From: Malaciobacter pacificus
Lineage (GTDB): Bacteria; Campylobacterota; Campylobacteria; Campylobacterales; Arcobacteraceae
NCBI RefSeq assembly: GCF_004214795.1
Contig: NZ_CP035928.1
Span: forward strand, 1-64,000
DNA: 64,000 nucleotides
Direction: 5' to 3'
The notes below the pieces were generated by a model. The model saw only the letters and a program-made list of their open reading frames with translations. It did no database searches and was not told where the DNA came from. Shown piece after piece: positions 1-64,000 of this stretch. A program made the position numbers and the translations under genes. The stretch's first letter is position 1. Each line of letters starts with the position of its first letter.

Positions 1-1317
1 ATGACAAGTAAAGATTTTTTGACAATTATTCAAAAAGAAGCAACAAAAACTGATTATGATAGATATTTAAAACAGCTAACATACAAAAAAATTTCATCTG
101 ACGATGAATTAGCTGTATTTGAAGTTGGAAATAAATATATTGCTTCGTGGATAAAAAGTAAATTTTCAAATTTAATCCAAAACTGTTTTGAAATATATGA
201 TGGGTCTAAGCCAAAAATTGAAATTAAAGTTGCTGGTGAAAAAAAATCGAAAAAAGAGATTAAAAAAGAGCAACTTCAAAATGAAACAGCTGAAAGTACT
301 ATTTTAAATCCTTCATATACATTTGATTCTTTTGTAGTAGGACCTTCAAACCAAATGGCATATAATGCTTCACTTGCAGTATCAAATAAACCAGGAATTC
401 AATACAATCCCCTATTTATCTACGGTGGAACAGGTCTTGGTAAAACACACTTACTTCAAGCAGTTGGTAATCAAGCAATTGAACAAGGTAAAACTGTAAT
501 TTATGTAACAATTGAGCAGTTCATGAATGACTTTACATTTTCAATTAAAAATAAAAATATGGAACACTTTAGAAGTAAATACAGAAAATGTGATGTTTTA
601 CTAATCGATGATATTCAATTTTTATCAGGAAAAGAGCAAACTCAAGAGGAGTTTTTTCACACATTTAATGAATTGCATAATGCAAAAAAACAAATTGTGA
701 TGACAAGTGATAGACTCCCTTCTCAAATAGCAGGACTTGTTGATAGGTTAAAATCAAGATTTGAATGGGGATTAACAGCAGATATCCAAATACCAGGACT
801 TGAGACTAAAATTGCAATTATTGAAAAAAAATCTGAATTAAATGGAATTGATTTAACAAGAGAGATTATTAACTTTATCGCAACAAACCTAGATAGCTCT
901 ATTAGAGAAATTGAGGGTGTTTTAATTAGAATTAATGCAAGTGCATCACTTTTAAACCAAGAAATTACTATTGAAATGGTTCAAGGTTTATTAAAAGAGC
1001 AAATAAAAGAAAACAAAGAAAACATCAAATTACCAGATGTAATTAATATCGTTGCAAATGAATTAAATATTAAACCAAGTGATATTAAATCTAAAAAAAG
1101 AACTGCAACTGTAGCAAATGCTAGAAGAGTATGTATATACTTAGCAAGAGAGTTAACACACAACTCAATGCCTGATATTGCAAAGTTCTTAGGTATGAAA
1201 GATCATAGTTCAATTTCGCATAATATTAAAAAAGCAAATGAGCTAATTGAGAAAGATGAAAACTTTAAATTAATCATCGAAAATTTAAAAAATAAAATCA
1301 TAAATAAGGAGTGGTAG
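1..1317 (+). CDS. dnaA: Chromosomal replication initiator DnaA
   Basis: DnaA is the AAA+ ATPase that binds DnaA boxes and melts the chromosomal origin. The 438-residue protein has the usual four-part layout: an N-terminal domain, a lysine-rich linker around residues 78-95, an AAA+ core with Walker A GGTGLGKTHL near residue 142 and Walker B LLIDDIQF near residue 200, and a C-terminal DNA-binding domain with the signature DHSSISHNIKKA near residue 401. The ATG is the first base of the window, so its ribosome site and upstream region are not visible. dnaN follows after a 168-bp gap with DnaA-box-like sites, which fits the normal dnaA-dnaN-gyrB order. Confidence 0.98.
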   Translation: MTSKDFLTIIQKEATKTDYDRYLKQLTYKKISSDDELAVFEVGNKYIASWIKSKFSNLIQNCFEIYDGSKPKIEIKVAGEKKSKKEIKKEQLQNETAESTILNPSYTFDSFVVGPSNQMAYNASLAVSNKPGIQYNPLFIYGGTGLGKTHLLQAVGNQAIEQGKTVIYVTIEQFMNDFTFSIKNKNMEHFRSKYRKCDVLLIDDIQFLSGKEQTQEEFFHTFNELHNAKKQIVMTSDRLPSQIAGLVDRLKSRFEWGLTADIQIPGLETKIAIIEKKSELNGIDLTREIINFIATNLDSSIREIEGVLIRINASASLLNQEITIEMVQGLLKEQIKENKENIKLPDVINIVANELNIKPSDIKSKKRTATVANARRVCIYLARELTHNSMPDIAKFLGMKDHSSISHNIKKANELIEKDENFKLIIENLKNKIINKEW

Positions 1318-1350
1318 ACCTAAACTTTTAAAAAAGTTTTTCAAGCAAAT

Positions 1351-1439
1351 GTGAAAAGGTGTGAATATAATGCAAATTTTGTTCACTATCTCAAAGTTCC
1401 ATTATTTGGCAGCTAAAGAAGTATTTTCATCTTTTCACA
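1351..1439. promoter_or_regulatory. DnaA-box cluster, probable part of oriC
   Basis: The dnaA-dnaN gap holds four matches to the TTCAC core of Campylobacterota DnaA boxes: GTGAA at 1351-1355 and 1361-1365 (reverse orientation), and TTCAC at 1382-1386 and 1434-1438. The box at 1361-1370 reads TTATATTCAC on the minus strand, close to the TYATTCAC form described for Helicobacter. The surrounding sequence is strongly AT-rich. An AT-only inverted repeat, AAACTTTT/AAAAGTTT, lies at 1322-1339. Origins in this phylum can have a second part upstream of dnaA, which is outside the window. Confidence 0.6.
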
Positions 1440-1485
1440 TTGTCTACTATTTCTACTAGATTAATAAAATATATTAGGAGATAAA

Positions 1486-2556
1486 ATGAGGTTCGTAATT
1501 ACAAAAAATGTTTTTGAAAATGTAGTAGCTCATATGCAACCTTTTTTAGAAAAAAAAGATGCTAGTTCAATTACATCACATATTTATTTAGAAACATCAA
1601 ATGATGTACTAACTTTAAAAGCAACAGATTATGAAATTGGTTTAGAATCAAAAATTGATAGCATTACTGATTGTACAGATGGAAAAGCAACTGTTAATGG
1701 TTCTAATTTACTTGGTATTATTAAAAGATTAAAAAATGAAGAAATATCAATAGAAACATCTTCTAACAATTTAATAATTAAACAAAAAAAATCAACATTC
1801 AAATTACCAATGTATGATGCTAATGAATATCCAAATGTTAGTAAAACTACAAATCTAAAAGATTTATCAATATCTACATTAAATTTTATTACTTCTATTA
1901 GAAGAATAACACCTGCTATTGATAATAATAATCCTAAATTTGAATTAAATGGAGCATTACTTGATATAAAAAGTTCTAAAATAAATTTTGTTGCAACAGA
2001 TACTAGAAGATTAGCTATATCTCAATTACAAAATATTTCTAATGAAGAAAGCCAATTTATTATCCCTAAAAAAGCTATTATTGAAATTCAAAAACTATTT
2101 TTAGATGATGCAAAAATTTCTTATGATGATACAAATTTAGTAATTTCTAATGAAAATACAATTTTCTTTACAAAACTAATTAATGGTAAATTCCCAGATT
2201 ATGAAAGAATTATTCCAAATACTTTAAAACACAATTTTGAATTACCAAAAAATATTTTAATAGAATCTATAAAACTTGTTACTTCACTATTTTCAAATAT
2301 TAAAATCACTTTTACTCCTAATAATATAATATTTGAATCACTTGATGAAGATACAGAATCTAAAACACAAGTTGATATTAATTTAAATATAGAAGAAGAA
2401 TTTTATCTAGCTGTAAACGCTAAATATATATTAGACTTTTTAAGTATGACTGATAACGATAAAATTGCAGTTGGATTTAATGAATCTAACTTACCATTCT
2501 ACTTACAAGATGAAAAATTTAGAACAATTGTAATGCCTATTGTTTTAGAAAAATAA
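1486..2556 (+). CDS. dnaN: DNA polymerase III sliding clamp (beta subunit)
   Basis: The beta clamp encircles DNA and tethers the replicative polymerase. The 356-residue protein starts MRFVITKNVFENVV and ends in the typical clamp C-terminus VMPIVLEK, with the family motif YPNVSKTT-type segment near residue 113 and FPDYERIIP near residue 243. The length fits the family. The start is supported by an AGGAG box at 1476-1480. It sits between dnaA and gyrB in the classical replication-initiation cluster. Confidence 0.97.
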   Translation: MRFVITKNVFENVVAHMQPFLEKKDASSITSHIYLETSNDVLTLKATDYEIGLESKIDSITDCTDGKATVNGSNLLGIIKRLKNEEISIETSSNNLIIKQKKSTFKLPMYDANEYPNVSKTTNLKDLSISTLNFITSIRRITPAIDNNNPKFELNGALLDIKSSKINFVATDTRRLAISQLQNISNEESQFIIPKKAIIEIQKLFLDDAKISYDDTNLVISNENTIFFTKLINGKFPDYERIIPNTLKHNFELPKNILIESIKLVTSLFSNIKITFTPNNIIFESLDEDTESKTQVDINLNIEEEFYLAVNAKYILDFLSMTDNDKIAVGFNESNLPFYLQDEKFRTIVMPIVLEK

Positions 2557-2583
2557 GAAAGATAAATAATACAAGGAAACTAA

Positions 2584-4902
<2,319 letters not shown>

Positions 4903-4906
4903 AACT

Positions 4907-4932
4907 TTTTAGAGACTTTTTAGTCTCTAAAA
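4907..4932. terminator. Bidirectional terminator between gyrB and the convergent flavoprotein gene
   Basis: An 11-bp perfect stem, TTTTAGAGACT (4907-4917) and AGTCTCTAAAA (4922-4932), encloses a TTTT loop. It has T-runs on both strands and lies exactly between two convergent stop codons. Confidence 0.9.
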
Positions 4933-5931
4933 TTAGTTATTATCAAATTTTTCTGTATGAGCGAAAATTTTCCCTCTTTTTCTTTGAATATTATTTACAA
5001 TATGATATCCATGATTTAAAGCAATAGCGATACTTCCTCCACTTGCAAAAGCAATATCTCCTGCTACATAAATATTTGGTGTAGTTGTTTCTTGATGCTC
5101 ATCAAATATAGGTTTACTATTTTCATCAACTTCAATACCACATGCTTTTAAGAAGTCAACTGGAGTTGTACCACCAATTGCATAAATTATTCTGTCATAT
5201 AGTACATCAAATCCATCATCAAAACTAACTTTTACTTTACCCTCTTCATTTTCTAGTGATAAAATATCTGTATTCATTCTAAGTCTTAGCTTTTCTTCAC
5301 CATGACATTTTTTTAAAATTGACTCATTTGTTTCATTTAATCTAGAAAATTCTGGTTTTCTATAAACTAAAGTTACAGTGTTTCCTTGGTCTGCTAATTC
5401 ATAGGCATATTCAGCTGCACTATTTCCACCACCTACAACTAGAATTTTTTCATTTGTTCCACATTTATCAAGATTAAAATTAACTTGGGGTCTAATTGAT
5501 GGAGGAATCTTATATGAAGGTTTATTTGGTTTACCCATTTTTCCAATAGCTACAACTGCATTATGTGTTTTAACAATACCTTTTGATGTATGAATTTCTA
5601 ACAAGTCATTATTTTTTTCAATCTTTTCAACTTCTGTGTTGAACATTGCATCAATTTTTTCATTATCTAATAAGTCATTGAAGTAATCAAGAGTAGTCTC
5701 TTTTGTACCATCAAAAAACTCTACATTACCTTGCAAAGTTGTAACTTGACCTTTGTAATCTTTATCTACTCTTTTACTGTCTTTATAAAATTTTCTAATA
5801 GTATTTGAGTGATTATCTGTTTTTTCTATTAATAATATTTCACCTATATTATGTGCAGATGCTTCAATAGCAGAGCCTATACCACCAGGTCCACCACCTA
5901 TAATTACAATATCATATGTTTTACTTATCAT
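4933..5931 (-). CDS. Thioredoxin-reductase-like FAD/NAD(P) oxidoreductase
   Basis: This is a predicted soluble flavoprotein of the pyridine nucleotide-disulfide oxidoreductase superfamily. The 332 residues contain an FAD-binding GGGPGG near residue 12, a second dinucleotide site VVGGGNSAAEY near residue 160, and the FAD-binding PNIYVAGDIA near residue 288. The CxxC redox pair of true thioredoxin reductase is absent, so it is probably not TrxB; it looks more like the YpdA/second-TrxR-like group found in many Campylobacterota. The substrate is unknown. The gene stands alone, convergent with gyrB, and is divergent from queF across about 150 bp. Confidence 0.85.
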   Translation of the reverse strand: MISKTYDIVIIGGGPGGIGSAIEASAHNIGEILLIEKTDNHSNTIRKFYKDSKRVDKDYKGQVTTLQGNVEFFDGTKETTLDYFNDLLDNEKIDAMFNTEVEKIEKNNDLLEIHTSKGIVKTHNAVVAIGKMGKPNKPSYKIPPSIRPQVNFNLDKCGTNEKILVVGGGNSAAEYAYELADQGNTVTLVYRKPEFSRLNETNESILKKCHGEEKLRLRMNTDILSLENEEGKVKVSFDDGFDVLYDRIIYAIGGTTPVDFLKACGIEVDENSKPIFDEHQETTTPNIYVAGDIAFASGGSIAIALNHGYHIVNNIQRKRGKIFAHTEKFDNN

Positions 5932-6081
5932 AAGTTCCTCTTATAGTTTAAATTTTTAGTTTGTTTAGTTTTTCGAGATATTATTATACTTAAATATTTA
6001 TATATATACAATAAGTAACATTTGTAAGTTTTTTTTAGATAAAATTGCCTAAAACTAAAGATATAAAAGGTTATTAAAGAT

Positions 6082-6465
6082 ATGGAAATTAAATATGGTG
6101 AACAAGAAATTTTAGACTTCGATATAAATAGTGAAGAAAATTTTTGGCCTAATAATCATGAAAAAAACTATGTAATAAAAATTGAATTACCAGAATTTAT
6201 GGCTAAATGTCCTAGAAGTGGTTATCCAGATTTTGCTACGATTTATTTAGAGTATACACCAGATAAATTAGTTATTGAGTTAAAAGCTTTAAAAATTTAT
6301 ATTAATTCTTTTATGTTTAGGCATGTTTCTCATGAAAACTCTATAAATGAAATTTTTGATACTTTATATAATAAATTACAACCAAAATGGATGAAAGTAA
6401 TTGGAGATTTTAAACCAAGAGGAAATGTACATACTGTGATTGAAATAGACAGTTCTAAAATGTAA
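6082..6465 (+). CDS. queF: NADPH-dependent 7-cyano-7-deazaguanine (preQ0) reductase
   Basis: QueF reduces the nitrile of preQ0 to the amine of preQ1 in queuosine biosynthesis. The 127-residue length fits the single-domain (type I) enzyme. The QueF motif appears as ELKALKIYINSF near residue 73, and the catalytic cysteine lies in MAKCPRSGYPDF near residue 44. The start has an AAAGG ribosome site. The queuosine genes queC/D/E are not in the window. The downstream gene starts 12 bp later and is probably co-transcribed. Confidence 0.93.
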   Translation: MEIKYGEQEILDFDINSEENFWPNNHEKNYVIKIELPEFMAKCPRSGYPDFATIYLEYTPDKLVIELKALKIYINSFMFRHVSHENSINEIFDTLYNKLQPKWMKVIGDFKPRGNVHTVIEIDSSKM

Positions 6466-6476
6466 GGAATAACACC

Positions 6477-7130
6477 TTGGAAAGATTAGTTACTACTTCT
6501 CAAGCTGCAGAAATACTTGGCTTGTCTTTACAAGGTGTACATTATAGAATTAAAAAAAATCAATTAAAATCTATAAAACAATCAGGTAAAACTTATGTTT
6601 ATATAGATGATTCTAATCAAGTAAACACAAATAATACTGATATAAATCAAATTAATAGAAAAGAAAATATTTTTGAACAAAAATCATCAACAAACGAATT
6701 TAATTCTATTATTGAAGTTAAAAATGAGCAAATTGTATTACTTAAAAAATCTATGAAATGGATGAAAAAACAATACATTTCAGAAATAAATAGATTAGAA
6801 AAAAATCAAAAAAGAATTATAGAAGTATTTAATTCAGAAATTAAACTTTTACAAAGTGCCTTCAATGAAATGCGTTCTATTTATAATAAACCTCAAATAC
6901 AACAACCTATTAATCAACAATCTCAAACAAAAAATACAAACGAAGAAAAGAGAACTTTTATTACAGTTAAAGAGTTTTTTGCTTTTATGAAAAGTCATCA
7001 AAAAAGTGACCAAGAGATAAAATATATTATATTTAGAGCTATACGAAATAATGATTATAGATTTATATATAATAAAAGTGAAAAAAAACTGTTGATTTTA
7101 AATGCTGATTTTGAAGATTTGATTAAATAA
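6477..7130 (+). CDS. HTH-domain coiled-coil protein, function unknown
   Basis: The 217-residue protein begins with a MerR/excisionase-like helix-turn-helix (TTSQAAEILGLSLQGVHYRI, about residues 6-25), has a polar linker, a probable coiled coil at about 75-130, and a conserved-looking C-terminal segment (FITVKEFFAFMKSHQKSD). It starts at TTG (6477) behind AAGGAATAACACC; no better-placed ATG is visible. DNA binding is likely but the role is unknown. It lies just before the left end of the integrated element, so before integration its 3' end faced the SRP RNA gene, sharing a terminator. Confidence 0.75.
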   Translation: MERLVTTSQAAEILGLSLQGVHYRIKKNQLKSIKQSGKTYVYIDDSNQVNTNNTDINQINRKENIFEQKSSTNEFNSIIEVKNEQIVLLKKSMKWMKKQYISEINRLEKNQKRIIEVFNSEIKLLQSAFNEMRSIYNKPQIQQPINQQSQTKNTNEEKRTFITVKEFFAFMKSHQKSDQEIKYIIFRAIRNNDYRFIYNKSEKKLLILNADFEDLIK

Positions 7131-7136
7131 GTCTTG

Positions 7137-7158
7137 AAAAAAGTGCTAATAGCACTTT
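7137..7158 (-). terminator. Displaced SRP RNA terminator at the left element boundary
   Basis: On the minus strand the stem AAAGTGC/GCACTTT with loop TATTA runs directly into a T6 tract (A6 at 7137-7142 on the plus strand). This is a textbook intrinsic terminator in the minus direction. It has no local minus-strand gene upstream except element genes; it matches the 3' hairpin of the SRP RNA gene at 14897-14915 and is read here as that gene's original terminator. Confidence 0.7.
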
Positions 7159-7164
7159 CTCCAG
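7142..7164. repeat. Left attachment-site repeat (remnant of SRP RNA 3' end)
   Basis: It is identical to the right repeat over 15 bases (AGTGCTAATAGCACT), then matches TTCTCCAG after a one-base gap. Similarity stops beyond this in both directions, as expected at an integration junction. Confidence 0.75.
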
Positions 7165-7224
7165 ATGCCTATAATTGGTTTATAAAGCCTATAAAATAGG
7201 AGTTTAAAGAAAGATTAAAAATAA

Positions 7225-7245
7225 AGAGTAACACTTAGAGTAACA
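7225..7245. promoter_or_regulatory. Integrase arm-type repeats, left end
   Basis: Two copies of AGAGTAACA (7225-7233 and 7237-7245) lie 12 bp apart about 60 bp inside the left boundary. The same GTAACA core occurs six times at the right end, one copy (14810-14818) being an exact inverse match of the full nonamer. This distribution is typical of integrase or excisionase arm sites. Confidence 0.6.
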
Positions 7246-7292
7246 AAAAATTAGATTTAATAGTATATATATTCTTTATAAATTAATTAAAA

Positions 7293-7559
7293 CTAAATCT
7301 CACTTTCATTATTACTAAATAAGTCTTTTATATCTACATTCAAGTAATGAGCAATTTTAATTAAGTGTTCTAGATTAAAATGTTTTCCTCTTTTCAAACT
7401 TTCAGCATTAGTATAAAATGTAGCAGTTGTAAATCCCATAGCTAAAGCAATAGTTTCTTGAGTTATATTTTTTGATAATCTTATTCTTTTTATATTAGTA
7501 ACTATTCTCTTATAAACTTTTTCAATTTCATCATCATTTATATCTGCATAATATTTCAT
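7293..7559 (-). CDS. XRE-family (Cro/CI-type) transcriptional regulator
   Basis: This 88-residue protein is mostly one HTH_3-type domain: IRLSKNITQETIALAMGFTTATFYTNAE carries the helix-turn-helix (about residues 30-57), followed by LIKIAHYLNVDIKDLF, the usual closing helices. It is the likely repressor of the element. The gene is divergent from two lipoprotein genes, and two palindromes (TAACCTATAGGTTA and TAACCAATAGGTTA) lie in the divergent region, the nearer one starting only 4 bp from its start codon. Autoregulation and control of the lipoprotein genes are inferred from this position. Confidence 0.85.
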   Translation of the reverse strand: MKYYADINDDEIEKVYKRIVTNIKRIRLSKNITQETIALAMGFTTATFYTNAESLKRGKHFNLEHLIKIAHYLNVDIKDLFSNNESEI

Positions 7560-7562
7560 TTG

Positions 7563-7634
7563 TAACCTATAGGTTAAGATATTTATTATGAATATTATTG
7601 ATAAAATTGTTTTTATGTTATAACCAATAGGTTA
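7563..7634. promoter_or_regulatory. Twin operator palindromes of the XRE regulator
   Basis: TAACCTATAGGTTA at 7563-7576 and TAACCAATAGGTTA at 7621-7634 are near-identical palindromes, 58 bp apart from centre to centre. They are outer-flanked by G/C to give GTAACC and GGTTAC half-sites. They lie between the divergent regulator and lipoprotein genes. The spacing would allow looping between two bound dimers. Confidence 0.7.
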
Positions 7635-7729
7635 CAAATTTATAATTTTATTATTAAAAAATAAGAAATGAGTCATTTCTGAGACATTCTTATGTTACTA
7701 TTTTTTAAAATTAAAAATAAGGGAAAAAT

Positions 7730-8308
7730 ATGAAAAATAAAATTTTTATACTAGGATTACTTTTTATAAGTATATTCATGTTTACAGGTTGTGGTGGAGG
7801 AGGTGGAAGTTCTTCAACATCTTCAAATAGTCAAAGCTATGATTTCTATGAATATTTAGTTAGTAGTAATACAGTAACAAAGAACTGGGATTCATATATT
7901 TTAGATAGTTCAAATAATATCTATTCAACGAGCTTAAATCTTGGTAGTAGTACAGAAACTATTTTATCTTCAACAAAAGCAATTGTAAATGAAGACTATA
8001 CAACAACTTATGAGGCTTTATCAAATTCTATTTATGTAACGGAGTTAGGGGGAAGTGGTTATTTAAACAGATATATTTCTGTTGGTGATAATTTAGTTAC
8101 TGATTATAAGTTTACAGAATATTTAGATACATTTATTCCTATTAGTGGATACATTTTTAATGATGTAATTAAAATTCAAGTTGATATGAATGATGGAACG
8201 TACACATATGATTATTACTCTAAGGGTTTAGGTAAAATTGCTACAACTAGTAATTATATAATTAGTGGAATAACTTATACACAGTTATCAATAGTAAATA
8301 ATTATTAA
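7730..8308 (+). CDS. Predicted lipoprotein, unknown function
   Basis: The 192-residue protein starts with a lipoprotein signal peptide whose lipobox is FTGC (Cys about residue 21), followed by a Gly/Ser-rich tether (GGGGGSSSTSSNS). The mature part is rich in Ser, Thr, Tyr and Asn and looks beta-rich, with no motif that I recognise. The AGGGAAAAAT box fits the ATG. It is the first gene to the right of the XRE operators and is followed 8 bp later by a second lipoprotein gene, so the two probably form an operon carried by the element. Confidence 0.75.
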   Translation: MKNKIFILGLLFISIFMFTGCGGGGGSSSTSSNSQSYDFYEYLVSSNTVTKNWDSYILDSSNNIYSTSLNLGSSTETILSSTKAIVNEDYTTTYEALSNSIYVTELGGSGYLNRYISVGDNLVTDYKFTEYLDTFIPISGYIFNDVIKIQVDMNDGTYTYDYYSKGLGKIATTSNYIISGITYTQLSIVNNY

Positions 8309-8316
8309 GGATTAAA

Positions 8317-8808
8317 ATGAAATTTTTATTAAAAATAATGATTATAGGGGTTGTTCCATTATTTGTTTTTATAGGGTGTGGGCAACCTACAGTTCCTAAA
8401 AATCAATTAGTTTACAGTAAAATAATTCAGCATAATAAAAATTCAAATGAAGCTTTTGAATTTTCTAAAATGTGGTTAGCTAATGCTTTCGTTGATTCTA
8501 AATCAGTAATTGAATATGAAAATAAAGATAATTTTACAATTATTGGAAAAGGAATTATTCCAAAAGTTTATTACGGGTTAACTATCTATGGTGATACAAA
8601 ATTTACTATAACTATACAAAATAAAAATAATAGGACAAAAATTACTTTAGATAATATCAAAATTGAGACATACGATAATATAAATGGGACTTTAAAATAT
8701 GATATGTGGAATCAAAAGCAATTTAACTATTTCAGTATAGAAGCAGATAAGTTACTTACTAGTTTTAAAAGCTCATTAAGTAAAAAAACATTGAATGATA
8801 ATTGGTAA
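8317..8808 (+). CDS. Predicted lipoprotein, unknown function
   Basis: This 163-residue protein has a lipoprotein signal peptide ending in FIGC (Cys about residue 21). The mature part (FEFSKMWLANAFVDSKSVIEYENKDNFTIIGKG) resembles the layout of small DUF4468-like exported proteins, but this is only an impression. It is in an apparent operon with the preceding lipoprotein. Its downstream region was invaded by an IS256-family element 23 bp after the stop codon, which probably separated it from the hairpin now at 10176-10204. Confidence 0.7.
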   Translation: MKFLLKIMIIGVVPLFVFIGCGQPTVPKNQLVYSKIIQHNKNSNEAFEFSKMWLANAFVDSKSVIEYENKDNFTIIGKGIIPKVYYGLTIYGDTKFTITIQNKNNRTKITLDNIKIETYDNINGTLKYDMWNQKQFNYFSIEADKLLTSFKSSLSKKTLNDNW

Positions 8809-8831
8809 TCCTTTTAAAGGGAGTGTTAGAA

Positions 8832-10142
8832 ATTCCGTGTCAATCTGATAAAATAATATCAAGGATTAACAATGGAACAGAAAATAGAGTTTGACTTCAA
8901 TGAAGTTTTAGAACAATTTAAAAGTGGAAAAAATCTTACAGGTAAAGATGGACTTTTAGCTCCACTTATTAAACAACTTACAGAAGCTGCACTTGAAGCA
9001 GAAGTAGAATCGCATATTGCTAATGATGTTTTAAATGGTACAAAGAACCGAAAGAACGGTGTAAATAAAAAAACTATCAAGGGTTTATCTGATGGATCAT
9101 TTGAACTTGAAACACCAAGAGATAGAAATGGCACATTTGAACCACAACTTGTAAAGAAACATCAAACTACAATCTCCAATGAAATAGAAGATAAAATACT
9201 CTCAATGTATGGCTTAGGGATGAGTTATACAGATATAGCCTCTCATATTGAAGAGATATATCAAGTATCTATTTCAACTGCAACAATAAGTACAATTACA
9301 GATAAAATAATTACAAAGGTAAAAGAGTGGCAGTCTCGTCCACTTGATACTATATATCCCTTTGTATGGCTTGATGCTATACATTATAAAGTTAAAGATG
9401 GTGGTAAATATGTATCTAAAGCTGTTTATACTATTTTAGGTGTCGGTATGGATGGTAAAAAAGATATACTTGGACTATATCTATCAGAATCAGAAGGAGC
9501 AAACTTCTGGCTTTCAGTTCTTACTGATTTAAACAATAGAGGTATCCAAGATATACTTATTGCATCTGTTGATGGATTAAAAGGCTTTCCTGAAGCTATA
9601 AAAACCATATTTCCAAAAACTGAGGTACAACTATGTATTATTCATCAGATTAGAAATTCAATACGATATGTAGCTTCTAAAAACCATAAAGAGTTTATGG
9701 CTGATTTAAAGCCTGTATATCAAGCAGTATCCAAAGAAGCTGCAGAAGATGCACTAATATTGCTTGATGAAAAATGGGGTAATAAATATCCTATCGTACT
9801 TCAATCTTGGCAAAATAAATGGGAAAACCTATCGGTGTATTTTAAATATCCACCAGAGATAAGAAAAGTGATATATACCACAAATATCATTGAATCTGTA
9901 CATCGTCAGTTTAGAAAACTTACTAAAACAAAAGGAGCTTTTCCTAATGAAAATAGCTTACTAAAATTGTTATATATGGGTATAAAAAATGCTACTAAAA
10001 AATGGAATATGCCTATGTGGAATTGGAATCTAACCCTCTCACAATTAGCTATATTTTTCGAGGGTAGATTGGATAGTGAACTTAAAATTTAAGTTTGGGT
10101 GTGATAGGATTTTATCCTATCAGAATTATGTTGACACGGAAT
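8832..10142. mobile_element. IS256-family insertion sequence
   Basis: The 1311-bp element is bounded by inverted repeats. Both ends begin ATTCCGTGTCAA; the next blocks (TCTGATA followed by ATAA and ATC) also match, offset by a short insertion in the right end. It carries one transposase gene. No clean 8-9 bp target duplication is visible: the flanks are GTGTTAGAA on the left and ATTTAATGG on the right. Confidence 0.88.
8872..10092 (+). CDS. IS256-family transposase (mutator type)
   Basis: This is a full-length 406-residue DDE transposase. Family motifs include the ETPRDRNGTFEP segment near residue 83, the first catalytic Asp in FVWLDAIHYKVKDGG near residue 167, the second in ASVDGLKGFPEAI near residue 235 with CIIHQIRNSIRYV, and the Glu in YTTNIIESVHRQFRK near residue 340. 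No frameshift is seen, so the element is potentially active. The ribosome site is AAGGATTAAC. Confidence 0.95.
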   Translation: MEQKIEFDFNEVLEQFKSGKNLTGKDGLLAPLIKQLTEAALEAEVESHIANDVLNGTKNRKNGVNKKTIKGLSDGSFELETPRDRNGTFEPQLVKKHQTTISNEIEDKILSMYGLGMSYTDIASHIEEIYQVSISTATISTITDKIITKVKEWQSRPLDTIYPFVWLDAIHYKVKDGGKYVSKAVYTILGVGMDGKKDILGLYLSESEGANFWLSVLTDLNNRGIQDILIASVDGLKGFPEAIKTIFPKTEVQLCIIHQIRNSIRYVASKNHKEFMADLKPVYQAVSKEAAEDALILLDEKWGNKYPIVLQSWQNKWENLSVYFKYPPEIRKVIYTTNIIESVHRQFRKLTKTKGAFPNENSLLKLLYMGIKNATKKWNMPMWNWNLTLSQLAIFFEGRLDSELKI

Positions 10143-10407
10143 ATTTAATGGTCTCCTTTTAAAATATAAAACAAGATGTAGCACTATCCAAAAAGGTGCT
10201 ACATATTAAATATCATTTTTAGTTTCTTTCTAATTTCCACTCATTTCCATATAATTAACCTAATATAGTCTATTTTAAGGGATTGTTCTAAATTTTTATT
10301 GAATTTAAGCGGAAATGGAAACCGACATAAAAACTTAACCCACATTGAGTTTATAGGGTGCTGATGACCCCTTTATAACTCTAAAAATGTTTCAGAGTAC
10401 CTTTTTA
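10143..10407. other. Non-coding stretch with hairpins left of the Rep-like gene
   Basis: With the end of the IS this is about 315 bp without a gene. It holds a 9-bp perfect hairpin, ATGTAGCAC/GTGCTACAT (10176-10184 and 10196-10204), perhaps the original lipoprotein-operon terminator. TTTCCA repeats lie around 10234-10250, with an inverted counterpart ATGGAAA at 10314-10320. A structured segment at 10331-10381 (GAGTTTATAGGG pairing imperfectly with CCCCTTTATAACTC) resembles the segment on the other side of the Rep-like gene. Confidence 0.6.
10331..10381. repeat. Rep-flanking structured repeat A
   Basis: It begins AAACTTAACCCA and contains GTTTATAG and CCCCTTTATAA, the same ordered blocks as the segment at 11093-11153 (AAACTAAACCCA, GTTTATAG, CTATAAAGGGG). 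The two copies flank the Rep-like gene. Each can fold into an imperfect hairpin without a T-tract, so they look more like replication or recombination sites than terminators. Confidence 0.5.
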
Positions 10408-11064
10408 TCACAATAGATTTATAAAATCTTTAAATTCATGTAAGGGTAAAGCCAATACTTTTGCATTAGGAATATTTACTTTAGCTTCAATCCTCCATAA
10501 TGGAAAATCTAATTTATTTTTATATGCCTTGTCATAGATTGTAATTCTCTCAATCATATCATTATATGTTTCATTTATGTAGTATGTTCTATAAAACATT
10601 CCATTTTTAATAAACTGATTTACATTATAATAACAACTAATACTTTCTATATTTGGTTTTCTATCAATGTCAATACAAATGTCAATATTAGTAATATTTT
10701 TTAGGATTGCTATTATTTTATCTATTAAACTATGAGGAGGAGCTTCTTTATGATATTGCTTAATTCCAAAAATTACCATAGTAGCTTTTTTATATCTTGG
10801 TCTATCTTCATTTGAGTTGTAAAAATAGATATTATAGTTTTCAAATTGATATACACTTGTAACCTCATCATTTACATATCTTCTTTTTAATTTTTGTATA
10901 ATATAAGAGTTTTTCTTTAATTTATGCCAATTACCTAATTTTTTTAAATGTTTTAGTTTATATTCTTTACTAAATTTAGTTCTTATAGTATCTATTGAAA
11001 AAGTTATATTATTCTCTGAATTAAATTCATTGATTTCAATTTCTAAATTAGATAAAATGTTCAT
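10408..11064 (-). CDS. Putative replication-initiation-like protein
   Basis: The 218-residue protein has two blocks reminiscent of rolling-circle plasmid or filamentous-phage initiators of the Rep_trans/gene II-X type: an acidic NIDICIDIDRKPN near residue 133, and ITIYDKAYKNKLDFPLWRIE near residues 178-197. I see no HUH motif and have no alignment, so the assignment is tentative. It is flanked by two related hairpin-forming repeats, and lies downstream of three small co-directional genes. An unrelated element-specific protein is the alternative. Confidence 0.4.
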   Translation of the reverse strand: MNILSNLEIEINEFNSENNITFSIDTIRTKFSKEYKLKHLKKLGNWHKLKKNSYIIQKLKRRYVNDEVTSVYQFENYNIYFYNSNEDRPRYKKATMVIFGIKQYHKEAPPHSLIDKIIAILKNITNIDICIDIDRKPNIESISCYYNVNQFIKNGMFYRTYYINETYNDMIERITIYDKAYKNKLDFPLWRIEAKVNIPNAKVLALPLHEFKDFINLL

Positions 11065-11092
11065 AGTATTTTAAGACCTATTATGAAAAACT

Positions 11093-11153
11093 AAACTAAA
11101 CCCAGTTTATAGAATATCGCCAAATACCACTATAAAGGGGCTAAGTTTAGTTT
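11093..11153. repeat. Rep-flanking structured repeat B
   Basis: A long imperfect inverted repeat: AAACTAAA (11093-11100) pairs with TTTAGTTT (11146-11153), and TTTATAG (11106-11112) with CTATAAA (11130-11136). CCC and GGGG lie between the arms. It is immediately upstream of the Rep-like gene on the minus strand and shares ordered blocks with repeat A. Confidence 0.55.
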
Positions 11154-11162
11154 ATTTGTTTT

Positions 11163-11191
11163 CAAGGTCGTCTAAAAATTAGATTACCTTG
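11163..11191. repeat. Stable hairpin without a T-tract upstream of repeat B
   Basis: CAAGGT (11163-11168) and TCTAA (11171-11175) pair with TTAGA (11179-11183) and ACCTTG (11186-11191), leaving only a 2x2 mismatch and a 3-nt loop. Neither strand has a T-run after it, so it is unlikely to be a simple terminator. It may be part of an origin or control RNA between the small genes and the Rep-like gene. Confidence 0.55.
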
Positions 11192-11194
11192 TAC

Positions 11195-11473
11195 TTACCT
11201 ATACGGTGTATTTAACTTCTTTTTTTTCTTGTATTTAACTCTAAAATCTAATTGAGGATATTTTTTAAGAATTTTATTTTTTATTCTTGAAATAGTAGTT
11301 ATAACACTCATCAATTCAGGTTCTAATTCATAAATACGATATGAATAATAAAATTCTTTTAAATACTCCATCATAATTAATGGATTACTAAAATCACCAC
11401 CAAATTTTTTTGGATTAGATTTTATTTTATGAAATACCCAGTGGTATAATTGTTTTTTTAGATAATTATCCAT
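11195..11473 (-). CDS. Hypothetical small protein of the element
   Basis: A 92-residue basic protein ending in a Lys-rich tail (RVKYKKKKKLNTPYR). No recognised motif. It overlaps the preceding gene by 8 bp and is therefore translated from the same small operon that starts with the AlpA-like regulator. Confidence 0.6.
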   Translation of the reverse strand: MDNYLKKQLYHWVFHKIKSNPKKFGGDFSNPLIMMEYLKEFYYSYRIYELEPELMSVITTISRIKNKILKKYPQLDFRVKYKKKKKLNTPYR

Positions 11474-11723
11474 TATTTACCTCTCTTAATATATTCATTT
11501 CTGATATTAAAGAATTCATAATATTGCTATGTAAAAATTCAACTATATTTGACTCACTATCCATTCTTGTATAAAATAGTTCTGTACAATTCTCATACAA
11601 AATTTCTAAGATTTCAAGTCTTGAAATTTGTTTTGGTTTGAAACCATAATCTTTTATGTAGTATTTCAATGCTTTATGATTTACATTATAGTCTTTTGCA
11701 ATTTTTTTGATTAAACTTTTCAT
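11466..11723 (-). CDS. Hypothetical small protein of the element, HTH-like N-terminus
   Basis: An 85-residue protein. The N-terminus (IKKIAKDYNVNHKALKYYIK, residues 5-24) has the look of a short helix-turn-helix, as in homeodomain-like or CopG-unrelated regulators, but no family can be named. It overlaps both neighbours (4 bp with the AlpA-like gene, 8 bp with the next), so the three genes form one operon. Confidence 0.6.
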   Translation of the reverse strand: MKSLIKKIAKDYNVNHKALKYYIKDYGFKPKQISRLEILEILYENCTELFYTRMDSESNIVEFLHSNIMNSLISEMNILREVNNG

Positions 11724-11929
11724 TTTGCCACCTCATCATTAAGGTTAAAAACTTTGTTTATTTCATCTATTGAAAAGACAGTAACTCTTTGTGAAATTTT
11801 AATAGGAGTTATTTTTTGTAACTTTGAAAGTCTCCAGACATTAGATTTGCAAATACCTAAATATTCTGCAACTTCTTTTGCTCTGTAATACTTTTTATTT
11901 TTAAGTTCTGTAAATTCATTTTTTGACAT
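11720..11929 (-). CDS. AlpA/excisionase-like HTH regulator
   Basis: This 69-residue protein has a winged helix-turn-helix of the HTH_17/AlpA type: YYRAKEVAEYLGICKSNVWRL (residues 14-34) followed by a short wing. In P4-like satellites AlpA-type proteins activate int transcription, and related proteins act as excisionases; either role would fit here. A 14-bp perfect palindrome covers its promoter region. It is the first gene of a three- or four-gene minus-strand operon. Confidence 0.75.
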   Translation of the reverse strand: MSKNEFTELKNKKYYRAKEVAEYLGICKSNVWRLSKLQKITPIKISQRVTVFSIDEINKVFNLNDEVAK

Positions 11930-11951
11930 ATTAGTCCTTTTTTAATAATTT

Positions 11952-11965
11952 ACAATTGCAATTGT
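11952..11965. promoter_or_regulatory. Palindromic operator upstream of the AlpA-like gene
   Basis: ACAATTGCAATTGT is a perfect 14-bp palindrome 22 bp upstream of the AlpA-like start codon on the minus strand, adjacent to the AT-rich TATTATATAAAA promoter-like stretch. It differs from the XRE operators, so it is probably bound by another regulator or by the AlpA-like protein itself. Confidence 0.5.
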
Positions 11966-12079
11966 TTTATATAATATAGTGATTAAGAATATTAGCTTTA
12001 TATTTTTTCTAAACTCTAAGACGTATTCTTGTGGTTCATCTTAATTCATATGAAACTATAACAAGAGGTTAAAAATAGA

Positions 12080-12112
12080 TGTACTAAGAAAAATAGTAAA
12101 AAAATTAGTACA
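12080..12112 (-). terminator. Possible terminator of the int-438aa operon
   Basis: TGTACTAA (12080-12087) and TTAGTACA (12105-12112) form an 8-bp inverted repeat just beyond the stop of the 438-aa protein gene. The loop on the minus strand is T-rich. It is weak as an intrinsic terminator. Confidence 0.4.
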
Positions 12113-12120
12113 CTATAAAA

Positions 12121-13437
12121 TTAGAGTTTTAAACCTGTAAGAAGTTCTTTATACTTTAGTTGTTCTATAGGTGTTTTTATTGCATAATAATAGTCATAGG
12201 CTGTACTTGAAGATATTTTATGTTTTGAATATTTCAAAAATTCTTCTTTTTCAAAAATATAGTCTTCTGATACTTTTTTTATGTGTAATTTCTTTAATAG
12301 TTTTATTGGTATTTCTTCTTCTAATATTTGTTTTTCAAGTATTTTTATATGATTTTTAGTGTATAAATCTTTTGGCTGTTTATTTAGTTGGTTAATTTCC
12401 TCCCTTAACTCTTTTATTTTTATATCATTTTTATTTTCTTGTTTAATCTTTTTATTTTCTTGTTTTATTTTCTCATTTTCCTTATTAATTCTTTTTTTTA
12501 ATAATTCGTAAAAGTCATATACAAAGAATGCATCAGCTATTACTTCTTTAGTAATTTGTTTCTTAGCCTTTTTTGTTAAGCAATCATCATATTTGTCATG
12601 TATTTTTGAAAATTTTTCAAAAAAATCAATTTCTTTTGAAATCCTAACAATTGATTCATTTTCTTTAATAGTTTTTAAAATCATTTCAAAATGTTCTTCT
12701 GTATCTTTAATATGATAAGGGTTAATAATTACATTTACACATGGATTTAATTCTTTGGGAATAATAAGTCTTTTTGTAGATACAAGTAAGTTTAATTTAT
12801 CTAAATTTATTTGTTTTTCTGATTTCGATATAGAATAAATATCATAATTTATATTTTCATTAAATGGCTTATTATAATCTTCGATATTTTCAGGTAAGGG
12901 GAATAGTACATCTTCATTACCAATTATTCCTAATTCTTGATGAAATCTTGTAATATATGTTCTTTTTTTTCCTATTGTAAAATTAGAAGTTAAAATATTA
13001 TAAGTTTCACTAACATGGTATACAAATTCGTTATCTGAAAAAATATACTCAATTATATCTTCTTCATAATATTCTCGTATCCAGTATTCTTTTAATAAAG
13101 TTATATTTATTTCTTTTATTAATTTAGTTTCTTCTTGTTCTTCAATAAATTTTTTAAAGGATGGTAGGAAATAACCTTTATTATATATATTAAATACCTC
13201 ATTATTAAATGATAGATTAGTCTTAAGCAGTTTAGCATCATCAAATTTTTTAGGTTGTGTAGCTATTGCTATTATTAATTTTTCTCTTACTTGTCCAATT
13301 AGTTTTTTAATATCATTTCTTAATTCAATTACTTTTTCATTTCTTATTGCACATTCATAAGCTATTCTATTAGTAAGTTCAGAATTCTTAATTTCTTTTA
13401 GTTCTTCATATTCATTTATATGTGGTAAATTATTCAT
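12121..13437 (-). CDS. Integrase-coupled protein of unknown function, coiled coil
   Basis: The 438-residue protein has no motif that I recognise. It is acidic/basic mixed, contains a strongly charged coiled-coil stretch at about residues 315-385 with the tandem NEKIKQ/NKKIKQ repeat, and ends with a predicted helical segment (STAYDYYYAIKTPIEQL). There is no signal peptide or membrane segment. Its start codon is one base beyond the integrase stop codon on the same strand, so it is almost certainly translated together with int. The coupling suggests a role in integration, excision or element maintenance, but this is inference only. Confidence 0.7.
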   Translation of the reverse strand: MNNLPHINEYEELKEIKNSELTNRIAYECAIRNEKVIELRNDIKKLIGQVREKLIIAIATQPKKFDDAKLLKTNLSFNNEVFNIYNKGYFLPSFKKFIEEQEETKLIKEINITLLKEYWIREYYEEDIIEYIFSDNEFVYHVSETYNILTSNFTIGKKRTYITRFHQELGIIGNEDVLFPLPENIEDYNKPFNENINYDIYSISKSEKQINLDKLNLLVSTKRLIIPKELNPCVNVIINPYHIKDTEEHFEMILKTIKENESIVRISKEIDFFEKFSKIHDKYDDCLTKKAKKQITKEVIADAFFVYDFYELLKKRINKENEKIKQENKKIKQENKNDIKIKELREEINQLNKQPKDLYTKNHIKILEKQILEEEIPIKLLKKLHIKKVSEDYIFEKEEFLKYSKHKISSSTAYDYYYAIKTPIEQLKYKELLTGLKL

Positions 13438-13438
13438 T

Positions 13439-14710
13439 TTAATTAACCTTTAAAGAATTTAGATAATTACTCCACCATTCAACCAATGGTTTCAATTGTT
13501 CAAAGAATTCAGCTCTATGGTTATAAGCTAACTCTACTTTATTACTATCGTGATGGTCTAAAAATCGTTTTTTAACATCATAACTTATATTATGCTCCAC
13601 TTGATGTGTATCTATTAAACTTCTATATATACCTCTAAAGCCATGTAATGTTTGTTTATTCTTGTAACCCATTCTTTTAAGTGCTTCATTTGGAGTATTA
13701 CTATTTATTACTTTATTGTTTACAGATAAGAAAACATACTCTTGATGTGATGTAAATTCATATTGATTTTTTAATATATTTATTACCTCATCAGATAGTG
13801 GAACTTTAAAATCAGGTAGGTTTTTATTTTTTACTTTCATAAGATTTCTTGGAATAGTTAAACTTCTTTTATCAAAGTCTATATATTCCCATTTTAAGTT
13901 AGTCAGATTAGATGCTCTTAAAGGTAAATGGATACCTAACTTTAATGAATTAATAGTACTATAATGACCATTGTAATTGTATATACTATTTACTAACTCT
14001 TTTAATTCATCTATTTCCGTAATTTTTGCATAGTGAGTTACATTTGCTTTTGGTATGATGAGGTCTTTTAATATATTATCAAATGGATTTTTTTCTGCAT
14101 ATCCTAAAGTAATTGCATATTTGAATATAGTGTTAAGATGGTTATATAGTTTTGTTGCTGTTTCAATTCCATCAGGTGGATTATCATTATCTTTAGCAGA
14201 GTGTATTTTTTTATTTAGTCTTTCTTTTATAACTTTGATAATATCTTGATGTTTTATATCATCAATAGATTTAGTTTGTAAGTAAGGATAAGCATCATTA
14301 GTAACTATGGCTTTTTTTCTTTTAAATGCTCTTGGAGTCATTCTTTGTTCTTCAAATTCTAACCATTGTTCAGCTATGTTTTTAAAATTGTTGTTTTGTT
14401 TCTTTAAATCTTCTTGTTTTTTCTCTTTTTTATAATCAATAGGGTCTATTCCTTTACTGATGAGGTCTAAACATTCATTTGTTCTATCTCTTGCAGTTGA
14501 TAATGAAGTATTAGGATAATATCCAAATGTAGTCTTTCTTCTTCTTTTTTTACCTTGTGGTGTGTATTGTGTAGGACTTGAAAAAATAAATTCCCATTTT
14601 TTCTTTTTATCAGGTTTTACTAATATTTGTAATCCACCACCATCTGATAAAGCATAGTCTTTTTCTTTTGGTTTTAAACTCTTAATTTTTGTATCTGTAA
14701 GCTTACCCAT
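13439..14710 (-). CDS. int: Tyrosine recombinase, P4-type integrase
   Basis: This catalyses site-specific integration and excision. The 423-residue protein starts with the DUF4102-type domain of P4-like integrases (LTDTKIKSLKPKEKDY, LSDGGGLQILVKP). The core-binding domain is at about 105-215. The catalytic domain has Arg265 (LPLRASNLTNLKW), the LHGFR box (His356, Arg359), LDHH near 386 and the Tyr nucleophile at about 396 (AYNHR), so it looks intact. It lies next to the SRP RNA gene with six arm-type repeats between, and is directly upstream of the 438-aa gene. Transcription from the SRP RNA gene runs in the same direction. Confidence 0.95.
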   Translation of the reverse strand: MGKLTDTKIKSLKPKEKDYALSDGGGLQILVKPDKKKKWEFIFSSPTQYTPQGKKRRRKTTFGYYPNTSLSTARDRTNECLDLISKGIDPIDYKKEKKQEDLKKQNNNFKNIAEQWLEFEEQRMTPRAFKRKKAIVTNDAYPYLQTKSIDDIKHQDIIKVIKERLNKKIHSAKDNDNPPDGIETATKLYNHLNTIFKYAITLGYAEKNPFDNILKDLIIPKANVTHYAKITEIDELKELVNSIYNYNGHYSTINSLKLGIHLPLRASNLTNLKWEYIDFDKRSLTIPRNLMKVKNKNLPDFKVPLSDEVINILKNQYEFTSHQEYVFLSVNNKVINSNTPNEALKRMGYKNKQTLHGFRGIYRSLIDTHQVEHNISYDVKKRFLDHHDSNKVELAYNHRAEFFEQLKPLVEWWSNYLNSLKVN

Positions 14711-14733
14711 AATATAGCCTTTAGATAAGTTAG

Positions 14734-14818
14734 TGTTACTTTGAATGTTACTCGATAGTGTTACTTAATATAAGGGGTAACACATAAGGTAACATTTATA
14801 CATAGATTTTGTTACTCT
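14734..14818. promoter_or_regulatory. Integrase arm-type repeats, right end
   Basis: Six copies of the GTAACA/TGTTAC core occur in 85 bp at 14734, 14746, 14759, 14777, 14789 and 14810 (first base of each). Spacing is 12-13 bp for several pairs, the same phase as the two copies at the left end. They overlap the likely int promoter, so integrase or a regulator bound here could also control int. Confidence 0.6.
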
Positions 14819-14898
14819 AACTTAGATTAATATAGATTATTGTATCATAAAAAAAGTTTAAATTGATTGATTTTATGGGCTTTGTTCTATTTGATTAG

Positions 14899-14922
14899 AG
14901 TGCTAATAGCACTCTTCTCCAG
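14899..14922. repeat. Right attachment-site repeat, overlapping SRP RNA 3' end
   Basis: This copy joins the intact SRP RNA gene to the element. Its hairpin (AGAGTGC/GCACTCT, 14897-14915) is followed on the minus strand by AATCAAATAG instead of a T-run. The terminator hairpin was therefore restored by the element but the T-tract was not. Confidence 0.75.
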
Positions 14923-15017
14923 GTACCCAATCACAACACTAAAAGAGGTGCCTTGCTATGTTCCCATCCTGGGGCGTTGTCTCAAGTAATGCTTGAAAGG
15001 GGCTAAAGAAGAGCATT
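14911..15017 (-). ncRNA. ffs: Signal recognition particle RNA (4.5S type)
   Basis: On the minus strand the domain IV hairpin is unmistakable: CAGG, AUG, a GGAA tetraloop, CAU, then AGCA (plus positions 14954-14971). This is the conserved Ffh-binding internal loop. Flanking sequences pair as expected of the small bacterial form: the 5' segment CTCTTCT and the 3' segment AGAAGAG close the molecule, with ACAAC/GTTGT inside. The length is about 107 nt; ends are estimated from pairing. The gene is intact but its 3' flank has been replaced by the integrated element. Confidence 0.88.
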
Positions 15018-15165
15018 GAAAATACCTAAATATTCTCAGTGTTCTTCTTTTAAGTTTGAAATTTTACATAAAATTACTTTAAGTTTCTATTAAAAAATAA
15101 AAAGATTCTATTTTGTTACCAATATTATTTTATGATTTTAAAAATAATATTTTAATGAAGAAATA

Positions 15166-16726
15166 ATGGTTAAAAACTTATCTACAAAACTAAAACTTTT
15201 GGTTTTGGTTTTTGTTAGTATAATAGCCTTAATAATTGTAGGTATAATAGGTTTGACAAAATTAAGTGAGGTAAATAAAGGTTTAGAAACTGTTTATCAA
15301 GATAGAGTTATTCCTTTAGAACAATTAAAAATAATTGCAGATGAATATGCAATAAATATTGTGGATACTACTCATCAAACAAGAAATGGGAATTTTAATT
15401 TTGAAACTTGTATTAGTAACATAACTGTTGCAGAAGATAAAATTCATAAGCAATGGGAAGCATATAGTTCTACTTTTTTAACAGAAAAAGAGAAGAAATT
15501 AGTTGAAGAAACAAAAGTTTTAATGGCAAATGGAGATAATATTGCAAGAAAAATAATTGATGCATGTAAAAATCAAGATTTAGAGCTTTTATCTAAGATT
15601 TCAGTTGATGAATTATATTCTAATATTGATCCAATTGGTGAAAAAATCTCTTCTTTAATTTCATTACAATTAAATGTGGCAAAACAAGAGAGAGATAAAG
15701 CACATAATATATACGAAAATAGCAAGGTATTAGTTATCTCTTCAATAATTGTTATTGTGTTAATTTTATCATTTTTAGCATACTTAATTATTAATGATAT
15801 ATTAAAAAAATTAAATCAATTTAAAGATGGTTTACAATCTTTCTTCCTTTATTTAAATCAAGAGACAAAAACAGTAAGTAATATAGATATTGATTCAAAA
15901 GATGAATTTGGTTTAATGTCAGATTTTGTAAATGAAAATATTGAAAAAACAAAAAATACAATTACTAAATTAACTGATAATGTTGCACTAGAAGAGTTTA
16001 AAGAAAATGATGAACATGGTGGTGTATTTGAACCTTTAGTTAATGGGATTAATTCTTAGTGAAAACTCTAATAATCTTTTAAGAGATGTTGATAAATTAA
16101 ATAATAGTTCTAATGAAGCAGCAGCTTCTTTAGAGGAAATAGCAGCGGCATTGGAAGAGATTACTTCAAACCTTAGAAATAATACTCAAAATATTTCAAA
16201 AATGGCAGATTTATCAAATGAAGTAAATAATTCATCAAGCGAGGGACAAAAACTTGCTAATGAAACAACAAAAGCTATGGATGAAATTAATTCACAAGTA
16301 AATTTAATTAATGAATCAATTGCATTAATTGACCAAATTGCATTCCAAACAAATATTCTTTCATTAAATGCAGCTGTTGAAGCGGCAACTGCTGGTGAAG
16401 CTGGAAAAGGATTTGCAGTAGTTGCACAAGAGGTGAGAAACTTAGCAGCAAGAAGTGCAGAAGCTGCTAAAGAGATAAAAGATTTAGTTGAAAATGCTAC
16501 TATCAAAGCAAATGAAGGTAAAAATATTTCTAACACTATGATTGATGGTTATAAAAAACTAAATGATAGTATTTTCCAAACTACAAATATTATTGAAGAT
16601 ATTCAAATGTCAAGTAAAGAGCAATTAAGCGGAATAGAGCAAATAAATGATGCTGCATTAGCTACTGATAGTTTAGCTAAAGCTATTGTTGAAGATGTAA
16701 ACTTAAAAGAGTTTATAGGTAAATAA
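15166..16726 (+). pseudogene. Decayed methyl-accepting chemotaxis protein
   Basis: The 5' part (15166-16059) encodes a transmembrane segment, a periplasmic four-helix-type sensor (about residues 30-185), a second membrane segment and a HAMP-like region, then stops after VNGINS. The 3' part (from about 16043) continues in another frame with [17 protein letters not shown] and the methyl-accepting domain. Joining them requires a net one-base deletion or two-base insertion near 16052-16059. Compared with the intact MCP at 24851-26401, the 3' part also lacks 21 residues after EQINDA. It ends in EFIGK. Two separate functional genes are unlikely. Confidence 0.85.
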
Positions 16727-16763
16727 AATCAATATTTAAAGGAAAAAAGTAATAATATATCAA

Positions 16764-17183
16764 ATGGTATATTTATTACTTTTTTTCACTGCTTTTGTAT
16801 CTGCAACACTTTTTCCCTTAGGAAGCGAAGCCTTATTAATTTTTGATATTAAACAAGGTTATAATCTATACTTACTTTTATTTGTATCAACATTAGGAAA
16901 TAGCTTAGGCTCTTTAGTAAACTATTTTTTGGGTTTAAAAGGAGAAGAATATTTAGTTAGAAAAAAATATATAAAAGAGAAATATATAAAAGTCTCTAAA
17001 AAGTTTTTTGATAAATATGGAGCATACACTTTACTTTTATCATGGTTACCAATTATTGGAGATCCTATTACTTTTATAGCAGGTGTTTTAAAATATGATA
17101 TTAGAAAATTTATTCTATTAGTTGTTCTTGCTAAATTTTCTAGATATCTATTTTTAGCTTTATTAGTTTTATATAATAACTAA
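16764..17183 (+). CDS. YqaA-type small membrane protein (VTT/DedA-like)
   Basis: The 139-residue protein has three to four hydrophobic helices. The FPLGSEALL segment near residue 17 and the GLKGEEYL...KKFFDKYGAYTLLLSWLPIIGDPITFIAGVL arrangement are typical of YqaA proteins related to DedA/VTT membrane proteins. The function of the family is not established; lipid or polyprenyl-phosphate handling is suggested for larger relatives. The best AGGA box is rather far (about 20 bp) from the ATG. Confidence 0.82.
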   Translation: MVYLLLFFTAFVSATLFPLGSEALLIFDIKQGYNLYLLLFVSTLGNSLGSLVNYFLGLKGEEYLVRKKYIKEKYIKVSKKFFDKYGAYTLLLSWLPIIGDPITFIAGVLKYDIRKFILLVVLAKFSRYLFLALLVLYNN

Positions 17184-17223
17184 CTTATGTTATTATAGTA
17201 ATATTTTATTTTTGGAGATAATT

Positions 17224-18087
17224 ATGAAGAAGTTTATAGGATTTTTACTATTTTTAGTTTTTCTGAGTTCTAGTTTAATAGCAAGTAATCTAAGAATTGA
17301 GATAAATGAATTAGTTAAAACAACTCAAAAGTATAAAATCATTGATGTTAGAAATAATCAAAATTATTCTACTAGTCATATTAAAGGTTCTATAAATTTC
17401 CCAGCTAGTTTAACTTATCATAATTTGTCAATAAACGGTAAAATAACTGAACCAAATAAAATGCAATCAATTATTCAGTCTTTAGGTATTGATATTAATG
17501 ATAATATAGTTATTTATGATGATGGAACATTTTTTGATGCTTCAAGGGTATTTTGGGCTTTAGAAGTTTATGGATTTAAAAATGTAAAGTTATTAAACGG
17601 TGGTTTTGATTCTTGGAAACAATTAAATTATGAAACTTCACATGAACAACCAAAAATAAATAAGAGTAATTATATTGCAACAATAGATAATCAAAAACTT
17701 GCTACAAAATTTACTACTCAAATTGCAACAAGAAATAATTCACAAATTATAATTGATGCAAGGGATTATAAATCATATATTGGTCAAGAATCAGCAGCCA
17801 GAAGATTTGGACACATACCAAATGCCATAAATATCTCTGCTTATGAAAATTTAAAAAGAGTTGACAATATTTCAAAATTAAAAAGTTTTGACGAATTAAC
17901 ACAAATATATAAAAATCTAAAAAGAGATAAAAAAATAGTAATTTATTGCTCAGTTGGTAAAATTGCATCCACTAATTATTTTGCATTAAGAGAATTAGGT
18001 TTTAATGTTGCTAATTATGATGCTTCGTGGAAAGAATGGGGAAATGATTTTAATTTACCAGTTGTAAATTTATCTAAAAAAGATTAA
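17224..18087 (+). CDS. Exported two-domain rhodanese-like sulfurtransferase
   Basis: This is a 287-residue tandem rhodanese of the SseA/thiosulfate sulfurtransferase type. An N-terminal signal peptide (MKKFIGFLLFLVFLSSSLIA) suggests periplasmic location. Domain 1 (about 25-140) shows IIDVRNNQNYSTSHIKGSINFP; domain 2 (about 160-280) carries the probable active-site Cys in VIYCSVGKIAS near residue 241. I chose the ATG at 17224 because GGAG at 17214-17217 is a well-placed ribosome site; an in-frame TTG at 17212 would overlap that site. It is 4 bp upstream of the next gene and probably co-transcribed. Confidence 0.88.
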   Translation: MKKFIGFLLFLVFLSSSLIASNLRIEINELVKTTQKYKIIDVRNNQNYSTSHIKGSINFPASLTYHNLSINGKITEPNKMQSIIQSLGIDINDNIVIYDDGTFFDASRVFWALEVYGFKNVKLLNGGFDSWKQLNYETSHEQPKINKSNYIATIDNQKLATKFTTQIATRNNSQIIIDARDYKSYIGQESAARRFGHIPNAINISAYENLKRVDNISKLKSFDELTQIYKNLKRDKKIVIYCSVGKIASTNYFALRELGFNVANYDASWKEWGNDFNLPVVNLSKKD

Positions 18088-18090
18088 TTT

Positions 18091-20079
18091 ATGTGGAATA
18101 AATTTAGTATAAAAGTACAACTAATTTTTTTTATGACATTAATTATTGTAGTTGTTGAGACTGCTACACTTTTTTTAGTATTAAGAATTCAAAAAGAAGA
18201 AAATAATAAAAATGCAATTGTTGAAGCTAAAGCTATTACTCAATCTTTAAATAATGATTTATTGAAATATCTTTTAAATCCTAGTGCAGATATGTTATCT
18301 GATATAAATTTTAGATTATCAGCATTTAAAAAAATAAATACAATGATTCTTTTTGATGAAAATAATAATCCTATTTATAAGTATGGAGATATAAGTAACA
18401 TATCACTTAATGAATCAAAAATTTCAAAAAAAGATATAGTTTTTACTGATGATGATTTATTTATAAAAAATAGACTAACAGCTCAAGGTTATAACTTTGG
18501 TTACACTCTTTTAGATATTGATTTGACTTCATTTAAAATCAAGCAAGAGCAAATTACAAATACTATTATTATGATTTTTCCTTTTGCTTTGATATTTGGA
18601 ATTTTTTTAAGTTTGTTTCTTAGTAAAAGTTATACTCAGCCATTTTTGAATTTGATAAATTCAATGAGAAAAAGTGACCCAACAAAAGATAAAATTGTAA
18701 AAGTTAAAACTAATGCAAATAATGAAATCAAAGAGTTATTTGAAGGTTTTAATAATTTGATGAAACAAATATCTCAATCCTCAAAACAGTTAAGATTTCA
18801 AGCAAGTCATGATCAACTGACAAATATCTTTAATAGATATTATTTAGAAGAAAAACTACAAGAGGCTTTAAAAAGCGAAAATAAAAATGGTTATAGTTTA
18901 TTTAATATTGATTTAGACCAATTTAAGCTTATTAATGATTCTGCTGGTAACCAAGTTGGTGATGAGTTATTAAAAATGTTAGTTGTTTACTTTAATACTA
19001 TTTTACCAAAGAATTCAATATTTGCAAGGGTTGATGGAGATAGTTTCATGGTCTTACTTGATAATGAAACTATTGATGAGAGTAAAAAATTATTAGATTT
19101 GAGTTTAGAAAAACTTAGTGACTTTAGATTTTCAAACCAAACAGAGACATTTAGTGTATCCGCTTCTATTTCTTTAGTTCATTTTAAAGCTTATCAATAT
19201 ACTTTAAAAGAGCTATTAAAGGCTAGTTCAAGTGCTTTATATACAGCTAAACAAAAAGGTAGAAATAAATCTCATATCTATGATGCAAGTGATGAAAATA
19301 TAAAAAGATTTTCTATTGAACTTGATACTGCAAAATATATTAAAGAGGCTCTAAATGATGGACCTTCAAGATTTGAATTATTTGCACAAGATATTGTTCC
19401 TTTACAAGAAAAAAGTGACAAAATAGGATATGAAATTTTAATTAGAATGTGGGATAAAAATAATAACTTCATTTCGCCAGCAGATTTTTTACCAGCAGCT
19501 GAGAGATATCAACTTATGGCAGATATTGATACTTATGTTCTTTGGACATATTTAGAAACTGTAACAAAAGATAAAGATCATATAAATAAGCTTCATAGTG
19601 CCCATATAAATTTAGCGGGTTCAAGTTTAAATAATATTGATTTTCAAAGAAAAGTAAAAGAAGCAATTGAACACTTTGATTTTCCTTGGGAAAAATTGGA
19701 GTTAGAAATTACAGAAAGTTCAGCTATAGGAAGTTTCAATGTTGCAAATGAGTTTATTTCTTGGTTAAAAAGTAAAAATATTGGTTTAGCTTTAGATGAT
19801 TTTGGTACAGGTATGGCTTCTTTTGAGTATCTAAAAAATATGCCATTTGATGTAGTGAAGATTGATGGTAGTTTTGTAAAAGATATGCATGTTGACCCAA
19901 CAGATAAAGCAGTAATAAAATATATTCAAGAAATTGCTAGTTTAAAAAATCAAGAAACAGTAGCTGAATATGTTGAAACAAAAGAAGATGTAGAAGAACT
20001 TACAAAGCTTGGAATAACTTATGGTCAAGGTTATTATTTAGGTAAACCTAGACCTTTAAGTTCATGGTTAGAAGATTAA
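18091..20079 (+). CDS. Membrane GGDEF/EAL protein, degenerate GGDEF
   Basis: This 662-residue inner-membrane protein has two transmembrane helices (about 9-30 and 155-180) around a small periplasmic domain, then a HAMP-like linker, a GGDEF domain (about 235-395) and an EAL domain (about 425-655). The GGDEF signature is RVDGDSF near residue 313, so cyclase activity is doubtful. The EAL domain keeps the metal and catalytic motifs: EILIR near 446, INLAGSSLN, ELEITES, LDDFGTG near 569, VKIDGSF and ETVAEYVET. It is therefore predicted to be a cyclic-di-GMP phosphodiesterase, or a c-di-GMP binding protein if inactive. Confidence 0.9.
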   Translation: MWNKFSIKVQLIFFMTLIIVVVETATLFLVLRIQKEENNKNAIVEAKAITQSLNNDLLKYLLNPSADMLSDINFRLSAFKKINTMILFDENNNPIYKYGDISNISLNESKISKKDIVFTDDDLFIKNRLTAQGYNFGYTLLDIDLTSFKIKQEQITNTIIMIFPFALIFGIFLSLFLSKSYTQPFLNLINSMRKSDPTKDKIVKVKTNANNEIKELFEGFNNLMKQISQSSKQLRFQASHDQLTNIFNRYYLEEKLQEALKSENKNGYSLFNIDLDQFKLINDSAGNQVGDELLKMLVVYFNTILPKNSIFARVDGDSFMVLLDNETIDESKKLLDLSLEKLSDFRFSNQTETFSVSASISLVHFKAYQYTLKELLKASSSALYTAKQKGRNKSHIYDASDENIKRFSIELDTAKYIKEALNDGPSRFELFAQDIVPLQEKSDKIGYEILIRMWDKNNNFISPADFLPAAERYQLMADIDTYVLWTYLETVTKDKDHINKLHSAHINLAGSSLNNIDFQRKVKEAIEHFDFPWEKLELEITESSAIGSFNVANEFISWLKSKNIGLALDDFGTGMASFEYLKNMPFDVVKIDGSFVKDMHVDPTDKAVIKYIQEIASLKNQETVAEYVETKEDVEELTKLGITYGQGYYLGKPRPLSSWLED

Positions 20080-20083
20080 TATT

Positions 20084-20932
20084 TTAATTTATTAATGGAG
20101 CAAAAGCCTTTGTACTTACTGTAACTTTTTGTCCAATTGTTAAATTACTTGCTTCTTCATGACTTATTACTATTTCAACAATTTGTTGACCAATAGAAAC
20201 AATAGCTATTGAAATTACATCTACTTTTATGATTTCTAAAAGTTCTCCTTCAAAAGAGAATTTCGCACTACCATCTGTTTTCAGTAGTACTTTTCTAGGA
20301 TTTCCATCATCACAAATTTTTCCATTTTTTAAAACTATAACTCTTTTACTAAGTCTATATATTTCACTTGGGTCATGACTTACCATTATTGTGGTTGTAT
20401 TAAACTCTTTGTGTAGTTGTAAGATTTCATTTTGCAGTTTTGTTCTCATATTTGGGTCAAGAGCAGAAAGTGGCTCATCCATAAGTAACAATTTTGGTTT
20501 ATTCATCATAGCTCGACATAAACTAACTCTTTGTTTTTGCCCACCACTAAGAGTGTTTGGAAGTCTGTTTTTTAGTTCACTAAGTTCTGTGATTTCTAGT
20601 AATTGATTAGCTAGTTTTTTATCTTTTGATACATAAAGCAGATTTTCAATTACTGTCATATTTTGAAATAGTGCATAATCTTGAAATACAAAACCTATTT
20701 TTCTTTTTTGAACTGGAAGATTATATTTATCATCAAGCCATATTTCATCATCTATTTTTATAGTTCCTCTAGCCTCTTCAAGTCCTGCTAAAACTCTAAG
20801 AAGTGTAGTTTTACCACTACCACTAAGCCCACTAAGAGCCACAAAATCTCCATTTTGTATTTGAAGATTTATATCAAGTATCATATTTCCCACAGAGCCA
20901 TGAAGCTCTTTTTTTATATCAATTTCTATCAT
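20084..20932 (-). CDS. modC: Molybdate ABC transporter ATP-binding protein
   Basis: ModC powers molybdate import by ModABC. The 282-residue protein has Walker A LSGLSGSGKTT near residue 36, the ABC signature LSGGQKQR near 130, Walker B LLLMDEPLSALDP and the switch His in VSHDPSE. The C-terminal part (about 220-282) looks like a TOBE domain. It is the last gene of the mod operon and follows the DsrE-like gene by 3 bp. Confidence 0.93.
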   Translation of the reverse strand: MIEIDIKKELHGSVGNMILDINLQIQNGDFVALSGLSGSGKTTLLRVLAGLEEARGTIKIDDEIWLDDKYNLPVQKRKIGFVFQDYALFQNMTVIENLLYVSKDKKLANQLLEITELSELKNRLPNTLSGGQKQRVSLCRAMMNKPKLLLMDEPLSALDPNMRTKLQNEILQLHKEFNTTTIMVSHDPSEIYRLSKRVIVLKNGKICDDGNPRKVLLKTDGSAKFSFEGELLEIIKVDVISIAIVSIGQQIVEIVISHEEASNLTIGQKVTVSTKAFAPLIN

Positions 20933-20935
20933 AAT

Positions 20936-21283
20936 TTATACTGTTAGTGTAGACCAAATATCGTCATTTTGTAAGGCTTCATTTAGTAATTCTCCTGTGT
21001 GAACACAAGGTATATTTATACTTTCTAGTGATTCTACTGCATCATAATCTTCAGCACAAACAATACAAGAACTAAATTCAACACCGTCATTTTGTAACTC
21101 TTTTATTTTTTCTCTTAATAAATCATTCTCTTTTACAAGTTTAATAGATGGGCCCCAAAAAATCATATGAACTCTTTTCCAATATCCTCTTGGAATCGAT
21201 ACTCCTCCATAAAGCATAGGGAATTTTAATATTGAATCAATATTATCTGTAGTGATTACTATAAGTAAATTTTCTTTTTTCAT
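20936..21283 (-). CDS. DsrE-like protein within the mod operon
   Basis: The 115-residue protein resembles small DsrE/DsrF-family sulfur-relay proteins: LLIVITTDNIDSILKFPMLYGG at the start, VHMIFWGPS in the middle, and a cysteine pair SSCIVCAED near residue 71. The ATG at 21283 has the ribosome site AAGGAACAAAA; an upstream in-frame start would extend into modB. It sits between modB and modC, suggesting a role tied to molybdate or sulfur handling, which is inference. DsrE proteins usually work in heteromers, but no partner is visible here. Confidence 0.72.
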   Translation of the reverse strand: MKKENLLIVITTDNIDSILKFPMLYGGVSIPRGYWKRVHMIFWGPSIKLVKENDLLREKIKELQNDGVEFSSCIVCAEDYDAVESLESINIPCVHTGELLNEALQNDDIWSTLTV

Positions 21284-21293
21284 TTTTGTTCCT

Positions 21294-21986
21294 TTATATT
21301 CCAAATTTCTTATTGTTTTTTTGATTAAAAATATACACACTAAGTAGCACTAAAAAGCTAATAATTATCATAATAATACTATAGATGTGAGCAGTTGAAT
21401 AATCCATAATTTCTACAAATTCATATATGGCAACAGATGCTACTTTTGTCTCTCCTGGAATACTTCCTCCTACCATTAAAACTACTCCAAACTCTCCTAC
21501 TGTATGGGCAAAAGTTACTATAAGGGCTGTTAAAAGGGCTGGTTTGATATTTGGGAGGGCTATTTTAAATATAGTTTGAATTTTTCCTTTTCCTGCAATA
21601 TAACTAGCTTCAAGCATATTTTTATCTAAACTTTCAAAGCCACTTTGTAGTGGCTGAACCATAAAAGGTAAACTATAAAAACAACTAGCTATTACAAGTC
21701 CAGTGAAATTAAACACTAAACTTACTCCAAAAGTCTCTTCAAAAAAGCCACCAATTGGAGAATTATAAGATAATGCCCACAAAATATAAAACCCTAAAAC
21801 AGAGGGAGGCAATACAAGAGGTAATGCTGTAATAGCTTCAATAAATGGCTTATACTTTGATTTTGTTTGTGATAAATACCATGATAGCGGTAGTGATATA
21901 ACAAACAAAATCAAAGTAGTTATAAGTGAAAGTTTAAAAGAGATATAAAATGGAGTAAAATCTATATTTGTTAAAGTATCAATCAT
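21294..21986 (-). CDS. modB: Molybdate ABC transporter permease
   Basis: ModB forms the membrane channel of the molybdate importer. The 230-residue protein has five or six transmembrane helices, with the hallmark PLVLPPSVLGFYIL near residue 56 and the EAA loop (EASYIAGKGKIQTIFKIALPNI) near residues 126-147. It ends HTVGEFGVVLMVGGSIPGETKVASVAIY, typical of ModB. It overlaps the TOBE gene by 8 bp. Confidence 0.95.
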   Translation of the reverse strand: MIDTLTNIDFTPFYISFKLSLITTLILFVISLPLSWYLSQTKSKYKPFIEAITALPLVLPPSVLGFYILWALSYNSPIGGFFEETFGVSLVFNFTGLVIASCFYSLPFMVQPLQSGFESLDKNMLEASYIAGKGKIQTIFKIALPNIKPALLTALIVTFAHTVGEFGVVLMVGGSIPGETKVASVAIYEFVEIMDYSTAHIYSIIMIIISFLVLLSVYIFNQKNNKKFGI

Positions 21987-22380
21987 TGCATATTTCCTTT
22001 ATAGATATATCACTTGCTTTTATCATAATTGTAAATTCATCATGTAGTTGTAAATTCATTTGTCTTAAACTTGTTGTTGTAAAAACACTCTCTATTAGAG
22101 TGTTTTTTGTTTCAAAGATAGCACTACTTAAAAGTTTTCCATTGTTTATTTTTTTTATTCGTGCTCTAAATTGATTAGTTATACTAATATATCCTTGAAA
22201 GTTTTTTGCAAAAGTCACATGAGTTGGTTTAACTGCAAGTATTACAGAAGTATCAATTTGAATTTTTTCACTCAATTCTAAACTCATCATTTTTAATAAA
22301 ATACCATCAAAATCGAAACTAACAATATGAAGGCTATCTATTTTTTCGACTTTTGTAACTTTTGCTTTTATTTTATTCAT
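21979..22380 (-). CDS. TOBE/Mop-domain molybdate-binding protein
   Basis: The 133-residue protein consists of about two Mop/TOBE-like units; the second (NQFRARIKKINNGKLLSSAIFE...FTIMIKASDISI) is the clearer one. Such proteins bind oxyanions such as molybdate in the cytoplasm. It overlaps both modA and modB by 8 bp, so it is translated within the operon. Whether it acts as a storage protein or as an accessory to ModC is unknown. Confidence 0.82.
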   Translation of the reverse strand: MNKIKAKVTKVEKIDSLHIVSFDFDGILLKMMSLELSEKIQIDTSVILAVKPTHVTFAKNFQGYISITNQFRARIKKINNGKLLSSAIFETKNTLIESVFTTTSLRQMNLQLHDEFTIMIKASDISIKEICND

Positions 22381-23122
22381 TTACTAAATATCCAAAATTT
22401 TTAAATATATTTTTTGCTTCAGCACTTAATATAAAGTCATAAAATGCCTTAGCACCACTTTTACTTTCTGCTTTTTTTAGTATCACAATACCTTGATTAA
22501 TAGGTGTATATAATCTTGAATCAACATCAATCCAGTTTATGTCCTTTTCAAACATTTTCATTTTAGGACTATATAGTGAAGACTTAGCAATAAAACCTAA
22601 ATCAGCAGCAGTAATGGCATAACTAACAGTTTGAGATATAGATTCTCCATAAACAAACTTATTATTAACTTTTTCATATAAGTTTGCATTCTTTAAAGCC
22701 TCAATAGTTGCTTTTCCATAGGGTGCAGTTTTAGGATTTGCTATTGCAATCTTTTTTATTTTCTCATCAGTTATTATATTTATACCTAAATTAAAATCTC
22801 TCTTTTTATAACTAAGTATTGCTAAGCTTCCTTGAGCATAAACTATTGGTTTTATCATAGCTATCTTATCTTTATATAAAGCATCTGGATATTTCATATT
22901 TGCTGACATAAAAACATCAAAAGGAGCACCATTTTTAATTTGAGCTGTTAATTTCCCACTACTTCCAAGTGTTACTACAACTTTTGTATTTGGGTTTGTT
23001 TTATTAAACTCTTTTATCAAATCATCAATTGCATAACTAACATTTGCAGCCACTGCAATATTTATCTTCTGTGCAAATAAACTTACACAAGTTATTAAAA
23101 GTAGTATTAAAATTTTTTTCAT
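22373..23122 (-). CDS. modA: Molybdate-binding periplasmic protein
   Basis: ModA is the substrate-binding protein of the molybdate importer. The 249-residue protein has a signal peptide (MKKILILLLITCVSLFAQ) followed by INIAVAANVSYAIDDLI, the ModA start motif. Ligand-region motifs VTLGSSGKLTAQIKNGAPFDVFMSA, ANPKTAPYG and the end of the fold (INQGIVILKKA...AKAFYDFIL) are present. It follows modE by 10 bp, so modE is first in the operon. Confidence 0.95.
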   Translation of the reverse strand: MKKILILLLITCVSLFAQKINIAVAANVSYAIDDLIKEFNKTNPNTKVVVTLGSSGKLTAQIKNGAPFDVFMSANMKYPDALYKDKIAMIKPIVYAQGSLAILSYKKRDFNLGINIITDEKIKKIAIANPKTAPYGKATIEALKNANLYEKVNNKFVYGESISQTVSYAITAADLGFIAKSSLYSPKMKMFEKDINWIDVDSRLYTPINQGIVILKKAESKSGAKAFYDFILSAEAKNIFKNFGYLVNE

Positions 23123-23132
23123 AATTATTCCT

Positions 23133-23915
23133 TTATTTTCCTATCATCACATCACTTGCTTTAATAATTGCACAAATTTTTGAGCCAATATTTAAGTTAA
23201 GAGTTTTTATTGAATTTGTTGTAATTATTGAGGCGATTTTATCTTCGTTTCCTATATTTATAATAAGTTCTGAGTTTATTTCACCCTCATTTATTGCTTC
23301 AATAACACCCTCAAATTTGTTTCTGGCACTTATATTTAAATTTGTATCTGTACTTACTAAAACAGTATTTGATTTAAATATCGCTGTTACTTCATCATTT
23401 TGTTTTAAATTTAGGTTATTAACAGCACCTTTTGTTATATTTGAAACCAATGTATAGCCACTTTTTAGTTTTACACAAATTTCGGCATTTACATTTTCTG
23501 TATTAATTTCTTCAATAACACCACTTATTTGATTTCTTGCACTAATTTGCATCGCTAATCTCCCTATTGTTTTTAAAGTTCCAGTATCTATATCTGTAAT
23601 ATTTTTTAAATTTTCAAGAAACTTTTTTTGTTCTTGTTTTAAAACTAAATAGGTTTTTAGAAGATTTTTTCCATAAGGTGTAAGGCTTGTTCCTCCACCT
23701 CCTTTTCCTCCAGTTTCCGTTTGCACTACAGCTTTACTTGATAAATTATTCATGGCATTTACAGCTTCCCATGCTTTTTTATAACTCATAGGAACCTCTT
23801 TGGCTGCTTTACTTATTGAGCCACATCTTTCTATTGCAAAAAGAAGTTCAATTCTTTTTTCAAGTAAAAATGGCTGATTTAATAATTCTAAAGTTAGGTT
23901 TGATGAAATTTCCAC
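23133..23915 (-). CDS. modE: Molybdate-responsive regulator ModE
   Basis: ModE is a dimeric repressor/activator that binds molybdate. The 260-residue protein starts with a LysR-like winged helix (IERCGSISKAAKEVPMSYKKAWEAV, about 28-52) with the characteristic TGGKGGGGTSLTPYG stretch near residue 68, followed by two Mop/TOBE units (ISARNQISGVIEEI near 123 and ISARNKFEGVIEAI near 195). It is autogenously placed: two ModE-type palindromes lie just upstream. Confidence 0.95.
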   Translation of the reverse strand: MEISSNLTLELLNQPFLLEKRIELLFAIERCGSISKAAKEVPMSYKKAWEAVNAMNNLSSKAVVQTETGGKGGGGTSLTPYGKNLLKTYLVLKQEQKKFLENLKNITDIDTGTLKTIGRLAMQISARNQISGVIEEINTENVNAEICVKLKSGYTLVSNITKGAVNNLNLKQNDEVTAIFKSNTVLVSTDTNLNISARNKFEGVIEAINEGEINSELIINIGNEDKIASIITTNSIKTLNLNIGSKICAIIKASDVMIGK

Positions 23916-23929
23916 TCTTATTCCCTTTT

Positions 23930-23952
23930 GTTATATATCTAAGTATATAACG
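23930..23952. promoter_or_regulatory. ModE-box operator 1
   Basis: GTTATATATCTAAG followed by TATATAAC is a near-perfect palindrome 15 bp upstream of modE. It closely matches the known ModE operator form CGTTATAT-N-ATATAACG, so it should control the mod operon. Confidence 0.85.
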
Positions 23953-23984
23953 CTTTTCAAAAAAAATCTAAGTAAAAATTCTAG

Positions 23985-24008
23985 CATTATATTCCTTAGT
24001 ATATAACG
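23985..24008. promoter_or_regulatory. ModE-box operator 2, towards the TSUP gene
   Basis: CATTATATTCC then TTAGTATATAACG repeats the layout of the first box, with one weaker half. Its centre is about 56 bp from that of box 1 and about 90 bp upstream of the divergent TSUP exporter gene. Confidence 0.7.
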
Positions 24009-24088
24009 ATAATTAAAAAAAATTATATTTTTACTATAAAAATTGGTTTATTTTTGTATTATTCTATCATTATTAATAGGAAGCACAA

Positions 24089-24838
24089 ATGGAATTAACT
24101 TTTGAAATAGTATCAATACTTTTTTTAGCAGCCTTTTTTGCAGGTCTTATAGATACTATTGCTGGTGGTGGAGGCTTACTAACTCTTCCTGCTTTATTAT
24201 CTGTAGGAATGACTCCAATTGAAGCTTTAAGTACAAATAAACTTCAATCAGTTTTTGGGACTTTTACGGCAACTATTTATTTTATTAGAAAAAAACTTAT
24301 TGATTTAACTCAAATGAAATTAATGATTTTAATGGCATTTGTAGGTTCAATTACAGGTGGAGTAGTTCTTTTACAAATTGATCCATCAAAATTGGAAAAA
24401 ATAATTCCTATTTTACTTATATTTATAGGATTTTATTTTTTATTTACTAAAAATGCAGGAGAAGTTGAAAAGCATAAACTAATCTCAACTATGGCATTTG
24501 CTTTTACTTTTGTTTTTGCAATAGGTTTTTATGATGGCTTTTTAGGACCAGGTACAGGTTCATTTTTTACTATATGTTTCATTTATTTTTTAGGATACAA
24601 CATATCAAGAGCTACAGTTGAAACAAAGGTTTTAAACTTTATTACAAATCTTGCTGCCTTGATATTTTTCTTGTTTTTTGGTGAGGTCATATTATGGGCT
24701 GGTTTAATTATGGGCTTTGGTCAAGTATTAGGAGCTATTGTTGGAGCTAAATTGGTAATTTCAAAAGGACAAAAATTAATTCGTCCTTTAATAGTAATTG
24801 TAAGTTTTGCTTTGTCTATAAAACTGCTTTTAGGTTAG
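24089..24838 (+). CDS. TSUP-family (TauE/SafE) anion exporter
   Basis: This 249-residue integral membrane protein has about eight helices. The TSUP signature AGLIDTIAGGGGLLTLPALLS (residues 18-38) and its second-half counterpart GFYDGFLGPGTGSFFTICFIYFLG (about 148-171) are clear. The family transports sulfite, sulfonates or other sulfur-containing anions. It is divergent from modE across two ModE-like boxes, which suggests molybdate-dependent expression and perhaps a role in oxyanion balance. Confidence 0.9.
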   Translation: MELTFEIVSILFLAAFFAGLIDTIAGGGGLLTLPALLSVGMTPIEALSTNKLQSVFGTFTATIYFIRKKLIDLTQMKLMILMAFVGSITGGVVLLQIDPSKLEKIIPILLIFIGFYFLFTKNAGEVEKHKLISTMAFAFTFVFAIGFYDGFLGPGTGSFFTICFIYFLGYNISRATVETKVLNFITNLAALIFFLFFGEVILWAGLIMGFGQVLGAIVGAKLVISKGQKLIRPLIVIVSFALSIKLLLG

Positions 24839-24850
24839 AGTTAGATTATA

Positions 24851-26401
24851 TTAAAAGCTTTCCCATTCACTATTGTCAGACTGACTAGAAATAGTTTTAA
24901 TCGCAGGTTTTATAGGTCTACTTTCAACTTTTTTTATATTAGTAGTTTCAGTTTTTATGTCTATGTTTTTAGCTTTTACATTATCTTTACCTATAAACTC
25001 TTTTGCATTTGCATTACTTACAACTAATTTAGCAATTTCATCAGTTAATACAGCTACATCATGTGTTTGTGAAGCTATTTGTGCATTTTGTTGCGTTTGT
25101 GCATCTAAACTATTTACAGCATCATTAATTTGTTCAATTCCAGAAAGTTGCTCTTTACTAGACATCTCAATATCTTGAATTAAATTTATTGTATTCGTAA
25201 TATTTTGATTTAGTTCTTTATATCCTTCTATCATATGATTAGATATCTCTTTACCATCATTTGCTTTTTTTGTAGCATTTTCAACTATAGTTTTAATCTC
25301 TTTTGCAGCTTCTGCACTTCTAGAAGCTAAGTTTCGCACTTCTTGAGCAACTACTGCGAATCCTTTTCCAGCTTCACCTGCAGTTGCTGCTTCAACTGCT
25401 GCATTTAGTGAAAGAATATTTGTTTGGAATGCTATTTGGTCAATTACAATTATTGATTCATTTATCAAATTAACTTGAGCATTTATCTCATCCATTGCTA
25501 ACGTCGTTTGATTAGCTAAGTTTTGACCATCAGATGCAGATTTTGTAACACTATTTGAATAACTAGCCATTTTATGAATATTTTCAGTGTTATTTCTAAT
25601 ATTTGAAGTAATTTGCTCTAGTGCTGCTGCTGTCTCTTCTAAAGAACTAGCAGCCTCAGTTGAGCTTACATTTAATTTATCAACATTAGTTAATAGTATA
25701 TTAGAACTTTTATCAAGGGTTAATCCATTTGATTTATTCTCAACTAGCATATCATTTATGATTTCAGCTAAATTATTTATTCCAGTAGAGATTTCTCCTG
25801 AATCACTTATTCTGTGGGTAAAATCTAATCTTTGATATGATTCTAAGGCTTTAGAGACTTTATTTATATCTAAAGCAACTTTTGAAGAAACAATTTTAAA
25901 TAGCTCATTAACACCATTTTTAAGCTCTTCTACTCCTTTATTATCAGTAGTATCTTTTATTTCTTGATCAAAAATACCAGTTTTAGCTAAATCTATAGCC
26001 TCTTTTACTGAGTTTGCTACTTTTTTACTTGAAGTGATATCTTGTGCAAACTTTACAACTCTAGTTACTTTTCCACTACTATTTTTAACAGTTGTATATG
26101 AAGCTTGAATCCAAATTGATTTTCCATTTTTATCAAACCTTTCAAACTCTCCAATATATGCTTTTCCATTTGCTAAATCTTTCCAAAAAGTTTCGTATTC
26201 ACTAGTATTAATATAGTTTCTATCACAGAACATTCTGTGATGTTTACCCACTACTTCACTTAGAGAATAACCTAATGCATCTAAAAAGTTTTTATTTGCA
26301 TGGATTATTGTTCCATCTGGTTTAAATGAGATTATTGCAAAGTTCTCATCCATTGCTACAAGTCTTGCACTCTCTTCTTCTGTCTTTCCAAAATTAAACA
26401 T
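24851..26401 (-). CDS. Soluble PAS-domain chemoreceptor with C-terminal EWESF
   Basis: The 516-residue chemoreceptor has no transmembrane segment. A PAS domain (about 12-130; [27 protein letters not shown]) is followed by a HAMP-like/linker region and the methyl-accepting signalling domain (about 240-450), with the hairpin tip [22 protein letters not shown]...[15 protein letters not shown]. The PAS type suggests energy or redox sensing, perhaps with FAD, as in Aer-like receptors. A flexible tail ends in EWESF, resembling the CheR/CheB-binding pentapeptide NWETF. Confidence 0.94.
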
Positions 26402-26605
26402 ATCTTCTCCTAAATAACTTTTAATAACAAAACTGTATTTATTATAACAAAATATTTTGTTGTTTTGTAATATTTCAATAAATTGTTAATAGCTTTATAT
26501 GAACTTTTCTTTTATATTATTTAAAAATTTAATCTTCTTTGTTTAGTTAATAAGCATGAAATATTTAAATTGCTATAATGTATATAAATTGATATGAATT
26601 AATAA

Positions 26606-26663
26606 GTGATGAGTATAACCCCTTACAGTAAGGCTTAACTAAAACACACTTTATACTCATCAC
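26606..26663. repeat. Long inverted repeat between LysR and PAS-MCP genes
   Basis: A perfect 13-bp stem (GTGATGAGTATAA at 26606-26618 with TTATACTCATCAC at 26651-26663) encloses a second small hairpin, CCTTACAGTAAGG. It starts 11 bp beyond the LysR stop and about 205 bp upstream of the MCP start, both on the minus strand. There is no real T-tract. It may be a LysR terminator, a leader structure for the MCP, or a small mobile repeat. Confidence 0.6.
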
Positions 26664-26673
26664 CTATTGTTTC

Positions 26674-27504
26674 CTAACTTAGTTTCATATCTTTTAAATA
26701 CTGCGCAATTTTTGGAATGGAATCTTTTCTACAAACTAAACATGTTGGAATATTAGCTTCATCTTTTGGTAATACTGTAACTTTTATATCATTTTCATAA
26801 CCAATTGATTTTACAATACTTGTTGGAAGTAAGCTTTTACCCATACCAACTTTAATACATGAAAGAATAGTTTCTAAACTACCAAATGATAATGCTTTTT
26901 CAATATGAATATTTTTTTGTTTATAATAGTTTTTTAAAAACTCATCATAAACACAACCCTCTTTAAAAGTCAAAGTTACATTTGGAACATTTTGAGTTTT
27001 TGGCTCTAAAATTGCTATCTCCTCTTCTATTTTTTTTAAAACCATTAACTTATCACTTTTAGGCTCGCCACTAATAAAAGCTATATCAACTTGATAATCA
27101 AGTATAAGTTCGGTGATACTTTTTGTAGTTCCAGTAAAAAGCTCAAGTTGCATATTTGGAAAGTCTTCATGAAGTTTTATTAAAAATGGAGAGATTCTAA
27201 CACTTGCATTGCACTCTGTTGAGCCAACTTTCAAATGTGTTACCTCATCATTTTTAGTGATATCATTTATGGCATCTTCCATTTTTTTTACAATTTCTAT
27301 AGCTTTTGGATAAAACCTTTCACCATTTGAAGTTAGAATCACTCCCTTTGGAACTCTATGAAATAGTTCTAAATCCAAAGTTTTTTCTAACTGTTTTATT
27401 CTAGAAGTTACATTTGATTGGGCACATTTTAACTCATTTGCTGCAAGTGAAATACTATTTTTATTTGCAACTGTTATAAAAACTTTTAAAAGATTTAAAT
27501 CCAT
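26674..27504 (-). CDS. LysR-family transcriptional regulator
   Basis: The 276-residue protein has an N-terminal winged helix (LNLLKVFITVANKNSISLAANELKCAQSNVTSRIKQLE) and a C-terminal substrate-binding-like effector domain (about 90-270). I chose the ATG at 27504 because AAGGA lies 8 bp upstream; an ATG at 27531 is possible but lacks such a site. It is divergent from an MFS permease gene and probably regulates it. Confidence 0.9.
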   Translation of the reverse strand: MDLNLLKVFITVANKNSISLAANELKCAQSNVTSRIKQLEKTLDLELFHRVPKGVILTSNGERFYPKAIEIVKKMEDAINDITKNDEVTHLKVGSTECNASVRISPFLIKLHEDFPNMQLELFTGTTKSITELILDYQVDIAFISGEPKSDKLMVLKKIEEEIAILEPKTQNVPNVTLTFKEGCVYDEFLKNYYKQKNIHIEKALSFGSLETILSCIKVGMGKSLLPTSIVKSIGYENDIKVTVLPKDEANIPTCLVCRKDSIPKIAQYLKDMKLS

Positions 27505-27606
27505 ATCATTATTCCTTATATCACATATCATTATTGATTATTTGACACTCAATAACTTTTAGTGATATGATAACACATATTAAGAAAAATTTGAAGGTTT
27601 AAAAAA

Positions 27607-28791
27607 ATGATAAATAGATTAATGGATAGAGAGGATAATATATCTATTATTATAGCTGGAATGTTTGCAGTGATTATAGGACTTGGTGTTGCAAGATTTG
27701 CTTTTACTTCGCTTCTTCCTTCGATGCTTAGCGATTATTTAACTATTACATTTGCAGGGGTTTTAGCATCACTAAATTTTGCAGGATATTTAAGTGGTTC
27801 TATTCTTTCTATTTTTATAAAAGATATAAACCAAAAAGTATTACTTTTTAGAGGTGGTATTATTCTAGCAATTTTTTCAACTATTGTTTTGGCTTATTCT
27901 ACAAATGATACAGTTTGGGTAATAGCTAGAGTTATCGCTGGATTTGCAGGAGCTATGGCTTTTGTAGTTGGTTCCGCAATTGTTATGATGAAGTTAAAAA
28001 TGCAAAGCAAAACAAAAGCTATGGGAATACACTTTAGTGGTATTGGTTTTTCTATTTTAACAACAGATTTAATAAGTAGATATGTTTTAAGTTCAAATGG
28101 TACTTGGCAAGACTCTTGGGTTGTTCTTACATTTTTTGCAGCTGTTTTATCATTATACTCTATGTATATTTTATCATTTGACAAAAAAGTAAATCAAAAT
28201 ACAGTAAAACACAAATTTGATACTAAAATTTTCACTCCCTTTGTAATAATTTTGATTATGGCTTATTTTGCTGAAGGTGTTGGATTTGTAGTTCAAGCAA
28301 CATTCTTACCAGATATTATAAATAATCTTCCAGGCTTAGAAGGTTATGGAAATTTAACTTGGACATTAGTAGGACTTGCTGGAATTCCATCTTGTATTAT
28401 ATGGATGAGGTTAGCACATAAATACGGAAGTGTTAATATTATAATTATTGCCCTATTTTTACAGATGATTGGTATTTTAATTCCAACATTTACAAATAAT
28501 TTATATTTAAACTTTTTAAGTGGAATTTTTTATGGTGGAACATTTGTAGGACTTGTTGCTCTATTTATGAATCTTGGAGGTCAGCTTGCAAAACATAATC
28601 CTGTAGTATTAATGGGTGCATTAACAACTTCATATGGAATTGGTCAAGTTATAGCACCACTTTATAGCGTATATTTTATTGACCTATATGGTAATTATGA
28701 TTATGCACTTTATTTAACAGCATTTATAGTTTTAGGTGGTATTTTACTTCTTTTATTTGCTAAAAGATTTCAAACTGATAAGAGCTTATAA
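27607..28791 (+). CDS. YbfB/YjiJ-family MFS transporter
   Basis: A 394-residue major facilitator with about 12 transmembrane helices. The start GLGVARFAFTSLLPSML (residues 25-41) and the RVIAGFAGAMAFVVGSA segment in helix 4 are typical of the YbfB/YjiJ group. The substrate is unknown. The divergent LysR gene (about 100 bp away) is the likely regulator. Confidence 0.9.
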   Translation: MINRLMDREDNISIIIAGMFAVIIGLGVARFAFTSLLPSMLSDYLTITFAGVLASLNFAGYLSGSILSIFIKDINQKVLLFRGGIILAIFSTIVLAYSTNDTVWVIARVIAGFAGAMAFVVGSAIVMMKLKMQSKTKAMGIHFSGIGFSILTTDLISRYVLSSNGTWQDSWVVLTFFAAVLSLYSMYILSFDKKVNQNTVKHKFDTKIFTPFVIILIMAYFAEGVGFVVQATFLPDIINNLPGLEGYGNLTWTLVGLAGIPSCIIWMRLAHKYGSVNIIIIALFLQMIGILIPTFTNNLYLNFLSGIFYGGTFVGLVALFMNLGGQLAKHNPVVLMGALTTSYGIGQVIAPLYSVYFIDLYGNYDYALYLTAFIVLGGILLLLFAKRFQTDKSL

Positions 28792-28840
28792 TAAATTGTA
28801 ATATAATTGTTATAAGTTTTATTAGTTAAAAAGAGATAAT

Positions 28841-29504
28841 ATGAATATAGTAATAATAGGCGGTGGAATAGCCGCTGTTTACTTTGCAAATACTATATTA
28901 TTAAAAGATGATTCAGTTGAAATAGTTATGCTTAGTAATGAAAAACATCCCCCTTATGATAGAGTCTATTTATGTAATTTAATAGATGGAAATGATAATA
29001 CAAATTCAATAGAACTTGAACTAAATAGTAAAGTACAACTAAAATTAAATCAAAATATAGAATCAATTGATAATCAAAATAAAATTATTACATCTAATAA
29101 TGAAGTATACAGTTATGATAAGTTAGTTATAGCAACTGGCTCTACTCCAATAAGTTTACTTGATTCTAGTATAAAAAATAGCGCAGTATTTAGAAGTATT
29201 GATGATTGTGAAAAAATTAAAAGCTATTATGAAAATAGTAATATAGTTTTAGTAGGAAGTGGACCTATATCTTTAGAGCTACTTGAAACTCTAAATAGTT
29301 TAGATTTAAAACAAAATATTACGCTGCTTATTAGAAGTAATTATTTATATAGCAAATATCTAAGTAGTAACTCTATAAAAATTATTGAAGATGTACTAAA
29401 AGAGAATAAAAACCTTACTATCTCATATAATGATGAAATAGATATACAAAATAGTGAAATAGTAGATAATGAGATAAAAGTTTTAAAAACAAAAAAACTA
29501 AGTG
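28841..29504 (+). pseudogene. 5' fragment of FAD reductase-BFD-hydrogenase small subunit fusion
   Basis: About 221 codons remain of the N-terminal FAD/NAD(P)H oxidoreductase domain, related to the NirB-type reductase. It has VIIGGGIAAVYFAN at the start, KLVIATGSTPI near residue 96 and the second nucleotide site VLVGSGPISLELLETL near residue 137. The frame then enters the IS3-family element and stops at 29512. The remainder continues at 32366 in the correct frame, but roughly 40-60 codons of the reductase domain seem to be missing. RBS: AAAGAGATAAT. Confidence 0.9.
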
Positions 29505-29542
29505 TGGAATGACCCCGAAAGTGTAGACAGTTTTTTAATCAG

Positions 29543-29710
29543 TTAACACCTAATGTTTGTAAGACTTTCATTGTATCTTTTCTCAAATTCATTTGGACTT
29601 ATAAAACCTAAATAACTATGCCTTCTTTTTGAATTGTAAAACATCTCTATATACTCAAATGTTTTATCTTTTGCCTCTTGTCTTGTTCTAAATATATTTT
29701 TCCTAACTAA
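29543..29710 (-). pseudogene. 3' fragment of IS3-family orfB transposase
   Basis: The fragment encodes LVRKNIFRTRQEAKDKTFEY then IEMFYNSKRRHSYLGF and SPNEFEKRYN, the C-terminal end of an IS3-type orfB, to the stop at 29543. Excising the IS4-type element and one TTAGTTA copy joins FKRE to LVRKN in frame, giving a complete orfB. It cannot be expressed as a transposase now. Confidence 0.9.
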
Positions 29711-31274
29711 CTTAACTTTCGCACCTAAAACCAAGCAATTTTCCAGTCACATCTCTTAATAGATCAATGATAGCTGTAAAATCCTCATTTCTATTGACAA
29801 CTTCTTCAATTTTTGCAATCTCATCTAAAATAGCTAAAAATGCTTGCATAGCTATTGCTAGAGTATGAAGTTCACATTCTAAATCTTTAAACAATCCACC
29901 AATTGTTTTAGGTTCATTGCTGATACGATTTATATAGCTAACAACATTGTATGTAAAAAAAGATAGTGTAATTCTGGCTATCAAAGCTTCATAGATTCGA
30001 TTCTCTTCTTTTCCGAATCCAAAGTGTTCACGAAGTTCTTTATACCCTTGTTCTATATCCCATCGTCTTTTATAAATATCTATAATCTCTTCATCACTAA
30101 GTATAAGATTGGTTGATACGATTGGTATTAAATTCTCTTTTGTTTTTATAAAAACAATTTTTAATTTACCAGCTTTTTTATGTTCAACTATGGTTGAAAA
30201 ATACTCAAACTTTATCTTTTTGCCATATTGACCCATCTTGATAGATTTAAGCTTTTTAAATTTGTTATAGATGCCATCAAGGGTCTTTTTCTCTCCTGTA
30301 AAATTCCATATCCTGTCATTGTTTACCATTCTTGAAATGACTTGCAATCCAAGTTCATTCATAGTTTCTATAAATACAGGTTTAGAATACCAGCTATCTA
30401 CAAGCAGATAATCTGCATATATACCACTAGCTACTGCTCTTTTAATCATCTCTATAGCAATTTGTGATTTCCCTTTTAAGCTTTCCAATCTTCGCTTATG
30501 TGCATTGGTTCGATGATCAATAATATTTGTAAACTCTTCTATCTTTACCCTTGCATAACTGTTCATAGCAATTGCAAAGTCCAACATAAAATTTGAATAA
30601 CCATCACTATAGTTTAGTGATACAACATTTACACCTCTGATTTTTCTCTTTGCTTTATTGCTCCAAAGGTTGTCACAACTTCCCTCTATATTTTTACCAA
30701 CTTTATCTTCAACAGTATCATCAAGTATAAGAACTCTTACTAGCTTTGAATCTTGCACTTTATGAAGTAGTGATAAGATCTTTAAAGAACTAAGAGATAA
30801 TAGTTTTCTCCAATTATAAGAAGTATTGGAAAGTAATCGATAATATACATCTTTTTTGAAACTATCATTACTTTGATCCATAAAGGTTGATATTTTTTTA
30901 TTCATAACCAGCATATATACAAAATGTAATACAACCATATGAACAGCAACTCCCTCTTTTTTAGAAAAATTGCTCTTGGTTAAAATAGTTTTCATATTTA
31001 ACAAACGTAATGTTTCATAGATTGGATTTTTTAACTTATCGTTTATAATACCGATGATCTTGGATTCTATCTGCATTCTTACCCTTTAATATAATAGATA
31101 TTATAGCTAAAAGTGCCTATTTAAGGGCTTTATTGAGAGTTCAAAATAGAAAAATATCATAGAAAAACAACTAAATTATTTTTATGTCAACAAGGATAAG
31201 ATTATTAACTAAAGGAGTAATGTTTTAGGGAGATTTAGCTACAATTTTAATCAATTTAACGTGCGAAAGTTAAG
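29711..31274. mobile_element. IS4-family insertion sequence nested in the IS3-family element
   Basis: This 1564-bp element has perfect 14-bp terminal inverted repeats, CTTAACTTTCGCAC (29711-29724) and its complement (31261-31274). It is flanked by a 7-bp direct duplication, TAACTAA (29704-29710 and 31275-31281). Precise removal restores the orfB frame, so this is the younger of the two insertions. Confidence 0.95.
29712..31076 (-). CDS. IS4-family DDE transposase
   Basis: The 454-residue transposase looks complete. It has an N-terminal helical region, the first catalytic Asp in VLILDDTVEDKVGKNIEG near residue 118, the second in DYLLVDSWYSKP near residue 224, and the YREK-like DIYKRRWDIEQGYKELREHFG near residues 335-355 containing the catalytic Glu. 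The TAA stop codon lies inside the terminal inverted repeat. About 185 bp precede the start inside the element. The length and 7-bp duplication fit an IS4 subgroup. Confidence 0.93.
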   Translation of the reverse strand: MQIESKIIGIINDKLKNPIYETLRLLNMKTILTKSNFSKKEGVAVHMVVLHFVYMLVMNKKISTFMDQSNDSFKKDVYYRLLSNTSYNWRKLLSLSSLKILSLLHKVQDSKLVRVLILDDTVEDKVGKNIEGSCDNLWSNKAKRKIRGVNVVSLNYSDGYSNFMLDFAIAMNSYARVKIEEFTNIIDHRTNAHKRRLESLKGKSQIAIEMIKRAVASGIYADYLLVDSWYSKPVFIETMNELGLQVISRMVNNDRIWNFTGEKKTLDGIYNKFKKLKSIKMGQYGKKIKFEYFSTIVEHKKAGKLKIVFIKTKENLIPIVSTNLILSDEEIIDIYKRRWDIEQGYKELREHFGFGKEENRIYEALIARITLSFFTYNVVSYINRISNEPKTIGGLFKDLECELHTLAIAMQAFLAILDEIAKIEEVVNRNEDFTAIIDLLRDVTGKLLGFRCES

Positions 31275-31281
31275 TAACTAA

Positions 31282-31989
31282 TTCTCTTTTAAATGTCTTA
31301 AAAAAACTTTCTGCTACTGCATTATCATAACAATTACCTCTTCGACTCATACTTGGAGTTATCTTGTGATATTTTAAAAATGTTTTATAACCATAAGAAC
31401 TATATTGACTTCCTTGATCTGAATGTAATATTACTCCTGTATCAGGAATTCTATAAGTTGCTTTATTTAAAGCATTTAAAAGTAGTTGTGTGGTTTGTCG
31501 ATGAGAAGTTTCCCATCCTATAATCTTTCTTGAAAATAGATCTAAGACTATTGCTAAATATAACCATCCTTCATGAGTTCTAATATAAGTTATATCACTA
31601 ACCCATGATTCATTTGGAGTATTTGTTATAAAACATTGTTTTAAGTGGTTTGGGTGGGCGTTATGAATGGAACCAGCTTTATATTTAGGTTTTCTTCTAT
31701 AGTTACCAATTCCACATATTTTAGCCTCTTTCATGAGTCTTGCAACTCTTTTTTTATTCACATGAATATTTAAAGCTTTTAAGTCTTTATGTATATTTCT
31801 ATATCCATATATTCCATTTGATTCTTTATATGCTTTTTTTATTTCAAGAAGTAGTTTTTCATTTTCTAACTGTAAATTTGATATTGGTTGTTTTAACCAT
31901 TTATAATACCCACTTGGATGAACTTTTAATACAGAACACATTCTTCTTATATTGAAGTGTGTTCTATATTCTTTAATAAACGCGTACTT
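31282..31989 (-). pseudogene. 5' part of IS3-family orfB transposase
   Basis: OrfB reads from the orfA frameshift into KYAFIKEYRTHFNIRRMCSV, then the first ATG-initiated part. It keeps the DDE integrase core: WVSDITYIRT, VILHSDQGSQYSS, and the Glu in DNAVAESFFKTFKRE. It is cut at codon RELV by the nested IS and stops after RELVT. The remainder lies at 29543-29710. All three catalytic residues are upstream of the cut, but the C-terminal end is lost. Confidence 0.9.
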
Positions 31990-32273
31990 TAATTTGGGTT
32001 GCTTGCAAAGTACGCTGCGGCCTTTTTTAGTATATCTCTTTCTTCTGTTACCCTTTTTAGCTCTTTTTGTAATCTTTTAATTTCGTCTTGTGCTTCTTGG
32101 GAAACTTTTGCTTCAAATTCTGCTTGTGGTGATTTATATTTTCTTATCCAATTTCTAAGTGAGTCAGGGTGCATGCCTAATCTTTTAGCTGTTTCAATAA
32201 CTCCATAACCATTTTCTACAACTTGTTTTACTGCATCTCTTCTAAATTCATCACTATAATCTCTTCTTGCCAT
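31989..32273 (-). CDS. IS3-family orfA (HTH protein)
   Basis: The 94-residue OrfA has the HTH_Tnp_1 start RRDYSDEFRRDAVKQVVENG with GVIETAKRLGMHPDSLRNWI, and a leucine-zipper-like helix (EEIKRLQKELKRVTEERDIL-type). A slippery heptamer A-AAA-AAG lies at 32022-32028 on the minus strand; a -1 shift there opens directly into the orfB frame, the normal IS3 way to make OrfAB. Confidence 0.93.
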   Translation of the reverse strand: MARRDYSDEFRRDAVKQVVENGYGVIETAKRLGMHPDSLRNWIRKYKSPQAEFEAKVSQEAQDEIKRLQKELKRVTEERDILKKAAAYFASNPN

Positions 32274-32365
32274 TTTTTAATTCCTTTAACGATTAAACAA
32301 TTTTCTCCAAATTGTTTTGTTAATTAACTGAATTAAATGGTGTCTACTTTATAGGGGTCATTCCA

Positions 32366-34012
32366 GCTGAAGATATATATGCTATTGGTGAGTGTGCGCA
32401 AGTTGAAAAGTATAATTTCACAGCAGGTCATGTAAAGCAGTGTTCAAATCAAGCTAATATTGCAATATCCCATATACTAAATGATGAATTAATGCCTTAT
32501 GAATTAGAAGTAACAGTCGATATGCTTAAATCAAAAGGTTTTGAGCTTGTAGAAATCTCATCACCAAACTTTGATAGTAAGTTTGAAAAGATAGTAATAG
32601 AATCATTAGAAAATAAAAGAGTTGATGAATACTTTATAAAAGATGATAAATTAGTAAAGTTTTTAGGTGTTAATTCAAATATTGATACAGGGTATATAGA
32701 AGAGCTTATAATAAAAGGTGAAAATATAGATGTAAGCTATCTATATGAAAATAGACAATTAGGTCAAAGAGGTAGACTTATTTGTGCTTGTGAGCATACT
32801 TATGAAAAAGATTTAGAAGATTTAGTCGCAAATTGTGGTATTGATTCTTTTGCTTCTTTAAAAGAGTATTCTCAAGCAGGACGTGTTTGTGGTAGATGTA
32901 AAAATGATGTTGTAAAAGTTATTGAAGCTTCACAAAGTTTAACTTGTCCTACAATCAAAAGAAAAACACCTGAAGATATACAAAGAGAAAAAGAGATTGA
33001 AGTTGCTAAAAAAAGAGTTGAGAAGTTCAAAAGATTACATCCTAAAAATAAACTTGATGAGAATAACCTAGAAGCTGCTTTAAAAATGATAGATGTGGCA
33101 AAAGATGAGGTAAACAGTTGGGTTTCAATGGTAACAGCTAGTATGCAACTTCACCCCTCTTTTGAAAGTGTAGTAGAAGATGGGGTGAAAAACTTAAATA
33201 AAATTCCTATTATATGGCTAGAGCTTGCGGATTGTAGTGGAAATAGTGAAGCTTTTATAAAATCAGCAAATCCTGCAATTGAAGATTTAATATTTGATTA
33301 TATTTCACTTGATTATCATGAATTACTTATGAGTTCTAGTGGTGATTTTAGTGAATCAATTTTAGAAGATATTATAGAAAACTCTAAAGGTAAATATATC
33401 TTAATAGTAGAAGGAGCAATTCCTCTAGGACTTGATGGTAAATTTTTAAGAATAGGCCCAAAAGGTCAAACAGGACTTGAACTTTTAAAAAATTGTGCCA
33501 AAGATGCAGCACTTGTTTTAGCAGTTGGAAGTTGCGCTTATGATGGTGGAGTAGTTGCTGCTAAGCCAAACCCAACAGGTGCAGTTGGTGTAGCCCAAGC
33601 ACTTAATAGAGATGATATTATAAATCTTCCTGGATGTCCTACTAATCCTATAAATATAGTTGGAACTTTACTATCTTATATGATGTTTGAAGAGTTACCT
33701 GCACTTGATAAACAAAATCGTCCATTATGGGCTTATTCTCAAAGAGTTCATGATAATTGTGAGAGACGTGGACATTATGAACTTGGAGAGTTTGTAGAGC
33801 AATGGGGAGATGAAGGAGCTAAGAATGGATGGTGTTTATTTCAAATGGGATGTAAAGGTCCTTATGCAAATGTAAACTGTCCTTTAGCAAAATTTAATGA
33901 AGGCACTTCTTGGCCAGTTCAAGCTGGTCATGGTTGTATGGCTTGTACAGAGATAAACTTTATAGATAAGTTTGCAAATGAAAGAGTTTATATAAAAGAA
34001 GATGAGGATTAA
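32366..34012 (+). pseudogene. 3' part of fusion: reductase end, BFD [2Fe-2S] domain, [NiFe]-hydrogenase small subunit
   Basis: The open frame runs from the IS border: AEDIYAIGECAQVEKYNF is the end of the FAD domain, then a reductase C-terminal segment, a BFD-type [2Fe-2S] site (ICACEHT and GRVCGRC), a helical linker, and a hydrogenase small subunit from about 33200. The small subunit has GSCAYDGG, LPGCPTNP, VHDNCERR, CLFQMGCKGP, NCPLAKFN and GHGCMACTE, but CSGN instead of CTGC at the proximal cluster. There is no Tat signal, so the enzyme was cytoplasmic. The first internal ATG (32492) has no ribosome site; expression is doubtful. Confidence 0.88.
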
Positions 34013-34016
34013 TAAA

Positions 34017-35678
34017 ATGAAAAAGCTAGTTATTGATCCAATAACAAGAATTGAAGGTCATTTAAGAGTTGAAGTTGAAGTAGATGAACAAAATATTGTT
34101 AGAGAAGCATATGCTAGTGGGCAGTTGTTTCGTGGACTTGAAATTATTTTACAAGATAGAGATCCTAGAGATGTAGGCTTAATTGCTGGTCGTATTTGTG
34201 GTGTTTGTACAAATTCACATTTTAGAGCAAGTGTGAGTGCCGTTGAAAATGCTTATGATATAAAAGTTCCTAAAAATGCCCAAATAATTAGAGACTTAAT
34301 GAGTATGGCTTTGTTTATTCAAGATCATGTTGTACACTTTTATCAGTTACATTTGCTTGATTTTGTAGATGTTACTAAAGCTTTAGAAGCTGATGTAAAA
34401 CAAACTTCAAAAGAAGCACATAAGTATAGTTCTCATCCCTTTAGAAATTCGCACTCCCATTATGAAACTATTTTACAAAAGTTAAAAAACTTTATTGATG
34501 CGGGAAAATTAGGACCTTTTAATAGTAACTATTTTGGTCATAGTGATTATAAGCTAAGTAGTGAAGAAAACTTGATTTTACTATCTCACTATTTTGAAGC
34601 ATTAACTTTTCAAACAAAAATATCAAAAGCTATAGCTATTTTTGGTGGAAAAACACCCCACCCTCAATCAATAGTTGTTGGTGGAGTTACAAGTGTAGCT
34701 GATATGATAAATCCCCAAAGATTAAATGACTTTTTATTTGTTATAAAAGAAGCAAGTGAGTTTATAAATAGAGCCTATATCCCTGATATGAAGCTTTTAA
34801 CAATAGCTTACAAGGATGAAATAAAAGAAAAAGTAGGAAAAACTTTAGGAAACTATTTGTGTGTCGGTGGATATGAAATCTCTAGTGATAAAAAACTATT
34901 TTCAAGTGGTGTTATTTTTAATAATAAGCTTGAAGATATAAAAGAGTTTGATAGTTCCAAAATTACAGAGTTAGTTCAAAGAGCTTGGTATGATGATGAA
35001 AATCCACAAGAGCCATTTTATACAGATTTAAATGATGATGGAACACTAAAGACAAGTAAAGAAAATGATAAATACTCTTGGATAAAAGCACCTAGATATG
35101 AAAATATGACTATGGAAACAGGTCCAATTGCAAGGATTTTTATTAGTTATAAAAAGAATGATACAGCAATAAATAGTTTTGTTGATGATTTTTTAAAAAG
35201 TGTTGATTTAAAATTAGAAGATTTGAATTGTACTATTGGAAGAAATATAGCAAGGGCAATTGAAAGCCAATATATTTGTGAATATATCTTTAAATTGATG
35301 TCAAATTTAATTCAAAATATCAAGTATGACCATACTGAGACTTTTAGTGCTTATAAATTTGAAGAGATGAAAAAAGATACAAGTGATAGTTGCTTTTTAG
35401 AAGTTCCAAGGGGTGTTTTACTTCATAGTGTTAATATAAAAGACTCAAAAGTAAAAAACTATCAAGTAATAGCTCCAACAACATGGAATGCAACTCCTAA
35501 AAATTATGATGGAATAAGAGGTGCATATGAAGAAGCTTTAATAGGTCTAAAAATTGAAGATTTATCAAAGCCACTTGAGGTTTTAAAAGTTATTCACTCT
35601 TTTGACCCTTGTTTAGCTTGTGCAGTACATATTATAGATACTAAAGGTAAAAATTTATCAAGATTCAAATTGAGCTAA
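34017..35678 (+). CDS. [NiFe]-hydrogenase large subunit
   Basis: The 553-residue protein has both nickel-binding motifs: GRICGVCTNSHF near residue 61 and DPCLACAVH near the C-terminus. It keeps a 15-residue C-terminal extension after the His, which a maturation endopeptidase would remove. The start VIDPITRIEGHLRVEVE is typical. I chose the ATG at 34017 with GAGG upstream, rather than an in-frame start that would overlap the small subunit. Its partner gene is broken, so the enzyme is probably not made as a functional pair. No hyp or protease genes are in the window. Confidence 0.94.
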   Translation: MKKLVIDPITRIEGHLRVEVEVDEQNIVREAYASGQLFRGLEIILQDRDPRDVGLIAGRICGVCTNSHFRASVSAVENAYDIKVPKNAQIIRDLMSMALFIQDHVVHFYQLHLLDFVDVTKALEADVKQTSKEAHKYSSHPFRNSHSHYETILQKLKNFIDAGKLGPFNSNYFGHSDYKLSSEENLILLSHYFEALTFQTKISKAIAIFGGKTPHPQSIVVGGVTSVADMINPQRLNDFLFVIKEASEFINRAYIPDMKLLTIAYKDEIKEKVGKTLGNYLCVGGYEISSDKKLFSSGVIFNNKLEDIKEFDSSKITELVQRAWYDDENPQEPFYTDLNDDGTLKTSKENDKYSWIKAPRYENMTMETGPIARIFISYKKNDTAINSFVDDFLKSVDLKLEDLNCTIGRNIARAIESQYICEYIFKLMSNLIQNIKYDHTETFSAYKFEEMKKDTSDSCFLEVPRGVLLHSVNIKDSKVKNYQVIAPTTWNATPKNYDGIRGAYEEALIGLKIEDLSKPLEVLKVIHSFDPCLACAVHIIDTKGKNLSRFKLS

Positions 35679-36560
35679 TATCTCTTTATTTTTTGAATAT
35701 ATCTTATAAATTACGCCTTTATAAGTGAACTCTAAATAGTTTGCTTGCAGCCAAAGTCTGTATGAACCACTTGTTTCAAAACGTTTTTTATCATCTAATG
35801 TTTTAGTTAGATAACTTTGCGCAATATCATCTTCAACCCCATAAATAGGATCTCCAAGTATTGTATGCCCTATTGAATGAAGATGAATTCTAATTTGGTG
35901 TTGTCGTCCTGTTATAGGTATAGCTTCCACTAAAGTTTGATTTTTTTCTTTATTATATTTAATAGGTTTTATAATTGTAATAGAGCTTTTACCCTCTTGC
36001 TTAGAGCAAGTTGTCATTTTAACTCCAATTGATTTTCCCTCTTTTTTTAGGTTTTTATCAATTGTAATCTCTTCTTTTATCTCACCTCTTACAATTGTAA
36101 GATAAGATTTTTTATACTCTTTCTCTTCAAACATAGTTGCAAGGGCATTTGTAACGCTTTCTTTTCTTCCAACTAAAACTAATCCTGAAGTCTCTGCATC
36201 AATTCTATGAGCTTGATTTGCATTATCGCCAAAGTGATATCTAATTTCATCTAAAAGTGAATATTCTGTCTTTTTAGAGTTAGGATGAATTACTAAGTTT
36301 GATGGCTTATCAAAGATTGCAAAATCACTTGTTGTAAACAGTGGTTTTAAACCCCTTGTGTGGCCTTCAAACATAGCAATATATATGTAGTCTTCGTTAA
36401 TTATATCTGAGACTTTATATGCACTATTATCACTTCTAAAAATTCTTCCACGACTAAGCAAACGACTGGATTGACGGCGGTCAAGGTCTAAATCTTGCAA
36501 TAGAGATATTTGTATGGTTTTGTTTTTTATTACTTTAAATTTCTTTAAAACGAACGGCAA
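35658..36560 (-). CDS. RluA-family pseudouridine synthase
   Basis: This 300-residue enzyme converts uridine to pseudouridine in rRNA or tRNA. It has the RluA signature HRIDAETSGLVLVGR near residue 139, with catalytic Asp, plus FAIFDKPSNLVIHPN and the TGRQHQIRIHLHSIGHTILGDPIYG segment near 222. An S4-like N-terminal segment (SSRLLSRGRIFRSDN) is partial. The exact target base cannot be told. Its 3' end overlaps the hydrogenase large-subunit gene by 21 bp in convergent orientation. Confidence 0.9.
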   Translation of the reverse strand: MPFVLKKFKVIKNKTIQISLLQDLDLDRRQSSRLLSRGRIFRSDNSAYKVSDIINEDYIYIAMFEGHTRGLKPLFTTSDFAIFDKPSNLVIHPNSKKTEYSLLDEIRYHFGDNANQAHRIDAETSGLVLVGRKESVTNALATMFEEKEYKKSYLTIVRGEIKEEITIDKNLKKEGKSIGVKMTTCSKQEGKSSITIIKPIKYNKEKNQTLVEAIPITGRQHQIRIHLHSIGHTILGDPIYGVEDDIAQSYLTKTLDDKKRFETSGSYRLWLQANYLEFTYKGVIYKIYSKNKEILAQFES

Positions 36561-36698
36561 TTTGGCTTCCTAGATTTTTTTTTTAAATCATCTAATTTTT
36601 ATTCAGATTTTTAGTTAGAATTTTGTCTTCTTTAGATAACATATCATACTAAAAAAATGAAAAATATCACATAAAAACGAAAACAAGGGACTAGAAGA

Positions 36699-38030
36699 AT
36701 GGTTGAAAGATATGCAAGACCTGAGATGACAAAACATTGGACTCAACATGCAAGATATGCTGCATGGTTAGAAGTAGAAAAAGCAGCAGTTAAAGCTTGG
36801 AATAAATTAGGATTAATCCCTGATGAAGATTGTGAGAAGATTGTTAATAATGCTACTTTCTCTGTTGAGAGAATCGAAGAAATCGAAGCTGTTACAAAAC
36901 ATGACCTAATTGCTTTTAATACAAGTGTAGCAGAAAGCTTAGGTGAAGAATCAAGATGGTTCCACTATGGTATGACTTCAAGTGATGCAGTTGATACTGG
37001 TGTTGCATTACAAATGAGAGATTCATTAAAAATCATTATTGATGATGTAAGAATGTTAATGGAATCAATTAAAACAAGAGCTGAAGAACACAAATACACA
37101 TTAATGGTAGGAAGAAGTCACGGTATTCACGGTGAGCCTATTACTTTTGGTTTAACTTTAGCAGTATGGTATGATGAAGTTGCAAGACACTTAGAGAATT
37201 TAGAGCAAACTATGGAAGTAATTTCTGTGGGACAAATTTCTGGAGCTATGGGTAACTTTGCTCACGCACCACTTGAGCTTGAAGAGTTAGCAATGGCAGA
37301 ACTTGGTTTAAAACCAGAGCCTTGTTCAAACCAAGTTGTTCATAGAGATAGATATGCAAGACTTGCATCAGCACTTGCATTATTAGCTTCTTCAGTTGAA
37401 AAATTTGCAGTTCAAGTAAGACACTTACAAAGAACAGAAGTTTATGAAGCAGAAGAGTTTTTTGCAAAAGGTCAAAAAGGATCTTCAGCAATGCCTCACA
37501 AAAGAAACCCTATTTTAACTGAAAATATTACTGGACTTGCAAGAACTATTAGAGCTTACGCAGCACCAGCAATGGAAAATGTAGCTTTATGGCACGAAAG
37601 AGATATTTCTCATTCATCAAATGAAAGATTCTGGTTACCAGATGCATTTATTACAACTGATTTTATGTTACACAGAATGAACAATGTAATTGCAAACTTA
37701 ACAGTTATGCCAGAAAATATGATGAAAAACTTAAACTTAACTGGTGGATTAGTATTCAGCCAGCGAGTATTACTTGAACTTCCAAAAGCTGGTGTTTCAA
37801 GAGAAGATGCATACAAAATCGTTCAAAGAAACGCTATGAAAGTATGGGCAGAGATTAAAGAAGGTAAACCTACAGTAGATGAAAATGGTGAATCATTATA
37901 CTTAGGACACTTACTTTCAGATGAAGAATTAAGAGCAAAATTAAGTGAAGAACAAATTAGAGAGTGTTTCAACTATGAGTACTACACTAAAAATGTTGAC
38001 GCAATCTACAACAGAGTTTTCAACAAATAA
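36699..38030 (+). CDS. purB: Adenylosuccinate lyase
   Basis: PurB performs two fumarate-releasing steps of purine synthesis (SAICAR to AICAR, adenylosuccinate to AMP). The 443-residue protein has the fumarase/aspartase superfamily signature GSSAMPHKRNP near residue 262 and motifs TSSDAVDTGVALQ and GRSHGIHGEPITFG with the catalytic His. The length and start MVERYARPEMTKHWT fit the bacterial short PurB form. It is followed 30 bp later by nrdA. Confidence 0.97.
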   Translation: MVERYARPEMTKHWTQHARYAAWLEVEKAAVKAWNKLGLIPDEDCEKIVNNATFSVERIEEIEAVTKHDLIAFNTSVAESLGEESRWFHYGMTSSDAVDTGVALQMRDSLKIIIDDVRMLMESIKTRAEEHKYTLMVGRSHGIHGEPITFGLTLAVWYDEVARHLENLEQTMEVISVGQISGAMGNFAHAPLELEELAMAELGLKPEPCSNQVVHRDRYARLASALALLASSVEKFAVQVRHLQRTEVYEAEEFFAKGQKGSSAMPHKRNPILTENITGLARTIRAYAAPAMENVALWHERDISHSSNERFWLPDAFITTDFMLHRMNNVIANLTVMPENMMKNLNLTGGLVFSQRVLLELPKAGVSREDAYKIVQRNAMKVWAEIKEGKPTVDENGESLYLGHLLSDEELRAKLSEEQIRECFNYEYYTKNVDAIYNRVFNK

Positions 38031-38060
38031 GATAAATATTAACAACTATAAGGCAATAAA

Positions 38061-40445
38061 ATGGCAATTATGATTCAAAAGAGAAATGGTCGAAAAGAAT
38101 TATTAGATATAACAAAAATCCAAAGTATGACAATCGCTGCTACTGATGGTTTAGAGGGAGTAAGCCAGAGTGAATTAGAGCTTGATGCTCAAATTAAATT
38201 CATTGATGGAATGAATTCTGCAGATATTCAAGATGCACTTATCAAAACAGCAGTTGAAAAAATTGATATAGATGTTCCAAATTGGACTTTTGTTGCTGCA
38301 AGATTATTCGTTTATGACCTATACCACAAAGTAGGGAAAGCTACTCATGGTGTTAAAGGAGAACCTTATTGCCATTTAAGAGATTATTTAAAATATGGAA
38401 AAGATGCAGGTAGATTATTGCCAGCTCTTGGAGAAGGGTTTGATTTAGATGACTTAAATGACTATATTGACCCAACAAGAGATTATTTATTTAACTATTT
38501 AGGGATTAAAACACTTTACGATAGATATTTAATCAAAAACAGAGATGGAAATCCAATAGAATTACCACAACAAATGTTTATGGCTATTGCAATGTTCTTA
38601 GCTCAAAATGAAGAAAACAAACAACAAAGAGCAAAAGAGTTCTATGATGTAGTTTCAAAATTTGAAGTAATGTTAGCAACTCCAACATTATCAAATGCAA
38701 GAACAAATAGACACCAATTATCATCTTGTTATATTGGTTCAACTCCTGATAACATAGAAGGTATTTTTGATACGTATCACGAAATGTCATTACTATCTAA
38801 ATATGGTGGTGGTATTGGTTGGGATTGGAACCAAGTGCGAGCTATGGGTGGATCTATTGATGGTCACAAAAGTGCAGCTGGTGGAACAGTACCATTTCTT
38901 AAAATTGCAAATGACGTTGCAATTGCAGTTGACCAATTAGGTACTAGAAAAGGTGCAATTGCTGTATATCTTGAGCCTTGGCACATGGATATTTCTGATT
39001 TTATTGATTTAAAGAAAAACTCAGGTGAAGAGCGAAGAAGAGCACACGATTTATTCCCTGCACTTTGGATTACTGACCTATTTATGGAAAGAGTTTTAGA
39101 AGATGGTGTTTGGACTTTATTTGACCCAGCTGAAGTAACTGATTTATCTGAATTACATGGTGAAGAGTTTAAAGAAAGATACATTGCTTATGAAAGTGAT
39201 CAAACTGTTACAAAAGATAGAATCAAAGCAAAAGATTTATGGAAAAAAATCTTAACTTCATACTTTGAATCAGGAAGTCCTTTCTTATGTTTCAAAGATA
39301 ATGCAAACAGAGCAAATCCAAATAGTCACGTTGGACATATCAGAAGTTCAAATCTTTGTACAGAGATTTTCCAAAATACAAACCCTAACCACTACTTAAT
39401 TAAGTTAGAGTTTGAAGATGGAACTATTTCAACACATGAAGAAGAGGATATCATCGTAGTTGATGGTGGAATTGAGAAAAAAGCTAACAAAGTTACGGCT
39501 CTTGATTCTATTGGTGGTAAAAAAGTATTTATTGTAGAAAAAGAGAAAATTGATGGAGATACAGCAGTTTGTAACCTTGCATCAATCAACCTTTCTAGAA
39601 TCAATACAAAAGAAGATATTGAAAGAGTAGTTCCAACAGCTATTAGAATGCTTGACAATGTTATTGATTTAAATTTCTATCCATTAAGAAAGGTAAAAGC
39701 TACAAACTTAAAATCAAGATCTATTGGACTTGGTGTTATGGGTGAAGCAGAGATGTTAGCAGCATATAAACTTGAATGGGGTTCAACTGAACACTTCAAG
39801 AAAATTGATTCAATTATGGAAGCAGTTTCATATAATGCAATTAAATCATCTTCTAATCTAGCAGTTGAAAAAGGTATTTATCCTACATTTGAAGGTTCTA
39901 AATGGTCACAAGGTATTATGCCTCACGACCATGCCCCTCAAGCTGTTAATGCACTTGTAGATAAAGACCTATTTGATACAGGCTATGATTGGGATGAATT
40001 AAGAGCTAAGGTTAAAAAAGATGGTATGAGAAATGGTTACCTAATGGCTGTTGCTCCAACTTCATCTATTTCGATTTTAGTTGGTACTACTCAAGCTATT
40101 GAGCCAGTTTATAAAAGAAAATGGTTTGAAGAGAACTTATCAGGACTAATTCCTGTAGTTGTTCCAAACTTAAGCCCTGAAACATGGACTTATTATACTC
40201 CTGCATTCGAGATTGACCAATTACAAGTTATCAAAGCAGCAGCAGTAAGACAAAAATGGATTGACCAAGGTCAGTCTACAAATATCTTTATGAGTTTAGA
40301 TAAAGCAAGTGGTAGATATTTACATGAAATCTATACATTAGCTTGGAAGCTTGGATTAAAATCGACTTACTACTTAAGAAGTCAATCTCCTGAAGCAAAC
40401 AATGATGTAGAAGATAGAAGTATGGAGTGTTCTGGTTGTCAGTAA
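38061..40445 (+). CDS. nrdA: Class I ribonucleotide reductase alpha subunit
   Basis: NrdA reduces ribonucleotides to deoxyribonucleotides. The 794-residue protein has an N-terminal ATP-cone region ([17 protein letters not shown]), the active-site Cys in [14 protein letters not shown] near residue 219, NLCTEIF near 432, and the second active-site Cys in [16 protein letters not shown] near 500. It ends in CSGCQ, the C-terminal redox Cys pair. The nrdB gene follows in the same orientation. Confidence 0.96.
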
Positions 40446-40521
40446 GATAACCTTACACTTTTTTCATACAAAAAAGAAACAAATTAATTTAAAATTTACT
40501 AAAAACTTAGAGGAATTCCGT

Positions 40522-41553
40522 ATGGATAGAAAGATTATATATAACCCAGATTCAAAAGAGACACTAAATGAAAGAAGAGTATTTGGTGGAAATAGTGATG
40601 GTATGATTAACTTCACTAGAATGAAATACGAATGGGCATTAAAATTATGGGATACAATGGAAGCAAATACTTGGTTCCCAAAAGAAGTACAAATGACAGC
40701 TGATGCTAAGGATTATAAATATCTAAGCCCAGCTGAAAAAAGAATGTATGACTTAGTACTTTCTCAATTAATCTTTATGGATTCATTACAAACAAATAAC
40801 CTAATGGATAACATCAATCCATATATAACAGCACCTGAAATTAATGCTTGTCTTTCAAGACAATCTTATGAAGAGGCTAATCACTCAAAATCATACGCAG
40901 TAATGGTAGAGTCAATCTCTGATAATACAAATGAGATTTATGATATGTGGAAAACTGATGCTAAGTTAAGAGAGAAAAATACTTACATCGCTGATACATA
41001 TAAGAATTTAACTGGTGATGATGATGGGAACATCTCTGATACTAAGATTTTATTAGCTATGTTTGCTAACCAAATCTTAGAAGGATTATACTTCTATGCT
41101 GGATTTGCAGCTATGTATGCACTTGGAAAATCAGGTAAGATGCTGGGAAGTTCACAAATGATTAGATTTATTCAAAGAGATGAAGTAACTCACTTACTAT
41201 TATTTCAAAATATGATTAACTCAACTAGAAAAGAAAGACCAGATTTATTTACTCCTGAATTAGAACAAACTGTAAGAGGTATGTTTAGAAAAGCAGTTGA
41301 TTTAGAAGCTTCTTGGGGAGCCTATATCACTCAAGGACAAATCTTAGGTTTCACAGATGGAATTATTAGACAATACATCGAATACCTAGCAGATAAAAGA
41401 CTTGATGCAGTAGGATACAAACCAGAATATAATGTAAAACACCCTATTCCATGGGTTGATGGATATGCATCATTTAATGACCAAAGAACGAATTTCTTTG
41501 AAGGGAATGTTGTAAATTATAGTAAAGGTTCTATTGACTTTGATGATTTTTAG
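40522..41553 (+). CDS. nrdB: Class I ribonucleotide reductase beta subunit
   Basis: NrdB holds the di-iron/tyrosyl radical cofactor used by NrdA. The 343-residue protein has [15 protein letters not shown] (near residue 116) and [13 protein letters not shown] (near 227) with the metal-ligand Glu and His residues. It ends in [10 protein letters not shown], the acidic tail that docks to NrdA. The gap after nrdA is 76 bp with a T/A-only hairpin around 40456-40475. Confidence 0.96.
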
Positions 41554-41600
41554 GACTTAGATATGGGTTCTAAAAATAAGAAGACAGAAATTACAACAAA

Positions 41601-41709
41601 TTAAGAGGCGGGAGGGAACCTCCCCGCATCTTTCCTGAACTGGTTACGCCCCGCTTAAAGCCTATGAGTTCAAGGCATATGGAATCCCATTTTTCCACCT
41701 CTCTTAATC
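41601..41709. ncRNA. GC-rich structured RNA candidate, family unknown
   Basis: A GC-rich island of about 109 nt in an otherwise AT-rich gap. Its ends pair (TTAAGAG with CTCTTAA). Inside are a strong hairpin GCGGGAGG/CCTCCCCGC with GAA loop, a long-range helix TGAACT (41635-41640)/AGTTCA, and a small hairpin ATGG/CCAT before TTTTT. Either strand is possible; the plus strand has the T5 run at 41690-41694. A 6S RNA is one idea, but the length is short. It is not SRP RNA, 5S rRNA or a tRNA. It could also be the 3' UTR structure of nrdB. Confidence 0.5.
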
Positions 41710-41819
41710 TAGTATTTTGATTATCGTATAAAAAATATAAATTATTGTTTAATATTCATTTTAAACCAAAGATTCATATTTAATTTTATATAATTTATCA
41801 AAATTTATTTAGGAAAAAC

Positions 41820-41945
41820 ATGAGAAATATTTTAATAATAGGTTTAATAGTAGTAGCAATGGGATATATGTTTTCATTGCTTTTTGATAGATATGAAGCG
41901 GCTGTTGAGCAACAAAACACACAAAAAGAACTACAACAAAAGTAA
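41820..41945 (+). CDS. 41-residue single-pass membrane peptide
   Basis: A short gene with AGGAAAAAC ribosome site and ATG at 41820. The peptide has one hydrophobic helix (NILIIGLIVVAMGYMFSLLF, residues 3-22) and a charged Gln/Glu-rich tail (EAAVEQQNTQKELQQK). No known family. It stops 66 bp before trpB. Coding is supported by the good ribosome site and membrane-peptide pattern, not by homology. Confidence 0.6.
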   Translation: MRNILIIGLIVVAMGYMFSLLFDRYEAAVEQQNTQKELQQK

Positions 41946-42011
41946 TCTAAAAAACTTATCATCTTTTTATGGCTATAATCTATATTATTATACAAAACAA
42001 GGATTAGTAGT

Positions 42012-43223
42012 ATGGAAGTAAACAAAAAACCTTATTTAGAAACTATGCCTGATGATAAGGGTTATTTTGGGAAGTTTGGAGGTTCATATATCCCGCCACA
42101 ACTTGAAAAGCCATTTGAAGAGATAAATGAAGCTTATAAAAAACTATCAAACTCTCACGAGTTTATACATGAATTAAACAAAATCAGAAAACATTATCAA
42201 GGTAGACCAACTCCAGTTTACTATTGTAAAAATCTTAGTAACCAAGTTGGGGCTGAAATCTATCTAAAAAGAGAAGATTTAAACCACACAGGTGCTCACA
42301 AACTAAATCACTGTATGGCTGAAGCCTTACTAGCTAAGTATTTAGGAAAGAAAAAGCTTATTGCTGAAACGGGTGCTGGACAACATGGTGTTGCTTTAGC
42401 AACAGCTGCTGCTTATTTTGGCTTAGAGTGTGAAATCCACATGGGTGAAGTTGATATTGCTAAAGAGCATCCAAATGTTGTAAGAATGAAGATTTTAGGA
42501 GCAACTGTAGTTCCTGCAACTCATGGATTAAAAACATTAAAAGAAGCCGTTGATAGTGCCTTTGAAAGCTACTTAAAAGACCCTATAAATACTATTTATT
42601 GTATTGGTTCTGTTGTTGGTCCTCATCCTTTCCCAAAAATGGTAAGAGATTTCCAATCAGTTATGGGAATAGAAGCAAGAGAACAGTTCTTAGAAATGAC
42701 AGGTAAACTTCCTCAAAATGTAGCTGCTTGTGTTGGTGGAGGAAGTAATGCTATGGGTATTTTTGCTGGATTTATTGATGATGATGTAAATCTTTATGGA
42801 GTTGAGCCTTTAGGTAGAGGTGAAAAACTTGGTGACCACTCTGCATCAATTTCTTATGGAGAAGAAGGAGTTATGCATGGATTTAACTCTATCATGTTAA
42901 AAGATGAAAAAGGTGAACCAGCACCTGTATATAGTATTGGAAGTGGGATTGATTATCCATCTGTTGGGCCAGAGCATGCTTATCTTCACTCAATTGGAAG
43001 AACAAAAATAGGTCTTGTAAATGATATTGAAGCTGTTGATGCATTTTATAAGCTTTCACAATTAGAAGGTATTATTCCTGCACTTGAATCAGCTCATGCT
43101 GTAGCATATGCTATGAAATTAGCAAAAGAAAAACCAAATGAAACAATATTAGTAAATCTAAGTGGTAGAGGTGATAAAGATATTGATTTTGTGATTGAAA
43201 ACTATCCTATCCCAGCTAAATAG
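42012..43223 (+). CDS. trpB: Tryptophan synthase beta subunit-like protein
   Basis: TrpB condenses indole and serine to tryptophan using PLP. The 403-residue protein has the PLP Lys in [10 protein letters not shown] near residue 97, the catalytic Glu in [17 protein letters not shown], and the phosphate-binding [10 protein letters not shown] near residue 237. It differs from the standard motif HTGAHKINNA and stands alone, without trpA or other trp genes. It is likely a second or divergent TrpB, possibly an indole-salvage form. Confidence 0.9.
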
Positions 43224-43224
43224 T

Positions 43225-43248
43225 AAAAGTGAGTATTAACTCACTTTT
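43225..43248. terminator. Bidirectional terminator after trpB
   Basis: AAAAGTGAG (43225-43233) and CTCACTTTT (43240-43248) form a 9-bp stem with a TATTAA loop between convergent genes; T-runs lie on both strands. Confidence 0.88.
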
Positions 43249-43972
43249 ATTTTAAAGTCTCTTTTAAAACTTCAGTAAATCTTTTCCAAGATTTTTTATC
43301 AGCAGCTTCATTATATTTTCCACCACCAATTACAGAAAATGCATGTTGTGCACCACTATAAGTAATCATTTCATGCTCTAAACCAATATTTTCTAACTCA
43401 ACAGCAAGTGAAGCAAACTCACTAAAAGGTACAACTTTATCAGCAGTTCCATGGAATACTACAACTTTACCTTTTGTATTTTTATAATCTTGTCCATCAG
43501 GAGTTAATAAATTTCCATGAAAAGGAACAAATGCTTTAAGATCTGCTCCACTTCTAGCAAACTCTAAAATAGAACTTCCACCAAAACAGTAACCCATACC
43601 TAAAGCATTTGATGTATTAGCACCTAGTTTTTTAGCTTCTTCTAATCCTGCATTTAATCTTTTTCTCATTTCATCTCTATTTGAGTATAAAGATTTAGTC
43701 ATTGCTTTTTTATCTGCAATTTCAGTTGGTCTATTACCTTTTCCATATAAATCAACAGCAAATACTGCATAACCTAAGTCATTTAGCATTTGTGTTCTTT
43801 TTTTCTCATATTCAGTAATTCCATCCCAATCATGTACCATAAAAACTAATGGTGCATCTTTTGATGGAGATTTATAGTATCCTTCATAATCTTTTCCATC
43901 TATCTTGTATGTCACATCATTTGCAAATCCTAAAGTTGCAATAGCTAATACTGATAAAATTGTTTTTTTCAT
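43247..43972 (-). CDS. Exported dienelactone-hydrolase-family protein
   Basis: This 241-residue alpha/beta hydrolase has a signal peptide (MKKTILSVLAIATLGFAN), suggesting periplasmic location. The nucleophile Cys is in GMGYCFGGSS near residue 128, the Asp in VFHGTADKVVP near 178, and the His in SGAQHAFSV near 211. These are the DLH catalytic triad. The natural substrate is unknown. The downstream cytochrome c gene lies 13 bp away upstream on the same strand and may be co-transcribed. Confidence 0.9.
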   Translation of the reverse strand: MKKTILSVLAIATLGFANDVTYKIDGKDYEGYYKSPSKDAPLVFMVHDWDGITEYEKKRTQMLNDLGYAVFAVDLYGKGNRPTEIADKKAMTKSLYSNRDEMRKRLNAGLEEAKKLGANTSNALGMGYCFGGSSILEFARSGADLKAFVPFHGNLLTPDGQDYKNTKGKVVVFHGTADKVVPFSEFASLAVELENIGLEHEMITYSGAQHAFSVIGGGKYNEAADKKSWKRFTEVLKETLK

Positions 43973-43985
43973 TTATAAAATCCTT

Positions 43986-44474
43986 TTAAAATTTTGTTTC
44001 ATCATGATAATATTTATTAACTCCATTAAAGCCTTCTAGAAAGTATAAGAAGTGATTAACTTGTTCTATCTCTTCCTCACTTACTTTTCCTTTTTGGCTA
44101 GGCATAGTATCAAAGTGTCTAATAACGCCTTCTAAGCAGATTGTTTTGGCTTTATCTGGATAAAATAAATAATCCACTAAAAAATCATTTGTTTGAATTA
44201 GGTGAAACTCTATATCATCTCTACTTCCAATTTGTTGTTTTAGTCTAAATGATATTTCATTTCCCGTAGGGGCTTTTAAATTTAGAAGTTTGTTATCCTC
44301 TTCTAAAAAATTTTTCATAAGTAGTTGTATGTCCATGGATTTTTCATGGCATTGCATACATTTGTTGTCAAAAACTTTTTCACCTGCGTTATAAAGTTCT
44401 CTATCGAATTCTTCAGGTAACTCTGAAGCAAAAACAGTACTTAAAAACATAAAAATAGTAATAATCGTTTTCAT
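43986..44474 (-). CDS. Periplasmic monohaem cytochrome c-like protein
   Basis: The 162-residue protein has a short signal peptide (MKTIITIFMFLSTVFA) and a single haem-binding motif CMQCH near residue 39. A Met candidate axial ligand is in HFDTMPSQKGKVSEEE near residue 124. Its redox partner is unknown. It lies just upstream of the hydrolase gene on the same strand. Confidence 0.85.
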   Translation of the reverse strand: MKTIITIFMFLSTVFASELPEEFDRELYNAGEKVFDNKCMQCHEKSMDIQLLMKNFLEEDNKLLNLKAPTGNEISFRLKQQIGSRDDIEFHLIQTNDFLVDYLFYPDKAKTICLEGVIRHFDTMPSQKGKVSEEEIEQVNHFLYFLEGFNGVNKYYHDETKF

Positions 44475-44563
44475 AGTTACTCCTTTTCATAAATTCTATC
44501 ACAAAAAAAAGCAATAGAAAAGGAAAAAAAATTTAAAATAAGAAAAATTATCGAAAGGTGTGT

Positions 44564-44809
44564 ATGAAAGAAATAAAAGAGTTTTTAGATAAAGAGTTAA
44601 GTGACTTTGATAATTTTAAGTTTCATTTAGAAGAAGATGGTGAATATATCTATGCGATATTTACACTTATATTTGGAGAAGTTTCTAATAAGGAATTAAG
44701 CTTTAAAAAAATAAATGATATTTTCTATTTACATTCAACATCATTTGGTTGGAAAGCTGTTTTGAAATCAAATATGAATAAATTCTTATGGATTGAGCTT
44801 TTAAAGTAG
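44564..44809 (+). CDS. Hypothetical protein
   Basis: An 81-residue protein with aromatic residues at the C-terminus (SFGWKAVLKSNMNKFLWIELLK). No motif recognised; no signal peptide. The ATG at 44564 has the AAAGG site 5 bp upstream; the GTG at 44558 is less likely. Confidence 0.6.
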   Translation: MKEIKEFLDKELSDFDNFKFHLEEDGEYIYAIFTLIFGEVSNKELSFKKINDIFYLHSTSFGWKAVLKSNMNKFLWIELLK

Positions 44810-44919
44810 TTACTATTCAGGTTTTTATATTAATATGTTTTTTATTAACAGATTTAATTAGTATTTCTTGTTAGTTAAGATATAATCACAAAAATTATAT
44901 ATTTAATAGGAAATTTAAT

Positions 44920-45975
44920 ATGGCTAAAAAGATATTAATACTATCAGTTTTACTTGTAATTTTAATAATATATACTATTTCAACATTTAATTATAAAAAA
45001 GTTTTAGAAAGTGATAACTCAACTGTAGTTAAAGATGAAAACAAAAAAGAAGAACTTGTTGAAACAATATTTAACAAAGTTGATGAGATTAAAAAGAGTG
45101 TAAATGTAGCTTTAAATGAAGAAAGTCAAGAAGAAGAAAAGATTATTAATAATAATTTTATTAATTTAGAATTAATTAAAGATGACAATCAAATATTTTT
45201 TAATGGTATATTAAGAGATGAAAAACAAGTTTTAAAACTTGAAGATTTATTAGGTGTTACTATTAAGGGAGATTATAAATTTAACCCAGCAATCAATGTC
45301 AATGAAGAATTATTAGTTAAAATATCACAACTAATGATTCCATCAAAAGATCTTCTTACAGATAACTCAAAGCTTTTAGTTAATGGGGATGAAATCAGTT
45401 TAATTGGTGAATTAAAAGACTTAAAATATAAAGATTCATTAATTTCTATTATAAATAAAGTGGGTCTTGAAGTTGATATTTCAAATTTATCAGTAAAAAA
45501 GATAGATAAAAAAGAAAGTTTAGATAATAAGACTGGTTTAGAAAAAGATTCAAAAAATTTTGAAGCTAATGAAAAATTGAACAATCAAATTAATAGTCAT
45601 GAAAAAATGAAAGAATTACAATCTGAAATAAATAATGTTCTAAGTACTAATAAAATTACTTTTGAAAGAAGAAGTACAAAAATTACAAAAGACTCTTTTG
45701 ATTCGGTTAAAAAAATTGCAGATATTTTAAATGATAATATTAATATTAAAGTTGAAATTGGTGGACATACTGATTCTAGAGGTGCAGCATCTCTAAACAA
45801 AAGAATTTCACAAGATAGAGCAAATAGTGTAATGAATGCTTTAATTGATTTAGGTATTAAAAAATCTCGATTAACAGCAGTTGGTTATGGAGAAGACTTT
45901 CCTATTGCAAAAGATGATAAAAATGGTTTATCTGAAGTTAATAGAAGAGTTGAAATAAAAGTTTTAGGAGAATAA
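44920..45975 (+). CDS. OmpA-family protein with N-terminal membrane anchor
   Basis: The 351-residue protein starts with a membrane helix (KKILILSVLLVILIIYTIST), has two BON/OmpA-N-like repeats (around residues 80-125 and 135-185, each with a FNGIL/LIGEL-type strand), a coiled-coil linker, and a C-terminal OmpA peptidoglycan-binding domain (about 240-350) with VEIGGHTDSRGAASLN, LSQDRA-type ISQDRANSVMNALI and NRRVEIKV. It is predicted to anchor the inner membrane to peptidoglycan, similar in layout to ArfA/OmpATb-type proteins. The next gene follows by 5 bp. Confidence 0.88.
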   Translation: MAKKILILSVLLVILIIYTISTFNYKKVLESDNSTVVKDENKKEELVETIFNKVDEIKKSVNVALNEESQEEEKIINNNFINLELIKDDNQIFFNGILRDEKQVLKLEDLLGVTIKGDYKFNPAINVNEELLVKISQLMIPSKDLLTDNSKLLVNGDEISLIGELKDLKYKDSLISIINKVGLEVDISNLSVKKIDKKESLDNKTGLEKDSKNFEANEKLNNQINSHEKMKELQSEINNVLSTNKITFERRSTKITKDSFDSVKKIADILNDNINIKVEIGGHTDSRGAASLNKRISQDRANSVMNALIDLGIKKSRLTAVGYGEDFPIAKDDKNGLSEVNRRVEIKVLGE

Positions 45976-45980
45976 AATAT

Positions 45981-46466
45981 ATGTTAGAAATAGCTTCATT
46001 AATTGTTATAAATCTTTTAATAGCATTTGCAATTGGTACAGTTTTTGGTTATGTTATCGCAAAAGGTACTTCATATAAAGAAGTTCAAAATGATAATCAA
46101 TCTAAAAATAAAACGCAGAGTAAAAGATTCCCTAATTCAGGTGTAAATCCAATATTTAAAAAAAGTTCAAACTTAGATAATAAGCCTTTAGTTATAAGTT
46201 CACCAAAACCTTCAGGTAAAGATAATCTGAAAAAAATTAAAGGTATTACAAATAAAATAGAGAATGATTTAAATACATTAGGTATCTATCATTTTGAACA
46301 AATTGCAAGTTGGTCAAGTAAAAACTGTGATTGGATTGAATCATTTTTATTAGAACCAGGTTGTGCTAAAAACAATCAATGGGTTGAACAAGCAAAAATA
46401 TTAAAAAGTGGCAAAGAGACTATATATTCTCAAAAAGTTGAAAATGGTGAAATAAATGTAGGATAA
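45981..46466 (+). CDS. Membrane-anchored helix-hairpin-helix-like protein
   Basis: The 161-residue protein has an N-terminal membrane helix (IASLIVINLLIAFAIGTVFGY), a polar linker, and a C-terminal segment DNLKKIKGITNKIENDLNTLG with YHFEQIASWSSKNCDWIESFL. This matches the HhH-like, 'KGI.P..E..LN.LGI..F.QIA.W' segment found in many bacterial envelope proteins. DNA binding or protein interaction is not proven. It is in one operon with the OmpA-like gene. Confidence 0.8.
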   Translation: MLEIASLIVINLLIAFAIGTVFGYVIAKGTSYKEVQNDNQSKNKTQSKRFPNSGVNPIFKKSSNLDNKPLVISSPKPSGKDNLKKIKGITNKIENDLNTLGIYHFEQIASWSSKNCDWIESFLLEPGCAKNNQWVEQAKILKSGKETIYSQKVENGEINVG

Positions 46467-46488
46467 CTAAGGTTTCTTAGTTTTATCC
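46461..46488. terminator. Bidirectional terminator between HhH-like and YhdH-like genes
   Basis: GGATAACTAAG and CTTAGTTTTATCC form a near-perfect stem with a GTTT loop between convergent genes, with A/T-rich flanks. Confidence 0.8.
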
Positions 46489-47466
46489 TATTTTTACTAC
46501 ATATCTACCTACTACATTTCCTGAAAGAATCTTTTCATAAGCTGATTTAATCTCTTCTAGTGATATTTCTGTTGTTATATTTTTTAAAGTATCAATTCTC
46601 CACTTACTAGCAAGTTTTTCCCAAGCAGCTTGTTTCTTTTCTAGTTTACACTCAACAGAGTCAATCCCTATAAGTCTAACTCCTCTTAAAATAAAAGGGA
46701 ATACGTTAGTATTAAGTTCATGGGAAGATGTTAAACCACAGCAAGTAACTACACCATCATATTTTACTTGTTTAAGTGATGTTGCTAATATTGAGCCACC
46801 TACTGTATCAATTACTCCTGCATATTTTTCACTCATTAAAGGTCTATTTGTTTCTATATCAAATTCATCTCTTACAATTACTTCATTAGCTCCAATTCTT
46901 TTAAGAAAGTCTATCTTCTCTTTTTTTCCCGTTAAAGCAGTAACTGTATAACCCATTTTTCTTAATATTGACACGGCAATAGAACCAACCCCACCAGTAG
47001 CTCCAGTTACTAATATTTCACCAGTTTCTGATTTTATACCATTTTGTCTTAGTTCATTTACACTTAAAGCAGCAGTAAGTCCTGCTGTACCTAGAGTCAT
47101 TATCTCTTTTTCACTCATTGCATCAGGAATTCTAGCTACCCAAGGAGCAGGAACTTTTACATATTCGGCATGTCCTCCATGAGTATTCATCCCCATATCG
47201 TATCCTGTTACTAAAACTCTTTCCCCTACTTTGAATATATTTGATGTTGATTCAGCTACAATACCAGCTACATCAATTCCTGTAATATGTGGAAAAGTTT
47301 TTGTAACACCTGGATTTCCAATAGAACTTAGTGCATCTTTATAGTTTAATGATGAGTAACTAACTTTAATTACTACTTCATTTTCATTTTCACAAATAGG
47401 TTTTTTTACCTCTTGAATACTTGAAACAAATTCATCATCTCTTTTTTCTACTACAAATGCTTGCAT
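46483..47466 (-). CDS. Acrylyl-CoA reductase-like (YhdH/AcuI) oxidoreductase
   Basis: The 327-residue protein belongs to the MDR superfamily. SSLNYKDALSSIGNPGVTKTFPHITGIDVAG (residues 37-67) and the Rossmann motif VTGATGGVGSIAVSIL (about 153-168) are typical of the YhdH/AcuI group, which reduces acryloyl-CoA to propionyl-CoA with NADPH. It lacks zinc-site cysteines. The physiological substrate here is unproven. Confidence 0.88.
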   Translation of the reverse strand: MQAFVVEKRDDEFVSSIQEVKKPICENENEVVIKVSYSSLNYKDALSSIGNPGVTKTFPHITGIDVAGIVAESTSNIFKVGERVLVTGYDMGMNTHGGHAEYVKVPAPWVARIPDAMSEKEIMTLGTAGLTAALSVNELRQNGIKSETGEILVTGATGGVGSIAVSILRKMGYTVTALTGKKEKIDFLKRIGANEVIVRDEFDIETNRPLMSEKYAGVIDTVGGSILATSLKQVKYDGVVTCCGLTSSHELNTNVFPFILRGVRLIGIDSVECKLEKKQAAWEKLASKWRIDTLKNITTEISLEEIKSAYEKILSGNVVGRYVVKIG

Positions 47467-47561
47467 TTTTACTCCTTATGTTTCATTTGAGTTAATACTA
47501 TATAAAAACTAAATAAAATACGTACTGTAGTTTGTAATACTATATGTATAAAAGTTTGAAT

Positions 47562-48458
47562 CTAATTTTTAAGTAAATCTTTTAAGCTCTCTTGAGTGCT
47601 TTTCCCATTTAACACTTTATATACCTCATTTGCAATTGGCGTATATATAGAGTGTTGTTCTGATAAAGAGTGTATAGCTACTGAAGTTTTAACACCTTCT
47701 GCAACTTCACCTAGCTCTTCTAATATCACATCTAAAGGTTTATTTTGAGCTAATCCAAGACCAACTCTAAAGTTTCTACTCATAGTAGAGTTTGCAGTTA
47801 AAAACAAATCCCCTGCTCCACTAAGTCCAATAAAAGATGATTTTTTTGCTCCAAAATGTTTACCAAATCTTTGCATTTCTACTAATCCTCTTGCTATTAA
47901 AGATGCTTGAGCATTTTTACCTAAGTTAAGGCCTTCACAAATTCCACTTGCAATTGCTAAAACATTTTTATATGCACCTGCTATTTCAGCTCCAATTACA
48001 TCAGCACTATAATATGTCTTTATAAAATTTGGGAAGAATACACTAAACTCTTTATATATTTTTTTAGAATTAGAGTTTATAACTAAAGCACAAGGAAGAC
48101 CTTTTATAACTTCAGCAGCAAAAGAAGGTCCAGAAATAAATCCTATATTCTTTTCAGGCACAAACTCTGAATAAATTTCATTTAAAAATTCCCCTGTATT
48201 TGCTTCAATACCTTTTGAAGCCACAAGAATTTTTTGACCTTTAAATTTAAAGTTTTGTTTTAGCCATGCTCTTATTTCTTGAGCTGGAATGGCTATAACT
48301 AAGTATTCACAATTCATTGCAGTTTCTAAGTCAACAAAGTTTTCTATTTCTCTTTTTGTTCTAGAAGTAATAAGACATTTTTGTTTTTTATTTAGTGCAA
48401 AATGAAGAGCTTGTCCCCATTTACCTGCACCAATAACTGCGATTGTGTTTTTGTTCAT
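47562..48458 (-). CDS. gpsA: Glycerol-3-phosphate dehydrogenase [NAD(P)+]
   Basis: GpsA makes sn-glycerol 3-phosphate from dihydroxyacetone phosphate for phospholipid synthesis. The 298-residue protein has the N-terminal dinucleotide site AVIGAGKWGQALH, SGPSFAAEVIKGLPCALVI near residue 112, the catalytic Lys in EIAGAYKNVLAIASG near 165, and GLSGAGDLFLTANSTMSRNF near 217. It overlaps the end of gatB by one base (TAATG-type junction), so translation is coupled. Confidence 0.96.
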   Translation of the reverse strand: MNKNTIAVIGAGKWGQALHFALNKKQKCLITSRTKREIENFVDLETAMNCEYLVIAIPAQEIRAWLKQNFKFKGQKILVASKGIEANTGEFLNEIYSEFVPEKNIGFISGPSFAAEVIKGLPCALVINSNSKKIYKEFSVFFPNFIKTYYSADVIGAEIAGAYKNVLAIASGICEGLNLGKNAQASLIARGLVEMQRFGKHFGAKKSSFIGLSGAGDLFLTANSTMSRNFRVGLGLAQNKPLDVILEELGEVAEGVKTSVAIHSLSEQHSIYTPIANEVYKVLNGKSTQESLKDLLKN

Positions 48459-49891
48459 TATGATAATCTTTGCTTTAAAAGTTCATTTACTTTAGCTGGA
48501 TTTGCACTACCTTTAGATGCTTTCATAGTCTGACCAACAAAGAATCCAAATAGTTTCTCTTTACCACCTTTATATTCAGCTATTTTATCTTCATTAGCTG
48601 CAAGTATTCCATCAATTATCTCTAAGATAGCCCCATCATCACTTACTTGTTTTAATCCAAGTTTATCAATAGCCTCATCAACTTCTACACTATTTTCAAT
48701 TAAGTAATCAAGTACTTCTTTAGCTGCTTTTCCAGAAATTGTATTGTCTTCAATTCTTTTTACAATAGTTGCTAATGTTTTAGCATCTATTGGAGAGTTT
48801 TCTATTGAAACACCTTCAGTGAATCTTGCAGGTAATTCAACTGTCAACCATGTTGCAGCATTTTTACCACTAATTCCCTCTTTCATCATTTCATCAAAGA
48901 AGTTTGCTGTTTCTAAAGAAGCAGTAATTACTGATGCATCATACTCTTTTAATCCAAACTCTTTTACAAATCTTTCTTTCTTTTCATCTGGAAGTTCAGG
49001 AATTTTTGAGTATTTTTCCATCATTTCATCTGTAATAATTAGTGGTAAAAGGTCTGGATCTGGAAAGTATCTATAATCAGCAGCGTCTTCTTTACCTCTC
49101 ATTGATCTTGTCTCACCTGAATCTGGATCAAATAGTCTTGTTTCTTGAACAATCTCAGTTGAATGAACACCATCTTCCCAAGCTTCAATATGTCTATTTA
49201 CTTCATATTTAATAGCTCTTTCAATAAATTTAAATGAGTTCATATTTTTGATTTCACATCTAGTATAAAGTTTATCATCACCTTTTGGTCTAATAGATAC
49301 GTTAACATCACATCTAAATGAACCCTCTTGCATATTAGCATCACTAATACCTAAATATCTAACAATTGAATGAAGTTTTTTAAGATATAAAACAGCTTCA
49401 GTTGCATTTCTCATATCTGGTTCTGAAACGATTTCAAGTAGTGGAGTTCCTGCTCTATTTAAATCCACATGAGATACACTTCCTGCATGGATATTTTTCC
49501 CAGCATCATTTTCTAAGTGAGCTCTTGTAACTCCAATTTTTTTACTTGTTCCATCTTCAAAGTCAATAACTAATTCTCCAAGACCAACAACAGGAACTTC
49601 AAATTGTGAAATTTGATAACCATTTGGTAAATCTGGGTAGAAATAGTTTTTTCTGTTGAATATTGATTTTTGGTTAATTTTTGAATTAAGTGCTGTTCCT
49701 AACATAATAGCTTTATGAACTGCTTCTTTATTTAAAACTGGAAGTGCACCTGGTAATCCTAAACATGTAGGACATGTATTTGTGTTTGGTTCTTCACCAA
49801 AACTTGTTGCACAAGAACAAAATAGTTTACTTTTTGTATTTAATTGTACGTGAACTTCTAAACCAATAATAACTTCAAACATATCTGACAT
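48458..49891 (-). CDS. gatB: Aspartyl/glutamyl-tRNA(Asn/Gln) amidotransferase subunit B
   Basis: GatB, with GatA and GatC, converts mischarged Glu-tRNA(Gln) or Asp-tRNA(Asn). The 477-residue protein starts [21 protein letters not shown], has [21 protein letters not shown] with zinc-ligand cysteines, the signature [17 protein letters not shown] near residue 144, and the C-terminal YqeY-like tail domain (about 330-477). It lies between a SurA-like gene and gpsA. Confidence 0.97.
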
Positions 49892-49901
49892 TTATTTCCT
49901 T

Positions 49902-50726
49902 TTATCTAACTATTTTTATATCTGCTGTAAGCTTTTCTTTTTCAAAATACTCTTTTAGGTATTTTTTTTCTCTTAATTTCATTAAGTCATTAAAAATCTT
50001 ACCTTTTACATTTTCAAATGCAATAGTACTTTGACCACTTTTTTTTGTAATAAAGATGGCAGTAAATTTTCTATCTGCTGTGAAAATAGGTGTAAAACTA
50101 TTTACTTTAGTTTCTGTTAAAAGATACTGTAATTGAGGTGGTATCTCACTTGTTTGTAGTGTTTGTGGAGTTCTTTCCACATCATTTGGAACTAATAATG
50201 GACTTTTTAATGCACTAATTAAAGATGCTTTATTTGTTGATGTATATTTAACAATATCAAAACTATTTGCTGTAGTAAATTGGTCTTTATTATTTTCATA
50301 ATAAAGTTCCATATCTTCATCAGTTGCAACATTTAGTTGTCCTTTTACAATTTTTTGAATTAGCTTTTGTCTAAGTACAGCACTTTTAGCCTCTTCTTCA
50401 AAAATTGAATAGTTTGGATATTTTTGTTTAATAACCGATTTAAATGTGTAAACATCCATATTGTTTGTTGCTGCTAGTTTTTCAATATATTCATTTACAT
50501 CAAATATATCAGCAGTAATATTATGTTTTTTTACTAATTGTTCATAAAGTGCTTTATCTATTAAGGCACTTGCAGCTTGATTTTTATCAACATTATTTTG
50601 TTTAGCAGTTTGCTCAATATCATAAAGAGTGATTGGCTCATCATTTACTGTTATTGCAACTCCATTTATAACAGAGGCAAAAGAGATAGTTGTACTAAGT
50701 AGTAGTGACAAAAAAAGTTTATTCAT
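49902..50726 (-). CDS. Periplasmic SurA/PEB4-like chaperone or peptidyl-prolyl isomerase
   Basis: The 274-residue protein has a signal peptide (MNKLFLSLLLSTTISFAS), the SurA-N-like start VINGVAITVNDEPITLYDIEQ, a long helical region, and a rotamase-type C-terminal part that is poorly conserved. It resembles outer-membrane protein chaperones of Campylobacterota (PEB4-like). Catalytic isomerase activity cannot be judged. Confidence 0.8.
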   Translation of the reverse strand: MNKLFLSLLLSTTISFASVINGVAITVNDEPITLYDIEQTAKQNNVDKNQAASALIDKALYEQLVKKHNITADIFDVNEYIEKLAATNNMDVYTFKSVIKQKYPNYSIFEEEAKSAVLRQKLIQKIVKGQLNVATDEDMELYYENNKDQFTTANSFDIVKYTSTNKASLISALKSPLLVPNDVERTPQTLQTSEIPPQLQYLLTETKVNSFTPIFTADRKFTAIFITKKSGQSTIAFENVKGKIFNDLMKLREKKYLKEYFEKEKLTADIKIVR

Positions 50727-50799
50727 TATAATTCCTTTTTCTATTAAAGCAGATATTTTACCAAATAAATGGTAAATATCTGTTTTGACTAAAAAAAGA

Positions 50800-53643
50800 T
50801 TATAAATTTTTAGGTTTTGTTACTTTATTAATTAGATAGAAAATTGAGTTATAATCTAAACCTGATTCATCTGATAGACCAATTTCACAAGTTTTTGATG
50901 TACTAAATGCATATTTTGCATCTTTTATTTGAGTTTTTAAATTTCTTAGTGCTGATTTATTCAATTCAGGGAAATTAAATCCTCTATCTCCTGCAAATCC
51001 ACAACATTGAACATCTGCTGGGATTATTACTTTTGTAGAACATAATTGAGCCAATTTTTTAAATTTCTCTTCTAGTCCCATTTTTCTTGAACTACAAGTT
51101 GTATGAATTGTAATTGGTTCTTCAATAGGATTAAATTCTAACTCTTTTGTTAAAAATTCTAATGCAAACTCAATTGGTTCATAGATATCTAACTCTTTGT
51201 GTGAAAAGCTTTCTATCATCTTTTTTGTACACGGGCTTGTATCACAAAGAACAGGATATGAACCAAAATCACTTGCATTTAATAAGGCATCTTCTAATTG
51301 AGAAGATTTACTATCAGCAGCTTCATTGAATCCTTTTGAACTAAATGGCATACCACAACATAAGTTTCCTAAATCCTCAGGGAAAATTATTTCATAGCCA
51401 GCTTTTTGTAGTATTTCAACAGTTACATCAAATAACTCTTTTTCTTCTTGTGATACTGAACTTCTACCCATTGTTCTATTAATACATGAAGGGAAGTAAA
51501 CAACTTTTTTATCACTAGATTTTTGCTCAAACCTTGTATTTATACTAATTGCTTTTGGCATAGATGTAGACCATTTAGCACTTTTGCCTTTTGTCCATTC
51601 TCTTATTGTATCAGTGATACTTTCCATACTAGCAGTTCCTACAATTTTATGCATAAGATTTGCACCATGTAGTCCTATTTTCATACCTGTTAAAGTAGTA
51701 GAGAAATTATTAGCAACAAAGTTTGCTACTGTATTTGCTTTTGTAGAATTTTGTTCTGCTCTTAAATATTTAGTTAAACTTCCTGTATCTATTTTTACTG
51801 GACAAGCAGATGAACATAATGAACAAGTAGCACATGTTTCAATACCATCATATTGGTATAACTCTTGATACTCTTTTAACTCTTCATCTTTACCTTCTCT
51901 TTCTAATTGAGACATATGTCTATTTATAACAATTCTTTGTCTTGGTGTTAATGTTAAGTCATTTGAAGGACATGTAGGTTCACAAAATCCACACTCAATA
52001 CATTTATCTATAATTTCATTTGATTGTGGCATTGCTTTTAGATTTTTAATATGCGCTTGAGCATCATCATTTATTATTACACCAGGGTTTAATAGTCCTT
52101 TGGGGTCAAATAACTCTTTGATTCTCTTCATCATAAAGTAGGCAGTTTTTCCCCATTCTACTTCAATAAATGAAGCCATATTTCTACCTGTTCCATGTTC
52201 AGCTTTTAAACTTCCTTGATATTTTACTGCAACAGAATTTACTACATCTTGCATAAACTCATCATATCTTTTAACTTCTGATTCAATTGAAAAATCTTGA
52301 GTAAATACAAAGTGAAAGTTTCCTTCTAAAGCGTGCCCAAAAATTAAAGCTTCACTATAGTTGTGTTTTTTAAACAGTGCTTGTAATTCAAGTGTTGCAT
52401 CAGCTAAGTCTTCAATAGGATAAGCTACATCTTCAATTATTACTGTAGTTCCATTTTCTCTTACAGCACCAACCGCAGGAAATAGTCCTTTTCTTATTTT
52501 CCAATAAAGCGAGTATTGCTCTACATCTTTTGTAAAGTATATATCTCTAACAACTTCAAACTCTTCAAGTAGACTTTCAAGTTCTTTTATTTGTGTATCA
52601 AGTTTTTCATCATTTATTGCTCTTGTTTCTATTAGAAGAGCTGTTACATTTTTATCAAAATTTTTAATAAAATCTGGCATAGCTGGGTCATTTTCTATAC
52701 TTGCTAGCCCTGCTCTATCCATTAGTTCTACTGCATCAACTGTTATTTTCTTTGAATCTCTTGCTAATTTTAATTTTGTAACGGCATTACATGCTTCTTT
52801 TACATCTTTAAAATATATTAAAGCACTTGCTTTATCTTTTAAATCTTCTACTGTGTAGTAAGTAATCTCTTCGATAAAAGCTAAAGTTCCTTCACTTCCT
52901 ATAATTAAGTGTTGTAAGATTTCAAACTCATCACTAAAATCAATAAGAGAGTTAATTGAGTAACCACATGTATTTTTGATTTTGTATTTTTTTTCAATTA
53001 AATTAGCTAACTCTTTATCTGCTTTAGTCTCATCAGAAATTGCTTTTAATTCTTTTAAGAATTCACCGTGTGACTTTCTAAATGCTTTTTTTGATTCTTC
53101 ATTACCTGTATCAAGTCTTGTTCCATCAACAAAAATTAGTTTCATAGATTTTAGAGTTTTATATGAATTATCAGCAATACCACAACACATACCAGAAGCA
53201 TTATTAGCTGCAATTCCACCAATCATAGCTGCATTTATAGAAGCTGGATCTGGTCCAATTTTTTTCCCAAATGGTGCTAAAAGATTATTTGTTTGAGCAC
53301 CTGTTAGTGCTGGTTGTAGTGATATATGTGATTTATCCTCGGCAATTTTAAAATTAGAAAACTTTCTTGAAGTTACAATTAAAATTGAATCTGAAATAGC
53401 TTGTCCTGATAGTGAGGTACCTGCTGCTCTAAATGTTACACTTAGATTCATTTCATTAGCAAGTGATACAATTTTATGTACTTCATCAGCATTATCTGTT
53501 TTAATAACTATTTTTGGAATAAGTCTATAAAAAGAGGCATCTGTACCATAAGCTAAGGTATGAAGTTTATCTGTAAAGATATTCTCAACTGGGATTGATT
53601 TTTCGATTTTGTTATAAAAATCTTGATATTTTCCTTCTAACAT
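50800..53643 (-). CDS. dld: FAD/Fe-S D-lactate dehydrogenase-type oxidoreductase
   Basis: This 947-residue enzyme has an N-terminal FAD_binding_4 domain (VSFRAAGTSLSGQAISDSIL near residue 55; GPDPASINAAMIGGIAANNASG near 133), an FAD-oxidase C domain, two 4Fe-4S motifs (CIECGFCEPTCPS near 544; CATCSLCSSACPV near 602) and two CCG motifs (LCCGMPFSSKG, QCCGFAGDRG). This is the layout of Dld-II and C. jejuni Cj1585-type D-lactate dehydrogenases, which pass electrons to quinone. Its position next to lutABC and a TRAP importer supports lactate as substrate. Confidence 0.88.
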   Translation of the reverse strand: MLEGKYQDFYNKIEKSIPVENIFTDKLHTLAYGTDASFYRLIPKIVIKTDNADEVHKIVSLANEMNLSVTFRAAGTSLSGQAISDSILIVTSRKFSNFKIAEDKSHISLQPALTGAQTNNLLAPFGKKIGPDPASINAAMIGGIAANNASGMCCGIADNSYKTLKSMKLIFVDGTRLDTGNEESKKAFRKSHGEFLKELKAISDETKADKELANLIEKKYKIKNTCGYSINSLIDFSDEFEILQHLIIGSEGTLAFIEEITYYTVEDLKDKASALIYFKDVKEACNAVTKLKLARDSKKITVDAVELMDRAGLASIENDPAMPDFIKNFDKNVTALLIETRAINDEKLDTQIKELESLLEEFEVVRDIYFTKDVEQYSLYWKIRKGLFPAVGAVRENGTTVIIEDVAYPIEDLADATLELQALFKKHNYSEALIFGHALEGNFHFVFTQDFSIESEVKRYDEFMQDVVNSVAVKYQGSLKAEHGTGRNMASFIEVEWGKTAYFMMKRIKELFDPKGLLNPGVIINDDAQAHIKNLKAMPQSNEIIDKCIECGFCEPTCPSNDLTLTPRQRIVINRHMSQLEREGKDEELKEYQELYQYDGIETCATCSLCSSACPVKIDTGSLTKYLRAEQNSTKANTVANFVANNFSTTLTGMKIGLHGANLMHKIVGTASMESITDTIREWTKGKSAKWSTSMPKAISINTRFEQKSSDKKVVYFPSCINRTMGRSSVSQEEKELFDVTVEILQKAGYEIIFPEDLGNLCCGMPFSSKGFNEAADSKSSQLEDALLNASDFGSYPVLCDTSPCTKKMIESFSHKELDIYEPIEFALEFLTKELEFNPIEEPITIHTTCSSRKMGLEEKFKKLAQLCSTKVIIPADVQCCGFAGDRGFNFPELNKSALRNLKTQIKDAKYAFSTSKTCEIGLSDESGLDYNSIFYLINKVTKPKNL

Positions 53644-53744
53644 ATTTTCTCCTAAATTTTTTCTTTTATTAATTTATAGAGAACTATTATTCAAGGCGTG
53701 GAACTGTATATATTCTTTGTTGAGGGTCATTTATAAAAGCATGC

Positions 53745-53803
53745 ATTATGTCACACTGTTTTAAAACTATGTTTGATATTAATTTAAAAACAAGTGACAT
53801 AAT
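53745..53803. promoter_or_regulatory. Inverted repeat in the dld upstream region
   Basis: ATTATGTCAC (53745-53754) and GTGACATAAT (53794-53803) are perfect 10-bp inverted arms 39 bp apart. The 170-bp gap between dctM and dld holds no gene. The arms may be two regulator half-sites or the base of a leader hairpin. Confidence 0.55.
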
Positions 53804-53813
53804 TTAGCCTTTT

Positions 53814-55187
53814 TTATTCAGAAATACTCATTCCAAATAGTTCTGGATAGAATGCAACTATTGACAATACTACAATTTGTATTGCAATAAATGGTAATAC
53901 ACCTTTATAAATTTGAGTTGTTGTTACACTTGAAGGAGCACATCCTTTTAAGTAGAACAGACTGAATCCAAATGGTGGTGTTAAAAATGAAGTTTGTAAA
54001 TTTAAAGCAATTAAAATTGCAAACCAAACTGGGTCAATTCCAAGTGTTTGTGATACTGGAATTAAAATCGGAACAATGATATATGATATTTCAATAAAGT
54101 CAATAAAGAATCCTAAAATTAAAATTGCTAACATTGTAAATATAATGAATCCCCATTTCTCATCACCTGGTAAACTCATCATAAAGTGTTCAACAATCTC
54201 TTCTCCTCCAGTATATGAAAATACCATTGAGAATGCTGTAGCACCAATTAAGATACCAAATACCATAGATGTAATTTTAACTGATTCTAATGCTGCTTCT
54301 TTTACCATTCCAACAGTAAATGTTTTATATAAAATAGATAATAAAACTGCACCAATACATCCAACAGCTGCTGATTCAGTAGGTGTTGCAATTCCTGCAA
54401 AAATAGAACCTAAAACTAATACTATTAAAGTAAGTGAAGGAATAATATCAATTAAGGCTTTTAATACTTGTTGTTTTTTATCACCTCTACTTGGGTCTGC
54501 TGGGATTGGTGGAGCCATATCTTTATTTGCAAATGATACAATTAAAATATAGATAATATAAGCACCAACAAGTGCAAGACCTGGCCAAACAGCAGCAGCG
54601 AATAAATCACCAACTGGAACTTGGAATACATCACCTAAAATAATTAATACAATTGAAGGAGGAATAATTTGACCAAGTGTACCAGAAGCACAAATAGTAC
54701 CACAGGCAAGTGGAGTATTATATTTGTACTTCATCATTACAGGAAGTGAAATAACACCCATTGCTACAACTGAAGCTCCAACAACACCAGTTGAAGCAGC
54801 TAATAGTGTACCAACTAAAACAGTTGAAATAGCAACTCCACCTCTAATTTCTCCAAATAAGAATCCCATAGATTCTAATAGTTTTTCTGCAAGTCCTGTT
54901 TTTTGTAAAACAATACCCATAAAAATAAACATAGGAATAGCCATTAAAATAGTATTTTGTTGAATAGAGAATATTCTAAATGGCATATAATCAAACATTA
55001 GAATTCCTTCATGAAGACCTTCTGTTAGGATATTCATAAAAGTCATACCTTCATCTGAGTAACTTAATACTTCAGCAATACCTGCAATCATACCAAAAAA
55101 TACAGAAACAGCAGCAAATGTAAATGCTACAGGGAAACCAATTAACAGCATAAATAATGCTGTAAAAAACATTACTATACCAATCAT
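53814..55187 (-). CDS. dctM: TRAP transporter large permease
   Basis: DctM is the large membrane subunit of a TRAP secondary transporter, using an ion gradient. The 457-residue protein has about 12 transmembrane helices with TGVVGASVVAMGVISLPVMM near residue 133, CGTICASGTLGQIIPPSIVLIIL near 160, and GFFIDFIEISYIIVPILIP near 355, all hallmarks of DctM. It overlaps dctQ by 4 bp. Confidence 0.95.
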   Translation of the reverse strand: MIGIVMFFTALFMLLIGFPVAFTFAAVSVFFGMIAGIAEVLSYSDEGMTFMNILTEGLHEGILMFDYMPFRIFSIQQNTILMAIPMFIFMGIVLQKTGLAEKLLESMGFLFGEIRGGVAISTVLVGTLLAASTGVVGASVVAMGVISLPVMMKYKYNTPLACGTICASGTLGQIIPPSIVLIILGDVFQVPVGDLFAAAVWPGLALVGAYIIYILIVSFANKDMAPPIPADPSRGDKKQQVLKALIDIIPSLTLIVLVLGSIFAGIATPTESAAVGCIGAVLLSILYKTFTVGMVKEAALESVKITSMVFGILIGATAFSMVFSYTGGEEIVEHFMMSLPGDEKWGFIIFTMLAILILGFFIDFIEISYIIVPILIPVSQTLGIDPVWFAILIALNLQTSFLTPPFGFSLFYLKGCAPSSVTTTQIYKGVLPFIAIQIVVLSIVAFYPELFGMSISE

Positions 55188-55792
55188 TTTTTATCTCCCT
55201 TTTCATCTATATCAATTATGTGATGTTTATGCTGATTTAATTCATTTTTATAATCTTCAATTTCACCTTTTAGATTATAATCCTCATTTTCATGTAAACC
55301 TTTATATATATTTAGGTTTCTAATAAAATATCCAATTGATGTAATTATTAAAAGGAAAAATGATAATGGAATTAGTGCTTTTACTATCCATCTATATGGT
55401 AACCCTCCTGGGTCGCCACTTTGTTCCATTGATAAAAACGCTTCATAAGCATTGTTGATTGAACTAATTCCAACTAAAAGTGCAATAGGTAAAATAAATA
55501 ATACTACTCCAACCATATTTATCACGGCTTTTCTTTTGTTGCTTAGTCTATCGTATATTAAGTCAACTCTAACGTGACCATCTTCTTTTAGGGTATATGC
55601 AACTCCTAGTAGAATAATTACTGAGAAAAGATGCCATTCCATCTCTTGCATTGCAATTGAACCTGATTTAAAGAAATATCTCATAATTACATCATAAAAT
55701 ACATTTAAAATCATTAGAACCATTGCAAATGCAGTAATTATTCCAATAATGTCTGCAAATTTGTTAAAATATCTCTCAAGTTTTAACAGCAT
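55184..55792 (-). CDS. dctQ: TRAP transporter small permease
   Basis: DctQ is the small four-helix membrane subunit paired with DctM. The 202-residue protein has helices at about 18-38, 54-72, 90-110 and 133-152, with the conserved EWHLFSVIILLGVAYTLKEDGHVRVDLIY near residues 51-79. A long polar tail (about 155-202, His-rich near HKHHIID) is unusual for DctQ. It overlaps dctM by 4 bp. Confidence 0.92.
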   Translation of the reverse strand: MLLKLERYFNKFADIIGIITAFAMVLMILNVFYDVIMRYFFKSGSIAMQEMEWHLFSVIILLGVAYTLKEDGHVRVDLIYDRLSNKRKAVINMVGVVLFILPIALLVGISSINNAYEAFLSMEQSGDPGGLPYRWIVKALIPLSFFLLIITSIGYFIRNLNIYKGLHENEDYNLKGEIEDYKNELNQHKHHIIDIDEKGDKK

Positions 55793-55870
55793 GAAATTCC
55801 TTTGGGTGTTTTAATAAGTTAAATAAACATAAAAAAGTAGATATATTTATTTAACTTATGAGTGTGGGTT

Positions 55871-55893
55871 ATAATCCCCGAAGGGGGGATTAT
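55871..55893 (-). promoter_or_regulatory. Intercistronic hairpin between dctP and dctQ
   Basis: ATAATCCCC (55871-55879) and GGGGATTAT (55885-55893) form a 9-bp GC-cored stem with a 5-nt loop, without a T-tract on the minus strand. It lies in the 114-bp dctP-dctQ gap. It probably stabilises or attenuates the message to make more DctP than DctQM. Confidence 0.7.
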
Positions 55894-55906
55894 ATTCAGT
55901 TTCTTC

Positions 55907-56971
55907 TTATAAATTGTCTTTTAAGTATAAGTAGTCAGACATCTCAGTCCATTTTCTAGCTTTCTTTTGGTAAGCTTTTTGAGAATCTAAAACTTCTTTT
56001 AATAGTGGGTTACCTTCAGCTTTTTCAACTAATAATTCATCATTAGCTTTTTTCATAGCATCCATAACTTCTTTTGGGAAAGTTTTAATTTTGATATTTG
56101 GGTAATCAGACTCAATTTTAGACCAAGCTGTTGCACTCATATCATAATTTTGAATATACATATCATATGCTGATACTTTCATTGCTGTTAATAAGATTTG
56201 TTGTAAATCTTTTGGTAATTTCTTAAATGATCTTTCATTAACTAAAAATTGTAATTCCGTTGCTGGTTCATGCCATCCTGTATAGTAGTAAGGTGCAATT
56301 TTGTGGAATCCCATAGTAATATCCATTCCTGGTCCAACCCACTCTAAAGCATCAATAGTACCTCTTTCAAGTGATGTATATAATTCACCTGGAGCAATAT
56401 TTGTAACTGTTAATCCTAGTTTTGCCATTACTTCACCAGCAAATCCAGGAATTCTCATTTTAAGACCTTTTAAATCTTCTAACGAGTTAATCTCTTTTCT
56501 AAACCATCCACCCATTTGGTTACCAGTGTTACCACCAGGGAAAGATAATACTTTATGCTTTTTATATGCTTTTTGCATTAATTCTAAACCGCCACCATGG
56601 TAAAACCATGCATATTGTTCTGGTGCAGTCATACCAAATGGCATTGTTGTAAATGGTAAAGTATTAATATCTTTACCTTTCCAGTAATATGATGCAGAGT
56701 GACCCATATCATATTGACCACCTTTAACCATATCTAAAATACCAAATGCTGATTTGTGTTTGTTAGAAGCATCAACTCTGATTTGTAGTCTTCCATCAGA
56801 CATCTCTTCAACCATTTTTGCCATATTATTTGGAGCATCAATGAAAGGACTTAATGTAGGCCCCCAAGTTGTAGCTAGTTTCCATTTATAAGTTTTAGCT
56901 GCACTTGCAGTTGTAGCTAGTCCAGCAATTAGTGCTGCACCAACTAATAATTTTGACGTTGTTTTTAACAT
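55907..56971 (-). CDS. dctP: TRAP transporter substrate-binding protein
   Basis: The 354-residue periplasmic protein has a signal peptide (LVGAALIAGLATTASA) and the TakP/lactate-binding-like TRAP fold: KWKLATTWGPTLSPFIDAPN, PFGMTAPEQYAWFYHGGG, GNTGNQMGGWFRKEI, the carboxylate-binding region MRIPGFAGEVMAKLG near residue 193 and ALEWVGPGMDITMGFHK near 233. Proteins of this type bind 2-oxo or 2-hydroxy acids, such as lactate and pyruvate. The neighbouring lut and dld genes make lactate the best guess. Confidence 0.9.
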   Translation of the reverse strand: MLKTTSKLLVGAALIAGLATTASAAKTYKWKLATTWGPTLSPFIDAPNNMAKMVEEMSDGRLQIRVDASNKHKSAFGILDMVKGGQYDMGHSASYYWKGKDINTLPFTTMPFGMTAPEQYAWFYHGGGLELMQKAYKKHKVLSFPGGNTGNQMGGWFRKEINSLEDLKGLKMRIPGFAGEVMAKLGLTVTNIAPGELYTSLERGTIDALEWVGPGMDITMGFHKIAPYYYTGWHEPATELQFLVNERSFKKLPKDLQQILLTAMKVSAYDMYIQNYDMSATAWSKIESDYPNIKIKTFPKEVMDAMKKANDELLVEKAEGNPLLKEVLDSQKAYQKKARKWTEMSDYLYLKDNL

Positions 56972-57027
56972 ATTATCTTCTCCTTAGATTTTGTTAGTTT
57001 TAAATTCTAACTAGAAGACATGATATT

Positions 57028-57059
57028 AATATGATATTTTTAATGAAAAATATCATATT
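57028..57059. promoter_or_regulatory. 14-bp inverted repeat upstream of dctP
   Basis: AATATGATATTTTT (57028-57041) and AAAAATATCATATT (57046-57059) are perfect inverted arms with a 4-nt spacer. It overlaps the stop codon of the response regulator and lies about 60-90 bp upstream of dctP. A TGATATTTT block also occurs upstream of lutA (near 62688). It could be the response regulator's operator. Confidence 0.55.
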
Positions 57060-57703
57060 TCTATAGTTTTAAATATATATCCTGTATCAACTACCGTTTG
57101 AATATACTCTTTGTCTAAAATCTTTCTAACACGTCTTATAAGACTTCTTATAGATTCTAGTGTGGCAAAATTACCTTCCCATACATAGTTTTCAATAGCT
57201 TCATATGATATAACTTGATTTTTTTTAGTTATAAATAGGTTTAAAAGAAGCTTCTCTTTTTTTGTAAGTCTTTTCTCTTCATCATTGATAATAATTAATG
57301 AGGATTTAAAATCAAAATAACAGTTTTTATCAAACTCTATTTTAGTATTTTGAATTTGACAATATCTTTCAATTTTTATTTCAAGTTCATCTATGAAAAA
57401 AGGTTTTTTTAAATAATCACTACAGCCAAAGTCATAAGACTCTTTTATAATATCTAGTTCAACTGATGCACTAATTATAATAACTGGTAGTTTTGGATAA
57501 ATTTCTCTAATCTTTTTTAATATTTTAATTCCATCAACATTTGGTACATTTATATCTAAAACAAAGCATGAAAAACCTTCACTAATTGCTTCTAATGCAA
57601 GGGCACCATCTGTAAAAGATAATACATTATAACCTTTAAGTTTTAGTCTTTTTGAAATTGTGTCATTTAATTTTTGATTATCTTCTAAAAGTAAAATTTT
57701 CAT
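57053..57703 (-). CDS. OmpR/PhoB-family response regulator
   Basis: The 216-residue protein has a receiver domain (LLLEDNQKLNDTI start, phospho-acceptor Asp in FVLDINVPNVDG near residue 51, Lys in DYLKKPFF near 100) and a C-terminal winged helix (about 125-212; LTKKEKLLLNLFI, SIRSLIRRVRKIL). It follows the sensor kinase gene by 2 bp. It probably controls the dctPQM genes and perhaps dld and lutABC. Confidence 0.93.
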   Translation of the reverse strand: MKILLLEDNQKLNDTISKRLKLKGYNVLSFTDGALALEAISEGFSCFVLDINVPNVDGIKILKKIREIYPKLPVIIISASVELDIIKESYDFGCSDYLKKPFFIDELEIKIERYCQIQNTKIEFDKNCYFDFKSSLIIINDEEKRLTKKEKLLLNLFITKKNQVISYEAIENYVWEGNFATLESIRSLIRRVRKILDKEYIQTVVDTGYIFKTIEI

Positions 57704-57705
57704 GT

Positions 57706-59907
57706 TTATACCTTTTTATGAGGAAGCTTTATTGTAAATATTGCTTGATTTTCATTATTTCTAGCGCTAATTGTTCCCCTCATTTTATCTTCAATTATAA
57801 CTTTTGCCATATATAGGCCAAGTCCTGTTCCATTCTCTTTTGTCGTAAAATATGGTTCAAATATTGAACTTAAAATATTATCTTCAATTGCACCCGCATC
57901 ATCACAAATCTCAATTGTATTGTAATTAATACATCTTTGAATATTTATGTTTATTGTACCTTTTTTGTGAGTATTAAGATTTTTCTCTACAATTTTATTT
58001 TTAGCATTATTAAGCAGGTTTAATAAAACCTGCTTAAATTCATTTTCATATCCATATATTAATAGCTCTTCATCTTTATTTTTATAGTTAAAATTCATTT
58101 TTATATTTGAATAGAATACCTGTTTCCCTATTATTTCATTAATTTCATTAAGAGATTTAGATATTGAAAATAGTTTTTTCTTAGTTGATGGTTTTAAGAA
58201 GTTTCTAAAATCACTTAATGTTTTTGACATATATTGTATTTGTACCATTGAATCTTTTACAAAATCATTTACATCAATATCTTTTAATTCATTCAATAAA
58301 TAGCTTGTTTGTATATCTTGAACAAGTGCAGAAAGTTCCACTAGTGGCTCATTCCATTGATGGGCAATTGCTGCAACCATATCACCCATTTCTGCTAGTT
58401 TACTTTGTTGGATTAGAAATTGTTTTTGCTGAACACGTTCAGTTATATCATCCATAATACACACAATTCCTCCAATAGTTCCATCAATATTTTTATAAAC
58501 TGCTTTATTTAGAATTATATGTTTCATTTCATTTAATGGCGTATAGAATGTGAATTCAGAAGTACTTGTACTAAAAGTTTTTAGTAACTCTTTATCAATC
58601 TTTGTATTTTTACTTGCAATCTCTTTTGGAAAAAAATCAAATGCAGTTTTTCCTATTACTTCATTTCTTGTACTATTTACTAAAGATACAAATGCAATAT
58701 TACAACCTAGAAATTTACCCTCTGTATTTTTATAATATATTGGGTTTGGTATTGTGTCAAGTAAAACTTTATCAAACTCAAGCCTATTTGATAAAGCTTG
58801 TTCTAGTTTTACTCTTCTTTGAATATTAGCTCTTAGTGTTACAACTATTATACTTAATATAATAATTATAGTAATAGCTATTATAAAGAACTTAGTATGT
58901 TCTTTGTAAACACTTGAAGGCTCATTTATAATGATTAAGTCATTAATGAATTTTGTTGGGTCTAAATCAAATCTATCTAACTCTTTGTAATCGAACATAT
59001 AAAGATTTGGGGATTTTTCTAAAATAGGAATATCAGATACTTCTTTATTTTTTAATAGTACATCAAGTGCCATTTTTGATACAGCTTCCCCTTGTGCAAT
59101 TGCAGAGGTTAATAAACCTCCTACAATTCCATAATTTAAATAAAAATCCCATAAGCCATAAATTGGAACATTACTTACATTTTTTATTTGTTGAAAACTT
59201 TGCTTATATGTAAAGTATTTGCCAGTAGTATCTTTAAATAGTAATCCAAATAAAATTACTGTATTACTAGGGTCTAATTTTGAAACTTTATTTTTAAGAT
59301 TAGTTATATCTAAGTTATCAATATATTCGATATTAAAATATTTTTTATATTTTTCAATTACAGGTTTTAAATCTTTTTTTATTGCAAGACTTGTTTTTGA
59401 TCTATCTCCAATGAAAATTAAATTTTCTAAATTAGGGTGAAGTTTAGATATAAGTTCAAAATTTTTTTCTAAATCAACTTGCTCAACTACACCTGTCATA
59501 TATTTAGTCATATTATGTTCAATTAATAAATCTTTATTAAAATTGTTTATTCCACAAAATAATATAGGTAAATTTTTGAATAAATAGTCATGATATTTTA
59601 TAGTAAAATCAAGGGCACTATTATCACTAACAATAATTAGGTCATAGTCTCTATTTTCAAACTGTTTTTTATAAAGTAAAGCTAAGTCATTTATATATTG
59701 TGGGTCATCAATTCTTTTAGTGTCCATATAAACAGTAGTAAGTTCAATATTGTCATATTTATTTAATGAGTTTTCAATAGTTTTAGAGATATCATCGCTC
59801 CATACATAACCTTTATGATATGAATGAAGCAATAAAACATCTTTACTACTATTATTTGCAAATAAATAAGTAAAAAATAGCATGCTAAATAGTATTAATT
59901 TTTTCAT
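57706..59907 (-). CDS. Sensor histidine kinase with ABC-substrate-binding-like sensor and PAS domain
   Basis: The 733-residue kinase has a signal/anchor segment, a large extracytoplasmic sensor (about 20-330) of the ABC_sub_bind type (VLLLHSYHKGYVWSDDI start), a transmembrane helix (about 345-365), a PAS domain (about 385-495) and a kinase core with the phospho-acceptor His in AAIAHQWNEPL near residue 520, the N box NLLNNAKN and the G box KENGTGLGLYMAK. The start at 59907 is chosen for its AGAGG site. It sits between lutC and the response regulator, all on one strand. Confidence 0.92.
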   Translation of the reverse strand: MKKLILFSMLFFTYLFANNSSKDVLLLHSYHKGYVWSDDISKTIENSLNKYDNIELTTVYMDTKRIDDPQYINDLALLYKKQFENRDYDLIIVSDNSALDFTIKYHDYLFKNLPILFCGINNFNKDLLIEHNMTKYMTGVVEQVDLEKNFELISKLHPNLENLIFIGDRSKTSLAIKKDLKPVIEKYKKYFNIEYIDNLDITNLKNKVSKLDPSNTVILFGLLFKDTTGKYFTYKQSFQQIKNVSNVPIYGLWDFYLNYGIVGGLLTSAIAQGEAVSKMALDVLLKNKEVSDIPILEKSPNLYMFDYKELDRFDLDPTKFINDLIIINEPSSVYKEHTKFFIIAITIIIILSIIVVTLRANIQRRVKLEQALSNRLEFDKVLLDTIPNPIYYKNTEGKFLGCNIAFVSLVNSTRNEVIGKTAFDFFPKEIASKNTKIDKELLKTFSTSTSEFTFYTPLNEMKHIILNKAVYKNIDGTIGGIVCIMDDITERVQQKQFLIQQSKLAEMGDMVAAIAHQWNEPLVELSALVQDIQTSYLLNELKDIDVNDFVKDSMVQIQYMSKTLSDFRNFLKPSTKKKLFSISKSLNEINEIIGKQVFYSNIKMNFNYKNKDEELLIYGYENEFKQVLLNLLNNAKNKIVEKNLNTHKKGTININIQRCINYNTIEICDDAGAIEDNILSSIFEPYFTTKENGTGLGLYMAKVIIEDKMRGTISARNNENQAIFTIKLPHKKV

Positions 59908-59936
59908 AGTTTTACCTCTATTTAGCATTCATTATA

Positions 59937-60524
59937 TCAAGATTTTGTAAAAATTACATACCCTGATTTTGGTCCATGTGCTCCAATAACTAAAGATTGT
60001 TCTATATCTGCAGTTTTAGAAGGTCCTGAAATAAAAACACCATAACCTTTGTTATCAAAGTTTATTCTTTCATATGCTTCATGCATATTATTTATAATAT
60101 TAGATTCTTCAATTACAATTACTATATTTTGCGCAATAAAGTATAAACTTCTATGTCTATTATCTTTGTTTTTCATCCAAATTGCACCATTTTCTGCAAC
60201 AGCAAAATTACCTTTTACTATTGCTAAATCAACACCTTTTAGATTATGAGGGTCATCTTCATTGTTTGCATCAAAATTACCTAAACTACAACTATCAACA
60301 TTTGAAGATATTTGATTTTCATTTGGATATAGCTCTTTTATAGTTTTATCTAAATCAGCTTTATTTATAAGTAAAGCTTTTCCTCCAACACTTTCAATCA
60401 TTTCAGAGAATTTTTCAAACTTATTTTCAAAAGTTATTCCAAAATTCTCATAAGAAGGAAGAGTTGTGTCTTGCACAACATTATTTGCTCTAATTGCATT
60501 TAAAATTTTCTCTTTACTAGTCAT
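59937..60524 (-). CDS. lutC: Lactate utilisation protein LutC (LldG-type)
   Basis: LutC is a LUD-domain subunit of the LutABC L-lactate oxidase complex. The 195-residue protein has the LUD features VDLAIVKGNFAVAENGAIWM near residue 100 and VIGAHGPKSGYVIF at the end. It overlaps lutB by 8 bp. The sensor kinase follows 29 bp downstream. Confidence 0.92.
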   Translation of the reverse strand: MTSKEKILNAIRANNVVQDTTLPSYENFGITFENKFEKFSEMIESVGGKALLINKADLDKTIKELYPNENQISSNVDSCSLGNFDANNEDDPHNLKGVDLAIVKGNFAVAENGAIWMKNKDNRHRSLYFIAQNIVIVIEESNIINNMHEAYERINFDNKGYGVFISGPSKTADIEQSLVIGAHGPKSGYVIFTKS

Positions 60525-61887
60525 CTAATTCTCCTGCTTTAAAGATCTCTTTGAAACTTTTTTCAGCCATTTTTGGAATATCTCTTTGTTTTCCCCAAAC
60601 ATTTGATTTATTATAGATAATTGAATTAGGAAGTTTAGGTACCACTTTCCTAGCTACTTTTCCCGCAAAATCAAATAGTGCTGGTTTACTCATTAGCCAA
60701 GAAGTTATTTTCATTGCCATCTTCTTTTTACTATCAATTAAATTTGCAGCTCCTAAATCTTGTCTTAAAGAGTAAAGTTGTGAATCTAAATCAATTTTTA
60801 CAGGACATACATTTGTACAAGACCCACATAAAGTACAAGCAAATGGTAAACTATTATGTTGTTCTGGATGTCTTGCTGCTCCTAAAATTGAGCCAATAGG
60901 TCCAGGAATTACATACTCATATGAATGACCACCACTTCTTCTATAAACAGGACAAGTATTCATACATGCCCCACATCTAATACAATTTAATGCTTTTTTG
61001 TTTTTTGTTGAACTTAAGAATTGTGTTCTTTTATTATCAACTAAAATAATATGCATTTCTCCACCTTCAACTGCACCCATAAAGTGTGAAGTATATGAAG
61101 TTATTGGTTGCCCTGTTGCACTTCTAGCTAATAATCTAGTAAAAACTCCCAAGTCTTCAAGTCTAGGAATAATTTTTTCAATTCCCATTGAAGCAATATG
61201 TAGTTTAGGAACACTTGCTCCCATATCAGCATTTCCTTCATTTGTACAAACAACAACTCCTCCAGTAGATGCAACAGCAAAGTTAACTCCAGTAAGTCCT
61301 GCATCTGCTGTTAAAAAATCTTCTCTTAAACTAGCTCTTGCAGCTCTTGTAAGATATGTTGGGTCATCATTTCCTTTTTCAGTTCCTAAGTGTTCATGAA
61401 AAGTATCTGATACATCCATTTTTTTTAGGTGAATTGCAGGTAAAACAATATGTGATGGTGGTTCGTTTCTTAACTGAACGATTCTTTCACCTAAATCTGT
61501 ATCAATTACTTCAATGCCTCTTTGCTCTAAATATGGATTTAAATGACACTCTTCTGTTAACATAGATTTTGATTTAACAATCTTTTTAACATTTTTTTCA
61601 CTTAAAATTTTATGTACAATCTCATTATGTTCTGTTGCATCTGTTGCAAAATGAACTTTTATCCCTTTTGCAATTGCATTTTTTTCAAATTCTAAAATAT
61701 ATTTGTCTAGGTTTGCCATAGTGTGAGATTTTATTGAACTTGCGTATTCTCTTAAACTTTCCCATTCAGGGATTGATTTACTCGCTCTATCTCTTTTTTC
61801 TCTTACAAACCATAAAGCTTCATCATGCCAATGCATTCTCTCATCATTAGCAACAAATTTTGAGGCATTTATACTGTGGCTACTCAT
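60517..61887 (-). CDS. lutB: Lactate utilisation iron-sulfur protein LutB (LldF-type)
   Basis: LutB carries the LUD domain and two 4Fe-4S clusters. The 456-residue protein has VNFAVASTGGVVVCTNEGNADM near residue 201, CIRCGACMNTCPVYRRSGG near 304 and CTLCGSCTNVCPVKIDL near 354. LutABC oxidises L-lactate to pyruvate in bacteria lacking the FMN-type LldD. It overlaps lutA by 4 bp and lutC by 8 bp. Confidence 0.95.
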   Translation of the reverse strand: MSSHSINASKFVANDERMHWHDEALWFVREKRDRASKSIPEWESLREYASSIKSHTMANLDKYILEFEKNAIAKGIKVHFATDATEHNEIVHKILSEKNVKKIVKSKSMLTEECHLNPYLEQRGIEVIDTDLGERIVQLRNEPPSHIVLPAIHLKKMDVSDTFHEHLGTEKGNDDPTYLTRAARASLREDFLTADAGLTGVNFAVASTGGVVVCTNEGNADMGASVPKLHIASMGIEKIIPRLEDLGVFTRLLARSATGQPITSYTSHFMGAVEGGEMHIILVDNKRTQFLSSTKNKKALNCIRCGACMNTCPVYRRSGGHSYEYVIPGPIGSILGAARHPEQHNSLPFACTLCGSCTNVCPVKIDLDSQLYSLRQDLGAANLIDSKKKMAMKITSWLMSKPALFDFAGKVARKVVPKLPNSIIYNKSNVWGKQRDIPKMAEKSFKEIFKAGELDD

Positions 61888-62633
61888 GGTTTTACTCCTG
61901 CTAAGATTTCAGTTATATGCATAACTTTAATTGGCTCTTTATTTCTATTTATAATACCATCCATGTGCATTAAACATGACATATCTGCACCTGTCATTAT
62001 TTGTGCATTTGAGTTTAAATGGTCTTTTATTCTATCTTTCCCCATAGCAACTGAAATTGCTTCTTCTTGAACACTAAAAGTTCCTCCAAATCCACAACAC
62101 TCATCCTCTCTTTTTAATTCAACAATATTTATATCATTTACTTTTGATAATAAATTTTTTAGCTTTGAATTATATGGAATATTTAATTCACTTGCAGTTG
62201 CTAATTTTAAAACTCTATGCCCATGGCATGAGTTGTGTACACCTACATTAAAAGGGAATGATACATCAATATTTAAATTATCTAATCCTATTACATCATG
62301 TAAAAATTCACATACTTCATACACTGATGCTTTAACATGATTATAGTCATTATCATTGTCAAAAAATGGTGCGTAATGTTCTTTTACCATAGATACACAT
62401 GAACCACTTGGGGCAACAATATAATCATATTTTTTAAATGTTTTTACAAAATTTTTTGCTAATGTTTCTATATCTTTTGAGCAACCTGAGTTGGCCATAG
62501 GTTGACCACAACAAGTCTGTTCTAATGGGTATTCTATTTCTAAATTTAAATTTTTTAATATTTTATATGTAGCTTTACAAATATCTGGGTAAAGTTCATT
62601 CATAAAACAGGGAATAAATAATCCTATTTTCAT
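61884..62633 (-). CDS. lutA: Lactate utilisation protein LutA (LldE-type)
   Basis: LutA is the CCG-domain (heterodisulfide-reductase-like) subunit of the L-lactate oxidase. The 249-residue protein has two CCG motifs, TCCGQPMANSGC near residue 40 and ECCGFGGTFS near 178, with SCVSMVKEHY and NSCHGHR between them. It starts the lut operon; a TGATATTTT-containing AT-rich stretch lies just upstream. Confidence 0.94.
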   Translation of the reverse strand: MKIGLFIPCFMNELYPDICKATYKILKNLNLEIEYPLEQTCCGQPMANSGCSKDIETLAKNFVKTFKKYDYIVAPSGSCVSMVKEHYAPFFDNDNDYNHVKASVYEVCEFLHDVIGLDNLNIDVSFPFNVGVHNSCHGHRVLKLATASELNIPYNSKLKNLLSKVNDINIVELKREDECCGFGGTFSVQEEAISVAMGKDRIKDHLNSNAQIMTGADMSCLMHMDGIINRNKEPIKVMHITEILAGVKP

Positions 62634-62694
62634 AAAAACTCCTCATAGTTAATATTTGAATTTTATATTTAAAATATGAGATATATATGATATT

Positions 62695-63255
62695 TTATTT
62701 TTTAATAAAAATAGAGAAATCATATTTAAGATAATTCTCTTTAAGTTCAATATTAGGATTAAAAGTTTTACAATAATCTATTATCTCTTTTTTTGAAGTT
62801 CTAAAAAAGCTATTTGTAATAAAGTTAAATACAAAACCCTTATTTGAGGCTTCATAGCATTTTTTTATAAATCTAAAAACATATTTTTTAGGTAGTATAT
62901 TCATAGCACCACTACAAAAATAGTAATCTACTTTTGGAAGTTCATCTTCCAAAATATCTAGAACAAAAAAATCATAGTCAGGATATTTCTTTTTATTGAT
63001 TTCTATCATAAAATCTTCACAATCAATTCCTACATAAGCTTTTGGTTTAATACTTTTGTTATTTAAGTATGTAATTAAATGGCCATAGCCACACCCAACA
63101 TCAATAAGTGTTGAATTTGATAATTCTTCTTTGATAAAACTAATTAAGACTTCAAATCTTTTTTCTTGTGAGTAAGTTGAAACCCAATGCAAAGCTTTTG
63201 CACTGGTATTATATTTTTCATGAGCTTTTTTATAGAATTCGTGGTTACTAATCAT
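62695..63255 (-). CDS. Class I SAM-dependent methyltransferase
   Basis: The 186-residue protein has the SAM-binding motif I LIDVGCGYGHLITYL near residue 50 and the motif II/III-like AYVGIDCEDFMIEIN near 73, then YYFCSGAMNILP. The substrate is unknown. Its start overlaps the deaminase gene by 8 bp. It lies upstream of lutA by about 60 bp. Confidence 0.87.
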   Translation of the reverse strand: MISNHEFYKKAHEKYNTSAKALHWVSTYSQEKRFEVLISFIKEELSNSTLIDVGCGYGHLITYLNNKSIKPKAYVGIDCEDFMIEINKKKYPDYDFFVLDILEDELPKVDYYFCSGAMNILPKKYVFRFIKKCYEASNKGFVFNFITNSFFRTSKKEIIDYCKTFNPNIELKENYLKYDFSIFIKK

Positions 63256-63691
63256 TGCTAGAAATTTGTTCTATTTGAACTCCATTATCTTTTATGAATT
63301 TTGATATTATTTCTGAGTTATTATGTTCATAAGCTTTTTCATAAACTATTCTTACAATTCCTGATGCAATAAGGTTTTTAGAGCATTCACTACAAGGTTC
63401 TAATGTAACATAAATTGTTCCACCTTCAATACTTATACCTTTTCTTGCTGCCCAAATAATTGCATTCATTTCTGCATGTATTTCATATTTTTTTGACCAT
63501 TCATGGTGATCTTTTGTATACTCTCCATTCCAATGGTCTGAACAATTTTTATATCCTGCTGGAGTTCCATTGTATCCCGTTGAAAGAATTCTTCCATCTT
63601 TTACAATAACTGCACCTACTTGTTTTGAAACACATTTTGATGCATTTGCAATCTCTTTAGCAATATTTATAAAACTTCTGTCATTTAACAT
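63248..63691 (-). CDS. dCMP deaminase-family protein (ComEB-type)
   Basis: The 147-residue zinc deaminase has the catalytic HAEMNAI near residue 71 and the zinc-ligand motif EPCSECSKN near residue 97. It deaminates dCMP to dUMP in known relatives. The ATG at 63691 follows an AGGA box; the TTG at 63694 is less likely. It overlaps the methyltransferase gene by 8 bp. Confidence 0.92.
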   Translation of the reverse strand: MLNDRSFINIAKEIANASKCVSKQVGAVIVKDGRILSTGYNGTPAGYKNCSDHWNGEYTKDHHEWSKKYEIHAEMNAIIWAARKGISIEGGTIYVTLEPCSECSKNLIASGIVRIVYEKAYEHNNSEIISKFIKDNGVQIEQISSND

Positions 63692-63844
63692 CAAAAATCC
63701 TATTTTTTTAGCCCATTATATCAATTTTTTTAAAATTTTCTATAAGCTTAAAACTTAAAAAAAACTTATTTAAAGCTTCTAAAATAGAATTATAATCAAA
63801 ATTGTGATATTATCTCAAAAAATTTAACTAGTAAAAGGCTAAGT

Positions 63845-64000
63845 ATGGACTTTAAAGAAATCAAAGAGTTAATCAGAGTATTTGATAAAAGCGAATTAAA
63901 TAAATTAAAAGTAAAAGATGGTGAATTTGAAATATCTATGCAAAGTGGTTTTGAAGGTACTGTAGTAACTACAACAGCAGCACCAGTTGCAGCTTCTTCA
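63845..64000 (+). CDS. accB: Acetyl-CoA carboxylase biotin carboxyl carrier protein, 5' part
   Basis: The first 52 codons of accB are present; the gene runs off the window. The start MDFKEIKELIRVFDKSELNK followed by LKVKDGEFEISMQSG is the standard BCCP N-terminus, followed by the Ala/Pro-rich linker (TTTAAPVAASS). The biotin-attachment domain lies beyond the end. The AAAGG box is 7 bp before the ATG. accC would be expected next. Confidence 0.9.
   Translation, partial: MDFKEIKELIRVFDKSELNKLKVKDGEFEISMQSGFEGTVVTTTAAPVAASS

Follow-up and report, generated by a model that had tools for sequence, protein, structure and literature searches.

A skipping-rope RNA beside a nuclease gene remnant in Malaciobacter pacificus points to a putative RNA antitoxin module with BECR-fold nucleases

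Introduction

The window analyzed here, a 64,000-nt stretch of the Malaciobacter pacificus contig NZ_CP035928.1, carries nrdB (40522-41553, plus strand) and, ahead of a tryptophan-synthase-beta-like gene, a 41-aa ORF for a single-pass membrane peptide (41820-41945, plus strand); between the two lies a short GC-rich island. An initial annotation named these neighbors correctly, set the limits of the island at 41601-41709, and described a structured RNA with closed ends and an internal hairpin, which was suggested to be either a 6S-like housekeeping RNA or a new RNA family. Which RNA this is, what it does, and why it should lie at this place are the questions raised by the locus.

Identity, limits, and strand of the RNA

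Positions 41600-41708 of the window, read on the minus strand, matched the Rfam family RF02924 (skipping-rope) over the full model (1-80) with 43.4 bits, above the cut-off of 36.7 (gathering score), and no other Rfam family matched the window RNA at E values up to 1. The limits given in the initial annotation agree with those of this match to within one base, and its description of a structured, conserved RNA that is neither SRP, 5S, nor tRNA was borne out; the suggestion of a new family was not, because Rfam already names the RNA, and a clear named match of this kind had been listed beforehand as refuting novelty of the family. On R1, a covariance model of the Campylobacterota RNAs, the window RNA scored 128 bits, a score that no other copy exceeds, and a genome scan gave one copy in the window's genome. 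The contrast with an AT-rich background was likewise real, with a G+C content of 0.51 over 41600-41699, compared with ∼0.30 in the surroundings and 0.14 just beyond.

The minus-strand fold reached −39.3 kcal/mol, compared with −31.2 ± 3.6 in dinucleotide shuffles (z −2.2; 5/200 shuffles as good), and the plus-strand fold gave a z of −2.0 by the same measure, so close that fold energy alone leaves the strand undecided. The RNA was therefore placed on the minus strand on the basis of the Rfam match, the covariance model score, and the promoters seen upstream of its homologs (below); this strand is opposite to that of both flanking genes, nrdB and the 41-aa peptide ORF.

Secondary structure, covariation, and promoters

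The closing helix, P1, pairs AUUAAGAG (41701..41708, minus strand) with CUCUUAAU (41600..41607, minus strand), so that the closed ends of the island correspond to a real 8-bp helix; in eight relatives, 98.4% of its cells were paired, with double changes at two pairs. The 3′ strand of P1 runs into a U-rich stretch and is terminator-like, and terminator-like scan matches were obtained on the minus strand. The internal hairpin of the initial annotation held up as real structure, which actually comprises three hairpin arms plus a pseudoknot, with covariation in relatives. These arms, all on the minus strand, are P2 (GUGGAA/UUCCAU, 41679..41698), with a loop that contains GGGA (41685-41688), one side of the pseudoknot; P3 (CCU-GAACU/AGUUC-AGG, 41634..41675), which contains an inner variable hairpin, has five pairs changed on both sides, and is longer in the window RNA than in the Rfam consensus; and P4 (GCGGG/CCCGC, 41608..41627), which is 100% paired, with three pairs changed on both sides, and whose loop contains UCCC (41614-41617), the other side of the pseudoknot. 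The GGGA/UCCC pseudoknot is present in the window RNA and is kept with covariation in relatives; Rfam 14 also shows a pseudoknot for the family, a likeness at the level of presence.

Across eight Campylobacterota sequences, P1, P2, P3, P4, and the pseudoknot were paired in 96.5% of cells, with 25 double-changed cells, so the check for conserved pairing in relatives came out in favor of the annotated structure. No shuffle reached the covariation score of these eight sequences, and RNAalifold independently yielded the same main helices, including the P3 arm. A phage and Firmicutes set of 90 distinct RNAs gave a covariation score of 0.71, compared with 0.18 in shuffles, and in this set, the pseudoknot was 99.6% paired with 38 double-changed cells. 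The pseudoknot had been left out of the model used to align these 90 RNAs and is the cleaner test of covariation, because the nested pairs were fitted to that model.

A GATAAT at 41720..41725 (minus strand) is a candidate −10 box of the window RNA, read from the sequence; relatives carry TATAAT- or TACAAT-like boxes at the same distance, and a generic promoter scan returned no promoter at this position. By eye, TTGACA-17-TACAAT or TATAAT promoters were recognized upstream of the RNA at three loci (L056, L057, and L062). A −10-like box precedes the RNA at 64 of 89 loci, compared with 23.5 in shuffles; both a −35 and a −10 box were present at only 9 of the 89, so a −35 box is not general.

Distribution and mobility

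Of 104 genomes in the window's family, only 4 gave a match to the Rfam model, as did 3 of 397 genomes in a phylum sample, one of these last being a doubtful 25-bit match (G196, L042) that was unconvincing by eye and was taken as chance. Close DNA homologs were recovered from four further genomes, for a total of about eight, mostly at unrelated loci and beside a nuclease gene or a remnant of one; most of the aligned Campylobacterota copies went unreported by the Rfam model in the family scan. The RNA lies behind nrdB in three genomes (G000, G010, and G094) and elsewhere in the others, where alignment (A1) showed a conserved RNA between unrelated flanks, which is the pattern of a mobile element and not of a housekeeping RNA. 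Thus, while the size, G+C content, and closed, rod-like shape of the RNA had spoken for a housekeeping role, 6S-like or other, there is now next to no chance of one: Rfam gives skipping-rope only and no 6S match, and the RNA is patchy and non-syntenic, missing from most relatives and shifting between loci.

Several candidate matches outside the Campylobacterota were rejected. DNA matches in Bacillus phage PumA1 and Synechococcus S-SSM5 were not skipping-rope, and six viral loci from the first pattern scan, which used the Campylobacterota form, received no support from Rfam or R1. The cyanophage S-SSM5 does carry a strong manA RNA (RF01745, 169 bits) near gp23 (L050:1138-1331, plus strand). A Firmicutes model of the RNA (R2) reached only 2 of 12 Campylobacterota RNA sources (31 bits), and beyond these two, the link between Campylobacterota and Firmicutes RNAs comes from the Rfam model, for the sources within its reach.

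A convergent nuclease gene in Campylobacterota and its remnant in the window

In five relatives, a gene for a protein of ∼130 aa is convergent with the RNA, its stop codon lying near or within the RNA 3′ end. A protein profile built from these five proteins (A2) retrieved seven strong genes in the window's family and two more in the phylum sample. All nine of these intact nuclease genes had a convergent RNA beside them, with an overlap or a gap of a few nucleotides between the 3′ ends; for four of the nine, the gene was first recovered from the protein profile only, and a match to the RNA model (60-96 bits) was subsequently obtained directly beside each. Three RNAs lack an adjoining intact nuclease gene: the window RNA, that of G023, and one of a pair in G044. 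Of this pair, located at L057:1350-1497 (plus strand) and L041:6626-6737 (minus strand), one RNA belongs to a complete module and the other is an orphan, with a large restriction-modification-like gene a few hundred nucleotides away.

In the window, the nuclease (toxin) gene is represented by a remnant, MGSKNKKTEITTN* (41563..41604, plus strand), from whose interior ∼350 nt are missing: its first 16 nt are those of the G094 gene start, and its last part resembles the gene ends of G010 and G094. The A2 profile search found no intact or other copy of the nuclease gene in the window's genome. Read from these sequence comparisons, the toxin gene has been internally deleted and the intact RNA (41600..41708, minus strand) is an orphan; a toxin remnant beside an intact RNA is what would be expected if only the toxin is costly.

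PBECR3 nucleases beside the RNA in Firmicutes and their phages

The Rfam consensus identified copies of the RNA in Enterocloster phages and in one Streptococcus phage satellite, and a pattern derived from those copies recovered 41 IMG/VR loci, nearly all with the RNA motifs. At 13 of these 41 loci, an ORF of 114-167 aa ended a few tens of nucleotides upstream of the RNA on the same strand, and the five such ORFs tested were PBECR3 (PF18812; 68-86 bits, Pfam cut-off 30). Searching from the protein instead, 23 PBECR3 loci were obtained from IMG/VR, and all 19 testable ones had the RNA a short way downstream, on the same strand (in the other four, the contig ends 27 nt past the match), and the RNA was likewise downstream of PBECR3 in 73 of 80 loci from species genomes; of the seven without it, three are close to a contig end and four (L140, L160, L174, and L183) lack it despite the contig continuing. 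In Firmicutes genomes and prophages, the RNA lies roughly 30-140 nt downstream of PBECR3, a proximity for which chance can practically be discounted in genomes of 2-5 Mb.

For 250 sampled Lachnospiraceae genomes, the RNA model and PF18812 were run as separate searches; PF18812 was above its cut-off in 25 genomes, and the RNA was immediately downstream in 27 of 30 fetched PBECR3 loci. Conversely, by our own count, PBECR3 was beside 19 of the 37 RNA matches in this sample; about half of the Lachnospiraceae and about two thirds of the viral RNA matches had no adjacent PBECR3, which means that the RNA may also stand by itself or have a different partner. In the Streptococcus phages phiJH1301-1 and phiZJ20091101-3, the order is lysin, "spbA", and RNA, followed in phiJH1301-1 by a putative att site.

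Some loci depart from the simple pair. A second, diverged skipping-rope-like RNA (36-40 bits) stands in tandem behind PBECR3 and the first RNA at L186:3018-3098, L128:2062-2142, and L109:2045-2126. In Lachnospiraceae, diverged RNA subfamilies occur without PBECR3 at L232, L235, and L236, at L223, L249, and L250, and at L246-L248; in L246, a PBECR2-like gene (22.5 bits, below cut-off) is just upstream of the RNA.

Predicted fold of the two partner proteins

The partner proteins tested had no match in NCBIfam or PADLOC and only weak ones in PHROGs, and the Campylobacterota protein had no match in IMG/VR, plasmids, or phages. Compared with PBECR3, the best Pfam score of a Campylobacterota protein was 13.1 bits (E 0.095, one member), below the curated cut-off and extending over nearly the full profile, and the hhalign probability was 0.3%. 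The AlphaFold model of the Campylobacterota protein (pLDDT 87.8) consists of helices followed by a four-stranded sheet, and its six top structure rows were BrnT, an Escherichia coli colicin-type ribonuclease, a Salmonella toxin, and CdiA toxins, at Z 5.5-6.7, with a drop to 4.3 in the following row. Both this model and that of the PBECR3 partner (pLDDT 92) matched BrnT (Z 6.7 and 6.8), CdiA-NC101, 7m5f, and RelE, and the two share the same order and spacing of elements, with secondary structure at nearly equal positions. A Z below 8 can reflect merely a common arrangement, and what supports the fold is the agreement among the listed structures (Z 5-7) and not any single score; on this footing, both partners are predicted to have the RelE/BrnT/CdiA-type RNase toxin fold (BECR). 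The Campylobacterota partner may be a diverged relative of PBECR3, an assignment in which the sequence link is weak and which relies on predicted fold, place, and size.

RNAs without PBECR3 or with other toxins

No PBECR3 was found in 26 RNA-carrying phage or viral records, many of them fragments; PF18812 does match in the Lachnospiraceae sample. The RNA core of an Enterocloster phage was 95.5% identical over 67 columns to the PBECR3-linked RNA of Anaerobutyricum hallii, with the differences confined to one hairpin loop. By analogy with the pseudo-ToxI RNAs of escape phages (PMC5086642), the pattern suggests that RNA-only phages carry decoys. Phage RNAs with a long P3 arm were observed behind an HU-like gene in three records in which no PBECR3 was found (L085, L087, and L104), and in L085 and L104, a PhoH/PIN-like gene comes next after the RNA. 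In the satellite phage Javan99, an SpF41 sRNA (RF02435) lies ∼40 nt upstream of an orphan skipping-rope RNA (L063:3854-3956, plus strand).

At two loci, L080:1000-1570 (minus strand) and L228 (minus strand), the RNA lies ∼20 nt downstream of a CptN toxin (NF047359, 121 and 138 bits). A two-copy, 46-nt CptI-like array is retained upstream at L080, and no such repeats are present at L228. CptN was accordingly rejected as the usual partner of the RNA, and given the array, the RNA behind the CptN of L080 is probably not its only antitoxin. At L101:700-1400 (minus strand), an RNA of the S. suis type directly follows a TenpN-like toxin, whose 75 bits fall short of the cut-off of 90, at the place where the relatives L067, L090, and L105 have PBECR3. 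P1 and P2 of this RNA seem to be damaged, as would fit a replacement of the toxin. It is conceivable, though we put it forward only tentatively, that skipping-rope is a widespread RNA antitoxin of BECR nucleases, perhaps one that swaps toxins, since it also occurs behind CptN and TenpN-like genes, and that RNA-only phages and satellites use the RNA as a decoy against host modules.

Proposed function and alternative explanations

We consider it probable that skipping-rope RNA is the protein-binding antitoxin of a small, stand-alone, BECR-fold (RelE/barnase-like) endoribonuclease, the two forming a two-part module. In Firmicutes and their phages, the nuclease would be PBECR3, with a diverged relative taking its place in Campylobacterota, and the compact, pseudoknotted, P1-closed RNA, probably made from its own promoter, would bind the nuclease and block its active site. 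Disturbed transcription, as in a phage infection, would let the RNA decay, and the freed nuclease would then cut RNA and stop growth. Such a module would spread horizontally, with prophages as a frequent vehicle; the copy in the window's genome would have settled behind nrdB and lost its toxin through internal deletion, leaving an orphan RNA that may still protect against incoming copies of the module. A toxin neutralized by RNA fits the combination of a small RNase with a compact, pseudoknotted RNA that has a promoter of its own, the mobility of the two, and the fact that the RNase is the first to be lost, and the opposite orientations in the two groups, taken with the missing antisense match, point to binding between RNA and protein. 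Observed here are the identity and structure of the RNA, its linkage to the nuclease in two arrangements, the fold predicted for the partners, and the gene remnant, and it is from these that toxicity, binding, neutralization, and a role of phage infection are inferred.

The linkage data would look the same if the RNA were tied to the nuclease in a role other than that of inhibitor, namely as a guide, cofactor, activator, or preferred substrate, within an RNA-directed effector against phage or plasmid RNA. The strong conservation of its structure would suit such a role, as would the proposal that PBECR domains target CRISPR or phage RNAs (PMC5512222). We nevertheless judge this unlikely, because no variable, guide-like segment is visible besides the P3 arm, because RNA orphans without a nuclease (in the window, G023, G044, and phages) are unexpected for a mere cofactor, and because the nuclease without the RNA is rare. 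Still harder to sustain is control of toxin expression, whether as a type I-like antisense RNA or by terminating or stabilizing the mRNA at its 3′ end. This would account for an RNA immediately 3′ of the gene in Firmicutes and for a closing helix with a U-rich tail that is terminator-like in some loci; in Campylobacterota, however, the RNA is on the opposite strand, has its own promoter, and overlaps the gene by only a few nucleotides, and the convergent order there rules out a mere 3′ UTR. Furthermore, a terminator needs neither a pseudoknot nor invariant loop letters, and the antisense form was rejected, as complementarity of the RNA to toxin start regions was no better than in shuffled sequences (mean z −0.11, 69 loci).

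There is also little prospect of an unconnected small RNA of phages or prophages that only happens to sit beside nucleases in accessory-gene spots near attachment sites, an idea to which the many phage copies without PBECR3 and the prophage cargo positions beside lysin lend themselves. The place and strand of the RNA relative to the nuclease, when searched from the protein, are fixed across phages and bacterial genera, a spacing of some tens of nucleotides in 26 of 26 contiguous pairs would not survive drift of cargo, and the linkage recurs in another phylum in a different orientation. A protein-binding antitoxin thus remains the favored reading of the RNA.

Comparison with known systems

The window RNA belongs to RF02924 by its score above the gathering cut-off, and its relatives share P1, P2, P3, P4, and the loop-loop pseudoknot, the Campylobacterota copies differing by a much longer P3 arm. 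The family was reportedly first described by Weinberg et al. in 2017, and that description may already note a gene association. In the literature found, as far as its accessible parts extend, the family appears as a pseudoknot example, in a phage-RNA listing, and in training data, and no function is given. The Firmicutes partner belongs by Pfam to PBECR3 (PF18812), among the phage BECR nucleases of polyvalent proteins. The accessible portion of PMC5512222 notes solo PBECR domains in phages, takes PBECR domains to be injected effectors or to target mRNA or CRISPR RNA, and, unlike the loci described here, describes no associated RNA. No earlier description of a pairing between this RNA and a BECR nuclease was found in the literature searched, which was mostly without subscription full texts, so one may exist elsewhere.

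Among toxin-antitoxin systems, the closest in layout are those of type III (ToxIN, CptIN, and TenpIN), in which, as here, mobile DNA carries a small RNase together with an adjacent small, pseudoknotted RNA, and the RNA orphans in phages resemble the pseudo-ToxI escape RNAs (PMC5086642). Type III systems are defined by a tandem-repeat antitoxin RNA upstream of the toxin with a terminator between them (PMC5086642), whereas the RNA here is mostly single copy, without tandem repeats, and is 3′ of the toxin or convergent with it, not upstream behind a shared promoter. The toxin also differs, being BECR/PBECR3 and not ToxN-like: neither PBECR3 nor the Campylobacterota proteins matched ToxN, CptIN, or TenpIN, and their structural neighbors are BECR. 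Neutralization by direct RNA binding, a trait of type III systems, would by analogy extend to the present module.

A direct precedent is the abiF motif RNA (RF03085, RCd22) of Clostridioides difficile, which is likewise conserved and adjoins a gene and which, as an antitoxin, binds and neutralizes the prophage RNase AbiF (PMC12373285). Compared by description, that system differs in its HEPN-type toxin and in an upstream RNA with two abiF motifs. If the proposed function is correct, RNA antitoxins would reach beyond ToxN-like, AbiF, and similar toxins to nucleases of the RelE/barnase fold, among the largest toxin folds, and orphan RNAs on phages would be ready-made counter-defense RNAs. An RNA family without a function in the literature found thereby gains a specific partner and role that can be tested: the window RNA is of a known family, and what is new is the link to a BECR nuclease, with which the RNA would form an antitoxin module, a variant of the RNA-antitoxin principle.
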